Shown here piece by piece: positions 1 through 64,000 of a stretch of 64,000 nucleotides of DNA. The position numbers and the translations under genes were made by a program. A model generated the notes under the pieces. It saw only the letters and a program-made list of their open reading frames with translations, had not been told where the DNA came from and searched no databases. This stretch comes from Methanocaldococcus villosus KIN24-T80 (GTDB lineage Archaea; AGJL01; Methanococci; Methanococcales; Methanocaldococcaceae), in contig NZ_AQUK01000001.1 in assembly GCF_000371805.1 (NCBI RefSeq), positions 1,066,268-1,130,267 of the forward strand, read 5' to 3'. Numbering within the stretch: the stretch's first letter is position 1; every line of letters starts with the position of its first letter.

Positions 1-880
<880 letters not shown>

Positions 881-895
881 ATTTATGGTGAAATT

Positions 896-4790
<3,895 letters not shown>

Positions 4791-4799
4791 AATAACTAT

Positions 4800-4944
4800 A
4801 ACCCTCTAATGGCCGAGCCCTATTGAGCTGCCGTATGGTAGCTATGATATAGGGTTCGATATTAGAGGGACAGGGAGGTTTGGGCGAGTCGTGTGAGAGA
4901 GCTTAGCTCGATGAAGATGAGCACGATACAGCAAACCTCCCACA
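4800..4944 (+). ncRNA. Two-hairpin box H/ACA guide RNA
   Basis: Hairpin 1: CCCTCTAAT (4802-4810) pairs perfectly with ATTAGAGGG (4861-4869) and is followed at once by ACA (4870-4872). Its upper stem CCCTAT (4818-4823) pairs with ATAGGG (4849-4854), leaving an internal pocket of about 6-7 unpaired bases on each side. Above it TGAG and TGAT flank a short stem, as in the K-turn bound by L7Ae. Hairpin 2: GGGAGGTTTG (4873-4882) pairs perfectly with CAAACCTCCC (4932-4941) followed by ACA (4942-4944); TCGTG pairs with CACGA above the pocket, and TGAG/ATGA again flank a small stem. This is the architecture of archaeal RNAs that guide pseudouridylation of rRNA with Cbf5, Nop10, Gar1 and L7Ae; gar1 lies at 53576. 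The target uridines are unknown. The sequence is much more GC-rich than its surroundings. Confidence 0.9.
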
Positions 4945-4950
4945 TTTTTT
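4945..4950 (+). terminator. Poly-T terminator after the H/ACA RNA
   Basis: Six T residues directly follow the second ACA box, typical of intrinsic archaeal termination. This would set the 3' end of the guide RNA a few bases beyond its ACA. Confidence 0.55.
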
Positions 4951-4970
4951 ATTATACTATATTATTAGAT

Positions 4971-5035
4971 TTTTTAATATATATATTAAAAATTTTTAGA
5001 GCTATAAATATTTTTCTATTTGGAAAAAATAGAAA
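4971..5035. repeat. Palindrome and inverted repeat upstream of mer
   Basis: Bases 4971-4992 form a perfect 22-bp A/T-only palindrome. Further on, TTTCTATTT (5013-5021) and AAATAGAAA (5027-5035) form 9-bp inverted arms around a 5-base loop. Both lie between the guide RNA terminator and the mer promoter. They could be operator sites or a transcript-end hairpin; in DNA this rich in A and T the first could also be chance. Confidence 0.4.
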
Positions 5036-5087
5036 GTTTAATGATACACCTTGATAATATAAATAATATATATTAAAACTAAATTAG

Positions 5088-6092
<1,005 letters not shown>

Positions 6093-6184
6093 TTTATCTC
6101 TTTTTTATATTCATAATTCAAATAGAAAATATTAAATAACTTTAGTTTTTTATTATTATTTTAAAATTTTCAGAGTGTATAATT

Positions 6185-7291
6185 ATGTTCCTAATAGATC
6201 CTTTTTCTGGGATTAGTGGGGATATGTTTATCGCCGCTTTTTCAGAGTTTATAGATAAAAATGAGCTAATAAAAATTATAAATAAAGTTATAAATGCTAA
6301 AATAGATATTAAAAAAGTCAAGAAGAATGGTATTATAGCTAATAAATTGATTATATCAAAAAAAGATAAAAATCTTTCTTACAATGAGATGAAAGAAATA
6401 ATATTATCAGCAAATATAGATAATAGAATTAAAAATCATGCTATCTCTATTATAAATATATTGGCTAAAGCTGAAGCTAAAATTCATGGGATAGATTTAG
6501 ATGAAGTCCATTTTCATGAGATATCTGAAATAGACACAGTTATAGATGCTTTAGGAGCAGGGTATATAATAGAGAAGTTAAATTTAAAAAACAATTGTTA
6601 CTATCTTCCAATAAACTTAGGTAAGGGTTTTGTAAAAATTACTCATGGTCTATACCCAATTCCTGCTCCAGCAACATCTGAGATTTTAAAAGGATTTGAA
6701 GTGTTCTATTATGGTGAGGGGGAGTTAACTACACCTACAGGAGCCGCTATATTAAGATATATTAATCCAACACTATTAAAAGGTAGTTTTACTTATACAA
6801 AGGTCTCTTATGGAGCTGGAGATAGAGAGTATGAACTGTTAAACACTTTAAGAGTTTTTAAGCTAAAAGATAGAGAAGAGGTTATATTATTAGAAACAAA
6901 TGTTGATGATGTTTCTGGAGAGATTTTAGGATATTTGTATGATATATTAGATGTTAGAGATCTTCACATTATCCCATGTTATATGAAAAAAAATAGGCCA
7001 GGGTATTTAATTAGAGTAATTGTAGATAGAGATAAAGCTATTGAAACTGCTAAAAGATTAATGAAAGAAACTGGAACATTGGGGGTTAGGATTATTGATA
7101 TAAAAAGAATTAAAGCCAATAGGGAAGTTAAAGAGATAAACTATATGGGAGAAAAGGTGAAAGTAAAAGTTTCTGATATAGATGGGTGTATTATTTCAAA
7201 GAAACCAGAATATGAAGATTTGAAAAAAATAGCTAAAAAGTATAATAAACCTTTAAAAGATATTTATAATGAAGTAAAGAAAATTCTTTAA
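6185..7291 (+). CDS. larC: LarC family nickel-insertion protein
   Basis: The 368-aa protein matches the LarC (DUF111) family: N-terminal FLIDPFSGISGDMF, HFHEISEIDTVIDALGAGYI near residues 112-130, and the LLETNVDDVSGEILG segment near 239 that starts the C-terminal domain. In lactobacilli LarC inserts nickel into the pincer cofactor of lactate racemase, using CTP. There the gene needs a frameshift; here it is one open frame. No larA, larB or larE is in the window, so the substrate here is unproven. It sits 13 bases before selB and is probably co-transcribed with it. The SD before ATG 6185 is weak. Confidence 0.85.
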   Translation: MFLIDPFSGISGDMFIAAFSEFIDKNELIKIINKVINAKIDIKKVKKNGIIANKLIISKKDKNLSYNEMKEIILSANIDNRIKNHAISIINILAKAEAKIHGIDLDEVHFHEISEIDTVIDALGAGYIIEKLNLKNNCYYLPINLGKGFVKITHGLYPIPAPATSEILKGFEVFYYGEGELTTPTGAAILRYINPTLLKGSFTYTKVSYGAGDREYELLNTLRVFKLKDREEVILLETNVDDVSGEILGYLYDILDVRDLHIIPCYMKKNRPGYLIRVIVDRDKAIETAKRLMKETGTLGVRIIDIKRIKANREVKEINYMGEKVKVKVSDIDGCIISKKPEYEDLKKIAKKYNKPLKDIYNEVKKIL

Positions 7292-7304
7292 AGGGAGAGG
7301 ATTT

Positions 7305-8693
7305 ATGATTAACATTAATATTGGGCTATTTGGCCACATAGATCATGGAAAGACTGAGTTAGCTAAAAAGCTAACAGAAATTCCTTCAACATCAGCACTA
7401 GATAAACCAAAAGAATCTAAGATAAGAGGAATAACTGTTGATCTTGGATTCTCATCATTTACATTGGATGATTATAACATTACTCTAGTAGATGCACCAG
7501 GGCATGCAGAGCTAATAAGAACTGCTATTGGAGCAAGTAACATTATTGATTTAGCTATCTTAGTTGTTGATGCTAAAGAATCTGCAAAGCCACAAACTGG
7601 AGAACATTTAATAGTTTTAGACCTTTTAAATATCCCCACTATTGTAGCTATAAATAAAATAGATATAGCCTCAGAAGAAGAAATTAAAAAAACTGAACTA
7701 ATAATGAGAAATATTCTAAATTCAACAAAGAATTTAAAAAATTCTAAGATAGTTAAAATCTCTGCTAAAACTGGTGAAGGAATAGATAAGTTAAAGGAAG
7801 AGATAAAAAATCTTTTGAAAAAAATAAAAATTGAGAGAGATACAAATAGTTATTTAAAAATGCCTATTGATCATGCTTTTAAAATAAAAGGTGTTGGAAC
7901 AGTAGTTACAGGCACAATACATAAGGGGACATTAAAAGTTGGAGATAATGTTATTATTCTACCAATAAATTATGATGTTAAAGTTAAAAGTATTCAGTGT
8001 TTTAAAAAGGATGTAGAAATGGCAAAAGCTGGGGATAGGGTAGGTGTGGCTTTGTTAAATGTTGAGCCTGAAAGTATTTATAGAGGCTGTGTATTGACAT
8101 CAAAAGATACTAAGCTTAAAGTAGCAGAAAAATTCATAGCAAAAATTAAAGTATTAGAGTTATTTAAGTATAATTTAAAACCTAAAATGAAAGTGCATAT
8201 TCATGCAGGTTTATTAACAGTGCCTGCTAAGATAATTCCTTTTAATTATGAAATTGTAAATGATAAAAAAGAAGCCGTAGTTTTAGATAATGTAAAGGCA
8301 GGGGACAAATGTTATTGCTTATTTATTTTAGAGGAACCTATTGTTTTAGAGGAAGGAGATAAAGTATTAATCATGAGACTAGATTTACCAGCAACAGTTT
8401 TAAGAATAGCAGGTTTTGGAGAAGTTATGGGGTTTAATGATATTGAGTTAAAGAGATTAATTGTAAAGGAAGGGAGAATTATAAAGAAAAAAGATAAATT
8501 TTTTGTTGAAGGATTAGCTCATTCAAAACAGATAGCTGAAAAACTAGTTGGAGAACTAGTTTATTTACCTGAAAAAGATAAATATGTTAAAATAACAGGA
8601 ACATTTGGTACTAAAGGGTTATTAACTATTGATGCTGAAGGAGTAGAAGGGGGGGAAAAGGTTATATTAAAAAAAGTGAGAAAGTGGGGATAA
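7305..8693 (+). CDS. selB: Selenocysteine-specific translation elongation factor SelB
   Basis: This GTPase delivers selenocysteyl-tRNA to UGA codons. It has G1 GHIDHGKT at residues 10-17, G3 DAPG at 63-66 and G4 NKID at 116-119, then two beta-barrel domains like EF-Tu and a short C-terminal domain IV. The length (462 aa) fits archaeal SelB, which lacks the long SECIS-binding extension of bacterial SelB. Its presence implies that the organism makes selenoproteins; I saw no clear in-frame UGA selenoprotein in this window. The SD GGGAGAGG precedes ATG 7305. Confidence 0.92.
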   Translation: MININIGLFGHIDHGKTELAKKLTEIPSTSALDKPKESKIRGITVDLGFSSFTLDDYNITLVDAPGHAELIRTAIGASNIIDLAILVVDAKESAKPQTGEHLIVLDLLNIPTIVAINKIDIASEEEIKKTELIMRNILNSTKNLKNSKIVKISAKTGEGIDKLKEEIKNLLKKIKIERDTNSYLKMPIDHAFKIKGVGTVVTGTIHKGTLKVGDNVIILPINYDVKVKSIQCFKKDVEMAKAGDRVGVALLNVEPESIYRGCVLTSKDTKLKVAEKFIAKIKVLELFKYNLKPKMKVHIHAGLLTVPAKIIPFNYEIVNDKKEAVVLDNVKAGDKCYCLFILEEPIVLEEGDKVLIMRLDLPATVLRIAGFGEVMGFNDIELKRLIVKEGRIIKKKDKFFVEGLAHSKQIAEKLVGELVYLPEKDKYVKITGTFGTKGLLTIDAEGVEGGEKVILKKVRKWG

Positions 8694-8695
8694 AA

Positions 8696-9115
8696 ATGAT
8701 AAATATCATAGACTATCCATACAAAAAGTTAACAATTGAGCACAATAATGGTTTAATTCTAATAAAACTTAGATCTAAGGATGATGAAGATTATATAAAG
8801 ATGAATTTAGAAGCAGCATCACTTTTAAGACTGTTTTTAGATAAAAGTGTAATTATTGCTGAAAGAATGACATACAATTTTAAAAAAAATAATATGAAAA
8901 CTGATAAAATAACTGATATAGGGACAGTATTTGGTATAAATGGTAGGATGTCTGTAGGGGTTTTACCAGCTGACTGTGAAAGAATTGCTTGTATCTTACT
9001 AGGATTACATAAAGAGAATAAAGACATGTCTATAGTTTTAAAACCAAAAAAAGCTGCTCTAATGTCTTTAATAATAAGTAAAATTGTTGCTGATAATTAT
9101 TTAAAATCAATATAA
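8696..9115 (+). CDS. Conserved hypothetical protein downstream of selB
   Basis: The 139-aa protein has no motif that I recognise. It looks soluble and mixed alpha/beta, with a conserved-looking centre (TDIGTVFGINGRMSVGVLPADC) and a C-terminal hydrophobic helix. ATG 8696 follows the selB stop by two bases with GTGGGGAT overlapping the end of selB, so translation is probably coupled. The tail overlaps the convergent p27-like gene by 9 bases. The link to selB is positional only. Confidence 0.7.
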   Translation: MINIIDYPYKKLTIEHNNGLILIKLRSKDDEDYIKMNLEAASLLRLFLDKSVIIAERMTYNFKKNNMKTDKITDIGTVFGINGRMSVGVLPADCERIACILLGLHKENKDMSIVLKPKKAALMSLIISKIVADNYLKSI

Positions 9116-9400
9116 TTCTTTTTTAATTTTTATTAATATTGCTATTGCTTCACCAATTTCTTTTATTCTGCTAATTTCATTCTCATTTTTTAATTTCTCT
9201 AAGAGATAATCAATTTTTTTATCAATAATGTCATTTTTATCTAATTTATGGCTATCTTCTAAGTTTGATTTGTTACATATTGCACAGTAAATTTTTCCAT
9301 CTTTTTCAAACAAAGGAAAACCACATTTTTCACAGTGTTTGCTTAACATTTTAGCTCCTTTTAATAATTCTTCAGATGTTATTTTTATAGGATCCAACAT
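9107..9400 (-). CDS. Zinc-ribbon protein of the Sjogren/scleroderma autoantigen 1 (p27) family
   Basis: A 97-aa protein with one zinc ribbon (C23-x2-C26 ... C39-x2-C42) followed by a lysine-rich helical tail likely to form a coiled coil. The N-terminal sequence SEELLKGAKMLSKHCEKCG...FEKDGKIYCAIC fits the autoantigen p27 family of archaea and eukaryotes, whose molecular function is not established. The start ATG has GGTGAT three bases ahead. It is divergent from the archaellum operon, and its promoter must share the 9401-9480 region. Confidence 0.8.
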   Translation of the reverse strand: MLDPIKITSEELLKGAKMLSKHCEKCGFPLFEKDGKIYCAICNKSNLEDSHKLDKNDIIDKKIDYLLEKLKNENEISRIKEIGEAIAILIKIKKELY

Positions 9401-9442
9401 ATCACCGTCTATTAACTAATTTTATTTCTTTTATTGACTAAC

Positions 9443-9476
9443 TACCTACATAAACACTTACAAAACCGATTACAAA
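9443..9476 (+). promoter_or_regulatory. Candidate activator sites upstream of the archaellum promoter
   Basis: TACATA at 9447 and TACAAA at 9459 and 9471 start exactly 12 bp apart; TACCTA at 9443 overlaps the first. They end just before the TATA box. In Methanococcus maripaludis the archaellum activator EarA binds several TACATA-like hexamers upstream of the fla promoter (recalled from the literature). The match in motif, number and place suggests the same control here. Confidence 0.6.
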
Positions 9477-9491
9477 AAAAGCATATATTTA
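9476..9491 (+). promoter_or_regulatory. Archaellum operon promoter (BRE and TATA box)
   Basis: AAAAAGCA followed by TATATTTA (9484-9491) forms a good BRE/TATA pair. Transcription would begin near 9512, leaving a leader of about 60 bases before flaB1. This is the only strong promoter visible before flaJ. Confidence 0.6.
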
Positions 9492-9559
9492 TGCTATTAT
9501 AAGTATATTATTGAAGTGTGTGAGGTTAGGAATGGGGAATTGAAAGGATAAAACCTTTT

Positions 9560-9759
9560 TGGGTGAGATACCATGAAAGTAATAGAGTTCTTAAAAGGTA
9601 AGAAAGGGGCAATAGGTATAGGTACATTAATTATATTCATTGCTATGGTCTTAGTCGCTGCAGTAGCAGCAGCAGTACTCATAAATACAAGTGGGTTCTT
9701 GCAACAAAAAGCTATGGCTACAGGTAAGGAGAGTACAGAGCAAGTAGCTAGTGGATTAC
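9560..9759 (+). repeat. 200-bp perfect direct repeat, copy 1 (flaB1)
   Basis: Bases 9560-9759 are identical to 10262-10461, covering the SD, signal peptide, hydrophobic helix and the first part of the mature flagellin, including all silent positions. The boundaries are sharp (T/C mismatch before, T/A mismatch after). A second identical patch of 33 bp lies at 9826-9858 and 10525-10557. Confidence 0.93.
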
Positions 9760-10238
9760 TATGCTCTGGAGTTACAGGACATTATGTTAAAAATAAAGGG
9801 ATAGATAGAATAGTTATTTACATTACACCAAATGCAGGATCTGCTCCAATTGACTTAAAGCAGTGTAAATTATTCTTAATGTATGATGGTAAAGCTGTGT
9901 CATTAAACTTTTCAAAATACGACACTAATACTGTAGGAGATTTCACTAATGGAATTAAAGATATTTTTAATACAACAGTTGTCAAGTGGAATAATGCTGA
10001 TGCTACATCATTTGTAGTTGTTGCCTTACAAGATGACGACAAATCATTATTAACTAATGCGGTTATTAATAAAGGAGATTTAGCAGGAGTATTAGTTAAT
10101 GTTAGTGCTGCATTTGGTAAACATGTAGGAACAAGAGAAAGAGTTTCAGGATACTTACAACCAGAATTTGGAGCTCCAGCAGTTATTGAATTCACAACAC
10201 CAGCAGCATTTACCAGTGATGTAATTGAACTACAATAA
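9573..10238 (+). CDS. flaB1: Archaellin FlaB1
   Basis: Structural subunit of the archaellum filament, 221 aa. It has a class III (type IV pilin-like) leader [12 protein letters not shown] cut before AIGIGTL by FlaK, then the hydrophobic assembly helix (about 13-45) and a beta-rich outer domain with N-glycosylation sequons such as NFS, NTT and NVS. The C-terminus ends in the EFTTPA...IELQ type seen in all three copies. The ATG follows GGTGAGATACC. It opens the operon behind a TATA box and is nearly identical to flaB2 in its first 62 codons. Confidence 0.96.
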
Positions 10239-10261
10239 AATAACTTTAATAAAATAATCTC

Positions 10262-10461
10262 TGGGTGAGATACCATGAAAGTAATAGAGTTCTTAAAAGG
10301 TAAGAAAGGGGCAATAGGTATAGGTACATTAATTATATTCATTGCTATGGTCTTAGTCGCTGCAGTAGCAGCAGCAGTACTCATAAATACAAGTGGGTTC
10401 TTGCAACAAAAAGCTATGGCTACAGGTAAGGAGAGTACAGAGCAAGTAGCTAGTGGATTAC
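10262..10461 (+). repeat. 200-bp perfect direct repeat, copy 2 (flaB2)
   Basis: This copy starts just before the flaB2 SD and ends in codon 63 of flaB2. flaB3 shares a shorter stretch of about 40 identical bases (around 11048-11089) in the region encoding the processing site and helix. Confidence 0.93.
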
Positions 10462-10952
10462 AAGTTATAAGAGTATTGGGTAATCACAGTGGGGGTAAGA
10501 TTAATTGGTTAGCTGTGCTAATTTCACCAAATGCAGGATCTGCTCCAATTGACTTAAGTCAAGCAACAGTAATGATAACAGATGGTACTCATAAAGTTAT
10601 AGCAAAATACAATTCAACATTCTTCAATGGTACATTAAAAAATGGAGGATCTATATTTGAAGCAAAATATAATAACACAACAGCACTTAAACCACTATTT
10701 GATGATTTACCAGCAACAGCATTTGGTATAGTCGTATTACAAGATGCTGATACATCTTGCAGTAAAGATACTCCAGTAATTAACAAAGGAGATATAGTAG
10801 CAATATGTCTAAATGTTTCAAATACATTAAACTTAAAACCAAGAACAAAAGTTACTGGTGCAGTAATTCCAGAATTTGGAGCTCCAGCAGTTATCTCATT
10901 CACAACACCTGCAACATACTTAGATACTCAACACATAATTGAGCTACAATAA
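10275..10952 (+). CDS. flaB2: Archaellin FlaB2
   Basis: Second archaellin, 225 aa, with the same 12-residue leader and [10 protein letters not shown] helix as FlaB1. The outer domain differs from FlaB1 but keeps the [11 protein letters not shown] and EFGAPAVI patches and several sequons (NHS, NST, NGT, NTT, NVS). Its start lies 36 bases after flaB1 and has an identical SD. In methanococci FlaB1 and FlaB2 are the main filament subunits; that role is inferred here from order and similarity. Confidence 0.95.
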
Positions 10953-11024
10953 ATTCCTTACTAAAATTTTTAATATTATTTTTAATAAAATTCTAAATAT
11001 GTTAAAAATACTTGGTGATCTAAT

Positions 11025-11732
11025 ATGATAGATTTTTTAAAATCTAAAAAAGGGGCAATAGGTATAGGTACATTAATTATATTCATTGCATTAGTCTTAG
11101 TCGCTGCAGTAGCAGCGGCTGTAATTATAAATACTGCATCTAATCTCCAACATAAGGCTTCAAGGATAGGACAGGAATCTACAAAACAGGTTGCTAGTGG
11201 ATTGCAGGTATTGAATGTTTATGGTTATGCTCCAAATGCTCCAAATGGTAATGTGGAGAAATTACTAATAATTATAACCCCAAATGTTGGAGATGAAGTT
11301 GATTTGTCACAAGTTATTGTTACCTTAAGTAATGGAAAGAAAAAAGTTTCATTAGTATATGGTGGAGGAAATTATACAGTGTATAATGTAACATACAATG
11401 GAGCTACAGATTTATTTAATGGTGATGGAGGAGCTTCTGGTAGTGATATTCAAAAATTGTGGAATGATTTAAACAACTCAAATGATAAAGCTATATTTGG
11501 ATTAATTATATTGCATGATGATGACAGTTCTTTAAGTAATTTGGACCATCCAACAGCTAACTTTGGGGATAAAGTAGCAATAGCTATTGCATTGGACAGT
11601 GCATCAGTAAATATGTCAATAGCTCCAAGAGATAAAGTATCTGGTGAAGTTATACCTGAATATGGGGCACCAGGTATAATAGATTTCAAAGCACCTTCAA
11701 CATTCACTACTAAGGTTGTAATGTTACAATAA
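11025..11732 (+). CDS. flaB3: Archaellin FlaB3
   Basis: Third archaellin, 235 aa, with leader MIDFLKSKKG cut before [15 protein letters not shown]. The outer domain is more acidic and more diverged, with sequons NYT, NVT, NNS and NMS. In methanococci FlaB3 forms the curved hook-like region near the cell; this is inferred by order. The start ATG follows GGTGAT with a 6-base spacer. The gap before it (72 bases) is AT-rich without a clear terminator. Confidence 0.94.
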   Translation: MIDFLKSKKGAIGIGTLIIFIALVLVAAVAAAVIINTASNLQHKASRIGQESTKQVASGLQVLNVYGYAPNAPNGNVEKLLIIITPNVGDEVDLSQVIVTLSNGKKKVSLVYGGGNYTVYNVTYNGATDLFNGDGGASGSDIQKLWNDLNNSNDKAIFGLIILHDDDSSLSNLDHPTANFGDKVAIAIALDSASVNMSIAPRDKVSGEVIPEYGAPGIIDFKAPSTFTTKVVMLQ

Positions 11733-11767
11733 ATTTATTATTTTAAATATTTTTATAGGGGATTATT

Positions 11768-12360
11768 ATGAACATAAAAGATATTATTAACTCAATAAAA
11801 GAAAAACTATCCTCATTAAAAGGAATAAAAAAAAAGAAGAAGTAAAAACTGAAGAAATTTTACCAGAAGAAGAAATAGTTATTGAAGAAGATGTTGGTAA
11901 ATTTGAAGAGATTGAAAGAGCTATCAAGGAGTTAATGGAAACTTCTGAAAATTTAATGGCAAAAGTTAGTGATTTAGAATCAAGATTACCAAGATTAGAA
12001 TCTAGTATAAATGCACTTAGAAAGGAAAATGAAATGTTAAGAATTGAAATAGAAAAAATCAATGAAAGTTTACAAGATATTATGTCCCTATATGAAGTTG
12101 TATCAAATCAAATAAATCCATTTATAGGAGTTTCAAAAATTACAGCTACAAGTTTAGAAAAATTGGAAAGATTAGAAGCTGATTACAAAAAACTAAAAAA
12201 AACTTTGGAGGAGTTGACCAATGACCTGGTTGTACTTGGATCTCTCTACTTAAGGCAGTTAAATATCAATCTTGAGGATATCATAAAAGATGTTATTGAA
12301 GAAGAGCTTGTAAAAGCAATGTCAGGAGAGGATGAGCATGATACAAAAGACAATAAATGA
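11768..12360 (+). CDS. flaC: Archaellum protein FlaC, frameshifted at a poly-A run
   Basis: FlaC with FlaD/E forms the cytoplasmic ring around the archaellum motor in Euryarchaeota. ATG 11768 has a GGGGATT SD, but its frame stops after 25 codons at 11843. The rest of the protein continues in the -1 frame and is open to 12360. Joining them at the nine-A run (11827-11835) gives 197 aa, the usual size, with a coiled-coil middle (EIERAIKELMETSENL) and a FlaC/D/E-type tail. The run contains A AAA AAG (11830-11836) in the zero frame, a classic -1 slippery site. Alternatives are transcript slippage, a real mutation or an assembly error. A start at 11935 would drop the conserved acidic N-terminal segment and has no clear SD. 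Confidence 0.8.
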
Positions 12361-13234
12361 GCCTTCTATGGTTATATCTGAAGAAGAGTTTCTTACTGAA
12401 GATGAAATTGAAGAATATTTAGATAATCTTAGAGATAAGTTGCCTTCTTTCATTATAATCTTATTAAAAAATAATTTGAGAGGAAAGAGAGTTACGAAGA
12501 GACAGTTAGATAAAATAGTTGAAAGAGTTTCAGAAGTCCTTTCAAAAGGTAAAGAAGACAAAACTGAAGAGCTTTATAAAAAATTACAATCTCTTGAAGA
12601 GAAATTAGATACTATAATGAAATTAACTACTGTTGCAGTATCTACAAAGATCTCTGAAGAAGTGGAAGAAAAAGAAGAAATAAAAGAAGAGGTTATAAAA
12701 GAAAGAGAAGAAAAAGAAGAAACTAAAGAAGAGAAGGAAGAAGTTAAAGAAGAATTACCAACAATTGAAGAGAAAGAAGAAGAGAAAGAAGAGGAGCCTG
12801 AAATAAAAATAGAACCTGAAATAAAAGTAGAAGAAGTTAAAGAAGGTGAAGTTATGATTGAAGAAGAAAAGAAATATATATTGAATGATATTCCAGAAGA
12901 TGCTGTATCTATGGCATTAGCTTTTAAATGGTTAGAATTTCTTATAAATAGAGTAGGCATATCAAATTTGCCTGATATATTAGATTTTTATAATAAAATT
13001 GGATGGATATCTAGTAAGGTGGTATTAAAGTTATTAAAATTTGCAAAGAATATGAGAGTTATGGTTGATGAAAATATAAAAGTTAGAGATAAGCTAACTC
13101 CTAGTGAGCATATAATGTCATTAATGTATATTGAAAAATTAGCTGGAGCTAAAGTAGATCCTGAAACATTAGAAATGTTAGAATTGGAATTAAGAAGAAT
13201 AAAAAAATGGGTTGAAGAGTTAAAATACATCTAA
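12338..13234 (+). CDS. flaD: Archaellum protein FlaD
   Basis: FlaD is a cytoplasmic component of the archaellum motor ring and links it to the chemotaxis machinery (CheF binding in other Euryarchaeota). The 298-aa protein has an N-terminal helical part, a long Lys/Glu-rich linker (about 105-170), and a C-terminal FlaD/E domain (DAVSMALAFKWLEFLINRVG...GWIS) nearly parallel to FlaE. I chose ATG 12338 because GGAGAGG ends six bases before it; ATG 12332 is too close to that SD. It overlaps flaC by 23 bases. Confidence 0.93.
   Translation: MIQKTINEPSMVISEEEFLTEDEIEEYLDNLRDKLPSFIIILLKNNLRGKRVTKRQLDKIVERVSEVLSKGKEDKTEELYKKLQSLEEKLDTIMKLTTVAVSTKISEEVEEKEEIKEEVIKEREEKEETKEEKEEVKEELPTIEEKEEEKEEEPEIKIEPEIKVEEVKEGEVMIEEEKKYILNDIPEDAVSMALAFKWLEFLINRVGISNLPDILDFYNKIGWISSKVVLKLLKFAKNMRVMVDENIKVRDKLTPSEHIMSLMYIEKLAGAKVDPETLEMLELELRRIKKWVEELKYI
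12854..13234 (+). CDS. Possible short FlaD from an internal start
   Basis: Inside flaD and in frame, ATG 12854 is preceded by AAGGTGAA with a GTT spacer, as good an SD as any in the operon. Translation from it would give a 126-aa protein consisting only of the FlaD/E domain, the same architecture as FlaE. I recall that M. voltae flaD gives both a large and a roughly 15-kDa product. This is inference; the long form is also well supported. Confidence 0.5.
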   Translation: MIEEEKKYILNDIPEDAVSMALAFKWLEFLINRVGISNLPDILDFYNKIGWISSKVVLKLLKFAKNMRVMVDENIKVRDKLTPSEHIMSLMYIEKLAGAKVDPETLEMLELELRRIKKWVEELKYI

Positions 13235-13279
13235 TAGGTGTTGAAAATGGAATTCAATGAACTTAAAGAGGTGAAGATT

Positions 13280-13684
13280 ATGGATGCACTTACTAATGCT
13301 ATATTAAATGTCCATAAGCCAAGTAAATTAGAAGATATATCTTATGATGATCCAGTAACCATTATATTAGCATTCAAATGGTTAGAATATTTATGTGAAA
13401 GAGTAGGGGTAGAAAATGTTCCTGATGTCTTAGATTTCTACTATATGCTTGGATGGATTGGAGATAAAGCTATGGCAAAGTTATTAAGGTTCTTAAAAGG
13501 AATTAAAGTTGATGAAGAAAATGTTGTTGAAGGTTCAGGGAAATTAAATATTACTGATCATATAATATCATTAGTATTCATTGAAAAGCTTAATGGAAAA
13601 CAAATATCTATGGATTTCTTAGATAAAATAGAATGGGAGTTAAGAAAAATTAAGAAGGGGGCTGAGCAATTCTATGGGATTTAG
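13280..13684 (+). CDS. flaE: Archaellum protein FlaE
   Basis: A 134-aa protein made of the FlaD/E domain (DPVTIILAFKWLEYLCERVG...LGWIGDKAMAKLLRF), part of the cytoplasmic motor ring with FlaC and FlaD. Two starts are possible. ATG 13280 follows AGAGGTGA by five bases and gives the usual FlaE length; ATG 13247 follows AGGTGTTG and would add 11 residues. I prefer 13280. The end overlaps flaF by 11 bases. Confidence 0.9.
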   Translation: MDALTNAILNVHKPSKLEDISYDDPVTIILAFKWLEYLCERVGVENVPDVLDFYYMLGWIGDKAMAKLLRFLKGIKVDEENVVEGSGKLNITDHIISLVFIEKLNGKQISMDFLDKIEWELRKIKKGAEQFYGI

Positions 13685-14081
13685 CTCAATAGCAGGGACT
13701 GTAATTATGATTATAGCATTGTTAATATGTGGAGCCTATTTATATTCAGTAATAGATGAAAAAACTTCTAAAATATTAACTGCACAAGAGGAACATTTTG
13801 AATATATATATAATAAAATACATGAGAAGTTGGTAATAGTTAAAGTTTCAAAAACTCCTAATCAAACAAATATAACAGTATTAAATAATGGTTCTACAGT
13901 ACTTGAACCTAGTAAGTTCAGTGTAATATTTGATGGTAATATAGTTCCTAGCAAAAATATCTCTTATAATCCTAATAAACAATACCTATTTCCTTTGGAG
14001 AATATCACAATAATAGTTAATTGGACAGAACCTCAAAGAATATGTATTGTATCAGATACCGGAAACAAGTATTATTCTTAA
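13674..14081 (+). CDS. flaF: Archaellum stator protein FlaF
   Basis: FlaF binds the S-layer and acts as stator with FlaG outside the membrane. The 135-aa protein has one N-terminal membrane helix (about residues 5-25), a short linker and a beta-sandwich with several N-glycosylation sequons (NQT, NIT, NGS, NIS, NWT), as expected for a pseudoperiplasmic domain. It starts inside the end of flaE with GGGGCTGAG upstream. Confidence 0.93.
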   Translation: MGFSSIAGTVIMIIALLICGAYLYSVIDEKTSKILTAQEEHFEYIYNKIHEKLVIVKVSKTPNQTNITVLNNGSTVLEPSKFSVIFDGNIVPSKNISYNPNKQYLFPLENITIIVNWTEPQRICIVSDTGNKYYS

Positions 14082-14097
14082 AATGATGGTGATTTAT

Positions 14098-14553
14098 TTG
14101 GCTTCTAGTGGGTTATCAGAAATAATTATGTTTGTTGCTGTATTATTAATAGCTGCATTTGTGGTGGGCGTATTAACTACTTCAACTTATAAAATATCAT
14201 TAAATATTGGAAAAAAAACGGATTCATTTTCTGAAAAACTTGCTCAAGATTTTGAAATAATAAATGATCCAGCAAAAATTCCAAGAGATCCTAATTTAGG
14301 GATAATTACATTATATATAAAAAACACTGGAAAAAAGCCAATAATATTTACTCCTGATTCCTTTACGGTAATAATAGATGGTAATATTGTTAAAATATAT
14401 AACATATCCCAACTATCAAATCCTGGATCAGAAGAACTTTATCCTGGTGATGTAGGGGAGTTAAATGTAAGTTATAATGAGTCTAGATATCATAGAATAA
14501 AAGTTGTTCTATATAGTGGAGTTTCTAGGGTGATAGAGGGTTATATTTCATAA
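14098..14553 (+). CDS. flaG: Archaellum stator protein FlaG
   Basis: FlaG forms a filament capped by FlaF and anchors the motor to the S-layer. It has an N-terminal membrane helix (SEIIMFVAVLLIAAFVVGVL) followed by a beta-rich domain. I chose TTG 14098 because GGTGAT lies exactly four bases before it, the spacing seen at mer and aIF5A, and because the protein then begins M-A-S-S-G-L-S-E-I like relatives. Upstream ATGs at 14083 and 14086 have no SD. FlaF ends 16 bases earlier. Confidence 0.9.
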   Translation: MASSGLSEIIMFVAVLLIAAFVVGVLTTSTYKISLNIGKKTDSFSEKLAQDFEIINDPAKIPRDPNLGIITLYIKNTGKKPIIFTPDSFTVIIDGNIVKIYNISQLSNPGSEELYPGDVGELNVSYNESRYHRIKVVLYSGVSRVIEGYIS

Positions 14554-14565
14554 TTTGGTGAGATT

Positions 14566-15258
14566 ATGCAAATAGCTAAAATAGAGTTAGCAAGAGATGA
14601 TCTAGATAAAAGAATTGGAGGTGGTATACCATTTAATAGTTTAGTAATTATAGAGGGTGAAGAGAGCACAGGAAAATCAGTTTTATGTCAAAGATTAGCA
14701 TATGGGTTTTTACAAAATAGACATTCTGTTACTTATGTTTCTACACAATTAACCACAACAGAGTTTATTAAACAGATGATGTCTTTAGAATACAACATAA
14801 ATAAAAAATTACTTTCTGGAGCTCTATTGTATATTCCTGTTTATCCTTTAATAGCAGATAATAAAAGGAGAGATGGATTTTTAAAAAAAATTATGGAAAC
14901 TAAAGCTTTCTATGAAAAAGATGTTATTATTTTTGATTCTTTATCATCTTTAATAGCTAATGATGCTAGTGATGTTAATGTTAATGATCTTATGGCTTTT
15001 TTTAAAAGAATAGTGGCTTTAAAGAAAATAATAATTTGCACAATAAATCCAAAAGAGTTATCTGAAGAAGTTTTAACAATGATTAGAACTTCATCCACTA
15101 TGCTAATAAAAACAGATATTATAACATTTGCAGGATCTATTAAAAATGCTGCTAAAATACTAAAGTATAACATGGCTCCTGGTACATATCAAAAAACCAT
15201 AGTGTTCAGAGTAGAACCAAAAATTGGATTAGCTGTTGAAATAGCATCTGTTGCTTAA
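14566..15258 (+). CDS. flaH: Archaellum ATPase-like protein FlaH
   Basis: FlaH is a KaiC/RecA-like protein that binds ATP and forms a ring under the motor ATPase FlaI. The 230-aa sequence has Walker A GEESTGKS at residues 31-38 and a Walker B strand VIIFDSLSSLI near 118-128. The start follows TTGGTGAGATT. It lies between flaG and flaI with short gaps. Confidence 0.95.
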   Translation: MQIAKIELARDDLDKRIGGGIPFNSLVIIEGEESTGKSVLCQRLAYGFLQNRHSVTYVSTQLTTTEFIKQMMSLEYNINKKLLSGALLYIPVYPLIADNKRRDGFLKKIMETKAFYEKDVIIFDSLSSLIANDASDVNVNDLMAFFKRIVALKKIIICTINPKELSEEVLTMIRTSSTMLIKTDIITFAGSIKNAAKILKYNMAPGTYQKTIVFRVEPKIGLAVEIASVA

Positions 15259-15273
15259 AATTTGGTGAAATCT

Positions 15274-16917
15274 ATGGCTGAAGCTGAATTAAGAGAAGCA
15301 ATGAATAGAAATCCCCACCTAAGAAGATATATTGAAAATTTTAAAAGAGTGTATTTGAAAGTACCTGATTTTATGGTATCTCTATCAAGAGAACTGAGAG
15401 AATTAAAATATCCAAATATTATATATCCTGTTGGAGATCCAATATTTATACACATATTTGGAACTCCAGAAACAAAAACAAAGTATATTGTTATAGAGCC
15501 TAGATTAGAAACTCCAGAAGAGAGATTAAAATATAAAATGATCCTTAATAAAATTTTAGAATTGGCCCCATATGAAAAAACCCCTGAATCTAATGATGAA
15601 TTTGAAGAAATATTAGTTAGATTATTTAATATGGCTACAAAAGTTGTTGAACCTACTGAAAAGGAAAGCTTTATTACAAGAGTATTCAAATTTACAGACA
15701 ATAGAGTAAGAATTACCCCAGAAGAGAGAAGCAAATTTTTATATTTACTAAAAAGAGACTTAATAGGTTTGGGAGTTCTTGAACCCATTTCAAGAGATCC
15801 ATATTTAGAAGATATTCATGTTATTGGAGCTAAAAATTGTCATGTTGTCCATAAGATATTTGGAATGCTTCCAACAAACATTGTTTGGGAAGATGATATT
15901 GAGTTAGCTGATTATTTAAAAAATATTGGAGAAAGAATGGGAAGGCCTGTTTCTGATGCAAGGCCTATAGTTGATGGAGCTTTACCAGATGGTTCAAGAA
16001 TTAATATTATATACTCTACAGATGTTTCTTTAAAAGGGCCTTCATTTACTATTAGGAAATTTACAGAAGTGCCAATTAGTGTTACACAGCTTATCAGTTG
16101 GGGAACATTTTCAGCCGAAATTGCTGCTTATTTATGGTTATGTTTAGAATATGGAATGAGTATATTTATCTGTGGGGAAACAGCTTCTGGAAAAACTACA
16201 ACATTAAATGCTATCTTACCATTTATTAAACCAAACTCAAAAATCTTCTCATGTGAAGACACCCCTGAAGTCAAACCCCCACATCCTGTATGGCAACAAT
16301 TAATAACAAGAGAGAGAGGTCCTGAGGAGAGTAGAGTTACACTTTTTGATTTACTGAGAGCTGCTTTAAGATCAAGACCAAATTATATTATTGTTGGAGA
16401 AATTAGAAGTGTCGAAGCTGCTGTAGCATTTCAAGCTATGCAAACAGGTCACCCAGTTTTATCAACATTTCATGCAGCTAATGTTAGAAAAATGATTCAA
16501 AGATTAACTGGGGAGCCAATAAATGTTCCTATAACATTTATTGATAACCTAAATGTTGCTCTATTCCAATTAGCAGTTTATCAAAGAGGTAAAGTTTTAA
16601 GAAGAGTGGTTACTGTTGAAGAGATAGAGGGGTATTATAAGGAAGTTGATGGGGTTATAACAAGAGCTGTATTCCAATGGGAACCTAATAAGGATAGACA
16701 TACATTTACAGGGAAAAACAACAGTTATATCTTAGAAGAAAAAATTGCTAAAGCTGCAGGTTATGATGATCCAAGAGAGATTTATAATGAGTTAGAATTA
16801 AGAGCTAAAATATTAGAGGAGATGATTGCAAGAGAAATATTTGATTATTATCAAGTTAGAGATATTATTTGGGCATTCTATGAAAAAGGTTTGGAAGGTT
16901 TACCTTTCTCCATTTGA
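15274..16917 (+). CDS. flaI: Archaellum motor ATPase FlaI
   Basis: FlaI is the hexameric secretion ATPase that powers filament assembly and rotation. The 547-aa protein has Walker A GETASGKTT near residue 300, Asp-box CEDTPE, Walker B YIIVGEIRS near 370 and the His-box GHPVLSTFHAA. ATG 15274 lies four bases behind GGTGAAATCT; the frame is open back to a TTG at 15262 that overlaps the SD. A second, related ATPase (KlbA type) is at 51046. Confidence 0.96.
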   Translation: MAEAELREAMNRNPHLRRYIENFKRVYLKVPDFMVSLSRELRELKYPNIIYPVGDPIFIHIFGTPETKTKYIVIEPRLETPEERLKYKMILNKILELAPYEKTPESNDEFEEILVRLFNMATKVVEPTEKESFITRVFKFTDNRVRITPEERSKFLYLLKRDLIGLGVLEPISRDPYLEDIHVIGAKNCHVVHKIFGMLPTNIVWEDDIELADYLKNIGERMGRPVSDARPIVDGALPDGSRINIIYSTDVSLKGPSFTIRKFTEVPISVTQLISWGTFSAEIAAYLWLCLEYGMSIFICGETASGKTTTLNAILPFIKPNSKIFSCEDTPEVKPPHPVWQQLITRERGPEESRVTLFDLLRAALRSRPNYIIVGEIRSVEAAVAFQAMQTGHPVLSTFHAANVRKMIQRLTGEPINVPITFIDNLNVALFQLAVYQRGKVLRRVVTVEEIEGYYKEVDGVITRAVFQWEPNKDRHTFTGKNNSYILEEKIAKAAGYDDPREIYNELELRAKILEEMIAREIFDYYQVRDIIWAFYEKGLEGLPFSI

Positions 16918-16926
16918 GGTGGTTTT

Positions 16927-18603
16927 ATGATAAATTTACTTTTAAGAATTGGAATGAATCCTAGGGATTATTTATTCAAAATTTTGTTGCCTGCTTTTAT
17001 TGTATCTGTTATTTTATTTATTATAGGGTTTTTATTGTTTAAAGGGATAGTATTTTACATATTTTCACTTTTACCTTCTATTATACTTTTATCAGCTTTA
17101 ATTTATCCATATATTATTTTAGACACTAAAAAGAACAAAATTAATGAAAGATTACATATATTTATATCAAAGTTTGGAACACTTTCTATTACTGACTTAG
17201 ATAGGAAAGAACTTTTAAAAATACTTTCACAAGAAAAGGAAGAACTTGATGAATTAGCTGAAGAATCTAGAAAACTTTATGTTTTAGTTTCTAAATGGGG
17301 TAGGTCTTTAGCAGAAGCTTGTAGGTTTTTATCTCAAAGAACACCAAGCCCAGAATTTGCTGATTTTTTGGATAGATTAGCATATGCTGTAGATAGTGGT
17401 GAGGAATTAAAGGAGTTCTTAATTAAAGAACAAGATATAGTTATGGATGATTATGCAGCATTTTACAAAAGGACTCTATATTCTTTAGATCTATATAAAG
17501 AGCTTTATGTTAGTGCGATGACATCTATAGCTTTCTTTATAGCATTTTCAGTCCTTGTTCCATTTTTAATGCCATTTGATTTTGTCTTTATGTCCACAGT
17601 AGGACTGTTTATGTTAATAGCTACACAAATGGGAGTTATTGTATTGATCAAAGGAAAAGTACCATTTGATAGATTATGGCATACTGGAAAGGAACCAAAT
17701 GAAACAGATTTAAAATTAAGAAGATATCTAATTATTTCAATAATTTTAACAATATTAACTTTAATATTTTTAATTATAACAAAATTTATATTAAGAATGA
17801 CACCATTTTATGATATTCCATATATGATTTTAGTAGCTATAGGGTTAACTCCATTAGCTATTATAGGGGTAAAAACTTATTTAGAAGAGGAAAGAGTAAA
17901 AAGGAAAGAATATGTTTATCCTGACTTTTTAAGATCATTAGGAGATTCATTAAGTGCTAGAGGGGGAGGTTTAAAAGAGTGTTTGAAATATCTCTCACAT
18001 CATGACTTTGGACCATTAACAAGGGATATTAAAAGGTTGTATAAAAGAGTGGCTTTAAGTATTGATACAACAAAATCTTGGAGATTTTTTGGGATAGAGT
18101 CTTGTAGCTATTTAATTCAGCTTTTTTCTGATATGTTTTCAAGATGTTTATATTTTGGAGGAGATCCAAAATTAGCAGCTAATATTATTAGCAAAAACTT
18201 CCGTAAAATCATACAGCTTAGAAAATCAAAATATCAAAATGTTCAGCAATTTGTTGGGGTAATATATGGTTTAGGAGCTGGATTAGCTTTAGCATTGTTT
18301 GCTTCATTAGGAGTAGCATACATGATTACTAACCTTTACAGCTCTTTAAATATTCCTGAAACCGTCATACAGATTATACATGTTGCTCCACTAACTAATG
18401 CTAAGTTGGTAGAATATATTTTATATGGATCATTAATAATATATGCAATTATGTCATCAATTTTAATAAAAATTTTAGATGGAGGGCATAAATATTCAGC
18501 ATTTTTGCATTTTGTTATAATAGTATGGATATGTTCATTAGTAGCCTATGGTACAAAACTATTGGTTTTAAAGGTATTAGGAATGTCTATGCCAATATAT
18601 TAA
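16927..18603 (+). CDS. flaJ: Archaellum membrane platform protein FlaJ
   Basis: FlaJ is the polytopic membrane core of the archaellum, related to GspF/TadC of type II secretion. The 558-aa protein has two N-terminal membrane helices, a cytoplasmic loop, further helices near 195-240, 275-320 and a C-terminal set, with two T2SSF-like cytoplasmic domains between. GAGGTGG precedes ATG 16927. The gene ends inside the convergent flaK by 17 bases. Confidence 0.95.
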   Translation: MINLLLRIGMNPRDYLFKILLPAFIVSVILFIIGFLLFKGIVFYIFSLLPSIILLSALIYPYIILDTKKNKINERLHIFISKFGTLSITDLDRKELLKILSQEKEELDELAEESRKLYVLVSKWGRSLAEACRFLSQRTPSPEFADFLDRLAYAVDSGEELKEFLIKEQDIVMDDYAAFYKRTLYSLDLYKELYVSAMTSIAFFIAFSVLVPFLMPFDFVFMSTVGLFMLIATQMGVIVLIKGKVPFDRLWHTGKEPNETDLKLRRYLIISIILTILTLIFLIITKFILRMTPFYDIPYMILVAIGLTPLAIIGVKTYLEEERVKRKEYVYPDFLRSLGDSLSARGGGLKECLKYLSHHDFGPLTRDIKRLYKRVALSIDTTKSWRFFGIESCSYLIQLFSDMFSRCLYFGGDPKLAANIISKNFRKIIQLRKSKYQNVQQFVGVIYGLGAGLALALFASLGVAYMITNLYSSLNIPETVIQIIHVAPLTNAKLVEYILYGSLIIYAIMSSILIKILDGGHKYSAFLHFVIIVWICSLVAYGTKLLVLKVLGMSMPIY

Positions 18604-19276
18604 AAATAATCTTAAATATAAGATCTCCAATAAATGGGGTTAGGATATATGAAAAAAATATTGGCACTACAAAAGGGATTTCTGGAGAAGCCCAAACTAT
18701 ATCATCATCACCATATTCTTCCTTTTTTTCTACATTTTTTATAATATTTATATTTCCATCTTTTCCAAGAACTACAAAATTCTTATCCTTAATATCAGAA
18801 AATTTATGTTTTTCAGCAATGAACATCATAAAGAATTCTTTAATATTTTTTGGCTTATATTTTGATATATTTTTTAAGAATACAATTATAGGTATTAAAA
18901 TTATCAAAAATATAGCATTTATTAAAACAAAAATAGGGAATGTTGGTAAGTAGGGATGAGATAAGAGATAACCTAATGGAGAGGATATAGGGATATTGTA
19001 TTTTGGAACTAAAGCTCCTAAACCAATTAATAACTTTCCATCTCCCCCACCAACACCTAATAAAAACATAAAATACCCTAAAAAGAAGCATATAACTATT
19101 CCAAGTATTGACTGAGTTATATAGATGAGATTGCCTGTTACAAATGTTAGATATATGTGATACATTAACCCAAAAATTATCATAGTTATCCAAATATATT
19201 CATTAATTTCTCTACTTTTAATATCACAATATAAAGCTATTAAAATGCATAATAATCCAAATGCATAATTTATCAT
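18587..19276 (-). CDS. flaK: Preflagellin/prepilin peptidase FlaK
   Basis: Membrane aspartyl protease that removes the class III leaders of FlaB1-B3. It has about six hydrophobic helices and a G-x-GD type motif. With ATG 19276 as start (GGAGATT just upstream; the frame is open to TTG 19285), the two expected catalytic aspartates fall at D18 (YCDIK) and D79 (GVGGGDGK), the same numbers as in characterised methanococcal FlaK. The gene is convergent with flaJ and overlaps its 3' end. Confidence 0.95.
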   Translation of the reverse strand: MINYAFGLLCILIALYCDIKSREINEYIWITMIIFGLMYHIYLTFVTGNLIYITQSILGIVICFFLGYFMFLLGVGGGDGKLLIGLGALVPKYNIPISSPLGYLLSHPYLPTFPIFVLINAIFLIILIPIIVFLKNISKYKPKNIKEFFMMFIAEKHKFSDIKDKNFVVLGKDGNINIIKNVEKKEEYGDDDIVWASPEIPFVVPIFFSYILTPFIGDLIFKIIFNILA

Positions 19277-19367
19277 AATCTCCAACCTATTTCGATACTT
19301 GTTGAAAAACTTTTATGCTAAATAATTTATTTTATTATAATAAATAATTATTAATTAGGTGGAAAAT

Positions 19368-21890
19368 ATGAAAGTTAGATTATTATTAATATTATTATTA
19401 ACACTCACAATTTCTTATGGAGAGATTAGTATTTATAAAATTTGGACTCCATATGATCCAAATCTAGTTCCAATAATGTATATTGATATTAATGAGCCAG
19501 TATTGTATATAGGTATTGTTAATAAGGATGAGTATGCACATAATGTAGTAGTGAAAGCAGAATTAAATGGAGAAACATTTACAACGGTTCCTATATATCT
19601 TCCACCAAATGATCACATGGAAAAAATTGTTGAGCTTAGAATTCCTGTCTATGATGACAAGGTGCATAATGTTAAAGTTTCTCTAATAGAAAATGGTAAA
19701 GAGATAGTCTCAAAAAACATTCCAATAAAGTGCTATTTTCCAATAGATGTAAAAAATGTTTCATGTCAAGACTGCTGTGAATATAAAGATGGAGAAGTTT
19801 GCTATTCTAATTGGTTTTATGTAGTTTTAAAGAGTAATCCATTAGCTCAAAGTGATTATAATGCTAAAGTTTGGATAAATGTTAAAAGTGGTAATACTAT
19901 TCTCTATGATGGTAAAAAAGATGCTAAAACAGTTTATATTCCATGGGGAAATGAAGTGAAGCTCTCTTTTAAGATTCCAAAGATATCATTAAATAATAAT
20001 GATAAATTTACTATAGAAACATATGTAGTAGTTATGAATGTTACTCATTCTGTTGAAGGTTATGAAAAAACTGAATTAAAAAGAGATGAAAATGGAATCT
20101 ACCATAAATATAATAGTTATAAAAAATACTTCTATTTCCCAGTAATAATTAAAAATATAGATGTTTATAATAAAATAGATAGAGATAATGTTGATTTAGT
20201 TAAAAAATTCTATTCAAATGTGTTAGATGAAGAGTTAGAAGAAATAATAAATAAAAGAAATTACCCAATATATGGAGAAATTCCAAGGGTGTATGTTAAA
20301 GATGAAACTACTCTATCATTTATAAATGTCACATTAGAGAATAGGTATAATAAGGATGTCATAGTAAAGTTTATTTGGGAGTATGGAAATAATAGTTATT
20401 ATAAAACAATAAAAATAAATAAAAATTCTGATACTAGCTTTATACTACCAATATATTCAAAACCAGGAAATGTGAATATAAAATTCTCAGTTAATCCTAT
20501 TGAAGTAAATTCATATATCTACAACACATCCTATACACTAAATGTAAATCCTAAATTAATAGCTCCAGTAATTATTAAGAAAATAATTTTACCTTTAGAT
20601 CAAAGTATAAATGAAGATGTTAATGGTACAGTGTTAGTAGGGAAATGGTATAATATAACTTTAATTATTAAAAATAAATACTATAAACCATTATCTGGTT
20701 ATATTGAAATATCTGATAACTTTGAAAAGGGTGTTGTTAATTACACTAAAAGGGTAGAATTTAATATTTCAGCATATGGGGTAAAGAAGATAAAAATACC
20801 AATTATTTTTTATAGAGAAGTTAATGGGGATTTAAAAGTTACTTTAAAAACAAAAAATGGGGTTAAAGATGATTGTAGAATAATACACTTCTATGCCTAT
20901 CTTCCTATTGAAGTGAAAGAAGTAAAATATAATAATAGTATATTACATAAAATATCAGTAGTAGGAAATGGAGGAATATATACTTACAACCCAATAGCAG
21001 GATATAATAATACATGTATAGTTAGACTAAAAAATAAATTAAATAAAAATATTTCCTGTAAAGTTTGGGTGGAAGTATATAATAAAAATGGAAAATTAGA
21101 AGCTAAAAGTGATATAAAATTTGTTAAGTTTAAGCCAGATGAAGAAAAAACCTTAAAATTTAACTTATACTTTAATGAAGGATTTGAAGGTTATACATTA
21201 ATTCATGCTGTTCCTATGAATTTGGAAAATGTTGATGTTATATTTACTCAAGGTTTAAATTACCATCTTGTACAAATTCCCAAATACTATGAAGTAGGTA
21301 GATATTCCCATCTATCTTTACTTGGTTTAAAAGTGTCTACAGCATCACATGAGATCACTAGAGTAGTATCCCCAATATCTATTAAATCACTTAAATTTGA
21401 GAATAATAAAATTATAGCTGAAATAGAGAGTAATAGTTTTCCTACAAATCTTGATGTAAATTATTGGATTAATGTAAATAATTATAAAAGTGAAAAATAT
21501 AGTACAAATCTCCCACCAAAAAGTTCAAAAGTTGTAGAAATTCCTATAAGTTTAACAAGTGGTAACTATACTATAGAATTTTGTGCTGAAGTTGATAATT
21601 TCTTATCAATAGATGGAAAAAAATGTCCTATATTGATTAAGAAATATTTAAATATATCAATTTTGGAAAATAAAAGTTCAATAGCTAGTAACCAAGTTAA
21701 AATAAACGGAAGTTATCAAAATAATATAACAAAAATAAACATATCTTCTTATAAAAAAGATAAGAATAACAAAGAAATAAAAAATATCACTAACCTAACT
21801 AGTAAAAAATCAGAAACTTCTATAATTGATGCAATATTATCTCCAATAAAGGTAGTGATTGTAAAAATATTAGAAATTCTTCCAATATAA
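19368..21890 (+). CDS. Large secreted beta-rich protein next to the archaellum locus
   Basis: The 840-aa protein starts with a signal peptide (MKVRLLLILLLTLTISYGE). It continues as repeated beta-rich segments that look like Ig/CARDB-type modules, recognisable by alternating stretches such as VTLENRYNKDVIVKFIWEYG and WYNITLIIKNKYYKPLSGYI. It has many N-glycosylation sequons, a Cys-rich patch (CQDCCEYKDGEVC) near 135-147 and a hydrophobic tail (DAILSPIKVVIVKILEILPI) that could hold it to the membrane. ATG 19368 follows GGTGGA. I recall an uncharacterised homologue in the same place in M. jannaschii. Function unknown; a surface or S-layer-associated role linked to the archaellum is inference from position. 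Confidence 0.8.
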   Translation: MKVRLLLILLLTLTISYGEISIYKIWTPYDPNLVPIMYIDINEPVLYIGIVNKDEYAHNVVVKAELNGETFTTVPIYLPPNDHMEKIVELRIPVYDDKVHNVKVSLIENGKEIVSKNIPIKCYFPIDVKNVSCQDCCEYKDGEVCYSNWFYVVLKSNPLAQSDYNAKVWINVKSGNTILYDGKKDAKTVYIPWGNEVKLSFKIPKISLNNNDKFTIETYVVVMNVTHSVEGYEKTELKRDENGIYHKYNSYKKYFYFPVIIKNIDVYNKIDRDNVDLVKKFYSNVLDEELEEIINKRNYPIYGEIPRVYVKDETTLSFINVTLENRYNKDVIVKFIWEYGNNSYYKTIKINKNSDTSFILPIYSKPGNVNIKFSVNPIEVNSYIYNTSYTLNVNPKLIAPVIIKKIILPLDQSINEDVNGTVLVGKWYNITLIIKNKYYKPLSGYIEISDNFEKGVVNYTKRVEFNISAYGVKKIKIPIIFYREVNGDLKVTLKTKNGVKDDCRIIHFYAYLPIEVKEVKYNNSILHKISVVGNGGIYTYNPIAGYNNTCIVRLKNKLNKNISCKVWVEVYNKNGKLEAKSDIKFVKFKPDEEKTLKFNLYFNEGFEGYTLIHAVPMNLENVDVIFTQGLNYHLVQIPKYYEVGRYSHLSLLGLKVSTASHEITRVVSPISIKSLKFENNKIIAEIESNSFPTNLDVNYWINVNNYKSEKYSTNLPPKSSKVVEIPISLTSGNYTIEFCAEVDNFLSIDGKKCPILIKKYLNISILENKSSIASNQVKINGSYQNNITKINISSYKKDKNNKEIKNITNLTSKKSETSIIDAILSPIKVVIVKILEILPI

Positions 21891-21901
21891 GGTGAATAAT
21901 C

Positions 21902-22240
21902 ATGAGTAGCTTAATATTTATAGATCCTATGATTATAAGATCTTTAAATAAAAGTAAACTAAGAAAAAAGATATTATACTTATTATACAAAATATATCCC
22001 TATGGTATGTATCTGTCTGAGATTTCAAGAAGGGTTAAATCTGATCCCAGTAATGTGTTAGGTTGTTTGAGAGGATTAAATGGAAGATACAATGGGCATT
22101 TCTCACTAATTGAACTAGGATTGGTTGAATGTGTAGAAAAAGATGGTATTAAAATATATAAATTGACAGAGTACGGAAAAAAAGTTGTTGAATTTCTAAA
22201 AGAGCAAGATAGTGAATTTATAAAATCCCTAAGGTGGTAA
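21902..22240 (+). CDS. Winged-helix DNA-binding protein
   Basis: The 112-aa basic protein reads as a winged helix: YGMYLSEISRRVKSDPSNVLGCLRGLNG is the helix-turn-helix and SLIELGLVECVEKDGIKIYKLTEYGKKVV the wing. It lies 11 bases after the large secreted protein and one base before the methyltransferase, so all three form one operon. Its place beyond flaK makes it a candidate archaellum regulator, perhaps EarA-like, but I did not establish that it is an EarA orthologue. Confidence 0.75.
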   Translation: MSSLIFIDPMIIRSLNKSKLRKKILYLLYKIYPYGMYLSEISRRVKSDPSNVLGCLRGLNGRYNGHFSLIELGLVECVEKDGIKIYKLTEYGKKVVEFLKEQDSEFIKSLRW

Positions 22241-22241
22241 T

Positions 22242-23333
22242 ATGAAATTTGATCTTACTGGAGAGGAGAAATGTAATAGAGAGGAGATTGTTTCATCTTC
22301 ATTAAGTGATATTATAAATGAAGTTATTGGAGATGTAGTAAATTCTGAACTAAAAGTTAGAAAAAAGATTGAAATGTTAAATGATACTATTAAATATTTA
22401 TATTATGAACTTTTAGGTACATTCATAAAGCAAGGTATAGAGTTTGGAATTTTTCCAAATATTGCTAAATATAAACCAAAATTTGAAGAGATTCCCAATG
22501 TTATAAAGTATCCTAACAAAGAGTTTATAATTGATTTTATAAAAACTGCTATAAAGTTGAATATACTAGAATATAAGGATGATGAAAGGTTAGATATTAA
22601 TGAATTTTATAAGTTAGAAATAAAGTTACCAAAAATGGATAATATAATTAGTGATTATATAATGAAATTTAATTATGTAACACATGTAGCAAGATATGCA
22701 TTAATAAGTTACAACCATCCAAAAATTGCTTTAAGTTTTAAAAAAGATCCTGATATATGGGATATGATATTAAGTAGCCCATACTATGAATTCCATAGAG
22801 AAATTGCAGCTAATTATTTAGATATTGAGGAAGATGATTATATATTGGATATTGGGTGTGGTTCTAGATCTCCACAGTTCTTTATAGATAATGTTTATCC
22901 AAAAGGATATTACACAGGAGTTGATATTTCAAAAGGGTTATTAGAAATGGCAGAATTTAGAGTAAAGAATATATATCCAAGTGGTTATGAGCTAAAAAAT
23001 CTTGATTTCCTAGAAGTTATTCCAAAGAGGAAGTATAATAAAATAATCTGCTCACATGTACTTAAATATATCCCATCACTAAAAATATTTATAAGAAAAT
23101 TGGCAAAATCATTAGCTCCTGGAGGAAAAGTGTATATTTCTGAAGAATTCATTCCAAAATATGCCAATGATAAAAAAGATTATTGTGAAATATTTGGGTT
23201 CTATAATAGGCTAAACAGAAAATTTGTAAAATATTACTCTGAAGAGGAAATTAAAAAAGAACTTGAACTATTGGGTGATTATAGAATAAAAAGATTAAGT
23301 GATGGAATAATTGTTATTGAGAATGTATCCTAA
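22242..23333 (+). CDS. SAM-dependent methyltransferase, substrate unknown
   Basis: A 363-aa protein with an N-terminal helical region of about 190 residues and a class I methyltransferase domain. Motif I is LDIGCGSRSPQFF near residue 205, motif II follows at YYTGVDISKGLLEMA, and KIICSHVLKYIPSL is the post-motif. SD GGTGG lies four bases before the start. It follows the HTH gene by one base and overlaps the convergent polyferredoxin gene by 20 bases. A target among surface glycans or archaellum proteins would be guesswork. Confidence 0.78.
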   Translation: MKFDLTGEEKCNREEIVSSSLSDIINEVIGDVVNSELKVRKKIEMLNDTIKYLYYELLGTFIKQGIEFGIFPNIAKYKPKFEEIPNVIKYPNKEFIIDFIKTAIKLNILEYKDDERLDINEFYKLEIKLPKMDNIISDYIMKFNYVTHVARYALISYNHPKIALSFKKDPDIWDMILSSPYYEFHREIAANYLDIEEDDYILDIGCGSRSPQFFIDNVYPKGYYTGVDISKGLLEMAEFRVKNIYPSGYELKNLDFLEVIPKRKYNKIICSHVLKYIPSLKIFIRKLAKSLAPGGKVYISEEFIPKYANDKKDYCEIFGFYNRLNRKFVKYYSEEEIKKELELLGDYRIKRLSDGIIVIENVS

Positions 23334-24051
23334 ATAGTTTTATTGCATCCATTGGACAAACTTCTTCACATTTTCCACAATAAATACATTTATTTTTATT
23401 TATTTTAATTTTATCCAAATCCTGTTCTATAGCATTAACTGGACAATTTTCTAAGCATACAAAACATCCTACACATAGATCTTTATTGAATTCTATTTCT
23501 TTAGTTTTTATAACTTCTCCTATTTCATTTTCAACTTTTATAGCTTTTTTTGGGCAAACTTCCTGACATGCAGAACATCCCATACATAGGGAAAGATCAA
23601 CATCAATACTTTTTCTTATTTCAACTTTTATAGCATTAGTAGGGCAGTATTTTGCACACAATCCACATTTTATACATTTATCTTTATCAAGGGAATAATT
23701 TTTTAACCTTATTTTTCTATGAGGGATATTTAGTTGATAAACCTTATATTTTACATGATTATCTTCTACCCTAGCTATTCCTTCTATTGCATATATTGCA
23801 TTTACAGGACACGTTTGGACACATATTTCACACTTAACACATTTCTCTTTTATTATGCTTGCTGGTTTTCTTATCTTAGCCATCTCTATAGCATTTACAG
23901 GACAAGCTTTATAACATAGATTACATCTAATACACTTACTTCCATTTATACAAATTATCTCATACTTTATAGGTTTTATTTTGTTTGCAATCTCTTTTTC
24001 TTTAATTCCCATTTCTTCTAAAGATTTCTCTGCTTCTAACAGAGTGATCAC
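23314..24051 (-). CDS. Polyferredoxin with six [4Fe-4S] motifs (Eha cluster)
   Basis: About 245 aa with six C-x2-C-x2-C-x3-C motifs (CIRCNLC, CVKCEIC, CIKCGLC, CMGCSAC, CVGCFVC, CIYCGKC). It probably carries electrons to or from the Eha hydrogenase. The start is unclear: GTG 24051 overlaps the previous stop (AGGTGA), while the SD GGTGAT is ideally spaced for a CTG at 24042; an ATG at 24012 has a weaker SD. I chose GTG as the conventional option. Confidence 0.85.
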   Translation of the reverse strand: MITLLEAEKSLEEMGIKEKEIANKIKPIKYEIICINGSKCIRCNLCYKACPVNAIEMAKIRKPASIIKEKCVKCEICVQTCPVNAIYAIEGIARVEDNHVKYKVYQLNIPHRKIRLKNYSLDKDKCIKCGLCAKYCPTNAIKVEIRKSIDVDLSLCMGCSACQEVCPKKAIKVENEIGEVIKTKEIEFNKDLCVGCFVCLENCPVNAIEQDLDKIKINKNKCIYCGKCEEVCPMDAIKLFRIHSQ

Positions 24052-24491
24052 CTTAACTTTATAGCTTCTGATGGACAAACTTCTTCACATTTTCCACAAA
24101 GATTACATTTATCTTTAATAATATCTATCTTATCATTTTTGGTAGTGATTGCATTAAATGGGCAATTTTTCAAACATACTAAACAGCCTACACACCTATT
24201 ATAATTAATATAAATATCTTCATATTTTTTGACCTCTGTTATCTTGAAGTTTTCAAATCTTAACTTTATTATAGATATAGCATTAAACTTGCATGTCTTT
24301 TCACATCTCCCACAAAAAACACACTTATTTTTATTAATCTCCACAATATATTTTCCTTCTTCTATAGCACCTGTAGGGCAGACTATTAAACACTCTAAAC
24401 ATTTTAAACATTTATCTTCTCTAACAATAATCTCCCTTTTATTAAAGATAATATTCAACTTAATATCTCCAAATTTTTTAGCCGTCACCAT
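24048..24491 (-). CDS. Polyferredoxin with four [4Fe-4S] motifs (Eha cluster)
   Basis: A 147-aa protein with a short lead and four cluster motifs (CLKCLEC, CVFCGRC, CVGCLVC, CNLCGKC). The third position of the second motif set ends in CKFN instead of CP, a mild change. ATG 24491 follows GAGGAT and lies inside the end of the larger polyferredoxin gene (14-base overlap). Its stop overlaps the next gene's SD. It probably belongs to the EhaP/Q-type electron-transfer subunits. Confidence 0.87.
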   Translation of the reverse strand: MVTAKKFGDIKLNIIFNKREIIVREDKCLKCLECLIVCPTGAIEEGKYIVEINKNKCVFCGRCEKTCKFNAISIIKLRFENFKITEVKKYEDIYINYNRCVGCLVCLKNCPFNAITTKNDKIDIIKDKCNLCGKCEEVCPSEAIKLR

Positions 24492-25671
24492 TATATCCTC
24501 TTTTTAAATCTTTAATTCTTTTTATTTCATTTTTTATTCTTTTCTTTACTTCATTTTCTAGAGATTTTTTTGCAGTAATTTCCACCTCTTGTAAAATTTT
24601 GCTATACTCTTCCATATAATTGTATAACTCATTTTCAATTTTCTCTATAATCTTATCTTCAATAATCCTCTTTTCTACCTCTTTCATAGCCATGTCTTTT
24701 TTAACCTCCTTTATAGCATTTACAGGACATTCCCTAGCACATAACCCACAAGCAACACACTTCTCTGGTAAAATGTAAGGGAGTTTTGTCTCTTTACTAA
24801 TTTTAATAGCATTAACTTCACAGACCTTATAACAAATTCTACAACCTATACACTGATCTTCATTAATAATATAGCAAGAATCTTTATTCTTTGCAATTCT
24901 TTCTTTATAGACTCTTATAGCTGATGTAGGACAAACTTCTAAACAATATCCACATTTTACACATTTTATAACCACTTTTTTCTCTAAATCTATTTCTCCA
25001 AAGCATATTTCTTTACAATTTCTACATAATATACATAGACTATTGACAATATGAGGAGTTTTCTCTATTTTTTCTTCATATTTAAGCTTATTCATCTCTT
25101 TTTTTATTTTTAAATCAAAAAATATTCTATTTTTCTCTTTGAAAGTTTTTTCATCTAAAATAACAATAGCATTTACAGGACAGGCATCTAAACATCTCTT
25201 ACAAGATATACAATTTTGAATATTGATATAATATTTCTTCTCTTTCTTATATATGGCCTCTACAGGGCAAACTTTTTTACAATTACCACATTTTACACAG
25301 ATCTCTTCATCTATCAATAAATAATTATATTTTGGTTTTATATATGGTTCATCTTCAGTTTCTACTCTATGTTTATCTATTTCCAAAACTCCTGTAGGGC
25401 AAACTTCAACACAGTTTGCACATGCTATACATGAACCTTCATCAATCAAAGGTAGTTCTTTTTTATGCTCATTATTATATTTCATTTCAATAGCAAATGC
25501 TGGACAACTCTCTTTACATGCTGAGCAAGATATACATTTTTCAGGATACACCACACTTGGAGGAATTTTTCTATATCTCTTTGGAGGAATATAATAAGAT
25601 TTTTTAGATTTTGCAAATAGAAGATCTTTAATATTTTCTTTTATCTCATAGATATATCCTAAAAATGACAT
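24478..25671 (-). CDS. Polyferredoxin with eight [4Fe-4S] motifs (Eha cluster)
   Basis: A 397-aa protein with eight ferredoxin motifs (first CISCSAC near residue 46, last CVACGLC near 310) and a C-terminal helical, Lys/Glu-rich tail of about 70 residues. The fifth motif ends CFGE and the seventh CEVN, losing the usual proline. It starts at the end of ehaO (one shared base) with GGTGATTTA ahead. It probably accepts electrons from the hydrogenase small subunit. Confidence 0.9.
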   Translation of the reverse strand: MSFLGYIYEIKENIKDLLFAKSKKSYYIPPKRYRKIPPSVVYPEKCISCSACKESCPAFAIEMKYNNEHKKELPLIDEGSCIACANCVEVCPTGVLEIDKHRVETEDEPYIKPKYNYLLIDEEICVKCGNCKKVCPVEAIYKKEKKYYINIQNCISCKRCLDACPVNAIVILDEKTFKEKNRIFFDLKIKKEMNKLKYEEKIEKTPHIVNSLCILCRNCKEICFGEIDLEKKVVIKCVKCGYCLEVCPTSAIRVYKERIAKNKDSCYIINEDQCIGCRICYKVCEVNAIKISKETKLPYILPEKCVACGLCARECPVNAIKEVKKDMAMKEVEKRIIEDKIIEKIENELYNYMEEYSKILQEVEITAKKSLENEVKKRIKNEIKRIKDLKRGYNGDG

Positions 25672-26768
25672 TAAATCACCTTCTTAATAATAATAGCCCT
25701 CTCTGTGCAAGATATACAAGGATCTATTGATGTGTAACATGACACTGCATCAGCAACAGTTGGGCAAGATTTTAGCATATACTTATATGCCTCTAAATTC
25801 ATGACTGTTGGAGTTCTAATTTCCACCCTTTTTATTAGCCCCCCATTAGTTAATTCCATCCTATACAGTAATTCTCCTCTTGGAGCTTCAAACCTATGTT
25901 CTCCAACTCCTGCTTTTATTTCTGGCTTAACCCTTATATCTCCAGAAGATTCTTCATAAAGTTCTAAAGCTTTTCTTATTAGTTTAATACTTTCAAATAT
26001 TTCATAAAATCTAACAAGATTTCTTGCAAAATTATCTCCCTCATTTTTCCATACTGGTTTGAAGTTTAGCTCTTTATATGTTGTGTGCCTAAGCCTCCAG
26101 TCACTTTCTGGTAATCCAGAAGCTCTACAAACAGGCCCTACTGCACGGGTTCTCATGATTTCTTTATATGTTAAAACTCCAATTCCTTTACTTCTCAAAC
26201 CTACCAATGGAGCTGTTTCAAACACATCTAAAATATTTTTAAACTTCTCTTCAAAATCATCTAAATTTTCATTAATCTTATTAATTATCTCTTTATTTAT
26301 GTCTCTTCTGACCCCTCCAACTATACAATAACCCATATTTATCCTATTTCCAGTAATCATCTCAATTAAATCTAATATCTTCTCTCTAACATTTAACAAC
26401 CAAATAGCCAGTGTTTCATGCTCTATAGATAGACAGTAGGATGCTATTGCTATAAGATGACTATGTATTCTCTCTAACTCAATTAAAATAACCCTTAAAT
26501 ATCTTGCTTTATCAGGAATTTCAATATTTGAAATTTTTTCTACACATTCAGAGAATGTTACTGTATGAACAAAGGAACATATTCCACAAACTCTTTCAGC
26601 TAAAAACACTGCTTTATTAACATGTTTACCTTCCATAATATTCTCTATTCCTCTATGAACATAACCCATCTCAATTTCTGCATCAACAGGCTTTTCTCCT
26701 TCTAAGATTAACTTAATTCTAATGGGTTCTTTTAATGCAGGATGTATAGGACCAATAGGAAGAGACAT
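25671..26768 (-). CDS. ehaO: Energy-converting hydrogenase large subunit EhaO
   Basis: Catalytic subunit of a group 4 membrane-bound [NiFe]-hydrogenase that uses ion motive force to reduce ferredoxin with H2. The two nickel-binding pairs are present: RVCGIC-x2-VH near residue 62 and DPCISC near the C-terminus. The protein (365 aa) ends soon after the last pair, so there may be no cleaved tail. I chose ATG 26768 over the frame's open start at 26777 because AGTGAT precedes it. Confidence 0.92.
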
Positions 26769-26773
26769 AATAA

Positions 26774-27202
26774 TCACTTCAACCTCTTTTCTTTTAAAGC
26801 TATTAAAGGAATAACTTTTAATAGAGCTTCAACTATCTCAGAAGGTCTAGGAGGACATCCAGGAACTTTGGCATCTACAGGAATAACCTTATCTACGCCT
26901 CCAACAACATGACCTTCTTTAAATATCCCACCAGTAAGAGCACATGCTCCAACAGCAACAACAATTTTTGGTTCAGGAGTTTTTTCATATATTTCTTTTA
27001 ATCTTTCTTTCCATGGTAAAGTAACAGGTCCAGTAATAACTAATATATCAGCCTCTCTAGGGTTGTTGTGAAAATATATACCATATTGCTCAATATCATA
27101 CCTCTGACAGATACAGGAAAGTATCTCAACATCACATCCATTACATCCACCAGTATTTATAACACAGAGATGAACTGATCTCTTCCTAACAAGATTTTTC
27201 AT
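26774..27202 (-). CDS. ehaN: Energy-converting hydrogenase small subunit EhaN
   Basis: Homologue of the NuoB/Ech small subunit (142 aa) that holds the proximal [4Fe-4S] cluster. Ligand positions are visible in [11 protein letters not shown] (residues about 18-28), GACALTGG and PGCPPRP. It overlaps ehaM upstream by 17 bases and lies 5 bases before the ehaO start, consistent with coupled translation. Confidence 0.92.
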
Positions 27203-27602
27203 TTTTCTCCCTCAGCAGTTTAATAATAAGTTTTTTTCCTACATTTAAGGCATCTTTATATGGCTTATTATATAATAGATGTAGTTCAACAACTTTTTTT
27301 CTTATTAAATCAGCTTTTTTTCTATCTATTAGTTTAAAGAAATCAGCTAGATAACACAATCCTAAATCAATATCAACTTTTCTACCTAAACATCCCATTT
27401 TTGCTTGTTCAACATATGCAGATAATTCATAAACTGAAGCAAAATCTACCTTTTTTAAGAAAATTTCTATGATCTCATCTACATCCATATCAAGTTTTTT
27501 AGCCAAAGGGAGAAATAAGTTATCCATCAAAAACCTATTGTCTTTAATAATGTTAATCTTTTGCTTGATAGAATCTTCTAAATATTTCCTATCAACATCC
27601 AT
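27186..27602 (-). CDS. ehaM: Energy-converting hydrogenase subunit EhaM (DUF1959)
   Basis: A 138-aa soluble, mostly helical protein matching the DUF1959 family found in Eha operons just ahead of the hydrogenase small subunit. Its function is unknown. It is what identifies this cluster as Eha and not Ehb. GGTGAA precedes ATG 27602. Confidence 0.85.
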
Positions 27603-27883
27603 TTTTTCACCAAATATAAGATAATAGCTAAAGATAACCCTAAGATAAATTCTATTCTTCCATAACCTGGTCTCATGCCAAAAGGAAAACTTAATAATAA
27701 TATTCCCAAATCATAGAGAGGAGTATTTAACAAAATTCCACCTAAAATGGATAGTATTAAAGCTAACATATCTATTTTATTTTCAACATAGGGAAAAGGA
27801 TATTTATTATAGCTATAATTCAACCCTAAAAAATTTCCAACAATAAAACAAACAATAGCTATATTAATTTCAAATAAATTCAT
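27578..27883 (-). CDS. ehaL: Energy-converting hydrogenase membrane subunit EhaL
   Basis: About 101 aa with three hydrophobic helices ([45 protein letters not shown]). I chose ATG 27883 because GGTGATTTT precedes it directly; the frame is open to 27931 but lacks an SD there. The name rests on position between EhaK-like and EhaM genes. Confidence 0.75.
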
Positions 27884-27893
27884 AAAATCACCT

Positions 27894-28130
27894 TTAATAT
27901 GGTAAATAGAGTTTATATAATGCCAAACCAAAGCCTAAAATTACTAAAACCATAAAAAATATTTCTAATTTTTTCAGTAGTGAATAAATTCTTTTTATAT
28001 TTAAAGTTAACACAAGGATAATAAAAAATATTAATATTGTTGGAGTTACAAAATTATTTTGAAGCATGCTTACTAATATACAGTATAATACAGTTATTGA
28101 AGAGGCTATTAATAGATAGTAGATATACAC
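27894..28130 (-). CDS. ehaK: Energy-converting hydrogenase membrane subunit EhaK
   Basis: A 78-aa protein with three hydrophobic helices and little else. GTG 28130 is the start, three bases behind GGTGAG. The upstream gene, an AGOG-like glycosylase, ends only four bases away, so the two are probably co-translated. The name is inferred from order. Confidence 0.7.
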
Positions 28131-28134
28131 CTTC

Positions 28135-28932
28135 TCACCTCAATTTTGAGAGAATTATATTCTCTAACATCTTTCTTCTCTCTTTTTTCTCTTTTAATAG
28201 TATATCCTTACCAATCTCTCTACCCAATAAAAAGAATGGGTAGTCTATTTTAGCAGGATCTTTTTTATATAATGATTTTGCAAATCTTGTCATTTTTACA
28301 ACATTTTTCCAGTTTGAATTATAGTTATCTAACACTGATAAACAATATCCTACTTTAGCTACATGCCTATCAACAGGAATGTATAAATCTGCCGGATCAA
28401 AATGAAAAATTTTTAAATCAGGGTATTCCCTAACCATCCACCTCATATACATCCATGCCTTCTTTTTAGCTGATTCTTTTGATTTGCCCATCATATATAT
28501 CTTGTTAGCTAAATCATTAACAAAGTTTATAGGTTTTTCAAAGTTTTTTGTATGAGTTAATAAGTCATAATCAATATCACTAAGATAATTATTCACATCT
28601 ACCAATATTTTTGGAATTCTTCCCCATAATTTACCTAATCTAATCTTCTCTTTTTCTTTTATTGATTTTAAAGTTTTAAGAAAAATAGATTCTTCTTTAA
28701 TGTTAAAGAGCTTCTCTCCAAAGATGTTATATAAATTAACCATTAACTTTCTAACATTTTCAGCAGTTCCAACAATTTGAGCTTGGTCTATAGAAGCAAG
28801 TTGAAGATAATACATTGCTACAAAATTCTTTTCATCTTTATATGGGTTAAAGGGTAGTGGAGGATTGCCATTAGGGTTTAGTAGTAAATCAATTTCTTTT
28901 GAATATCTTTCTATATAATCTTTAATAAGCAT
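28135..28932 (-). CDS. AGOG-like DNA glycosylase/AP lyase
   Basis: A 265-aa protein resembling archaeal AGOG enzymes, which excise 8-oxoguanine. Visible are a helical region FVAMYYLQLASIDQAQIVG, the lysine-rich helix SAKKKAWMYMRWMVR and PVDRHVAKVG. The lysine and the aspartate, 30-32 residues apart, fit the catalytic Lys and Asp of the helix-hairpin-helix glycosylase family (recalled K140 and D172 in the Pyrobaculum enzyme). GTGAGAGG precedes the ATG. It heads the partial Eha operon. Confidence 0.7.
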   Translation of the reverse strand: MLIKDYIERYSKEIDLLLNPNGNPPLPFNPYKDEKNFVAMYYLQLASIDQAQIVGTAENVRKLMVNLYNIFGEKLFNIKEESIFLKTLKSIKEKEKIRLGKLWGRIPKILVDVNNYLSDIDYDLLTHTKNFEKPINFVNDLANKIYMMGKSKESAKKKAWMYMRWMVREYPDLKIFHFDPADLYIPVDRHVAKVGYCLSVLDNYNSNWKNVVKMTRFAKSLYKKDPAKIDYPFFLLGREIGKDILLKEKKERRKMLENIILSKLR

Positions 28933-28952
28933 CCTCTCACAAATATTCTTAT

Positions 28953-28968
28953 GGAATAATTTTATTCC
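28953..28968. repeat. Palindrome in the leader of the glycosylase-eha operon
   Basis: GGAATAATTTTATTCC is a perfect 16-bp palindrome about 20 bases before the glycosylase start and just inside a TATA-like TTTAAATATT (about 28970-28980, minus strand). It may be an operator. Nothing else is seen in 28933-29033. Confidence 0.4.
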
Positions 28969-29033
28969 TACAGGAAATATTTAAATCTTTCTTAAATAAA
29001 AATTTTTAATATAGCAATAAGAATTCTTAATTG

Positions 29034-30179
29034 TTATTTTATTCTTGTCCTTAAAATAATAAGGGTGTCATCTTTAATCTCAATTTTATCTTTAAATTCT
29101 CCTTCTAAATATTTATTTAATTCCTTCCCAATATCCCCAATAAAGAAATATTTAACTTTAAAGGATTTTAGGATATTACATAACTTCTTTATATCTATCT
29201 CTTCACAAACCACTCCAAAATCTCCACCAATGTATATATCCCCACCAAAGACTTCTAAGAAATCATTTATGGCATATTTTATTGCTTTAACATCTAAACC
29301 AGGATTTATATTTTTTATAACAACATGTTTTCCTACATTTTCAATTTCCATCCTATTTTTTATTTTAAAATTTTTTAATTTTTCCTTTATATCTTCTAAA
29401 GAAAGAAAATTTTTACAAATCTCTATAGCAAAACTTGCATTTTCTGCTAAATGAGATCCAAAAACTTTATTGTTGAAATTAAAAATTTCTCCACAGTATT
29501 CAAATTCTAATGGATATTTCTTTAATATTGTTGGTTCATTTATAACATTGATATTATTTTTTTCAATGGCTAAATTATATCTTTTAATGTCTTTAATATT
29601 AATATAACCTACATCAGCCAATTTTAAAGTAGAAAACTTTGCAAATAGAGCATCCCTTTTCCCCTTAGCTATTTTATAATTTTCTAAAACATTAGTTATT
29701 GCACCATATTTACATCTAATTAAACCTAAAGAAGTTTCAAAAATAAAAATATCATAGTCATCAATATTTATGTTACTTAACTTCTCTAAAATAGCTGGAG
29801 GAGCAATAGAACCATAATTTGAATTATTAATAAAAACTTTATAATCTTCCTTTAAAATATGAAAAATTAATTCTGTTGTTGTAGTTTTCCCTTTAACTCC
29901 AGTTATACAAATGAATTTTTTATATAAGTTCTTATATTTTTTTAAAATAATTTCTGAAACTGCCTCATGAAAAGATATGAATTTTTTATCAATGGGGCAA
30001 TGTATTGGAGCAACTATTTTTTCATAATCATTTAAATTTGGATTTTTCACTATCTTTACATCTAAATTATTACTATCTTTTAATTTATTATATATATCCC
30101 AAACCTCTACATCATATCCCATCTCTTTATATTCCCTAGCTAAAATTAAAGCTCCATGATTAACATCAACTATTAGCAT
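29034..30179 (-). CDS. cfbE: Coenzyme F430 synthetase CfbE (Mur ligase-like)
   Basis: A 381-aa Mur ligase-like protein with P-loop GVKGKTTT at residues 94-101 and a central ligase domain (FIFETSLGLIRCKYGAITNVLENY). CfbE uses ATP to close the last ring of F430, the nickel cofactor of methyl-CoM reductase. Compared with cell-wall Mur ligases the N-terminal domain is short. It overlaps mptN (ATGCTAA, 7 bases). The alternative is another unassigned Mur-like ligase. Confidence 0.78.
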   Translation of the reverse strand: MLIVDVNHGALILAREYKEMGYDVEVWDIYNKLKDSNNLDVKIVKNPNLNDYEKIVAPIHCPIDKKFISFHEAVSEIILKKYKNLYKKFICITGVKGKTTTTELIFHILKEDYKVFINNSNYGSIAPPAILEKLSNINIDDYDIFIFETSLGLIRCKYGAITNVLENYKIAKGKRDALFAKFSTLKLADVGYINIKDIKRYNLAIEKNNINVINEPTILKKYPLEFEYCGEIFNFNNKVFGSHLAENASFAIEICKNFLSLEDIKEKLKNFKIKNRMEIENVGKHVVIKNINPGLDVKAIKYAINDFLEVFGGDIYIGGDFGVVCEEIDIKKLCNILKSFKVKYFFIGDIGKELNKYLEGEFKDKIEIKDDTLIILRTRIK

Positions 30180-31042
30180 TTTGAAAACCTAATCATCTTT
30201 TTTACCAATATGTCTGAAATATTGATATTTAACTTTTTTAATCCTTCCCATGAGGGAGTAGCATTAACTTCCAGCACTTTATATCCATCTTTACTTTCAA
30301 TAACATCTACTCCTGCATAGAAAAGATTAAGAGCTTCTTTAGCTTTTATAGCAAGATCTTCTAACTCATCATTTATTCTACACATCTCTATTTTAGCTCC
30401 ACAAGATACATTATTTTTCCAATTATCCCCGCCTATTCTATAATATGCAAAGACTTCATCATCTATGACAAAAGCTCTTATATCCTTATACTCATTAGAT
30501 ATTGGTTGAATAAATTCTTGTATATAAAATGTTTTATACTTCTCTTTAAATTTATTTAGTTTTTCTAATTTATTAGTTATAGTCATATCTTTTTTTATTC
30601 TAATTATCCCCTCCCCTCTACATCCAATTAGTGGTTTTATAACCACATCTTCAAAACAGTCTATCCAATATATGGCTTCACTTATACTACTAGTTACCAC
30701 TGTTTTTGGTTGAGGAAGATTATATTTCTCTAACATCATAGATGTTAAAAATTTATTTCCTGCAAATTCTATACCTTTTGGAGGATTAACTATATCAGAA
30801 AAGTTCTCCAAATATCTTAGAATATCAAAGTTAAAAATATTATCATAGCCTAAATTTCTAACAAAATAGATAGGGATATTTAATAATGAGGATTTAAAAT
30901 ATTTAATATTAAAGTCCATATTAATACCAATAGCAATATTTTCTGGGTTTACTAATTTATAATCTACATTTAACTTTTTACAACTCTCTATTATATCATT
31001 CACAACATTATCTCTTTCAATGCTTATAATTCCTATTTTCAT
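30173..31042 (-). CDS. mptN: Tetrahydromethanopterin:alpha-L-glutamate ligase MptN
   Basis: RimK-type ATP-grasp ligase, 289 aa, that adds glutamate to tetrahydromethanopterin to give tetrahydrosarcinapterin. The ATP-grasp features are VVIKPLIGCRGEGIIRI near 133-149, FYIQEFIQP near 172, and metal-binding GVDVIE...VLEVNATPSW near the C-terminus. CofF, the F420 glutamate ligase, is a close paralogue and the main alternative; overall wording is closer to MptN as I recall it, and the neighbour tes is also beside mptN in M. jannaschii. Confidence 0.78.
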   Translation of the reverse strand: MKIGIISIERDNVVNDIIESCKKLNVDYKLVNPENIAIGINMDFNIKYFKSSLLNIPIYFVRNLGYDNIFNFDILRYLENFSDIVNPPKGIEFAGNKFLTSMMLEKYNLPQPKTVVTSSISEAIYWIDCFEDVVIKPLIGCRGEGIIRIKKDMTITNKLEKLNKFKEKYKTFYIQEFIQPISNEYKDIRAFVIDDEVFAYYRIGGDNWKNNVSCGAKIEMCRINDELEDLAIKAKEALNLFYAGVDVIESKDGYKVLEVNATPSWEGLKKLNINISDILVKKMIRFSKC

Positions 31043-31131
31043 CCTTTCCCTCTATTTCAAATTAATTTTATATATCATTAAAAACATTAACATAAAACAT
31101 AAATAAGTGTTTTTATTTTTAGGTGGAAATT

Positions 31132-32601
31132 ATGGAAATTATTAAAGAGACTCTATCACTTTGTCCAGTATGTTTAAAAAGAATTCCTGCTATTGTTTAT
31201 GAAGAGAATAATAAAATTTTTATTAAAAAATCCTGCCCTGAACATGGAGAGTTTAAAGACCTTTATTGGAGTGATGCAAGACTTTATAAGAAGTATAATA
31301 AATATGAATTTGTAAATAAAATAGATTTCCATCAAACAGAGATAGACAAGGGCTGTCCATATGATTGTGGTTTATGTCCAGCTCATAAATCATCAACCAT
31401 ATTGGCAAATATTGATGTAACAAATAGATGCAATCTAAATTGCCCAATATGTTTTGCTAATGCTAATAAAACAGGAAAAATCTATGAACCATCATTTGAA
31501 GAAATAAAGAATATGATGATTAATTTAAGAAATGAAATACCTCCTACTCCTGCTATTCAATTTGCAGGAGGAGAACCAACAGTAAGACAAGATCTCCCAG
31601 AGCTTATAAAGTTAGCTAGAGACATAGGTTTTGTACATATACAATTAGCTACAAATGGTATAAAACTTAAAAACATTAATTACCTTAAAAAAATTAAAGA
31701 AGCTGGATTATCAACAATATATTTACAATTTGATGGTATATCTGAAAAACCATATTTAATAGCAAGAGGAAAAAATTTGTTCCCAATAAAAGATAAGGTT
31801 ATTAAGAATTGTAGAGAATTAGAGTTTAATAGTGTTGTTCTTGTCCCTACTTTAGTAAAAGATGTTAATGACTGTGAAGTAGGAGGGATAATTGATTATG
31901 CTGTAAAAAATGTTGATGTTGTTAGAGGGGTAAACTTTCAGCCAGTTTCATTTTCTGGTAGGGTTGATGAAGATGTATTGTTAAATGGAAGAATAACAAT
32001 TCCAGATTTTATAAGATTAGTTGAAGAACAAACATCTTTAACAGAAGAAGACTTTTATCCAGTACCTTCAGTAGCACCAATTTCTATTTTTGTTGAAAAA
32101 CTGTTTAATAAAAAGAAACCTACTTTATCAGCACATCAACACTGTGGAGTAGCAACATATGTCTTTGTAGATGATGGAAAAATGATCCCTATAACAAGAT
32201 TTATTGATGTAGAAGGTTTCTTAGAGCTAATAAAAGAATATATTGAAGAGTTAGATTATAATAATAAATTGAAAGACATCAAAGTAGTATTAGAAATTGG
32301 AAGTAAATTACCATCATTAATAGATCTAAAAAATGCACCAAAATATATAAATATTAAAAAAATAATATCTTTAATAGTTAATATATTGAAAGGAGATTAT
32401 GATGCTTTAGCTAAATTCCACTACAACACTTTAATGATAAGTTGTATGCACTTTATGGATGCTTACAATTTTGATGTTGATAGGGTTAAGAGATGTTGCA
32501 TACATTATGCAATACCAGATGGAAGAATAATACCTTTCTGTTCTTATAACACAATACATAGAAAAGAAGTGGAGGAGAAATTTTCTAAACCTAAGAAATA
32601 A
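31132..32601 (+). CDS. tes: Radical SAM tetraether lipid synthase
   Basis: A 489-aa radical SAM enzyme with C-x3-C-x2-C (C100, C104, C107 in CNLNCPIC), an N-terminal Cys-rich segment (CPVC...CPEHGEFK), a CPYDCGLCPAH cluster before the SAM motif, and C-terminal CCIHYA...FCSY. This matches the archaeal enzyme that joins two archaeol chains into tetraethers (M. jannaschii MJ0619 in my memory). The same protein was earlier proposed to methylate methanopterin. ATG 31132 follows GGTGGAAAT. It is divergent from mptN across 89 bases. Confidence 0.88.
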   Translation: MEIIKETLSLCPVCLKRIPAIVYEENNKIFIKKSCPEHGEFKDLYWSDARLYKKYNKYEFVNKIDFHQTEIDKGCPYDCGLCPAHKSSTILANIDVTNRCNLNCPICFANANKTGKIYEPSFEEIKNMMINLRNEIPPTPAIQFAGGEPTVRQDLPELIKLARDIGFVHIQLATNGIKLKNINYLKKIKEAGLSTIYLQFDGISEKPYLIARGKNLFPIKDKVIKNCRELEFNSVVLVPTLVKDVNDCEVGGIIDYAVKNVDVVRGVNFQPVSFSGRVDEDVLLNGRITIPDFIRLVEEQTSLTEEDFYPVPSVAPISIFVEKLFNKKKPTLSAHQHCGVATYVFVDDGKMIPITRFIDVEGFLELIKEYIEELDYNNKLKDIKVVLEIGSKLPSLIDLKNAPKYINIKKIISLIVNILKGDYDALAKFHYNTLMISCMHFMDAYNFDVDRVKRCCIHYAIPDGRIIPFCSYNTIHRKEVEEKFSKPKK

Positions 32602-32642
32602 CTTAAAAAACTATTACAAAAATTTGAAGGAGGTGAGAAAAA

Positions 32643-33791
32643 TTGGTGAATGTCATTATCTTAGGGCAAGGGTTTGTAGGGTCAATTTTTGCTTCAGGTT
32701 TAGAGAAGATAAAAGCTGGGGAGATTGAGCCTTATGGAGTGCCATTAAGGGATGAGCTACAAATAAAAATAAAAGATATCAATATAGTTGGTTCTTATGA
32801 TGTAGATGTTAATAAAGTGGGAAAGAGTGTATATGATGTTGCAAAACATTATGATAACAATGTTCCTGAAAGTTTAAAAGATATTGAGGTAAAGAAAGGA
32901 GTTCATTTAAACAGCTTAAAAAATCTCCCAATAAAGGCTGAAGGTTTAGAAGATAAAATGAGTTTAGAAGATGCTATAAACCACCTAATAGATGAATGGA
33001 AAGAGGCTAAAGCTGAAGTTTTCATAAATGTATGCACAACAGAAGCATTTAAAACATTTAATAGTAGAGAAGAATTGGAAAAAGCCATAAAAGAGAACAA
33101 TAAAGAGAGATTGACAGCAACTCAATTCTATGCCTATGCAATATCAAGATATGCTAAAGAAGTTGGAGGAGCTTGTTTTATAAATGCAATTCCCACATTG
33201 ATAGCCAATGACCCTACTTATGTTGAGCTTGCAAAGGAGAGCAAGATGGTTATATTTGGTGATGATGGAGCTACAGGGGCTACTCCACTAACAGCTGACC
33301 TCTTAGCTCATCTATTCCAAAGAAATAGATATGTTTTGAGCATAGCTCAATTTAACATAGGAGGAAACACTGATTTTTTAGCACTGACAGATGTTGATAG
33401 AAATAAAAGTAAAGAATCTACAAAAAGTTCAATTGTTGAAGATATTCTTGGATATAATGCTCCTCACTTCATAAAACCAACAGGTTATTTAGAGCCATTA
33501 GGAGACAAGAAATTTATCTCTTTGCATATTGAGTATATCTCATTTAATGGAGCAAGGGATGAGTTGATTGTTAATGGGAGAATTAATGACAGCCCTGCCT
33601 TAGCTGGGTTGTTGGTTGATTTATCAAGACTTGGAAAAATAGCTTTGGATAGGAAAGAATATGGAACTGTATATGAAGTTAATGCCTTCTACATGAAAAA
33701 TCCTGGACCAAAAGAAGCTAAGAACATTCCAAGGATTATTGCCTATGAGAAAATGAGAATGTGGGCAGGGTTGAAATCTATTTGGTTATAA
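32643..33791 (+). CDS. ino1: Inositol-1-phosphate synthase
   Basis: NAD-dependent enzyme that turns glucose-6-phosphate into inositol-1-phosphate, used in archaea for inositol lipids. The 382-aa protein has an N-terminal Rossmann motif ILGQGFVGSIFASGL, VFINVCTTEAF, GDDGATGATPLTADLL and NIGGNTDFLALTD, typical of the family. The start is either TTG 32643 or GTG 32646, both within reach of GGAGGTGA (32629-32636). Confidence 0.9.
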   Translation: MVNVIILGQGFVGSIFASGLEKIKAGEIEPYGVPLRDELQIKIKDINIVGSYDVDVNKVGKSVYDVAKHYDNNVPESLKDIEVKKGVHLNSLKNLPIKAEGLEDKMSLEDAINHLIDEWKEAKAEVFINVCTTEAFKTFNSREELEKAIKENNKERLTATQFYAYAISRYAKEVGGACFINAIPTLIANDPTYVELAKESKMVIFGDDGATGATPLTADLLAHLFQRNRYVLSIAQFNIGGNTDFLALTDVDRNKSKESTKSSIVEDILGYNAPHFIKPTGYLEPLGDKKFISLHIEYISFNGARDELIVNGRINDSPALAGLLVDLSRLGKIALDRKEYGTVYEVNAFYMKNPGPKEAKNIPRIIAYEKMRMWAGLKSIWL

Positions 33792-33901
33792 ATCTTTTTT
33801 TATATAATTAACATTTATATATTTAAATTTACTTTAATATAATCAATAAAATTATATAGCTTATTTTAAAATTATGAGTTAAAAGCTAACAAGGGGAGAA
33901 G

Positions 33902-34672
33902 GTGAAAATTAATAATATAATGATAAAAATGATTATGCCTTTCTCTTTAATTATTATGTGGGAAGTTTTAGCTATTTATATAAATAATCCTATTTTATTA
34001 CCAAAAGTTGAAGATGTAATCTATGTCCTCTCTCACCCTCTAACTAATATCCTTGGTACTGGAAGTTTAATTGATAACACTGTTGTTAGTATAAAAAGAG
34101 TGTTATCTGGTTTTATATTAGCTTCTACTGTTGCAGTTCCTTTGGGAATTTTTATGGGATATTCTAAAATTATTTATGATCTATTTGATACAGTTATCGA
34201 GCTTTTAAGGCCTATTCCTCCATTAGCTTGGGTCCCTTTATCATTAGTATGGTTTGGTTTATCTGAAAGTTCAATGATATTTATTATATTTATTGGAGCT
34301 TTCTTCCCAATATTGATAAACACTATTGCAGGTGTTAGAGGAGTTCCTAATGCATTGGTAGAGATGGCACTAACTTTAGGAGCAAAAAAGAGAGACATCT
34401 TATTAAAAATTATTATCCCAGCTTCATCTCCTTCAATATTAACAGGTTTAAGAGTTGGAGCAGGAATAGCATGGATGTGTGTTGTAGCTGCAGAAATGCT
34501 ACCTTCAAGTAATTCTGGCTTAGGTTATTTAATTATGTATGCCTACTCTTTAAGCAGAATGGATGTAGTTATAGCCTGTATGATAATAATAGGGTTAATA
34601 GGAATTGTATTAGATAATGGTTTAAGATATATAGAAAATAAATACTTTATTTGGAGAAAGATGATGAAGTGA
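33902..34672 (+). CDS. ABC transporter permease (nitrate/sulfonate/taurine type)
   Basis: A 256-aa membrane protein with about six helices and the EAA loop (EMALTLGAKKRDILLKIIIPASSPSI) that contacts the ATPase. It belongs to the BPD/SsuC-TauC class. The GTG start is preceded by GGGGAGAAG. The leader contains a hairpin (TAGCTT... at 33857 with ...AAGCTA at 33883) just before the SD. No substrate-binding protein gene is next to it, so the substrate is unknown. Confidence 0.85.
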   Translation: MKINNIMIKMIMPFSLIIMWEVLAIYINNPILLPKVEDVIYVLSHPLTNILGTGSLIDNTVVSIKRVLSGFILASTVAVPLGIFMGYSKIIYDLFDTVIELLRPIPPLAWVPLSLVWFGLSESSMIFIIFIGAFFPILINTIAGVRGVPNALVEMALTLGAKKRDILLKIIIPASSPSILTGLRVGAGIAWMCVVAAEMLPSSNSGLGYLIMYAYSLSRMDVVIACMIIIGLIGIVLDNGLRYIENKYFIWRKMMK

Positions 34673-34678
34673 TTTTAT

Positions 34679-35446
34679 ATGATAAAATTAAAAATAGAAG
34701 GATTAACAAAAGTGTTTGACGTAGATGGAAAAAAGATCACAGCATTAGATGATATAAATTTGGAGGTATATAAAAATGAATTTTTAACAGTTGTTGGGCC
34801 TTCAGGGTGTGGAAAAACCACACTACTTAGAATTATAGCAGGTTTAGATAAACCTACAAAAGGCAGGATTTTATTGGATGGGAAAGAAATTAAGGGTCCT
34901 GGAGCTGATAGAGGTGTTGTCTTTCAGCAATATACATTATTACCTTGGAGGAATGTTATAGACAATATTGCCTTTGGTTTAGAATTGAGAGGAGTTCCTA
35001 AAAAGGAGAGGTATGAAATAGCAAGAAAGTTTATAAAACTTATGGGTTTAGAAGGTTTTGAAAAAGCTTATCCATATCAGCTGAGTGGAGGGATGCAACA
35101 GAGAGTTGCTATAGCAAGGACATTAGCAAATGATCCTGAAATTGTTTTAATGGATGAACCATTTGCGGCTTTAGATGCCCAAACAAGAGCTATATTACAA
35201 AATGAATTATTAAAGATCTGGCAAAAGGATAAGAAAACAATATTTTTTATAACACACAGTATAGATGAGGCAGTATATCTTTCTGATAGAGTTGTTGTAT
35301 TAACAGCACGACCTGGGAAGATAAAAGATATAATAGAAATACCATTAGAAAGACCTAGAGATAAAACAAGTGTTGAATTTTTAGAATATAAAAAGAAAAT
35401 ATTTGAAATATTAAAAGAAGAGGTTTTAAAAACACTAAAAAGGTGA
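34679..35446 (+). CDS. ABC transporter ATP-binding protein (nitrate/sulfonate/taurine type)
   Basis: A 255-aa ATPase with Walker A GPSGCGKTT near residue 40, signature LSGGMQQR near 135, Walker B VLMDEPFAALDA near 155 and a switch His (ITHSIDEA). It pairs with the permease six bases upstream. ilvB begins four bases later, so the transporter and ilvB may share a transcript. Confidence 0.9.
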   Translation: MIKLKIEGLTKVFDVDGKKITALDDINLEVYKNEFLTVVGPSGCGKTTLLRIIAGLDKPTKGRILLDGKEIKGPGADRGVVFQQYTLLPWRNVIDNIAFGLELRGVPKKERYEIARKFIKLMGLEGFEKAYPYQLSGGMQQRVAIARTLANDPEIVLMDEPFAALDAQTRAILQNELLKIWQKDKKTIFFITHSIDEAVYLSDRVVVLTARPGKIKDIIEIPLERPRDKTSVEFLEYKKKIFEILKEEVLKTLKR

Positions 35447-35450
35447 TTAA

Positions 35451-37214
35451 ATGAAAGGAGCTGAAGTTATAATTAAAGCTTTAGAAGCTGAGGGAGTTAA
35501 GATAATTTTTGGATATCCTGGTGGAGCAATACTCCCATTTTATGACGCTCTATATGACAGTGATCTTCAACACATTCTAGTTAGACATGAGCAGGCGGCA
35601 GCTCATATGGCTGATGGTTATGCTAGGGTATCTGGAGAAGCTGGAGTTTGTGTCTCTACATCAGGTCCTGGAGCAACAAATTTAGTTACAGGTATAGCAA
35701 CAGCTTATGCAGATTCCTCACCAGTTATAGCATTGACTGGCCAGGTTCCAAGAAATCTTATAGGGAATGATGCATTTCAGGAAATAGATGCTCTTGGCTT
35801 ATTTATGCCTATAACAAAACATAACTTCCAAATAAAGAAAGTTGAAGAAATTCCAGAAATAATAAGAGCTAGTTTTGAAATTGCAACAACTGGTAGAAAA
35901 GGGCCAGTTCATATTGACATCCCTAAAGATGTTCAGAGTGAAGAAATAGAGCATGTTGATATTCCTGCAAAGGTAGATCTTCCTGGTTATAAACCAAAAA
36001 CTGTTGGACATCCATTACAAATAAAAAAAGCAGCTAAATTAATAGCTGAATCAGAAAAGCCATTAATATTGGCTGGAGGAGGAGTTATATTAGCTAATGC
36101 CCATGAAGAGTTATATAGGTTAGCTGATCTTTTTAAAATCCCAGTGACAACAACATTAATGGGTAAAGGAGCTTTTCCTGAAGATCACTTTTTGTCATTA
36201 GGAATGGCTGGAATGCATGGAACAAGAGCAGCAAATTATGCTATAGATGAGTGTGATGTTCTTATAGCCATTGGATGTAGGTTTTCTGATAGAGTTACTG
36301 GAGATGTTAGATACTTTGCTCCAAATGCTAAAATTATCCACATTGATATTGACCCTGCAGAGATAGGTAAGAATGTAAGGGTAGATATTCCAATAGTTGG
36401 AGATGCTAAAAATGTTTTGAGGGATATAATTAATGTTTTATTGACATTAGAGATAAAAAGTAAAGAAGATTGGTTAGAGAGAATAAGAAAATTAAAATCT
36501 TTCCCAATAAAAATGGATTTTGATGATAAACCAATAAAACCACAAAGATTTGTTAAAGATTTAATGGATACTTTAAAAGAGATAGATCCAAGCTTAAGAA
36601 ATACTGTAATAACTACTGATGTTGGACAAAATCAAATGTGGATGGCCCACTATTTCAAAGTTAAAATGCCAAGAACATTTATATCCTCTGGAGGATTAGG
36701 TACAATGGGTTTTGGATTTCCAGCAGCTATTGGAGCTAAAGTAGCAAAACCATATGCAAATGTTATTTGTATTACAGGGGATGGAGGATTTTTAATGAAT
36801 TCTCAAGAACTTGCAACAGTGAGAGAGTATGATATTCCAATAGTTATTTGTATATTTGATAATAGAACATTAGGAATGGTGTATCAATGGCAGAATCTAT
36901 ATTATGGTCAAAGACAGAGTGAAGTTCATCTTGGAGAAAGTCCTGATTTTGTTAAGCTTGCTGAAAGCTATGGCATAAAAGCTGAGAAAATTACAGACCC
37001 AAATGAAATAAAAGAAAAATTAAAAGAAGCTATTTTAAGTAGAGAACCTTATCTATTGGATATTGTTATAGATCCTGCTGAAGCTTTACCAATGGTGCCA
37101 CCTGGAGATAAGATAACAAATATAATTCAACCTCCAAGAGTGGAGCCAAAAATAAAGGATAATAAAAAGATTAAATTGAAAAACATATTAGAAGGAGTTA
37201 AGGTGGAAGAATGA
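35451..37214 (+). CDS. ilvB: Acetolactate synthase large subunit
   Basis: Thiamine diphosphate enzyme of valine, leucine and isoleucine synthesis. The 587-aa protein has the catalytic glutamate in VRHEQAAAHMADGYAR, the FAD-binding middle domain and the TPP motif GDGGFLMNSQELATVREYDIP with a following FDNRTLGMV. The small subunit ilvN is not adjacent. SD is the AGGTGATTAA at the end of the ATPase gene. It shares four bases (ATGA) with korA. Confidence 0.94.
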   Translation: MKGAEVIIKALEAEGVKIIFGYPGGAILPFYDALYDSDLQHILVRHEQAAAHMADGYARVSGEAGVCVSTSGPGATNLVTGIATAYADSSPVIALTGQVPRNLIGNDAFQEIDALGLFMPITKHNFQIKKVEEIPEIIRASFEIATTGRKGPVHIDIPKDVQSEEIEHVDIPAKVDLPGYKPKTVGHPLQIKKAAKLIAESEKPLILAGGGVILANAHEELYRLADLFKIPVTTTLMGKGAFPEDHFLSLGMAGMHGTRAANYAIDECDVLIAIGCRFSDRVTGDVRYFAPNAKIIHIDIDPAEIGKNVRVDIPIVGDAKNVLRDIINVLLTLEIKSKEDWLERIRKLKSFPIKMDFDDKPIKPQRFVKDLMDTLKEIDPSLRNTVITTDVGQNQMWMAHYFKVKMPRTFISSGGLGTMGFGFPAAIGAKVAKPYANVICITGDGGFLMNSQELATVREYDIPIVICIFDNRTLGMVYQWQNLYYGQRQSEVHLGESPDFVKLAESYGIKAEKITDPNEIKEKLKEAILSREPYLLDIVIDPAEALPMVPPGDKITNIIQPPRVEPKIKDNKKIKLKNILEGVKVEE

Positions 37215-38299
37215 TAGCATTTTTACAAGGTAATGAAGCCTGTGCTAAAGGGGCTATAAAAGCAGGATGTAGATTTTTTGCAGGATATCCAATAACTCCC
37301 TCAACAGAGATAGCTGAAACTATGGCTAGGGAGTTACCAAAGGTTAATGGTTATTATATTCAAATGGAAGATGAAATTGGTTCAATAGCGGCTGTTATTG
37401 GTGCTAGTTGGGGAGGCTTAAAAGCCATGACTGCTACTTCAGGGCCTGGATTTAGTTTGATGCAGGAAAATATAGGTTTTGCATGTATGACAGAAGCCCC
37501 TTGTGTTATAGTCAATGTTCAAAGAGGGGGTCCATCAACAGGGCAGCCTACACATGCTAGTCAAGGAGACATGATGCAGTGTAGATGGGGAAGTCATGGG
37601 GATTATGAAATTATAGCCCTTGCCCCATCCTCTGTTCAAGAGATGTATGATTTTACTATTGAAGCATTTAACCTTTCTGAAAAATATAGAGTTCCAGTAT
37701 TTGTTATGGCAGATGAAATTGTTGGTCACATGAGAGAGAAGGTTCATTTACATGATAATTTTGATATAGTGAATAGAGAATTACCAAAAGAAAAACCATG
37801 TAAAAAGCCATATCCATTTGATGTTGATGTACCACCAATGCCTATTTTTGGTGAGGGTTATAATGTTCATGTAACAGGTTTAACTCATGATGAAAGAGGT
37901 TATCCAGATGTATCTCCTGAAACACATGATAAGCTTGTGAGAAGGTTGGTAAATAAAATAAGAAAAAATAGAAATAAAATAATAAAATTAGAAATGCATA
38001 ATATAGAAGCTAAAACACTATTTATTTGTTATGGATCACCTTCAAGAACTGTTAAATATGTTACAAACATGTTAAATAAAGAAGGTAAAGATGTGGGATA
38101 TATAAGATTAATTACTGTTTATCCTTTCCCGGATGATATTTTAAAAAAAGTTAAAGCAGAAAAAGTTATTATACCCGAGATGAATTTAGGGCAAATATAT
38201 TATGAAGTTGAAAGATGTTGCAAAAATTCAGATGTTATTTTAGTAGATAAAATAGGTGGAGAAATACATAAACCAGATGAGTTAATGAGAGTAGTTTAG
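37211..38299 (+). CDS. korA: 2-oxoglutarate:ferredoxin oxidoreductase alpha subunit
   Basis: Alpha subunit of the ferredoxin-dependent 2-oxoacid oxidoreductase (362 aa) that makes 2-oxoglutarate from succinyl-CoA in the incomplete reductive TCA path. The N-terminal GNEACAKGAIKAGCRFFAGYPITPSTEIAE and the GPGFSLMQE segment fit KorA/VorB. beta, gamma and delta subunits are not nearby. Coupled by ATGA to ilvB, as I recall for M. jannaschii. A 2-oxoisovalerate-type alpha subunit is the main alternative. Overlaps aroE by 18 bases, tail to tail. Confidence 0.82.
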   Translation: MIAFLQGNEACAKGAIKAGCRFFAGYPITPSTEIAETMARELPKVNGYYIQMEDEIGSIAAVIGASWGGLKAMTATSGPGFSLMQENIGFACMTEAPCVIVNVQRGGPSTGQPTHASQGDMMQCRWGSHGDYEIIALAPSSVQEMYDFTIEAFNLSEKYRVPVFVMADEIVGHMREKVHLHDNFDIVNRELPKEKPCKKPYPFDVDVPPMPIFGEGYNVHVTGLTHDERGYPDVSPETHDKLVRRLVNKIRKNRNKIIKLEMHNIEAKTLFICYGSPSRTVKYVTNMLNKEGKDVGYIRLITVYPFPDDILKKVKAEKVIIPEMNLGQIYYEVERCCKNSDVILVDKIGGEIHKPDELMRVV

Positions 38300-39121
38300 A
38301 TATTTCATAATAGCTTCTCTCATAACATTAATATTTGGCTCAACTCCTGTCCAAATTTTAAAAGCTTCAGCTCCTTGATGTATTAGCATTCCTAAACCAT
38401 CTATTGCTATAGCATTAACCTTTTTAGCCTCTTTTAATAATGGAGTTTCTAAGGGGTTATAGACAAGATCCATGACAACTTTACCTCTTAACTGTTCAGC
38501 TGTAGCTAATGGTTTATCATCCTTTTTCATCCCTACAGATGTAGCATTAATCACAATATCAACATCTTTTAAATCAGTATTTAATGGGACATATTTAACC
38601 TCATCAGAATTTTTTCCTAATTTTTCTATAATCTCTTCAGCTAATTTTTTAGCCTTATCTAATGTTCTATTTGCAATTATTATATTATTATTTTTAGCTA
38701 ATTCAAAAGCTACAGCTCTTGCTGCACCACCAGCACCAAATATTAATATATTTTTGTTTTCAACTTTTCCAATTTTTTCTTCTAATGCTTTTCTAGCTCC
38801 AATACCATCAGTATTATACCCAATTGCTTCTTTATCAACCTTTATGGTATTTACTGCCCCTATTAATTCAGCACTTTTATCTAATTTATCTAAATATTTT
38901 ATTATTTCAATTTTATGAGGAATTGTTACATTAAATCCCACTATTCCTAAAGCTTTTGCCCCATCAATAACATATTTTAATTTCTCTGGCAAAACATCAA
39001 AAGCTAAATAAACATAATTTAAATTCTTATCTCTAAAAGCAGCATTTTGCATTATAGGTGAGAGTGAATGTTCAACAGGATGTCCTATTAATGCTACAAG
39101 CTTTGTCTTACTATCAATCAT
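38282..39121 (-). CDS. aroE: Shikimate dehydrogenase
   Basis: NADP-dependent reduction of 3-dehydroshikimate in aromatic amino acid synthesis. The 279-aa protein has the shikimate-binding GHPVEHSLSPIMQNAAF, NVTIPHK with the catalytic lysine, AVNTI, and the nucleotide fold FGAGGAARA. I chose ATG 39121, preceded by GGTGGT; the frame is open to 39208 but the extra 29 residues do not fit the family. Confidence 0.93.
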   Translation of the reverse strand: MIDSKTKLVALIGHPVEHSLSPIMQNAAFRDKNLNYVYLAFDVLPEKLKYVIDGAKALGIVGFNVTIPHKIEIIKYLDKLDKSAELIGAVNTIKVDKEAIGYNTDGIGARKALEEKIGKVENKNILIFGAGGAARAVAFELAKNNNIIIANRTLDKAKKLAEEIIEKLGKNSDEVKYVPLNTDLKDVDIVINATSVGMKKDDKPLATAEQLRGKVVMDLVYNPLETPLLKEAKKVNAIAIDGLGMLIHQGAEAFKIWTGVEPNINVMREAIMKYLNYSH

Positions 39122-39190
39122 TTTTACCACCATAATCTTTATATAATAAATTTTTTTAAAGTTATTAAAAACTTTTTTAAGGTGATATTC

Positions 39191-39580
39191 ATGCCAGGAA
39201 CAAAACAAGTTAATGTAGGATCATTAAAAGTTGGGCAGTATGTTATGATTGATGGAGTACCATGTGAGATAGTTGATATAAGTATATCAAAGTCTGGAAA
39301 ACATGGAGGAGCTAAGGCTAGAGTTGTAGGGATTGGGATATTTGATAAAGTTAAAAAGGAATTTGTTGCTCCAACATCAGCTAAAGTAGAGGTTCCAATA
39401 ATTGATAGAAGAAAAGGACAAGTTCTTGCTGTTGTTGGAGATACTGTTCAGATAATGGATTTACAAACATATGAAACTTTAGAATTGCCAATACCAGAAG
39501 GTTTAGAGTTAGAGCCTGGAAAAGAAGTTGAATATATAGAAGCTGTTGGACAGTATAAAATAACAAGAGTTTTTAGCTAA
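39191..39580 (+). CDS. eif5a: Translation initiation factor aIF5A
   Basis: Archaeal homologue of eIF5A/EF-P (129 aa), which relieves ribosome stalling. The hypusine site is K37 in SKSGKHGGAK. Two domains: SH3-like N-terminal and OB-fold C-terminal. ATG 39191 is four bases behind GGTGAT; GTG 39182 overlaps the SD and is not used. The end overlaps the next gene by 8 bases, tail to tail. Confidence 0.95.
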   Translation: MPGTKQVNVGSLKVGQYVMIDGVPCEIVDISISKSGKHGGAKARVVGIGIFDKVKKEFVAPTSAKVEVPIIDRRKGQVLAVVGDTVQIMDLQTYETLELPIPEGLELEPGKEVEYIEAVGQYKITRVFS

Positions 39581-40124
39581 ATATATTTTCAATAATAAAA
39601 CATAGAAATGACACTAATAATGCTCCAACAACCATTTTTGTTCCAGATATTAACAAATTCTCTTTAGAGATTTTTCCTATAAAAATACCTAATAAAAATA
39701 ACAATCCCACTGTAATCCCTATTGCTACATACAAAGCCACATTTGGCTTTAAAAAGAAGAATGGTAAAACAGGTAGAGCAGAACCTAAAGTTGTAGATAT
39801 CCCATCTATAACCCCACAAATCATTGTGTCTTTTAAAGCATTTTTATATATGAGTGATTTTTTCAGATATCCATGATTTTTTACTAGCTTTCTTTCCATA
39901 TTTATTCTTTCTCTCTCCAATGAAGCTTTTTCTGCAGTAAAAGCCCCTAGTATATTTGATAATCCATTAGCTAAACCCCCACCTAAACCTGCAGAAATAA
40001 TTATATGTGAATCTGCTCCACTAGCTCCTATAACTACTCCTAAAGTAGATAGAGTCCCATCTATTAACCCTCTTATTATATATCTAACCATTGGCTTATC
40101 AGCAATTTTTTCCAATATTCGCAA
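39573..40124 (-). CDS. VIT/CCC1-like integral membrane protein (TIGR00267 type)
   Basis: A 183-aa membrane protein with about five helices and the motif GLIDGTLSTLGVVIGASGA near residues 20-38, plus ICGVIDGISTTLGSALP, a repeated pattern typical of the VIT/CCC1 iron/manganese carrier fold. The acidic metal-binding helix of true VIT1 seems short or absent. TTG 40124 follows GGTGAAAATC, which overlaps the stop of the RraA-like gene. Transport of a divalent metal is plausible but unproven. Confidence 0.7.
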   Translation of the reverse strand: MRILEKIADKPMVRYIIRGLIDGTLSTLGVVIGASGADSHIIISAGLGGGLANGLSNILGAFTAEKASLERERINMERKLVKNHGYLKKSLIYKNALKDTMICGVIDGISTTLGSALPVLPFFFLKPNVALYVAIGITVGLLFLLGIFIGKISKENLLISGTKMVVGALLVSFLCFIIENIFS

Positions 40125-40130
40125 AGATTT

Positions 40131-40691
40131 TCACCTCAAGTTTAGAATTTCACTTAAATCTTGCCCTTTCATTATTCTTTCTTTAATTTTATTCTCTTTA
40201 CTTTTAACTTTTTTAACTCTCTCCATTATCTCATTGTAACATCTCCTTTTTATTAAACAGACACCATTCATATCACATGCTATGTAATCCCCTGGAGATA
40301 CGGTAATATTATATATATCAATAGGTATATTAATCTCTCCAACATTTAGAGGTTTTCCAGCTTCAGCATTTACCTCTTTATAAAAAACAGGAAATTTTAA
40401 TGATATAATGTCTTCAATATCTCTTATTGCTCCATATATAACAACTGCTTTAACCCCTTTAATCTTAGCATTTAAAGATGCTAAACCCCCCCAAACTGCT
40501 TTTTCCCCTTCATTTTTGACAAATATTATCTTTCCTTTAGCATAACTTATAGCTTTAACTACACAACCCCAATCATCATTAGTTCTTACTGTAACTACCT
40601 CTCCAATTATAACCTTCTGGTTATTTAAAACTGGTTTTAAATTTTTTATATATAAAGCTCCTGCATCACATAAGTTTGGTACAGAGAACAT
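40131..40691 (-). CDS. RraA-like protein
   Basis: A 186-aa protein of the RraA/demethylmenaquinone methyltransferase-like fold, seen in the pattern LCDAGAL, DDWGCVVKAISYAKGKIIFV, AVWGGLASLNAKIKGVKAVVIYGAIRD and PGDYIACDMNGV. Members are aldolases or RNase E inhibitors in bacteria; the archaeal role is not known. ATG 40691 follows GTGAGTTCT; GTG 40700 is less likely. It is divergent from the helicase with 18 bases between the starts. Confidence 0.72.
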   Translation of the reverse strand: MFSVPNLCDAGALYIKNLKPVLNNQKVIIGEVVTVRTNDDWGCVVKAISYAKGKIIFVKNEGEKAVWGGLASLNAKIKGVKAVVIYGAIRDIEDIISLKFPVFYKEVNAEAGKPLNVGEINIPIDIYNITVSPGDYIACDMNGVCLIKRRCYNEIMERVKKVKSKENKIKERIMKGQDLSEILNLR

Positions 40692-40709
40692 AGAACTCAC
40701 AGTGATATT

Positions 40710-42629
40710 ATGAATTTAATAGACCATTATGTAAGAAAATATTTAAATCTTATTGAGTTAGAAAGAAAGTATGAAATGGAGTTTCATAAAGAAGAAATAA
40801 AGAGGTTAGGGAGAAAAAGAGAGGAAGTAGGTAGAGCAATATTGAATCTAAAAGGAACTTTTTTAGGAGAAGCTTTAGGATGTACTCTTGTTAGATTTGG
40901 TAGAAAGAAAGAATTTAAAACAGAGATATCACCAGGAGATGTTGTGTTAGTTAGTAAGGATGATCCTTTAAAGAGTGATTTATATGCAAATGTTATCTAT
41001 GTAGGAAAAAACTTTATTGATGTAGCATTTGACATAGATGTGCCTAAATGGGTTTTTAAGGAAAGAGTAAGGATTGACTTATTTATAAATGACATTACAT
41101 TTAAAAGAATGAAAGAAGCCTTATTAAAAATAGCTAAAGAAAAACCAAAGTTACTTTATATTATTTTAGGTATTGAAAAACCTGAAAAACCATTTAGAGA
41201 GGATATTAATATAGAGTTTTATGATAAATCTTTAAATGAATCTCAGAGGTATGCTGTTAAAATGGCTGTGTTAAATAAAGATCTCTACCTTATCCATGGC
41301 CCTCCTGGGACAGGAAAGACTAGAACTTTAACAGAAGTTATAGTTCAAGAGGTTAGATTTAATAAGCATAAGGTATTGGCTACTGCAGATTCAAATATAG
41401 CTGCTGATAATATTTTAGAATATCTATTAAAGAAATATCCTGACTTAAATGTTGTTAGGGTAGGACATCCAACAAGGATCAATAAAGAGTTAATAGAGCA
41501 CTCTTTACCCTACCTAATAGAAACTCATGAAAAATATCAAGAAATTAAAAGAATAAAAGAGAAAATAAAGAAATTAAAAGAAGAAAGAGATAAATTTCTA
41601 AAACCATCTCCAAAATGGAGGAGAGGATTATCAGATGATAAAATAGTTAAAATAGCTAAAAAGAATAAAGATTATAGAGGAATTCCTAAACAGAAAATAA
41701 AGAGTATGGCTGAATGGATAGTAAGAAATAGGGTTATAAAGAGGTTTGTTGATAAATTAGATAAGATAGAAAAAGATATTGTAGATGATATATTAAAAAA
41801 GGCAGATGTTGTTGTGGCTACAAACTCAATGGCAGGTTCTGAAATATTAAAAGACTATTATTTTGATGTAGCTGTAATAGATGAAGCTTCTCAAGCTATG
41901 GAACCTTCCTGTTTGATACCAATAACTAAGGCTAACAAGTTAATAATGGCTGGGGATCATAAACAACTACCTCCAACAGTGTTAAGTGATAATGAAGAGT
42001 TAAAAAAGACACTATTTGAAAAACTAATAAATAAATATCCAGAGTTCTCAACAATACTTGAGATACAATATAGAATGAATGAAAAGATTATGGAATTTCC
42101 AAATAGAATGTTTTATAATAATAGGTTAAAGGCACATGAGAGTGTTAAAAATATCACCCTATTGGATTTGATTAAAGATGTTGATGAGGAAGATAGGGAT
42201 ATTATAAATGAGAAGCCTGTTCAATTTATACATGTTGATGGAGAAGAGAAGAGGGATAAAGAATCACCCTCATATTATAATATAGAAGAAGCTAATAAAG
42301 TGCTTTGGGTTGTGAAAAAACTAGTTAAATATAACATTCCTCTGAGTGTAATAACACCATATGACGCTCAAGTTAGATATTTAAGAAGACTATTTGAAGA
42401 GAATAATTTAGATGTTGAGGTGAATACTGTAGATGGTTTCCAAGGAAGAGAAAATGAAGCTATAGTTATATCATTTGTAAGGACAAGAAAATTTGGATTT
42501 TTAAAAGATTTGAGAAGGCTTAATGTAGCAATAACAAGAGCTAAGAGAAAATTAATTTTAATAGGTAACAAAAACTTATTAAAACAACATCCTGTGTATA
42601 ATGAAATGTTAAGTTGGGCTGAATCATAA
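40710..42629 (+). CDS. SF1B helicase of the UPF1/IGHMBP2 type
   Basis: A 639-aa helicase with Q-like region LNESQRYAVKMAV, Walker A GPPGTGKTRTLTE near residue 196, DEASQAMEPSCL (motif II), MAGDHKQLPPTV (III), QYRMNEKIMEFPN (IV), VNTVDGFQGRENEAIVISFVR (V) and RRLNVAITRAKRKL (VI). A charged helical insertion (about 270-350) sits between motifs Ia and II. The substrate, RNA or DNA, is unknown. Start ATG 40710 follows GTGAT. Confidence 0.9.
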   Translation: MNLIDHYVRKYLNLIELERKYEMEFHKEEIKRLGRKREEVGRAILNLKGTFLGEALGCTLVRFGRKKEFKTEISPGDVVLVSKDDPLKSDLYANVIYVGKNFIDVAFDIDVPKWVFKERVRIDLFINDITFKRMKEALLKIAKEKPKLLYIILGIEKPEKPFREDINIEFYDKSLNESQRYAVKMAVLNKDLYLIHGPPGTGKTRTLTEVIVQEVRFNKHKVLATADSNIAADNILEYLLKKYPDLNVVRVGHPTRINKELIEHSLPYLIETHEKYQEIKRIKEKIKKLKEERDKFLKPSPKWRRGLSDDKIVKIAKKNKDYRGIPKQKIKSMAEWIVRNRVIKRFVDKLDKIEKDIVDDILKKADVVVATNSMAGSEILKDYYFDVAVIDEASQAMEPSCLIPITKANKLIMAGDHKQLPPTVLSDNEELKKTLFEKLINKYPEFSTILEIQYRMNEKIMEFPNRMFYNNRLKAHESVKNITLLDLIKDVDEEDRDIINEKPVQFIHVDGEEKRDKESPSYYNIEEANKVLWVVKKLVKYNIPLSVITPYDAQVRYLRRLFEENNLDVEVNTVDGFQGRENEAIVISFVRTRKFGFLKDLRRLNVAITRAKRKLILIGNKNLLKQHPVYNEMLSWAES

Positions 42630-42633
42630 AAAA

Positions 42634-43317
42634 TTATTTTATAATCTCTAAGCCATACCTTATAACATTATCTCTCATCAAATAATCTCTGTATTCACAA
42701 ATTTTATAAAGTGTTTCCATAATCTTTTTAGCAAATTCTGGTTCTACCAAAGTATTTAAAAAAGCTCTAATATCATATGGACTTTTTATTTCATAAATAT
42801 TTGTAGCATCTGTTGAAACTACAACAGGTGTTTTATATTTTTTGGCTAACATTAAATTTCTTCTAAAGAATAACATTAATCTAGCTCTTTCATAACCATC
42901 TTTTAAAAGTAGTTCTCTAAAGTTTATCTCAATAGCAACTCTATGTTCTGATGCTAACCTCATCAGTACATGATCCATTCCAGAATCCTTTCTATTGAGT
43001 TCAGGTGTTGAGAGGATATCAACATTATGTTGTTCACAGCTAAATCTATTTATTTTTATATCCCCACCTTCTATTAAGATTATATGACATTTTCTCCTGT
43101 ATTTCTTTATACTATTTTTTAAACTCTTTATATTATTATCTCTTAATTTTATTCCACTATAAACTTTTAAATTGTATCTTTCAGCTATCTCTTTTACTTC
43201 TAAAAATTTTTCTTTATCAAAATTGTTATATTGATAATACACAAATCCTTGCCACTTCAGTTCCTTTAATAACTTAATACCCTCTTCACTATCAATTCTA
43301 TTTAAATCAATCCTCAT
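42634..43317 (-). CDS. rnp3: RNase P protein component 3 (Rpp30)
   Basis: Protein subunit of archaeal RNase P, 227 aa, with a TIM-barrel-like pattern: MRIDLNRIDSEEGIKLLKEL, YSGIKLRDNN, HIILIEGGDIKINRFSCEQHNVDIL and VAIEINFRELL. It pairs with Pop5 and helps mature tRNA 5' ends. It overlaps comB by 11 bases, an arrangement that I also recall from M. jannaschii. Confidence 0.9.
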   Translation of the reverse strand: MRIDLNRIDSEEGIKLLKELKWQGFVYYQYNNFDKEKFLEVKEIAERYNLKVYSGIKLRDNNIKSLKNSIKKYRRKCHIILIEGGDIKINRFSCEQHNVDILSTPELNRKDSGMDHVLMRLASEHRVAIEINFRELLLKDGYERARLMLFFRRNLMLAKKYKTPVVVSTDATNIYEIKSPYDIRAFLNTLVEPEFAKKIMETLYKICEYRDYLMRDNVIRYGLEIIK

Positions 43318-43942
43318 ATCTTACAACCTTTCCATCCTCTTTTATGTAATAACCTACAATATCATAAGTATTTTCCATTATTGAAAAATACACATCTCCT
43401 TCATAACCAATAGCCTTTAAATGCTTAGCAGCTTCAGAATTTATTACAAGTTCAGGGTTAGCTAATCCAAAATCATTACCCCAATATTTAGCTATATAAG
43501 CACATCCCACTATATCCTCAATAGCAAATTCTCCCATTCTATGGCAAGGTATTAAAGTAGCATCTCCTACTTCAGAAACAGCCTTAGCATTAACTATAGC
43601 CCCAATAAAAATTTCTTTAGCTTTTAAACTTCTTAAAACTCTAGTTCCATTTGTTGTGGATAAATAAATTTTTTCTCCATTGTTATATCTCTCTTCTATA
43701 ATATCTCTATTTTTTAATATCTCAATAGGTGAGTTATTAAAGTCAAATCCTTTTACTTTTACCCCTCCTCTCTCGCCTATATATATTCCTTTCTCCCTCC
43801 TCTCTATAGAGTCAGTTATATAAACCTCATCCACTATGCTTAAAAGTGTGGTTATTGTTGTAGAAGCTCTTAACACATCTACAACTATAACTTTATCTTT
43901 TATTTTTTGGTTTAAAAATCCATTATATATATGATCAAACAT
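43307..43942 (-). CDS. comB: 2-phosphosulfolactate phosphatase
   Basis: Second step of coenzyme M synthesis from phosphoenolpyruvate. The 211-aa protein has VIVVDVLRASTTITTLLS near residue 19, GERGGVKVKGFDFNNSP, YLSTTNGTRVL and IPCHRMGEFAIEDIVGCAYIA, all typical of ComB. ATG 43942 follows GGTGATGTT; the frame is open to 44050 but the added residues are the antisense of the next gene. Confidence 0.92.
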   Translation of the reverse strand: MFDHIYNGFLNQKIKDKVIVVDVLRASTTITTLLSIVDEVYITDSIERREKGIYIGERGGVKVKGFDFNNSPIEILKNRDIIEERYNNGEKIYLSTTNGTRVLRSLKAKEIFIGAIVNAKAVSEVGDATLIPCHRMGEFAIEDIVGCAYIAKYWGNDFGLANPELVINSEAAKHLKAIGYEGDVYFSIMENTYDIVGYYIKEDGKVVRYED

Positions 43943-43964
43943 AACATCACCAATAGGTGATTTA

Positions 43965-45122
43965 ATGATAAAGCTATATGTAGATTTTGGTGGATATTCA
44001 GCTATAGAGAAGGGTAATCTTATAATTAATAGAAATAATATTATTAACAAAGAGGATTTTGATAGTGCAGAACTTGGAGAAGTTGTAGATATATATTCAA
44101 AGAGAGGAAAATTTCTTGGTAGAGGTTTTAAAAATCCAAATGAAGTAAGGATAATGACATTAAAGAGAGAAGAATTAAATGAAAATTATATTAGGGAAAA
44201 GATAATTAAAGCTAATAATTATAGAGTTTATGAGTTGGGTTATAAAAACAGTTATAGAATGGTTTACACACAATCTGATTGGTTAAATGGATTGGTTATA
44301 GATAGATTTAATGATATAGCAACTCTTCAAATATTTAATTTTGGTATTGAAAAATATAGAGATGTTATTGCTGAAACACTGTCTGAATTGGGAATTGAGC
44401 ATATATATGAGAAGAGTACTGGAAGAAATAGAAGGAGGGCAGGATTAAAAGATATTGAAGGATTTTTAAAAGGAAAAAAAGAGGAAACAGTAATTACTGA
44501 AGGAGAAGCAAAATTTAAAGTATATGTTAAACAACAAAAAACAGGATTTTTCTTAGATCAGAGGGAGAATAGGCTGTTGCTAGAGAGGTTTATTAAAGAG
44601 GGTTATAGGGTTTTAGACATATGCTGCTACACTGGAGGTTTCTCGGTTCATGCAGCTTTAAAAGGAGCTTATGTTGTGGGCGTAGATTTATCTAAAAAGG
44701 CCTTAGAGGTCGCTGAAGAGAATATGGAAATTAATAATATTCCAAAAGATAGATATGAGTTTATAGAAGGAAACGCATTTAAAGTTATGGAAGAGCTAAT
44801 AGAAGATGGAGAAAAATTTGATGTTGTTATCCTTGATCCTCCTGCTTTTGCACAATCAAAAAAAGATTTAAAGAGTGCTTTAAGAGGATATCATATGTTA
44901 AATAGGTTTGGAGCTACTCTATCAAATAGATATTTAATAACATGCTCCTGTTCCCAGCCAGTTGAACCTGATGCTTTTAAAGCTCTTGTTATTGATGCAT
45001 GTTTAAAGGCAAAGAAATGGGGAAAAATTATTATACAAGGTTCACAAGCCCCAGATCACCCTATAACATCAAAAGGTACAGAATATTTGAAATGTCTTTT
45101 CTTGAGAGTTGATGAAATATGA
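43965..45122 (+). CDS. rRNA cytosine-C5 methyltransferase of the RlmI type
   Basis: A 385-aa protein with an N-terminal PUA domain and a class I methyltransferase domain. It shows FFLDQRENR, LDICCYTGGFSVHAAL (motif I), VDLSKKALEVAEENMEINN, DPPAFAQSKKDL (motif IV) and SCSQPV with the nucleophile-region cysteine. The family methylates a cytosine in large-subunit rRNA; the site here is unknown. Start ATG 43965 follows GGTGATTTA. mcm overlaps by ATGA. Confidence 0.87.
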   Translation: MIKLYVDFGGYSAIEKGNLIINRNNIINKEDFDSAELGEVVDIYSKRGKFLGRGFKNPNEVRIMTLKREELNENYIREKIIKANNYRVYELGYKNSYRMVYTQSDWLNGLVIDRFNDIATLQIFNFGIEKYRDVIAETLSELGIEHIYEKSTGRNRRRAGLKDIEGFLKGKKEETVITEGEAKFKVYVKQQKTGFFLDQRENRLLLERFIKEGYRVLDICCYTGGFSVHAALKGAYVVGVDLSKKALEVAEENMEINNIPKDRYEFIEGNAFKVMEELIEDGEKFDVVILDPPAFAQSKKDLKSALRGYHMLNRFGATLSNRYLITCSCSQPVEPDAFKALVIDACLKAKKWGKIIIQGSQAPDHPITSKGTEYLKCLFLRVDEI

Positions 45123-47101
45123 ACTTGGAAAAATTTAAAGATCTTTTAATTGCATATTTAAGAAATTTTCATCAAGATGATATAATAATGGAAAAAGATA
45201 GAGTAAATATTGATTTAAAAAAGCTTTATTATTTTGGATTAATGGAATTTGTAGAATTTACTGTAAATCACCCTTATGAGGCTATAAATATTATAAAAGA
45301 ATGTTACAAAGAAATTTATTTCACTTTAAAAGGGGAGGAATTAGAAGATATAATAATAGAGCTAAACAATATTCCTGAAGTGTTTAAAAGAAATTATACA
45401 ATAGAAAAAATAAAAAGTAAGGATATTGGGAAACTTGTAGAATTTGAGGGTATTATTGTTATGGCTTCTAAGATAAAACCTATGTTAAAAAAAGGCTTTT
45501 ACATATGCCCCAAATGCGGGAGAAAGAGTGTTAAAGAGATAGATTTTTTGAAAGACTGTGAGGAAGTTATATGTAAATGTGGGGAAGTTATGGAGCTTAT
45601 TGATGATAGATCAACATATGTAGATTTTCAGGAAATAAAGGTTCAGCAGCCCTTAGATTTGATGAGTAACCCTGAAGAACCACCAAAATATATAACAGTA
45701 TTCCTAGAAAACTCTCCAGGAATTTATGCAGGAAGGGTAAAAGTACTTGGTGTACCTATAAAAGTAAGAAAAAGTAAAAAATTACCAATTTATGATTTAT
45801 ATGTTAAAGCTATAAGTTGTAATGTATTAGATGAGGGAGCTAAGATATCTATATCAGAAGAAGATATTAAAAATATAAAAAAACTATCTAAAAGGAAAGA
45901 TATAGTAGATATTCTTTCAGATAGATTAATTCCTGAGATTAAAGGGTATTCAACAATAAAAAAAGCTGTTTTTTTACAACAAATAAAAGGAGTTAAAAAA
46001 CCAAATAAAAGGGCAGATATCCACATTTTATTAATAACTGATCCTGGGATAGGAAAAACTGTTATTTTAAGAAACATTGCAGAGATTCCAGGAAATGTTT
46101 ATGGTTCTGTAACAACAGCTACTGGTGTAGGATTAACAGCAGCAGTAGTTAAAGAGAAAACTGAGATTGGAGAAGACAATTGGGTAATTAAACCAGGTTT
46201 ATTAGTTAAAGCCAATAAAGGAACAGCCTGTATAGATGAGCTAACAGTGAATAAAGAGATATTAAGTTATGTCCTTGAAGCTATGGAAAGTCAAACTATT
46301 CATGTTAGTAAAGGAGGAATTAATGCAAAACTTCCTGCTGAATGTGCCGTATTAGCTGCCTGTAACCCAAGATGGGGAAGGTTTGATCCAGAGAAATCTA
46401 TAGCTGAGCAAATAAATATTCCTGCTCCATTATTAAGCAGGTTTGATCTTATATTTCCTATAAGGGATGTGTCTGATAATAAGAAAGATGAAGAAATAGC
46501 CAATTATATTATAGATCTACATAGAGCTTATTTGAATAAGGATATTAATAGAAAAATAGGGTTAGATTATATAGAGATAGATGGGGTTAAAGTAGATAGG
46601 GAATTTATTATTAAATATATACACTATGTAAGAAAACATAAGCCAATAATTGGGGAGAGAGCTAAGAAGATGTTAATAAACTATTATGTAGAAATGAGAA
46701 AAAAACATCAAATTACTGCAAGACAGTTAGAAGCTGCTATAAGAATAGCTGAAGCTCATGCAAAAGCTAAATTAAAAGAAGAGGTAGATGAAGAAGATGC
46801 TAAAGTGGCCATAGAAATAATAACTGAATGTTTAAAAGAGATAGCCTATGATCCTGAAACTGGAATGTTAGATGTAGATAAAATAATAGGTGTAGCTAAA
46901 AAAGAAAGAGATAAATTAATGATGGTTTATGAAATAATTAAAGAACTTTCTGATGATGATAAGTTAGTTGATTATGATTTTATATTAGAAGAGGCTAAAA
47001 AAAGAGGAATTAATGAAGAGGAATTGGAAAATATTATTAAAAAACTTATAAAGTATGGAGATATTGATGAGCCAAAGCCTGGGAGATTTAGGGTGTTATA
47101 A
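45119..47101 (+). CDS. mcm: MCM replicative helicase family protein
   Basis: A 660-aa MCM-type protein: N-terminal domain with zinc ribbon CPKCGRKSV...CKCGE, AAA+ Walker A TDPGIGKT near residue 306, Walker B CIDEL, sensor 1 AACNPRWGRFD, arginine finger LLSRFDLIF, and a C-terminal winged helix. Walker A and B differ from the common MCM forms (GDPGTAKS, IDEFDKM). Methanocaldococci hold several MCM paralogues, so this need not be the main replicative helicase. ATG overlaps the previous stop (ATGA). Confidence 0.88.
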   Translation: MNLEKFKDLLIAYLRNFHQDDIIMEKDRVNIDLKKLYYFGLMEFVEFTVNHPYEAINIIKECYKEIYFTLKGEELEDIIIELNNIPEVFKRNYTIEKIKSKDIGKLVEFEGIIVMASKIKPMLKKGFYICPKCGRKSVKEIDFLKDCEEVICKCGEVMELIDDRSTYVDFQEIKVQQPLDLMSNPEEPPKYITVFLENSPGIYAGRVKVLGVPIKVRKSKKLPIYDLYVKAISCNVLDEGAKISISEEDIKNIKKLSKRKDIVDILSDRLIPEIKGYSTIKKAVFLQQIKGVKKPNKRADIHILLITDPGIGKTVILRNIAEIPGNVYGSVTTATGVGLTAAVVKEKTEIGEDNWVIKPGLLVKANKGTACIDELTVNKEILSYVLEAMESQTIHVSKGGINAKLPAECAVLAACNPRWGRFDPEKSIAEQINIPAPLLSRFDLIFPIRDVSDNKKDEEIANYIIDLHRAYLNKDINRKIGLDYIEIDGVKVDREFIIKYIHYVRKHKPIIGERAKKMLINYYVEMRKKHQITARQLEAAIRIAEAHAKAKLKEEVDEEDAKVAIEIITECLKEIAYDPETGMLDVDKIIGVAKKERDKLMMVYEIIKELSDDDKLVDYDFILEEAKKRGINEEELENIIKKLIKYGDIDEPKPGRFRVL

Positions 47102-48116
47102 AGCTTTAGTTTTAGGAGTAAATACAAGAGCTGTAGCAAACTCTCTAAAATCTTTAGGCTTTTATGTGTATTCAGTTTCATATTATGCTCCTGAAGATTT
47201 AAAAGCTGATGAAAAATTCTTTTTTGTAAATCCATATAAACATGGGAAGTTGAAAGATAATTATGATCCAAAAAAACTGTTAGAGAAAGCTAAAGAAATT
47301 GCTGATAGTGTAGATTATATATTTATTACCTCTGGAGTTTTTGAATATATAAAAAAGGCTCCAAAATGGGAAAATGTTGTAGGTAATGAACCAAAAAAGA
47401 TTGTAAAATTAAGTAATAAGTATAAAGTTTATAAAAAATTGGAAAATTTAGGGTATAATATACCAACATATAAAATAATTTATAATAGGCATCAGTTAGA
47501 GAAATTCAGGGAAGAGTTTAAAAAGATTGTTCTAAAGCCAATATCAGGTTGTGGAGGATTGGCAAAAAATTTGGAGTTCCCTATTTTAGCCCAAGAGTTT
47601 ATAAAAAGTGAAAGTTTTAGCATAAATTTTATAGACAACACATTTATAACCTTTAACAAACAAATTATTATTAATGGACAATATGCTGGAAACATCACTC
47701 CATACAAACTTTCTAAAACTTATGTTAATGAACTTAGAGATATTATTGAAGTTTTTGAACTTGAAGGAATGAATGGTTTAGATTTTTTAATTAATAACAA
47801 TTTGTTATACATAATAGATCTAAATCCCAGAATTCTTGGAACTTTTGACACAATTGAAATCTCCTCAAGAAAAAATCTTGTTAAAGCTTTATTAAATAAA
47901 GAATATGCTAAAACTGTTAAACCAAATAGGGTATATGAAAAAAGAATTATTTTTGCTAATAGGAGATTAAAAGTTAGAATTAAGAATTATAGATGCCTAT
48001 ATGACATTCCAAAAAATGGGGCTATTATAGAGAAAGATGAACCTATCTTTACAGTAATATCAGATAGTAATATAAAAAACATAATTAGGGAGAGTGTAAA
48101 GTATGAAGATACGTAA
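47067..48116 (+). CDS. ATP-grasp domain protein
   Basis: A 349-aa protein with a Rossmann-like N-terminus (KALVLGVNTRAVANSLKSLGFYVYSVSYYAPED) and an ATP-grasp core: FKKIVLKPISGCGGLAKNL, AQEFIKSESFSINFIDN, and YIIDLNPRILGTFD as metal-binding loop. ATG 47067 follows GGAGATATTG inside the end of mcm. It sits before tfe in the same order that I recall in M. jannaschii. The amide or ester bond it forms is unknown; a cofactor ligase is a guess. Confidence 0.75.
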   Translation: MSQSLGDLGCYKALVLGVNTRAVANSLKSLGFYVYSVSYYAPEDLKADEKFFFVNPYKHGKLKDNYDPKKLLEKAKEIADSVDYIFITSGVFEYIKKAPKWENVVGNEPKKIVKLSNKYKVYKKLENLGYNIPTYKIIYNRHQLEKFREEFKKIVLKPISGCGGLAKNLEFPILAQEFIKSESFSINFIDNTFITFNKQIIINGQYAGNITPYKLSKTYVNELRDIIEVFELEGMNGLDFLINNNLLYIIDLNPRILGTFDTIEISSRKNLVKALLNKEYAKTVKPNRVYEKRIIFANRRLKVRIKNYRCLYDIPKNGAIIEKDEPIFTVISDSNIKNIIRESVKYEDT

Positions 48117-48642
48117 AATGTTGAACGATCCATTAGTTCAAGAGGTGTTATTTAACATATTTGAAGGAGATGAAAAAGGTTTTGAACTTATAGAGGTGCT
48201 ATTAAAAAAGGGAGAGACTACTGAAGAAGAGTTAGCTAAAGAGCTAGGGATTAAGTTAAATTATGTTAGAAAGTTGTTGTATAAGTTATATGATGCTAGA
48301 TTAGTTGACTATAAAAAATGGAAAAATGAAGATTCAAATTGGTTTTATTATACATGGCGCCCAACATTTGAAAAAATTCCATATGTTGTAAAAAAGAGAG
48401 TTAAAGAACTTATTACTGACTTAGAAAATAAATTAAAATATGAAAAAAATAATATGTTTTTCTACTGTCCAAAATGCAATATAAGATTTACATTTGAAGA
48501 AGCTACAGATTTGAACTTCTTATGTCCTGGTTGTGGAAATATGTTAGAGGAATTTGACAATAGTAAAATAATAAAAGATCTTGAAGAACAGATAAAATTT
48601 TTAGAACATGAACTCAAACATAATCCTATATTAAATCAGTGA
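48103..48642 (+). CDS. tfe: Transcription factor E
   Basis: Archaeal homologue of TFIIE-alpha (179 aa) that helps open the promoter. It has an N-terminal extended winged helix (LLKKGETTEEELAKELGIKLNYVRKLLYKLYDARLVDY) and a zinc ribbon (CPKC ... CPGC near residues 124-147). The start lies 14 bases before the end of the ATP-grasp gene. TFB and RNA polymerase subunits are also in the window. Confidence 0.94.
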   Translation: MKIRKMLNDPLVQEVLFNIFEGDEKGFELIEVLLKKGETTEEELAKELGIKLNYVRKLLYKLYDARLVDYKKWKNEDSNWFYYTWRPTFEKIPYVVKKRVKELITDLENKLKYEKNNMFFYCPKCNIRFTFEEATDLNFLCPGCGNMLEEFDNSKIIKDLEEQIKFLEHELKHNPILNQ

Positions 48643-48646
48643 AATT

Positions 48647-49150
48647 ATGGATGCTTTGGAACTCCTAAAAAAACTATGTCCAAAAAATGTTGTAGAGCAT
48701 TGCATAGCAGTTTCAAAGTATGCTTATGAGATAGCATTACAAATAAAAAATAATGATTATAATGTGGATTTAAATTTAGTAAAAATTGGTGGATTGTTAC
48801 ATGATATAGGTAGATCTAAAACACATGGTATTGATCATGGAGTAGTGGGAGCAAATATTTTAAGATCTTATGGTTTTGATGAAAGAATAGCTTTAATAGC
48901 TGAAAGACATATTGGGGCAGGGATAACAAAGGAAGAGGCAATAGCTTTAGGATTACCTGCTAAAGATTATGTACCTATATCTTTAGAAGAGAAAATAGTA
49001 GCTCATGCAGATAATTTAATCTTTGAAACAGAGAGAGTTGAAATAGATAGGGTTGTAGAGAAATTTAGAAATAAGCTTGGAAAAGATCATCCATCTGTTA
49101 AAAGAATTATCTTTTTGGATATGGAGATAAATAGACTTTTAAGAGAATAA
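48647..49150 (+). CDS. HD domain phosphohydrolase-like protein
   Basis: A 167-aa HD domain protein (HC...GGLLHDIGRSKTHGIDHGVVGANIL...AERHIGAG...HAD) with the histidines and aspartates of a metal-dependent phosphohydrolase. It matches an archaeal family (TIGR00295) of unknown substrate. It follows tfe by four bases and overlaps the convergent secretion gene by 12 bases. Confidence 0.83.
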   Translation: MDALELLKKLCPKNVVEHCIAVSKYAYEIALQIKNNDYNVDLNLVKIGGLLHDIGRSKTHGIDHGVVGANILRSYGFDERIALIAERHIGAGITKEEAIALGLPAKDYVPISLEEKIVAHADNLIFETERVEIDRVVEKFRNKLGKDHPSVKRIIFLDMEINRLLRE

Positions 49151-50038
49151 GGATGGAGCTAATTTTAATATAATATAATAAGCCCCCATACCAGCAGTCA
49201 TTGTTATAGCCGCTATAAGAAACATTCTTGCAATATTAAACCCATATATTGGAATTGAAAACAATGATCCTACCATGAGTGTTCCTAACTGTATTATTTC
49301 AAAACCTCTTGCAATATCTTCTGCTGATACTGGAGGGGTTCTTGCCATTCCACCCATACTTTTTGTTATAAATAGTAAATAAGCTCCTAACAATCCCCCT
49401 ACAGCTGGCATAACCCCACATAAAATAATAAAACCTATAGCAAGCCCCTGGGCAGTAACACTTAAAAGCTGTCTTTTATATAGTTGGAGATCTTCTAAGG
49501 TCTTAGCAAGGTTTTTTAAAGATTCTGCCAAATCTCCTCCATATTTTTTATTTTCAATCATAATTCTTGATAACATACTAAGAACTTTTGAGTCATATAT
49601 TGTTGCCACTATAGATATTGATTCCTCAAAAGTCAGCTTTTGGTTCTCCATAAGATAAAGAACTTTTCTAAAAACATCACTAACTTCTTTTATATTATTT
49701 TTAACAACTTCTTGTAAAGCCTCTGGTATAGACCTACCAGATTCTAATGATATTACCATAATATAAAGTGCTTTAGGAATATTCTTTTCTAATAATTCTA
49801 TTCTATTTTCATATAGAATTTTTGGTAAGTGTAATATAGCTCCAAAATATACTATTATTAATAATAATATGCTCCTTGAAGTTAAGTGAAGCAAACTACC
49901 TAATAATATAAAAATTATTATTAATATAAATAGTAGAAAAATAAATTGAATTTCATTAATTCTTTTACCTAATTTTCTTAGAATTAACACATTTCTCTTT
50001 ATAAATAAATAGTAAAACCCTCTAATATATTTGTTCAT
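49139..50038 (-). CDS. Type II secretion/pilus membrane protein (TadC-like)
   Basis: A 299-aa membrane protein with helices near 30-75 and at the C-terminus (GLAIGFIILCGVMPAVGGLLGAYLLF, IARMFLIAAITMTAGMGAYYII) around a T2SSF cytoplasmic domain (IPKALYIMVISLESGRSIPEALQEV...GGDLAESLKNLAKTLEDL). With the preceding membrane protein and KlbA it forms a secretion or pilus platform. ATG 50038 follows GAGTGATAAT. Confidence 0.85.
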   Translation of the reverse strand: MNKYIRGFYYLFIKRNVLILRKLGKRINEIQFIFLLFILIIIFILLGSLLHLTSRSILLLIIVYFGAILHLPKILYENRIELLEKNIPKALYIMVISLESGRSIPEALQEVVKNNIKEVSDVFRKVLYLMENQKLTFEESISIVATIYDSKVLSMLSRIMIENKKYGGDLAESLKNLAKTLEDLQLYKRQLLSVTAQGLAIGFIILCGVMPAVGGLLGAYLLFITKSMGGMARTPPVSAEDIARGFEIIQLGTLMVGSLFSIPIYGFNIARMFLIAAITMTAGMGAYYIILKLAPSLFS

Positions 50039-50042
50039 ATTA

Positions 50043-51044
50043 TCACTCAATTTTCATCTTAACAAATATTCCAAAAAACAGTGCTAACATTGGGCCAATC
50101 TTTGTCATAAGTAAATCTAAGGTATTTAATATCCCTGGAAATCCCTGATTTGATATCATTCCTGATAATATCATCCCACTAAAGGGAATTATTAGCCCAA
50201 TACCAAATGTTAAATTCCCTAAGTTTTGTATCATAAACTTAGATGAATCTAACTTTGCCAATGATGATCTGACAATTTCTTCATATAGTTTTTCTAATAG
50301 CAGGGAAAGATTCCCTTTATTATATCCAGCAATTATTTGATCAAAGAAAACAATCATTAGTGGAATTTCAGTTCTTATTTTTGCTCTTTCTAAAGCTTCA
50401 AGCATACTATATCCTGAATTTACATCTCTTAGAACCTGTCTAATTTCATAAGCCACTATTCCAAACTCTCTACTTTTTGATATATGATTTAACACTTCTG
50501 GTAGAGAAGCTCCCGCTCTTAATAATGATATCATAAAAACAAGAGTAAAAAGTATTTGAAGTTTGATCTCTCCTTTAAATAACATCAACTTTAATCTTGG
50601 GTAGAAAATAGAACCAACAAGTATTATAACAGCTCCAACTATACCTTTTATAAAACCTCCTATAATATTTTTAGAAAGAATACCAAGTATTATAAAACCA
50701 AAAATTGATAAAAACATATATAAAACAACTCTTTTAAAATACTCTACTTCATTTTCATATCCTAAATACCTTATCAAATTCCTTGAAAATATTCTTACAT
50801 TTCTTAAAGCTTGTGACAGAGATTCTGCAGATTTAGCAATAAGTTCTTCTTCAAATAATATTCGTTCATACTCTTCTATATTTTCAGGTTCTATTTCCAC
50901 AGGTTCTGTATAAGCTTCTTGAAATTTAGGTTTACTAACTTCTATTTTTTTTAATTCCTTAAGAGTGGCTGTATCTAGAGTAATTAATCCTATATTGTGG
51001 AGAAATAATCGAATTTTTATATATATATTTTTAAGATTAATCAT
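50043..51044 (-). CDS. Type II secretion/pilus membrane protein (TadB-like)
   Basis: A 333-aa protein with a T2SSF domain (LQILFTLVFMISLLRAGASLPEVLNHIS...GNLSLLLEKLYEEIV) and four to five membrane helices. It is the partner of the TadC-like protein; the two appear to be halves of a GspF-type platform. It starts two bases before the end of the KlbA stop region. Confidence 0.85.
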   Translation of the reverse strand: MINLKNIYIKIRLFLHNIGLITLDTATLKELKKIEVSKPKFQEAYTEPVEIEPENIEEYERILFEEELIAKSAESLSQALRNVRIFSRNLIRYLGYENEVEYFKRVVLYMFLSIFGFIILGILSKNIIGGFIKGIVGAVIILVGSIFYPRLKLMLFKGEIKLQILFTLVFMISLLRAGASLPEVLNHISKSREFGIVAYEIRQVLRDVNSGYSMLEALERAKIRTEIPLMIVFFDQIIAGYNKGNLSLLLEKLYEEIVRSSLAKLDSSKFMIQNLGNLTFGIGLIIPFSGMILSGMISNQGFPGILNTLDLLMTKIGPMLALFFGIFVKMKIE

Positions 51045-51045
51045 A

Positions 51046-52584
51046 TTATATCATCTTCATAAGCTTTTCTGGATTTTCTTGATATTTCATAATATATTTC
51101 CCCACACTTTCCAAATCTCTAATATTATTTCTATATAAATAGTTTAAAACTCTCTTTCTAAACTCTCTATCTCTTAATAATTCATCTCTTGATATTCCTG
51201 CTATTTCACAAACTTCTTCTTCCCATAAACAAATTCCTCTTTTTTCTAATATATCTTTTAATCCATTATATTCATACAATGTAGTTTTAGCAATCTCTTG
51301 CCCTTCTCCAACACCTTTAACTACTTCAACTATTCCCAAAATTCTTCTTATTGTTTTTCCAGCTCTTCTGATTCTTTGTATATTTATAATAAAATTTAAA
51401 GCTGTTAACATAATCTTTGGAACATTCATAGGAGGGCTTGTTAATCTCAATATCGCCTCATCAGCACTGTTGGCATGTAATGTTCCAGAACATCCATCAT
51501 GTCCTGTGTTCATAGCTACTAATAGGGAGTGAGCTTCTTCTCCTCTAACCTCTCCAACAAATATCCTATCTGGTCTCATTCTAAGAGCATTTTTTATTAG
51601 ATCATCCATAGTAACTTCATACTCAGGCATTCCTGGTCTTGCCGGTCGAGTAACAAGTTTTATAACATGTTTATGTGGAATTTGTAATTCAGGAGTATCT
51701 TCTATAGTAATTATTCTCTCATTGTACATAGAAAACATTGACAAAACATTTAAAAGAGTAGTCTTACCAGAACCTGTACCTCCAACTATTAAGGTATTTG
51801 CAGGCTTAGCACCAAAATATCCTTCTACAGCTTGCCATAAAAATGCTGCAGTATCTATATCTAAAGTACCAAAGTTTATTAAATCTATAACAGTTAATGG
51901 ATCTTTTGAGAACTTTCTTATTGTTAGAGTAGCTCCATTCATACATATATCTGATGTTGTAGCATTAACCCTACTACCATCTGGCAAAAATGCATCTAAC
52001 ATAGGGGTTCTTGAATCTATAGGTCTATTAACTAAGTTGGCTATACTTTCAATAATTCTATCTACTTCATTTCTATCTAGTATAATATTTGTTTCACACA
52101 TTTGATGTTTTCTATGGAAAACATAAACAGGATAGTTATAACCATTAATCATTATTTCTTCTAATCTCTCATCATTTATAGGAATCTCTAATAGTCCAAA
52201 TCTACCTGATATCAAATAAAAAAATTTAGCTAATGATTCTATATAAGGTAATTTTAAATTATATTTTATAGAAAAATCATTAATAAAGTGTTTTATTTGT
52301 TCATATGTAACTAAACCCAAATCACCTATTTGCATTCTAATAAGATCAAAATGTTCTTTAGATAATTTTGATAAAGATTCATTTATTTTTTCTATTTCAG
52401 GGATAAGATAGTATGTATAACCCTCTTCCTTTTTAATAATAACATTAAATGTGATTTCATCTACATTAACATCATAAACATCTAATATATCCTCTTCTTT
52501 TTTTATAGGTTTTTTTAAGATTGATGATGGTTTATCTTCAACTATTATTTTTTTATCTTTTTTTATCTTATCAATTAGCCCCAT
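51046..52584 (-). CDS. klbA: Type II/IV secretion ATPase, KlbA/TadA type
   Basis: A 512-aa secretion ATPase: Walker A VGGTGSGKTT near residue 270, Asp box IEDTPEL, Walker B IFVGEVRGEEA, and His box GTLHANSADEA. The intein insertion site known from M. jannaschii KlbA (after NTGHDG, before a Cys) is uninterrupted here, with Cys365 in place. It would energise the two membrane proteins downstream. No pilin gene is adjacent, so the exported substrate is unknown. Confidence 0.92.
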   Translation of the reverse strand: MGLIDKIKKDKKIIVEDKPSSILKKPIKKEEDILDVYDVNVDEITFNVIIKKEEGYTYYLIPEIEKINESLSKLSKEHFDLIRMQIGDLGLVTYEQIKHFINDFSIKYNLKLPYIESLAKFFYLISGRFGLLEIPINDERLEEIMINGYNYPVYVFHRKHQMCETNIILDRNEVDRIIESIANLVNRPIDSRTPMLDAFLPDGSRVNATTSDICMNGATLTIRKFSKDPLTVIDLINFGTLDIDTAAFLWQAVEGYFGAKPANTLIVGGTGSGKTTLLNVLSMFSMYNERIITIEDTPELQIPHKHVIKLVTRPARPGMPEYEVTMDDLIKNALRMRPDRIFVGEVRGEEAHSLLVAMNTGHDGCSGTLHANSADEAILRLTSPPMNVPKIMLTALNFIINIQRIRRAGKTIRRILGIVEVVKGVGEGQEIAKTTLYEYNGLKDILEKRGICLWEEEVCEIAGISRDELLRDREFRKRVLNYLYRNNIRDLESVGKYIMKYQENPEKLMKMI

Positions 52585-52608
52585 AATTATCCCAAAATAG
52601 GAATTAAG

Positions 52609-53565
52609 TTATAATGTCACATCAATATCTAAATGTTCTGTTAGCTCTTTATATCTATTTCTTATAGTTACTTCAGTAACTCCTGCTACTTCTGCCACTT
52701 CTCTCTGTGTTTTTCTACATCCTAAAAGAACACTGGCTATATATATAGCTGCAGCTGCTACTCCAGTTGGGCCTCTTCCACTAGTTAACCCTTTTTCTGC
52801 TGCCTTCTTTAATATTTGTATAGCTTTACTTTCAACTTCTCCAGGCAAACCTAACTCAGAAGCAAATCTTGGAACATAGTCTATTGGATTTGTAGGAGTT
52901 AATTTTATCCCCAACTCCCTTGCCAAAAATCTATATGTCCTTCCAATTTCTTTTCTATCAACTCTTGAAACCTCTGCAATTTCATCTAATGTTCTTGGGA
53001 TTTTACATTTTCTACAGGCTGCATAAACAGCAGCAGCAACTACACCTTCTATACTTCTTCCTCTTATTAATCCTTTTTCAACAGCATTTCTATATATTTT
53101 AGCAGCATGTTCCCTAACATGCCTTGGTAATCCTAATTTTGATGCTATTCTATCTAATTCAGATAAAGCAAATGTTAAATTTCTTTCAGATGCATCACTA
53201 ACTCTTATTCTTCTTTGCCATTTTCTTAATCTATATAATTGAGCTCTCTTATTTGCAGATATATCTTTTCCATAACTATCTTTATTTCTCCAATCAATTA
53301 CTGTAGATAATCCTTTATCATGAATGGTTAGTGTTATTGGAGCTCCAACTCTACATCTTTTTATCTTTTGCTCATGATCAAATGCTCTCCACTCTGGACC
53401 TACATCAAATAGGTTATCTTTAATAACACATCCACACTTTGAACAGACGATTTCAGCTTTAACATAATCTTTTATAACCTCTTTACTACCACATATTGGG
53501 CATACTATTTCTTCTTCTTGTTCATCTTTTTTCTCTTTCTTTTCTAATTTTTCTTTAACTTCCAT
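52609..53565 (-). CDS. tfb: Transcription initiation factor B
   Basis: TFB bridges TBP and RNA polymerase. The 318-aa protein has a zinc ribbon (C22, C25, C41, C44), the B-reader/linker ([17 protein letters not shown]) and two cyclin folds with repeated [16 protein letters not shown] and [15 protein letters not shown]. It is intein-free; I recall an intein in the M. jannaschii protein. SD AAGTGATC precedes ATG 53565. Confidence 0.96.
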
Positions 53566-53575
53566 ATGAGATCAC

Positions 53576-53782
53576 TTAATTTTTATTTGTAAAAACAAAA
53601 TCTACATTAATATCTTTTTTAATTGGCTTTATCTTTATGTATGGATTGGATACAGGGCCAAAGATGTCTACAATAACACCTATTTTCTTTTTCTTAAAAT
53701 AGACAGGAGAATTTATCTTTACATTTTTACCTCTACCGATAAGAAATCCTTTAGGAGTTTTATGGAGTATCTTAATTTTCAC
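53576..53782 (-). CDS. gar1: H/ACA RNP protein Gar1
   Basis: A 68-aa beta-barrel protein (GFLIGRGKNVKINSPVYFKK...GVIVDIFGPVSNPYIKIKPIK) matching archaeal Gar1, which binds Cbf5 and speeds pseudouridylation by H/ACA RNPs. GTG start behind GGGGGT. It lies 10 bases before tfb, so its expression is tied to the transcription factor and the secretion genes. Its guide RNA partner class is present at 4800. Confidence 0.88.
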   Translation of the reverse strand: MKIKILHKTPKGFLIGRGKNVKINSPVYFKKKKIGVIVDIFGPVSNPYIKIKPIKKDINVDFVFTNKN

Positions 53783-53822
53783 ACTACCCCCTTATGGATA
53801 TTTGAGAAAAACCAATATATAA

Positions 53823-53836
53823 AATTTTCGAAAATT
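53823..53836. repeat. 14-bp palindrome in the gar1/homocysteine gene intergenic region
   Basis: AATTTTCGAAAATT is a perfect palindrome around a CG step, 40 bases before the gar1 start. The remainder of 53783-53961 is almost pure A and T with several TATA-like strings serving both directions, and I see no other gene in it. Confidence 0.4.
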
Positions 53837-53961
53837 ATATATATAAGTAGATATTTGTCATATATATATTTTACCATATTATATATTTAATTTGAATATA
53901 TAATTTTATGGATATAAAATTTAAAATATAAATTTAAAATTTTAAAAATTAATGTGATAAC

Positions 53962-55485
53962 ATGAAAAGCATAGCTGAAATTAATGAAAAAATAAAAAAG
54001 GGAGAAGCTGTTGTAGTTACTGCAGAAGAGATGATAAAGATTGTAGAAGAAGAAGGGGCTAAAAAAGCTGCTGAATATGTTGATGTGGTTACAACAGGAA
54101 CATTTGGGGCTATGTGCTCTTCAGGAGTTTTTATTAATTTTGGTCATTCAGACCCTCCAATAAAAATGCTAAAAATTTATTTAAATAATGTTGAATGTTA
54201 TGGAGGTTTAGCAGCTGTTGATACTTATCTTGGAGCAGCTCAGCCTAATGAAGATCCTGATATTGATATAGAGTATGGTGGAGCTCATGTTATTGAAGAT
54301 TTAATTAGAGGAAAAGAGGTTGAATTGTATGCTGAAGGTTATACAACTGACTGTTATCCAAGAAAAGAGATTAATGTTAAAATAACATTAGATGATGTCA
54401 ATCAAGCTATTATGGTTAATCCAAGAAACTGTTATCAAACTTATACAGCAGCAACAAACAGTAGAGAGGAGAAAATATATACATACATGGGTATCTTATT
54501 ACCAGAGTATAATAATGTTCATTATTCTGGGGCAGGACAGTTAAATCCATTACAAAATGATTATGATCCAAAAACTGGTGAGTTTAATACAATAGGAATA
54601 GGAACTAAGATATTTTTAGGTGGAGGAGTGGGATATGTTATTGGAGAGGGTACACAACACAATCCACCATTTGGTACTTTAATGGTAAAAGGGGATTTAA
54701 AACAGATGAATGCTAAATATGTTAGAGCTGCAACTATGCCAAGATATGGTTCAACACTTTATATTGGGATAGGTATTCCTATTCCTGTTTTAAATGAGAA
54801 GATAGCTAAAAGATGTGCTATAAGGGATGAAGATATAGAAGTGCCAATCTATGATTATGGGGTTCCAAGGAGAGATAGGCCATTAGTTGGTAAAACTAAT
54901 TATAAAGAATTAAGATCTGGAAAGATTGTTTTAGAAGTGGAAATTGATAATAAGAGAGTAGAAAAAGCTGTTAAAACTGGACCTGTTTCAAGTTATAAGA
55001 TGGCTAGAGAAGTTGCTAAAGAATTAAAAAATTGGATATTAAATGGAGAATTTTTATTAACTGAAAGGGTAGCCCCACTAGGAAAACCTGAATTTAAACC
55101 AATGAAATCCCCAATAACATTGGTTAAAGATATTATGAGCTCTCCTCCAATAGTGGCTAATCCAAATATAACAATAAATGAGGCAGCCAATGTATTAATA
55201 AAATATGATATCAATCACCTTCCTATAGTTGATAGTGAAGGAAGATTAATAGGAATTGTCACTTCATGGGATATAGCAAAAGCCTTAGCTCTAAATAAGA
55301 AAAAGATAGATGAAATAATGACAAAGAATGTTGTTGTAGCATATAAAGATGAACCTATAGATGTTGTTGCTAGGAGAATGAGTTTAAATAAAATTTCAGG
55401 AATGCCAGTTATTGATGAGAATAAAAGAGTAATTGGGGTAATAACTTCAGAAGACATATCTGGACTATTAGGTGAAAAAAAATGA
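53962..55485 (+). CDS. Homocysteine biosynthesis protein (DUF39) with CBS domains
   Basis: A 507-aa protein: an N-terminal DUF39 domain of about 380 residues ([48 protein letters not shown]) with a cysteine in a likely catalytic place, then two CBS repeats ([55 protein letters not shown]). In Methanosarcina the DUF39 protein with the partner ferredoxin makes homocysteine from aspartate semialdehyde and sulfide. The CBS pair may sense an adenosyl ligand. ATGA overlap with the next gene. Confidence 0.88.
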
Positions 55486-55877
55486 GAAAGAGAGTTTATT
55501 ATTGGACACACTCAGAACATATAAATAAGCCTGTAATATCAGAAACAATATTGAAAACAGGGGTTAATATTAATATATTAAAAGCTAAAGTTGAGCCTCA
55601 AGAGGCTTTTTTGATATTAGAGCTTATTGGAGATGAGGAAAAAATAAAAAAAGCTCTATCTTATTTATCCAAATTTGGAGATGTTGAAGAAATTAAAAAA
55701 GTTATTAAGAGGGATTATGAAAAATGTGTCCATTGTGGCTGCTGCATTACTCAGTGTCCATTAAACATTATTTATATGGATGATGAGTATAATGTAGTTT
55801 TTAAAGAAGAAGAGTGTGTGGGATGCAAAAACTGTTTAAAAGCATGTCCATTTAAAGCTATAGAAATAATTGATTAG
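55482..55877 (+). CDS. NIL domain ferredoxin of homocysteine biosynthesis
   Basis: A 131-aa protein: N-terminal NIL domain (about 1-75) and two [4Fe-4S] motifs ([28 protein letters not shown]). It partners DUF39 in homocysteine synthesis, probably delivering electrons or sulfur. It shares four bases with that gene, and its end overlaps the convergent thiDN gene by four bases. Confidence 0.87.
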
Positions 55878-57085
55878 CATTTTTTATAAATCTTCTCTAT
55901 TTCTTTAACCTTATTTACAACATCTATAGCATCTTTTCCTAAAACTCTAATCATAGGCTCTTTTCCAACATCTCCAGTGTCATAAATAATATCTGCTTCT
56001 TTATCTTTTTTTAAAGCCACACTAACCCCCCATTCCATAGTGGATACATTTTTTGGCTCATCTTTTCTATTAAAAGAAGTTATTTTAAAATTATCTTTTA
56101 GTCTATCAATTAGATCTTCATCATATCTTATATTCATACAAGCTCTAACTTTAGGATTAATTTTTGATGCAGAAAGAACAACTCTAGCTATATGTCCATT
56201 TACTCCAAATTTAAAATCTCCAGCAATATAAAAACTATTCTCCTTATTTTTAACTATTCTTCCGGTTAGTGAGGCTATATCATTTATATCCTTAGGTAAA
56301 ATAAGAGATTCAGCAATATTTGAACCAACTTCAGGAATTAATGAAAAATTAAATTTTTTTAGTAATTTTAAGGCATAATAAAGATTTTTTAATACTTTCT
56401 CTTTATTTATATAAGTTGGATTAACATTATAACCATATCTTGATTTATTAGCATAAATTACTGAAGCTAAAACTAATTTTTTTGCTTCTTTTATGGCTTC
56501 TATTAAATCATATCCTTTATATAAAAAACAGGCTATAGCTGTTGCATAACAACAACCTGTTCCATGAACTTCTTTATCTATTTTATAACCCTTAAATTCA
56601 TATATTTTTTTATTACCTTTTATTAAAGTATCATCTATCCCAGTAATTAAAATGTAATTTTCAAGATTAAAATCTTTTATTTTCTCATACTCTTCTTTAT
56701 TAGGTGTTATTAAGTAAGAGAGTTCAAAAAGTTTTTTGTAGTCTTTAACATCAATAAAATTGTAACCTGTTGTTGAAGATAACACAGGATCACAGATAAC
56801 TTTTAAATTATATTTTTTAATATATTTCACTAAAATATCAATTGCATCCTTACTTAAAACTCCTGTTTTTACAATTTTTATATCAAACTCTTCAAAAACA
56901 GCTTTAAACTGTTTTTTTATATTATCTTCTGGAATTTCAAATTTTTCATAAACTTCTTTATTAGTTTGAGGTACTGTGCAAGTTATAATAGAAGGAGTGT
57001 AGATATTTAAGGTGTTAGCTGTTTTTATATCAACACTAATTCCTGCTCCAGAAATTGGATCAAAACCTCCAACTATTAATAACAT
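55874..57085 (-). CDS. thiDN: Bifunctional HMP(-P) kinase/thiamine phosphate synthase ThiDN
   Basis: A 403-aa fusion for thiamine synthesis. Residues 1-235 are ThiD (VGGFDPISGAGISVDIK, CDPVLSSTTGY, HGTGCCYATAIACFLYKGYDL), which phosphorylates hydroxymethylpyrimidine twice. Residues about 245-403 are ThiN (IPEVGSNIAESLILPKD, GRIVKNKENSFYIAGDFKFGVNGHIAR), which replaces ThiE in archaea. It ends an apparent operon with trpD. Confidence 0.93.
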   Translation of the reverse strand: MLLIVGGFDPISGAGISVDIKTANTLNIYTPSIITCTVPQTNKEVYEKFEIPEDNIKKQFKAVFEEFDIKIVKTGVLSKDAIDILVKYIKKYNLKVICDPVLSSTTGYNFIDVKDYKKLFELSYLITPNKEEYEKIKDFNLENYILITGIDDTLIKGNKKIYEFKGYKIDKEVHGTGCCYATAIACFLYKGYDLIEAIKEAKKLVLASVIYANKSRYGYNVNPTYINKEKVLKNLYYALKLLKKFNFSLIPEVGSNIAESLILPKDINDIASLTGRIVKNKENSFYIAGDFKFGVNGHIARVVLSASKINPKVRACMNIRYDEDLIDRLKDNFKITSFNRKDEPKNVSTMEWGVSVALKKDKEADIIYDTGDVGKEPMIRVLGKDAIDVVNKVKEIEKIYKKC

Positions 57086-57089
57086 AATT

Positions 57090-57335
57090 TCACTTAATAG
57101 CTTTTATATTAATTTCCCTTAAACACTTCATAACTCTTTCTATATATTTTTCTAACTCTTCAGCTCTCTTTAAGTCAGTCTCTTCAACTTTTATTTTACT
57201 ATTAGCCAATTTTTCTTTTAATTCTCTAACACTTCTTACCTCATATTTCTTTAAAATATTATTTAATTCCTCCTCTAAATTTTTTAACTCTTCATTAAAG
57301 ACTTTTTTCATAGATTTTATTATTATCTTCTCCAT
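57090..57335 (-). CDS. Small coiled-coil protein
   Basis: An 81-aa, Lys/Glu-rich helical protein that probably forms a coiled coil (LEEELNNILKKYEVRSVRE...VEETDLKRAEELEKYIERVM). It lies three bases after trpD and four before thiDN, the same arrangement as I recall for an uncharacterised gene in M. jannaschii. No function can be assigned. Confidence 0.7.
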   Translation of the reverse strand: MEKIIIKSMKKVFNEELKNLEEELNNILKKYEVRSVRELKEKLANSKIKVEETDLKRAEELEKYIERVMKCLREINIKAIK

Positions 57336-57338
57336 TTT

Positions 57339-58340
57339 TCATCCCATATAAAAATCTATTAATTTTTCTAACTGTTTTAAAGCTTTACCAGAGTCTATAG
57401 CTTTATTAGCTTTTTCAATTCCCTCAAAAACATTTTTAGCCTCTCCACAGATGTAAAGGGCAAATGCTGAATTTAATACAACAATATCTCTTTTAGCTCC
57501 TTCCTCACCTTCTAATATATTTTTGATTATTTTAGCATTTTCCTCTGCAGAACCTCCCATTAAATCTTCTAATTTTGCTTTTTTGAACCCAAATTGTTCT
57601 GGCTCAATTTCATAAAACTTTATCTCATTATCTTTAAATTCAGCTATCTTTGTTTTTCCTACAGTTGTTATTTCATCCATTCCCGAACCATGGGCTACTA
57701 TTGCCCCCTTAAGGTTTAAATTCTTTAATACATATATAAGCTTATCAACTAACTTTTCATCATAAACTCCCATTAGTTGATAATTAGCATTTGCAGGATT
57801 TGTTAGTGGTCCTAGGATGTTAAATACAGTTCTTATTTTGATATCTCTCCTAACTGGGAGAGCATACTTCATAGCTGGATGATAATTTGGAGCAAACAAA
57901 AATCCTATGTTTATTTTTTCTATACTCTCTTTAACTCTTTCTATTGGAACATTTAAATTTATTCCTAAAGCTTCAAGAACATCTGCTGATCCACTCTTAC
58001 TAGACACTGCCCTATTTCCATGCTTGGCTACAGGAACATACACTGAAACTACAAAAGCAACAGTAGTGCTTATATTAAAAGTATTTAAATTATCTCCACC
58101 AGTACCACAGACATCTATAAGTTTTTCTACATTAGGTTTTATTTTTATAGCATATTCTCTCATAACTTCTGCAAATGCAGTAATTTCATCAACTGTTTCT
58201 CCTTTCATCCTTAGAGCTGTCAGCAAAGCAGCAATTTGTGTCTCTTTAGCTTTACCACTCATTATTTCTTGCATAACTTTCTTAGCTTCATCTTTACTTA
58301 AATCTTTAAATTCTACAACCTTTTTTATAGCATCAATCAT
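57339..58340 (-). CDS. trpD: Anthranilate phosphoribosyltransferase
   Basis: Second dedicated step of tryptophan synthesis. The 333-aa protein has the PRPP-binding [15 protein letters not shown] near residues 77-91, [21 protein letters not shown] and [10 protein letters not shown]. The other trp genes are not near. It shares four bases (ATGA) with nadE. Confidence 0.95.
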
Positions 58341-59086
58341 TCTCTCACTTTTGGATATTTTACTCCTGCTCTTTTATGCTCACTTTTTTTAATTAAATTA
58401 AATACATGTTCCACTTTTTTAATATCTATATTCAACTCTCTTGATATTTCTTCAGCATTTTTTCCTTTTTCATATAGTATTAATATTTTATCTAATAGAT
58501 CATAACTAATCCCCAATTCTTCTTCATCTGTCTGTCCTTCCCATAATCCTGCTGATGGAGTTTTCATTATAATCTTTTCAGGAACTTTAAGTTCTTTAGC
58601 AAGATTTCTAACATCTGTTTTATATAAATCCAATATTGGATATATATCAGCAGCTCCATCTCCATACTTTGTAAAGTAGCCTGTTAACCACTCTGACTTA
58701 TTTCCTGTTCCAACAACTAACAGATTATATTTGTTGGCATAGTAGTATAATAAACACATTCTTACTCTAGGTTTTAAATTAGCATCAGCAAATTCAAATT
58801 CTTTTACTGGAGAATATACACCAAAAGCTTTTAAAATATCAGTAATGTCAATTATTTTATATTTAATTCCTAACAATTCAGCAACCATTTTTGCATCTTC
58901 AATATCTTCTATTTTACTCATCTTTTCAGGCATTATTAGTCCCAAAACTTTATCCTTTCCTAATGCTTTAACACATAAAAAGGCAGTTACAGTTGAGTCA
59001 ATTCCCCCACTTAAACCAATAACCACTCCATTAGCTTTAGCCTTCTCAACTTCATCTCTTATAAATTTAGTTATCTTTTCTATCAT
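58337..59086 (-). CDS. nadE: NAD synthetase, ammonia-dependent
   Basis: Amidates nicotinic acid adenine dinucleotide. The 249-aa protein has the PP-loop [14 protein letters not shown] near residues 24-37 and lacks a glutaminase domain, so free ammonia is the donor. Other motifs are [25 protein letters not shown] and [18 protein letters not shown]. It overlaps the channel gene by 20 bases. Confidence 0.94.
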
Positions 59087-59822
59087 ATTTTCCCTCTAAC
59101 AATCTTTCTAAATTCTTAATACTCTCTTCAGTTCCAAAAGCATATATAACATCTCCAGGTTTTAAAATAAAATCTGGAAATGGGTTTATAAAAAATTGAT
59201 CTTTTCTCTTTATTCCTAGTATTGTAGCTCCAGTCTTTTTTCTTATATCAGCATCTCTTAATGTTTTATAAGATAATTCACTATCTTTCTTAATTAAAAA
59301 CTTTTTTAAATTTATATCTTCTCCATATTCTCCCTTAGCTACTTCTATAAAGGTTTCTAAGAAATCCAAAACTCCCCTTTTAGTGGATAAAACAGCCATT
59401 CTTAAACCACCAATTAGATATGGAGAGACTACTTTATTTGCTCCAGCAATCTTTAGCTTCTTTATACTTTCAAACTCATTAGCCTTGGCTGTGATTAATA
59501 TATCACTCTTCAGCTCTTTAGCTGTTAAAGTTAGAAAAACATTATCAGCATCAGTAGGTAGGCAAGCTATTAAACATTTAGCATTTTCAATATTTGCCTT
59601 TTTTAAAGTTTCATTTTTTTTAGCATCCCCCACAATATATAAAAAATTATCATACTTCTCTGCCTCTTCTTTAAGCACATCTTCCCTAACATCTATAGCA
59701 ACAAATGGGATATTTTCTTTTATTAAGTAACTTCCCACAACTCTTCCCAACCTTCCATAACCACAAACAATATAATGATCCTTAAGCTTTTTTATTTTAT
59801 TTTCCATTATTTTCATCCTCAT
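59067..59822 (-). CDS. Possible free RCK subunit from an internal start
   Basis: Inside the channel gene, ATG 59822 (Met94, just after TM2) is preceded by GGAGAA with a 4-base gap. Translation there yields a 251-aa RCK-only protein. The channel MthK is known to make such a soluble RCK from its internal Met107, and eight RCKs form its gating ring. The matching place of the internal Met and the good SD support the same here. Confidence 0.5.
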   Translation of the reverse strand: MRMKIMENKIKKLKDHYIVCGYGRLGRVVGSYLIKENIPFVAIDVREDVLKEEAEKYDNFLYIVGDAKKNETLKKANIENAKCLIACLPTDADNVFLTLTAKELKSDILITAKANEFESIKKLKIAGANKVVSPYLIGGLRMAVLSTKRGVLDFLETFIEVAKGEYGEDINLKKFLIKKDSELSYKTLRDADIRKKTGATILGIKRKDQFFINPFPDFILKPGDVIYAFGTEESIKNLERLLEGKYDRKDN

Positions 59823-60101
59823 ATATTCTCCAAATTTTCCTTCAGCAATATATTCAGCTATTAAACTAAAAAGATACATTACTATTCCTACTCCCAAACA
59901 GAGATATATAACCGTTATAGCTTTTCCTAAAGTAGTCTTAGGAACAAAATCACCATAACCTGTAGTAGTTATTGTTATAACACTAAAATATAAGGCTGTA
60001 AAATAATCTACATTTTCAATTACACTTATTAAATAAGCATAGGTTAAAATTAATAACATTGACAAAATAGCTACAATTATTATCTTATTCCTAGCTTTCA
60101 T
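59067..60101 (-). CDS. RCK-type potassium channel (MthK-like)
   Basis: A 344-aa channel with two membrane helices (about 8-28 and 62-85), pore loop with filter TTTGYGD near residues 45-51, a hinge glycine in TM2, and a cytoplasmic RCK module (IVCGYGRLGRVVGSYLI; C-terminal TrkA-C domain from about 255). This is the MthK plan of Ca2+-gated potassium channels; the ligand here is not known. It lies upstream of nadE. Confidence 0.92.
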   Translation of the reverse strand: MKARNKIIIVAILSMLLILTYAYLISVIENVDYFTALYFSVITITTTGYGDFVPKTTLGKAITVIYLCLGVGIVMYLFSLIAEYIAEGKFGEYMRMKIMENKIKKLKDHYIVCGYGRLGRVVGSYLIKENIPFVAIDVREDVLKEEAEKYDNFLYIVGDAKKNETLKKANIENAKCLIACLPTDADNVFLTLTAKELKSDILITAKANEFESIKKLKIAGANKVVSPYLIGGLRMAVLSTKRGVLDFLETFIEVAKGEYGEDINLKKFLIKKDSELSYKTLRDADIRKKTGATILGIKRKDQFFINPFPDFILKPGDVIYAFGTEESIKNLERLLEGKYDRKDN

Positions 60102-60128
60102 AAACTAAAAATTTATAAATGCTAGTAT

Positions 60129-60680
60129 TTAATGTTTAAAGTTTTCTATTAAAATCTTAGCTAATTTCTTATGTTCTTCACTACCAACTTTTTTTATTAC
60201 CCCATAATATTTTTCCATATCTTTTTTAAATTCTTCTTTTTTATCATCTTTAATATGATTTAGCCTTGAATATATTATAGCCATTTCTACTAAAAGGCCA
60301 TCAGCCCTACAATAAGGTTTTATTTTTTTATTTAAACAAATTCTCCCAATTTCTTTTCCTTTTATAATCATTAATTTGGACTCTCCATAAATATCTCTCT
60401 TTACTAAAAACTTTCTTTCAGTAACTTTATAAAAAATAGAGAGGTAAGCCCTATCAATATATGGGATATCTTTATAATATTTATAATCATCCTCATCAGT
60501 TATTAAAGCTTTAACTAATTCTATAGGATCAACTATATTAACAGAAAAGTAATTCTCTTTTAATAAATTATTGTATGTATGAGATCCATAAAATAGTCTC
60601 AGAATAGCATAGTTATCTTTAAAACTAACACCAATTGGGGCTTTATTATTTTTTGTACATACAACAGCTTCATAAATCAT
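60129..60680 (-). CDS. DUF447 protein, flavin reductase-like fold
   Basis: A 183-aa protein with the DUF447 pattern (NKAPIGVSFKDNYAILRLFYGSHTYNNLL...FSVNIVDPI) of a split-barrel FMN-binding fold and a helical C-terminal part. Function unknown. It follows the methyltransferase gene with an 11-base overlap and ends 28 bases before the channel gene. Confidence 0.75.
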   Translation of the reverse strand: MIYEAVVCTKNNKAPIGVSFKDNYAILRLFYGSHTYNNLLKENYFSVNIVDPIELVKALITDEDDYKYYKDIPYIDRAYLSIFYKVTERKFLVKRDIYGESKLMIIKGKEIGRICLNKKIKPYCRADGLLVEMAIIYSRLNHIKDDKKEEFKKDMEKYYGVIKKVGSEEHKKLAKILIENFKH

Positions 60681-61449
60681 AAGCCCTCACTTTTATACTT
60701 TCAAAAACTCCTCTTTCATAGAATAGCTTTATTAACAAATCACCTCTCTTAGCTCTTCCAACAGGAATAACTAATGGAGGATTTAACATAGGTGTGGGAC
60801 CTGCTACGTGTTTATCATCTAATATAGTATATGTTTTCAGCCTTAATCCAACATTATTATAATCCTCATCTAAGTGAAATTTAAATTTATACTTCATCTT
60901 CAATGGATTTATTTTATAGAATGAAACTTCTTCATAAATCATCTCTTCTGAGAGTGGCTTGGCTTCTGATTTTTCATCATAATAAATATGATTAAATTTA
61001 GCTTCAACAAGTTGAACTGTATTTATAACACCTTTTGGAATAAGTTTGGTGTTATCATTTATATATCCTTTTTTTATCATTGCATTCATAACTCTAACAT
61101 GAGATTCTGCTATTAAGGCAGTATCTAAAAGTTCAGCAACTATCACATCAGGATTTTCTTTAAAATTATATAACTCAGCATCTCCTTCTATTAAAATAAT
61201 ATTATCAAATCCATTTCTTTTTATATTCTCTTTAGCATACTCATATGTGAATGAATCTAACTCAATAGCATATACCCTCTTAGCTTTTAAAGCTGCTATC
61301 ATTGCTAGTATTCCACTTCCAGTTCCCAAATCAAAAACAATGTCACTTTCTTTTACATTCTCCTCTATAGCTTTTTTATAAATAGCTATTCTCTCATAGT
61401 CATGTAGAAGTGATAAATGCCACTGTGGAGCATCTAATTCAAGTATCAT
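60670..61449 (-). CDS. SAM-dependent methyltransferase, PRMT-like
   Basis: A 259-aa class I methyltransferase: DLGTGSGILAMIAALKAKRVYAIELD (motif I/post-I), IILIEGDAELY, VAELLDTALIAE in place of the double-E loop, and a beta-barrel-like tail. This resembles protein arginine methyltransferases, but a PRMT double-E loop is not clear. Substrate unknown. Four-base overlap with the CBS gene. Confidence 0.72.
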   Translation of the reverse strand: MILELDAPQWHLSLLHDYERIAIYKKAIEENVKESDIVFDLGTGSGILAMIAALKAKRVYAIELDSFTYEYAKENIKRNGFDNIILIEGDAELYNFKENPDVIVAELLDTALIAESHVRVMNAMIKKGYINDNTKLIPKGVINTVQLVEAKFNHIYYDEKSEAKPLSEEMIYEEVSFYKINPLKMKYKFKFHLDEDYNNVGLRLKTYTILDDKHVAGPTPMLNPPLVIPVGRAKRGDLLIKLFYERGVFESIKVRAYDL

Positions 61450-62315
61450 ATTTGCCCACTAATTATTTTTAATATATCAGTCCTAGTTATTATTCCAATT
61501 ATTTTATCATTCTCAGTTATGATTAATCTTCCTATATTATTCTTATTCATAATCTCCAAAGCTTTATATATATGCTCATCCTTACTTATTGTTATAACAC
61601 TCTTACTCATAGCTTCCTCTACTTTTTTATTTGTATTATCAATATGTTTTGCTATATCATACAAACTCAATATCCCTACTAATTTCCCATTATCAACAAC
61701 AGGAGCTCCACTTATATTTTTTTCTATAAAAAATTTTGCAGCTTCTTTTAAAGTGAGATTTGGAGATAAGCAAAAAACTTCTTTTATTCCTATATCTCCT
61801 ACATTTATTTTTGGAATACTTAAAACTCTCATGACATCTATTAACAAAATTCTGTGTATATCATCTCTTCCAATAATTTTTCCATATATTATAATTTTAT
61901 TATGATATGTAGGGCCAACTTTTATATAATCTCCAATATTAAATAATTTTGTATCTCCTTCAATATAAATTTTTGAAGAACAGCACTTTTCATGTGAAAC
62001 AGTGTCAAACTCTATTTTGATAACTTTAACATTCTTAATTCTTTCTCCATTTTTATATATAGGAACAATTATTTTTCCTTCCTCTTCTACACCTAAAACT
62101 CTATAAGCTTTACTTGTAGGGACATACCCTCCTCTTGGTCCAGGTACTCCATCAACTAAATCTAAAGCTCTCAGGGCTTGCATTTGATTTCTTATAGTTC
62201 CAGGATTTCTATTTAACCTCAAGGCTATTTCTGTTCCTTTTATAGGCCGATTTTTTTCTTTATAAAGATTTATTAATTCTTGCAATATCTCTTTTTGAAC
62301 AACAGTTAATTCCAT
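61446..62315 (-). CDS. HTH and CBS domain regulator-like protein
   Basis: A 289-aa protein with an N-terminal winged helix (IKGTEIALRLNRNPGTIRNQMQALRALDLVDGVPGPRGGYVPT), a middle beta domain of about 95 residues holding a CC pair, and two CBS repeats (LKEAAKFFIEKNISGAPVVD, IYKALEIMNKNNIGRLIIT). It probably binds DNA under control of an adenosyl ligand. Targets unknown. The 65 bases upstream are AT-rich and hold its promoter. Confidence 0.8.
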   Translation of the reverse strand: MELTVVQKEILQELINLYKEKNRPIKGTEIALRLNRNPGTIRNQMQALRALDLVDGVPGPRGGYVPTSKAYRVLGVEEEGKIIVPIYKNGERIKNVKVIKIEFDTVSHEKCCSSKIYIEGDTKLFNIGDYIKVGPTYHNKIIIYGKIIGRDDIHRILLIDVMRVLSIPKINVGDIGIKEVFCLSPNLTLKEAAKFFIEKNISGAPVVDNGKLVGILSLYDIAKHIDNTNKKVEEAMSKSVITISKDEHIYKALEIMNKNNIGRLIITENDKIIGIITRTDILKIISGQI

Positions 62316-62380
62316 AATCTCACAGTAACAACAATGATAATAAATTATATAAAATTATATTAATTTTAAATATATATTTT

Positions 62381-63445
62381 TTATTTTTTAATTCTCTTCA
62401 TTTTTAATCTTGCTAATTTAACTATCTCTTCAACATTCACTTTATCATCATAACTTAAATAACCATTATGAGCAGCTCTTAAAAAAAATCCTTCTCCCCA
62501 ATTATTTCTAATTATAACTGTTGAATAACCTTCTCCACTACCTATGTTACCTACAGATATATCTGAACAAACTCCTGTAAAATCTCCACAACACTTACAT
62601 CCTTCTCTAACTGCAAACTCAAGTTCTTTTAGATTATAATCTTTATATTCTCCACTAACAAAGGTTATCCTTAACTTTCCAGTAAGAATATCCATTTTTT
62701 TAATGTCCCATGGGTTAATACCTTCTTTTTCTAATAGATCTATCATTTTATTATAATCAAATATTTCAAAACAGAATAATGAAATTTTAAGCCTTATAGC
62801 TCTTCTAAATGGTCCTAATAAATCATTATCAGAAGATAATATATTACATATTGCAGATATAACACATGGTGTTCCTACTATAGCTAATTTTTTTAATTTC
62901 TCTTCCATAACAGCTTTTTTAAAAGCTTGTAAAACATTTCCTTTTCTTAAATATTTACTTCCTGCAGATTTTAACACATCTTCTTTACTCATAGCTAAAA
63001 AAGATTGTGGTTCTAAAGTCCATCTATCTTCTTTCATCACTATAGCTCCATCTATCAACTCTTCTTCAAAAGCATTAGCAAGAATAGCAGTAACTACTCC
63101 CCCATTTTGAGCATATTTTATTTCTGTTGATGCCTTAGCTTTTAGAATTTTTAGATATTTCCCTAAAGGATCATTTATGGCTAATTCTCTAATTCTTGGA
63201 CATGCGTCATAACAGGCACCACATGGCACATCATAATTAACAGTTTTACAAAACTCTGCTGATAAAGGATGTTCTTCTGTTTTTGCAGGGACTATCATAC
63301 AAGAACATTCATCACAAATAAATTTAACAGGGCTTTCTTCTTTAAAATATAAATTATTTACTGGACACACTGCAACACAGGCACCACATCCAGAACATCT
63401 ATTTTTATCCCAAACTTCAGCTTTTAAATCTTTATAACTCTTCAT
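62381..63445 (-). CDS. FrhB/FdhB-like F420-dependent oxidoreductase beta subunit
   Basis: A 354-aa FrhB-family protein: two [4Fe-4S]-type Cys clusters at the N-terminus (CSGCGACVAVCPVN, CGACYDACP), CECS-type CDECSCM, and the F420/FAD part (AQNGGVVTAILANAFEEELIDGAIV, IVGTPCVISAI). In M. jannaschii the homologue lies beside glutamate synthase-like genes, as here, so F420H2 may feed electrons to glutamate synthesis (inference). Confidence 0.83.
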   Translation of the reverse strand: MKSYKDLKAEVWDKNRCSGCGACVAVCPVNNLYFKEESPVKFICDECSCMIVPAKTEEHPLSAEFCKTVNYDVPCGACYDACPRIRELAINDPLGKYLKILKAKASTEIKYAQNGGVVTAILANAFEEELIDGAIVMKEDRWTLEPQSFLAMSKEDVLKSAGSKYLRKGNVLQAFKKAVMEEKLKKLAIVGTPCVISAICNILSSDNDLLGPFRRAIRLKISLFCFEIFDYNKMIDLLEKEGINPWDIKKMDILTGKLRITFVSGEYKDYNLKELEFAVREGCKCCGDFTGVCSDISVGNIGSGEGYSTVIIRNNWGEGFFLRAAHNGYLSYDDKVNVEEIVKLARLKMKRIKK

Positions 63446-63458
63446 TTTCTCCCTCTTT

Positions 63459-64000
63459 TTACATTAAATCAGGAGTGTATAATTTTCCAAAAGGTCTTTT
63501 TGATATTGGAGCAATTTTTGTCCATTTTGAATTTATAAGCATCTCTTTCACATCTTCAGAAAAATTGAAGTGTTTACAAAATTCTTCTATGTATGGTTCT
63601 ATTTCTTTTAGATCTTCTTCAGTAAATTCTTTTATATCTGCTGCTACACCTAACTGATCTTTTTCAACATCTCCTCTTATATATATAGCTCCCCCATGAA
63701 TTCCTGTTCCTATCATCCTTCCCTTTACCTTTCCTAAATCATTACCTTCCTTATCAATATTCAAAACTATAATCTTTCCTCCAGCCATATATTCTCCTAA
63801 AAAATCTTTAGCTCTACCCCCAATAACAAGAATGGGAACTTTATCTTTATATGCCTTCATGTGTATTCCACTTCTATATCCCACATCTCCTTTAACAAAT
63901 ACTTTCCCTCCTCTCATTGAATGGGCAGTAACATCTCCACTATCTCCATGTATTACTATTAAACCATCATCCATAGTATTTCCTGGAGCAAATTCACAGT
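63459..64000 (-). CDS. Glutamate synthase alpha C-terminal (GXGXG) domain protein (partial)
   Basis: The frame runs to the window edge, reading in before the first Met (63974), so the gene starts outside. The visible 180 residues show GXGXG repeats (GLIVIHGDSGDVTAHSMRGGKVFVKGDVGYRSG, AGGKIIVLNIDKEGNDLGKVKGRMIGTG) of the right-handed beta helix of glutamate synthase. In archaea this domain is a separate protein working with the GltB-like synthase domain. It precedes the FrhB-like gene by 13 bases. Confidence 0.85.
   Translation of the reverse strand, partial: CEFAPGNTMDDGLIVIHGDSGDVTAHSMRGGKVFVKGDVGYRSGIHMKAYKDKVPILVIGGRAKDFLGEYMAGGKIIVLNIDKEGNDLGKVKGRMIGTGIHGGAIYIRGDVEKDQLGVAADIKEFTEEDLKEIEPYIEEFCKHFNFSEDVKEMLINSKWTKIAPISKRPFGKLYTPDLM

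Follow-up and report, generated by a model that had tools for sequence, protein, structure and literature searches.

How does Methanocaldococcus villosus make FlaC, when the reading frame that opens its gene closes after 25 codons? We analyzed a stretch of 64,000 nucleotides (the window) from a genome of 1.25 Mb in two contigs, the main one of 1.24 Mb, with 29% G+C. In the window, the archaellum genes run in the order three archaellin genes, flaC, flaD, flaE and onward. The gene in question encodes a FlaC_arch domain and has archaellin genes upstream and Arch_fla_DE genes downstream, the flaB-C-D-E cluster, which identifies it as flaC (arlC). A search of solved structures with FlaC returned weak coiled-coil matches only. 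The first two archaellin genes share an identical N-terminal stretch of 62 residues (window positions 9573-9758 and 10275-10460) and then diverge, possibly a result of gene conversion. The features of the flaC locus are the following.

11757..11763, + strand: Shine-Dalgarno-like AGGGGAT 5′ of the flaC ATG (from sequence)
11768..11845, + strand: flaC zero-frame start, 25 codons and TAA (from sequence; third-position differences upstream of the run)
11791..12360, + strand: extent of the open −1 frame, with its first ATG/GTG/TTG only at 11935
11821..11824, + strand: AGGA 5′ of the A run, proposed as a stimulator in the initial annotation; not conserved
11827..11835, + strand: A9 run at which a slip is proposed, tandem heptamers A_AAA_AAA and, with G 11836, A_AAA_AAG (from sequence; sole A9 in the window)
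11836..12360, + strand: body of FlaC (ArlC) in the −1 frame, 174 codons and stop (Pfam PF05377 FlaC_arch, E 2.2e-20; homologues)
12324..12331, + strand: Shine-Dalgarno AGGAGAGG for flaD, inside the end of flaC (from sequence; overlap kept in relatives)
12338..13234, + strand: flaD (ArlD), probable start ATG 12338, alternative 12332 (Pfam Arch_fla_DE; start position kept throughout the genus)

From the ATG at 11768-11770, the zero frame encodes the peptide MNIKDIINSIKEKLSSLKGIKKKKK and stops at the TAA at 11843-11845. The Shine-Dalgarno sequence of flaC in relatives is AGGTGA or GGTGA at similar spacing. Across the A run, the zero-frame codons are ATA AAA AAA AAG; a slip back by one base at this run continues with GAA GAA GTA in a frame that stays open to the stop at 12358-12360. 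The position of the nine A's coincides exactly with the break. The initial annotation had described a 25-codon zero frame from ATG 11768 with FlaC in the −1 frame, and this is exact by sequence; nine A's at 11827-11835 followed by G 11836, placing A_AAA_AAG in register, were likewise confirmed.

The initial annotation had also asked for the A count in close relatives. A flaC-like gene is present in 25 of 36 genomes of the order, and we read the junction in 26 flaC loci. All 10 loci from Methanocaldococcus share a −1 break in one position, with a run of A9 in nine of them and A11 in the tenth. After the nine A9 runs, the next base is C in six loci, two of which are identical in protein, and G in three. 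In seven Methanococcaceae loci, the −1 break falls at an A10 run, and TAG comes directly after it. The same break at the same site thus occurs in 17 loci of two families, although loci within one family, which share ancestry, are not independent. In each of these 17, the slippery sequence, A_AAA_AAA_AA(G/C) or A_AAA_AAA_AAA, lies in the zero-frame register. The earlier claim that FlaC depends on a shift to the −1 frame at this run is supported. One further broken locus (L029) has A9 before TAG and is offset by the other step relative to the 17; it comes from a 64%-complete metagenome-assembled genome (MAG) that carries a second flaC copy with A10, and its offset may be an assembly error. Run length is A9 to A11 in all 18 broken loci. 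In the remaining eight, a Methanococcus-like clade of seven and one other locus (L026), flaC is in one frame and the A run is at most six, so run and break occur together, and a long run is absent wherever flaC is in one frame. On the FlaC tree, the broken and in-frame states need two changes, most simply an ancient break followed by two repairs. Judging from the Methanococcus-like relatives, flaC of the genetically tractable Methanococcus maripaludis is probably in one frame as well.

The two frames encode one protein. When the −1 step is applied, every product of a broken flaC aligns with in-frame FlaC through the junction, and the two overlapping frames together align end to end with in-frame homologues. 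For the Methanococcaceae there is no gap at all: IEEIKKK/IAFGKK (the slash marks the junction) aligns with IEEIKQKIKLGKK, and a longer alignment, MPNIAEIIEEIKKK followed across the junction by IAFGKKK against MPNISEIIEEIKNKIKLGKKK, is gapless as well. The break, its conservation and this collinearity can be read directly from the genomes. We then considered where differences between relatives fall by codon position. Among Methanococcaceae, they number 12/6/82 at positions 1/2/3 in the zero frame upstream of the run and 224/142/555 in the −1 frame downstream; the corresponding counts among Methanocaldococcus are 248/91/294 and 707/570/1141. The third position peaks in the zero frame upstream and in the −1 frame downstream, and therefore both parts are read as protein. 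The short zero-frame product is 14 to 37 codons in total among the loci and ends at varying places, and this speaks against a functional tail; the 25-residue product of M. villosus is probably a by-product.

Could FlaC be made, or lost, in some simpler way? Homopolymers are error-prone, and the initial annotation had offered an A missing from the assembly as the rival explanation. This fails as a general cause, since 16 other loci share the same −1 break, several of them in single-contig genomes. A dead gene is no better: the −1 frame of FlaC is under selection and the remaining archaellum operon is intact. A sequencing error or a dead gene therefore has almost no weight, the least of the readings we considered. 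Phase variation would suit a homopolymer in a surface-motility gene, a class of gene typical of it (PMC3711429). In this reading, replication would alter the run length, flaC would be turned on in some cells and off in others, and the sequenced genomes would represent the off state. Each of the 18 loci whose run reaches nine A's or more is nevertheless out of frame, whereas free switching predicts about one-third in frame; if the genomes were independent samples, the chance of this outcome would be (2/3)^18, about 0.0007. Given that no in-frame locus has a long run, we rejected phase variation, which we consider highly improbable.

Internal or non-standard initiation would place the start of FlaC beyond the short ORF, in the FlaC frame itself, and make the short ORF a leader. 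Re-initiation is possible in principle in the Methanococcaceae, where an ATA codon in the FlaC frame shares bases with the TAG. However, no ATG, GTG or TTG occurs in the FlaC frame of the broken loci for 13 to 54 codons after the slip, and in two loci (L013 and L018) the first one comes only after the conserved AAANEELLAKI.ELESRFPKIEM block; ordinary internal initiation therefore cannot make these proteins. The broken loci also have no non-standard start codon in common, and at its N-terminus in-frame FlaC is collinear with the short ORF. With no start in register near the junction, internal starts were rejected; we regard this reading as quite unlikely, if a little less so than phase variation.

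Programmed −1 recoding is thus very probably how flaC is expressed in M. villosus and its relatives; that the frame shift takes place in the cell, we infer from sequence. Translation would start at ATG 11768 and cover about 20 codons before the nine-A run. There, a fraction of the flow would enter the −1 frame and yield full-length FlaC (197 amino acids), and the remainder would stop after 25 codons. The shift could come about by the ribosome slipping back on A_AAA_AAA_AA(G/C), or by RNA polymerase adding an A, followed by standard translation. Most likely, its effect would be to set the amount of FlaC relative to the archaellins encoded upstream. FlaD may be affected by the shifting fraction too: in all the loci that we read, flaC and flaD overlap, with the flaD start lying ahead of the flaC stop and, in most cases, a Shine-Dalgarno sequence within this end of flaC. 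Throughout Methanocaldococcus, the flaD start is kept 20 bases before the flaC stop (12358-12360). Through this conserved overlap, the shift would possibly set the amount of FlaD as well.

Does the ribosome or the polymerase slip? We lean slightly to the ribosome, and both may act. The slippery heptamers are in register, and 17 of the 18 broken loci preserve the −1 relation. UUU was the sole type of tRNA-Lys found, leaving a single tRNA-Lys to read both AAA and AAG (36 tRNA matches, of which C1:1038290-1038395 and C1:400400-400508 were left untyped by ARAGORN); a sole tRNA-Lys UUU is a condition linked to slipping in Escherichia coli dnaX (PMC5009743, the Atkins review). What is missing is a stimulator of the dnaX type, an upstream Shine-Dalgarno sequence and/or a downstream structure. 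The AGGA upstream of the run, taken in the initial annotation for a stimulatory Shine-Dalgarno sequence, recurs in none of the nine further Methanocaldococcus loci and in just one of the seven Methanococcaceae loci, which does not bear out that role. Nor did we find a conserved structure downstream of the run; a CCUCC..GGAGG hairpin about 20 bases after it (z −2.3 to −3.8) occurs in three species only (L006, L007 and L008).

Transcriptional slippage alone is a form of recoding in which the polymerase adds or drops A's along the A9 run, giving corrected messages that ribosomes translate in the usual way; Thermus thermophilus dnaX is the precedent, and we give this route at flaC somewhat less than an even chance. 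The run of at least nine A's in all 18 broken loci has the length at which bacterial polymerases slip efficiently, and T. thermophilus dnaX makes use of such a run (PMC5009743). The lack of a conserved ribosomal stimulator at flaC and the genome-wide avoidance of A9 fit this reading, and polymerase slippage would tolerate the other-step offset of the MAG copy. That copy counts against ribosomal recoding because a ribosomal −1 slip would not mend its offset. The exact A9 does not by itself favor the polymerase, since a fixed phase and the following G or C allow the run to change length only in threes. Slippage could also serve both offsets, and yet −1 is kept in 17 of 18 loci, an argument with less weight if added A's dominate, as in T. 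thermophilus. Polymerase slippage alone is further disfavored by the single tRNA-Lys and by the chlD genes of Methanococcus-like genomes, which break at A6 or A7; such runs are short for polymerase slippage and so favor the ribosome.

How unusual is an A9 run in these genomes? In the window, we observed a single A9 on both strands, that in flaC, against 16.8 ± 5.8 in dinucleotide shuffles, so A9/T9 is strongly avoided. As this one run also falls right at the frame break, and the break recurs across the order, chance is not enough to account for it; the scarcity of A9 speaks for programmed recoding, as does the presence of a second such break in chlD. The 1.24-Mb main contig holds four: flaC, the chlI/chlD junction, and two genes in one frame, glycosyltransferase-like and aldolase-like, which we named by reading their translations. 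At the chlI/chlD junction of this genome there is a −1 break at A9 then C (L066 1501-1509; L137, G000:C1:716361-716369). Across the order, 17 broken chlD loci show A9 then C in the codon phase seen at flaC, and one each has A11 and A10; the breaks at A6 or A7 are in five Methanococcus-like genomes. As a control, chlD is useful: conservation of its −1 break, in Methanocaldococcus among others, is already known, and in E. coli three cassettes from the family shifted at 10 to 63%, more with longer A runs (PMC3711429). In two relatives (L153, G017; L157, G027), chlI and chlD are fused in one frame with the A9 kept; there the −1 frame stops a few codons on, and slipping would give the short product, with roles reversed as between the dnaX genes. 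Among the A9 sites examined from this and five other Methanocaldococcus genomes, those in flaC and chlD were the only ones to separate two long frames. Two other loci drew our attention. In one (L191, G001:C1:1021796-1022086), three A9 runs recur every 141 bases between identical flanks; a long open frame lies opposite them, as in a gene with internal repeats. In a repeated, probably insertion-sequence-like element (L182 and L183, G010:C1:26392 and 28861), an A10 run marks the end of a 127-codon frame, from which a 59-codon frame continues at −1, possibly another recoding site.

Among known systems, flaC is closest to chlD (magnesium/cobalt chelatase; bacteria, Methanocaldococcus and Methanococcus), which has a −1 break at an A run and, in Methanococcales, the same A9 then C in the same codon phase. 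Unlike chlD, whose products are both large enzyme parts, flaC has a short product of only 14 to 37 residues, and whereas the chlD shift was measured with cassettes in E. coli (PMC3711429), that of flaC is predicted from sequence. With E. coli dnaX, flaC shares the A_AAA_AAG heptamer and the sole tRNA-Lys UUU. E. coli dnaX, however, has a stimulatory Shine-Dalgarno sequence and a hairpin, for which flaC shows no conserved counterpart, and its shift makes the short product, whereas in flaC it is the long product that needs the shift. T. thermophilus dnaX resembles flaC in its run of nine A's, thermophilic host and minimal signal; its long product is encoded in one frame, unlike that of flaC, and slippage at flaC is a candidate only. 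The archaeal parallel is fucA1 of Saccharolobus solfataricus, whose complete protein depends on −1 recoding at an A-rich slippery site. The fucA1 break is confined to two strains of a single species, close relatives having one A fewer and a full-length gene (PMC8211752), whereas that of flaC extends across two families.

A 2021 review of archaeal recoding lists one reported −1 case, fucA1, besides viral genes and the suspected chlD (PMC8211752). Neither recoding review (PMC8211752; Atkins, PMC5009743) mentions flagellar genes, and searches of the open literature turned up no description of frameshifting in flaC. A tentative and rather doubtful extension is that the A9 break is a Methanococcales-wide regulatory cassette common to flaC and chlD, which would set the dose of the archaellum switch protein FlaC and, by translational coupling, of FlaD, and perhaps tune it to growth state or temperature, in genomes where A9 is otherwise avoided. 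FlaC is needed for archaella, since M. maripaludis with flaC deleted is non-archaellated (PMC4187195), a further point in favor of programmed recoding. In species with a broken flaC, the N-terminus of FlaC is easily misannotated. If true, flaC would be a strong further archaeal case of −1 recoding, in a chromosomal gene of the swimming machinery, required for archaella, across two families.
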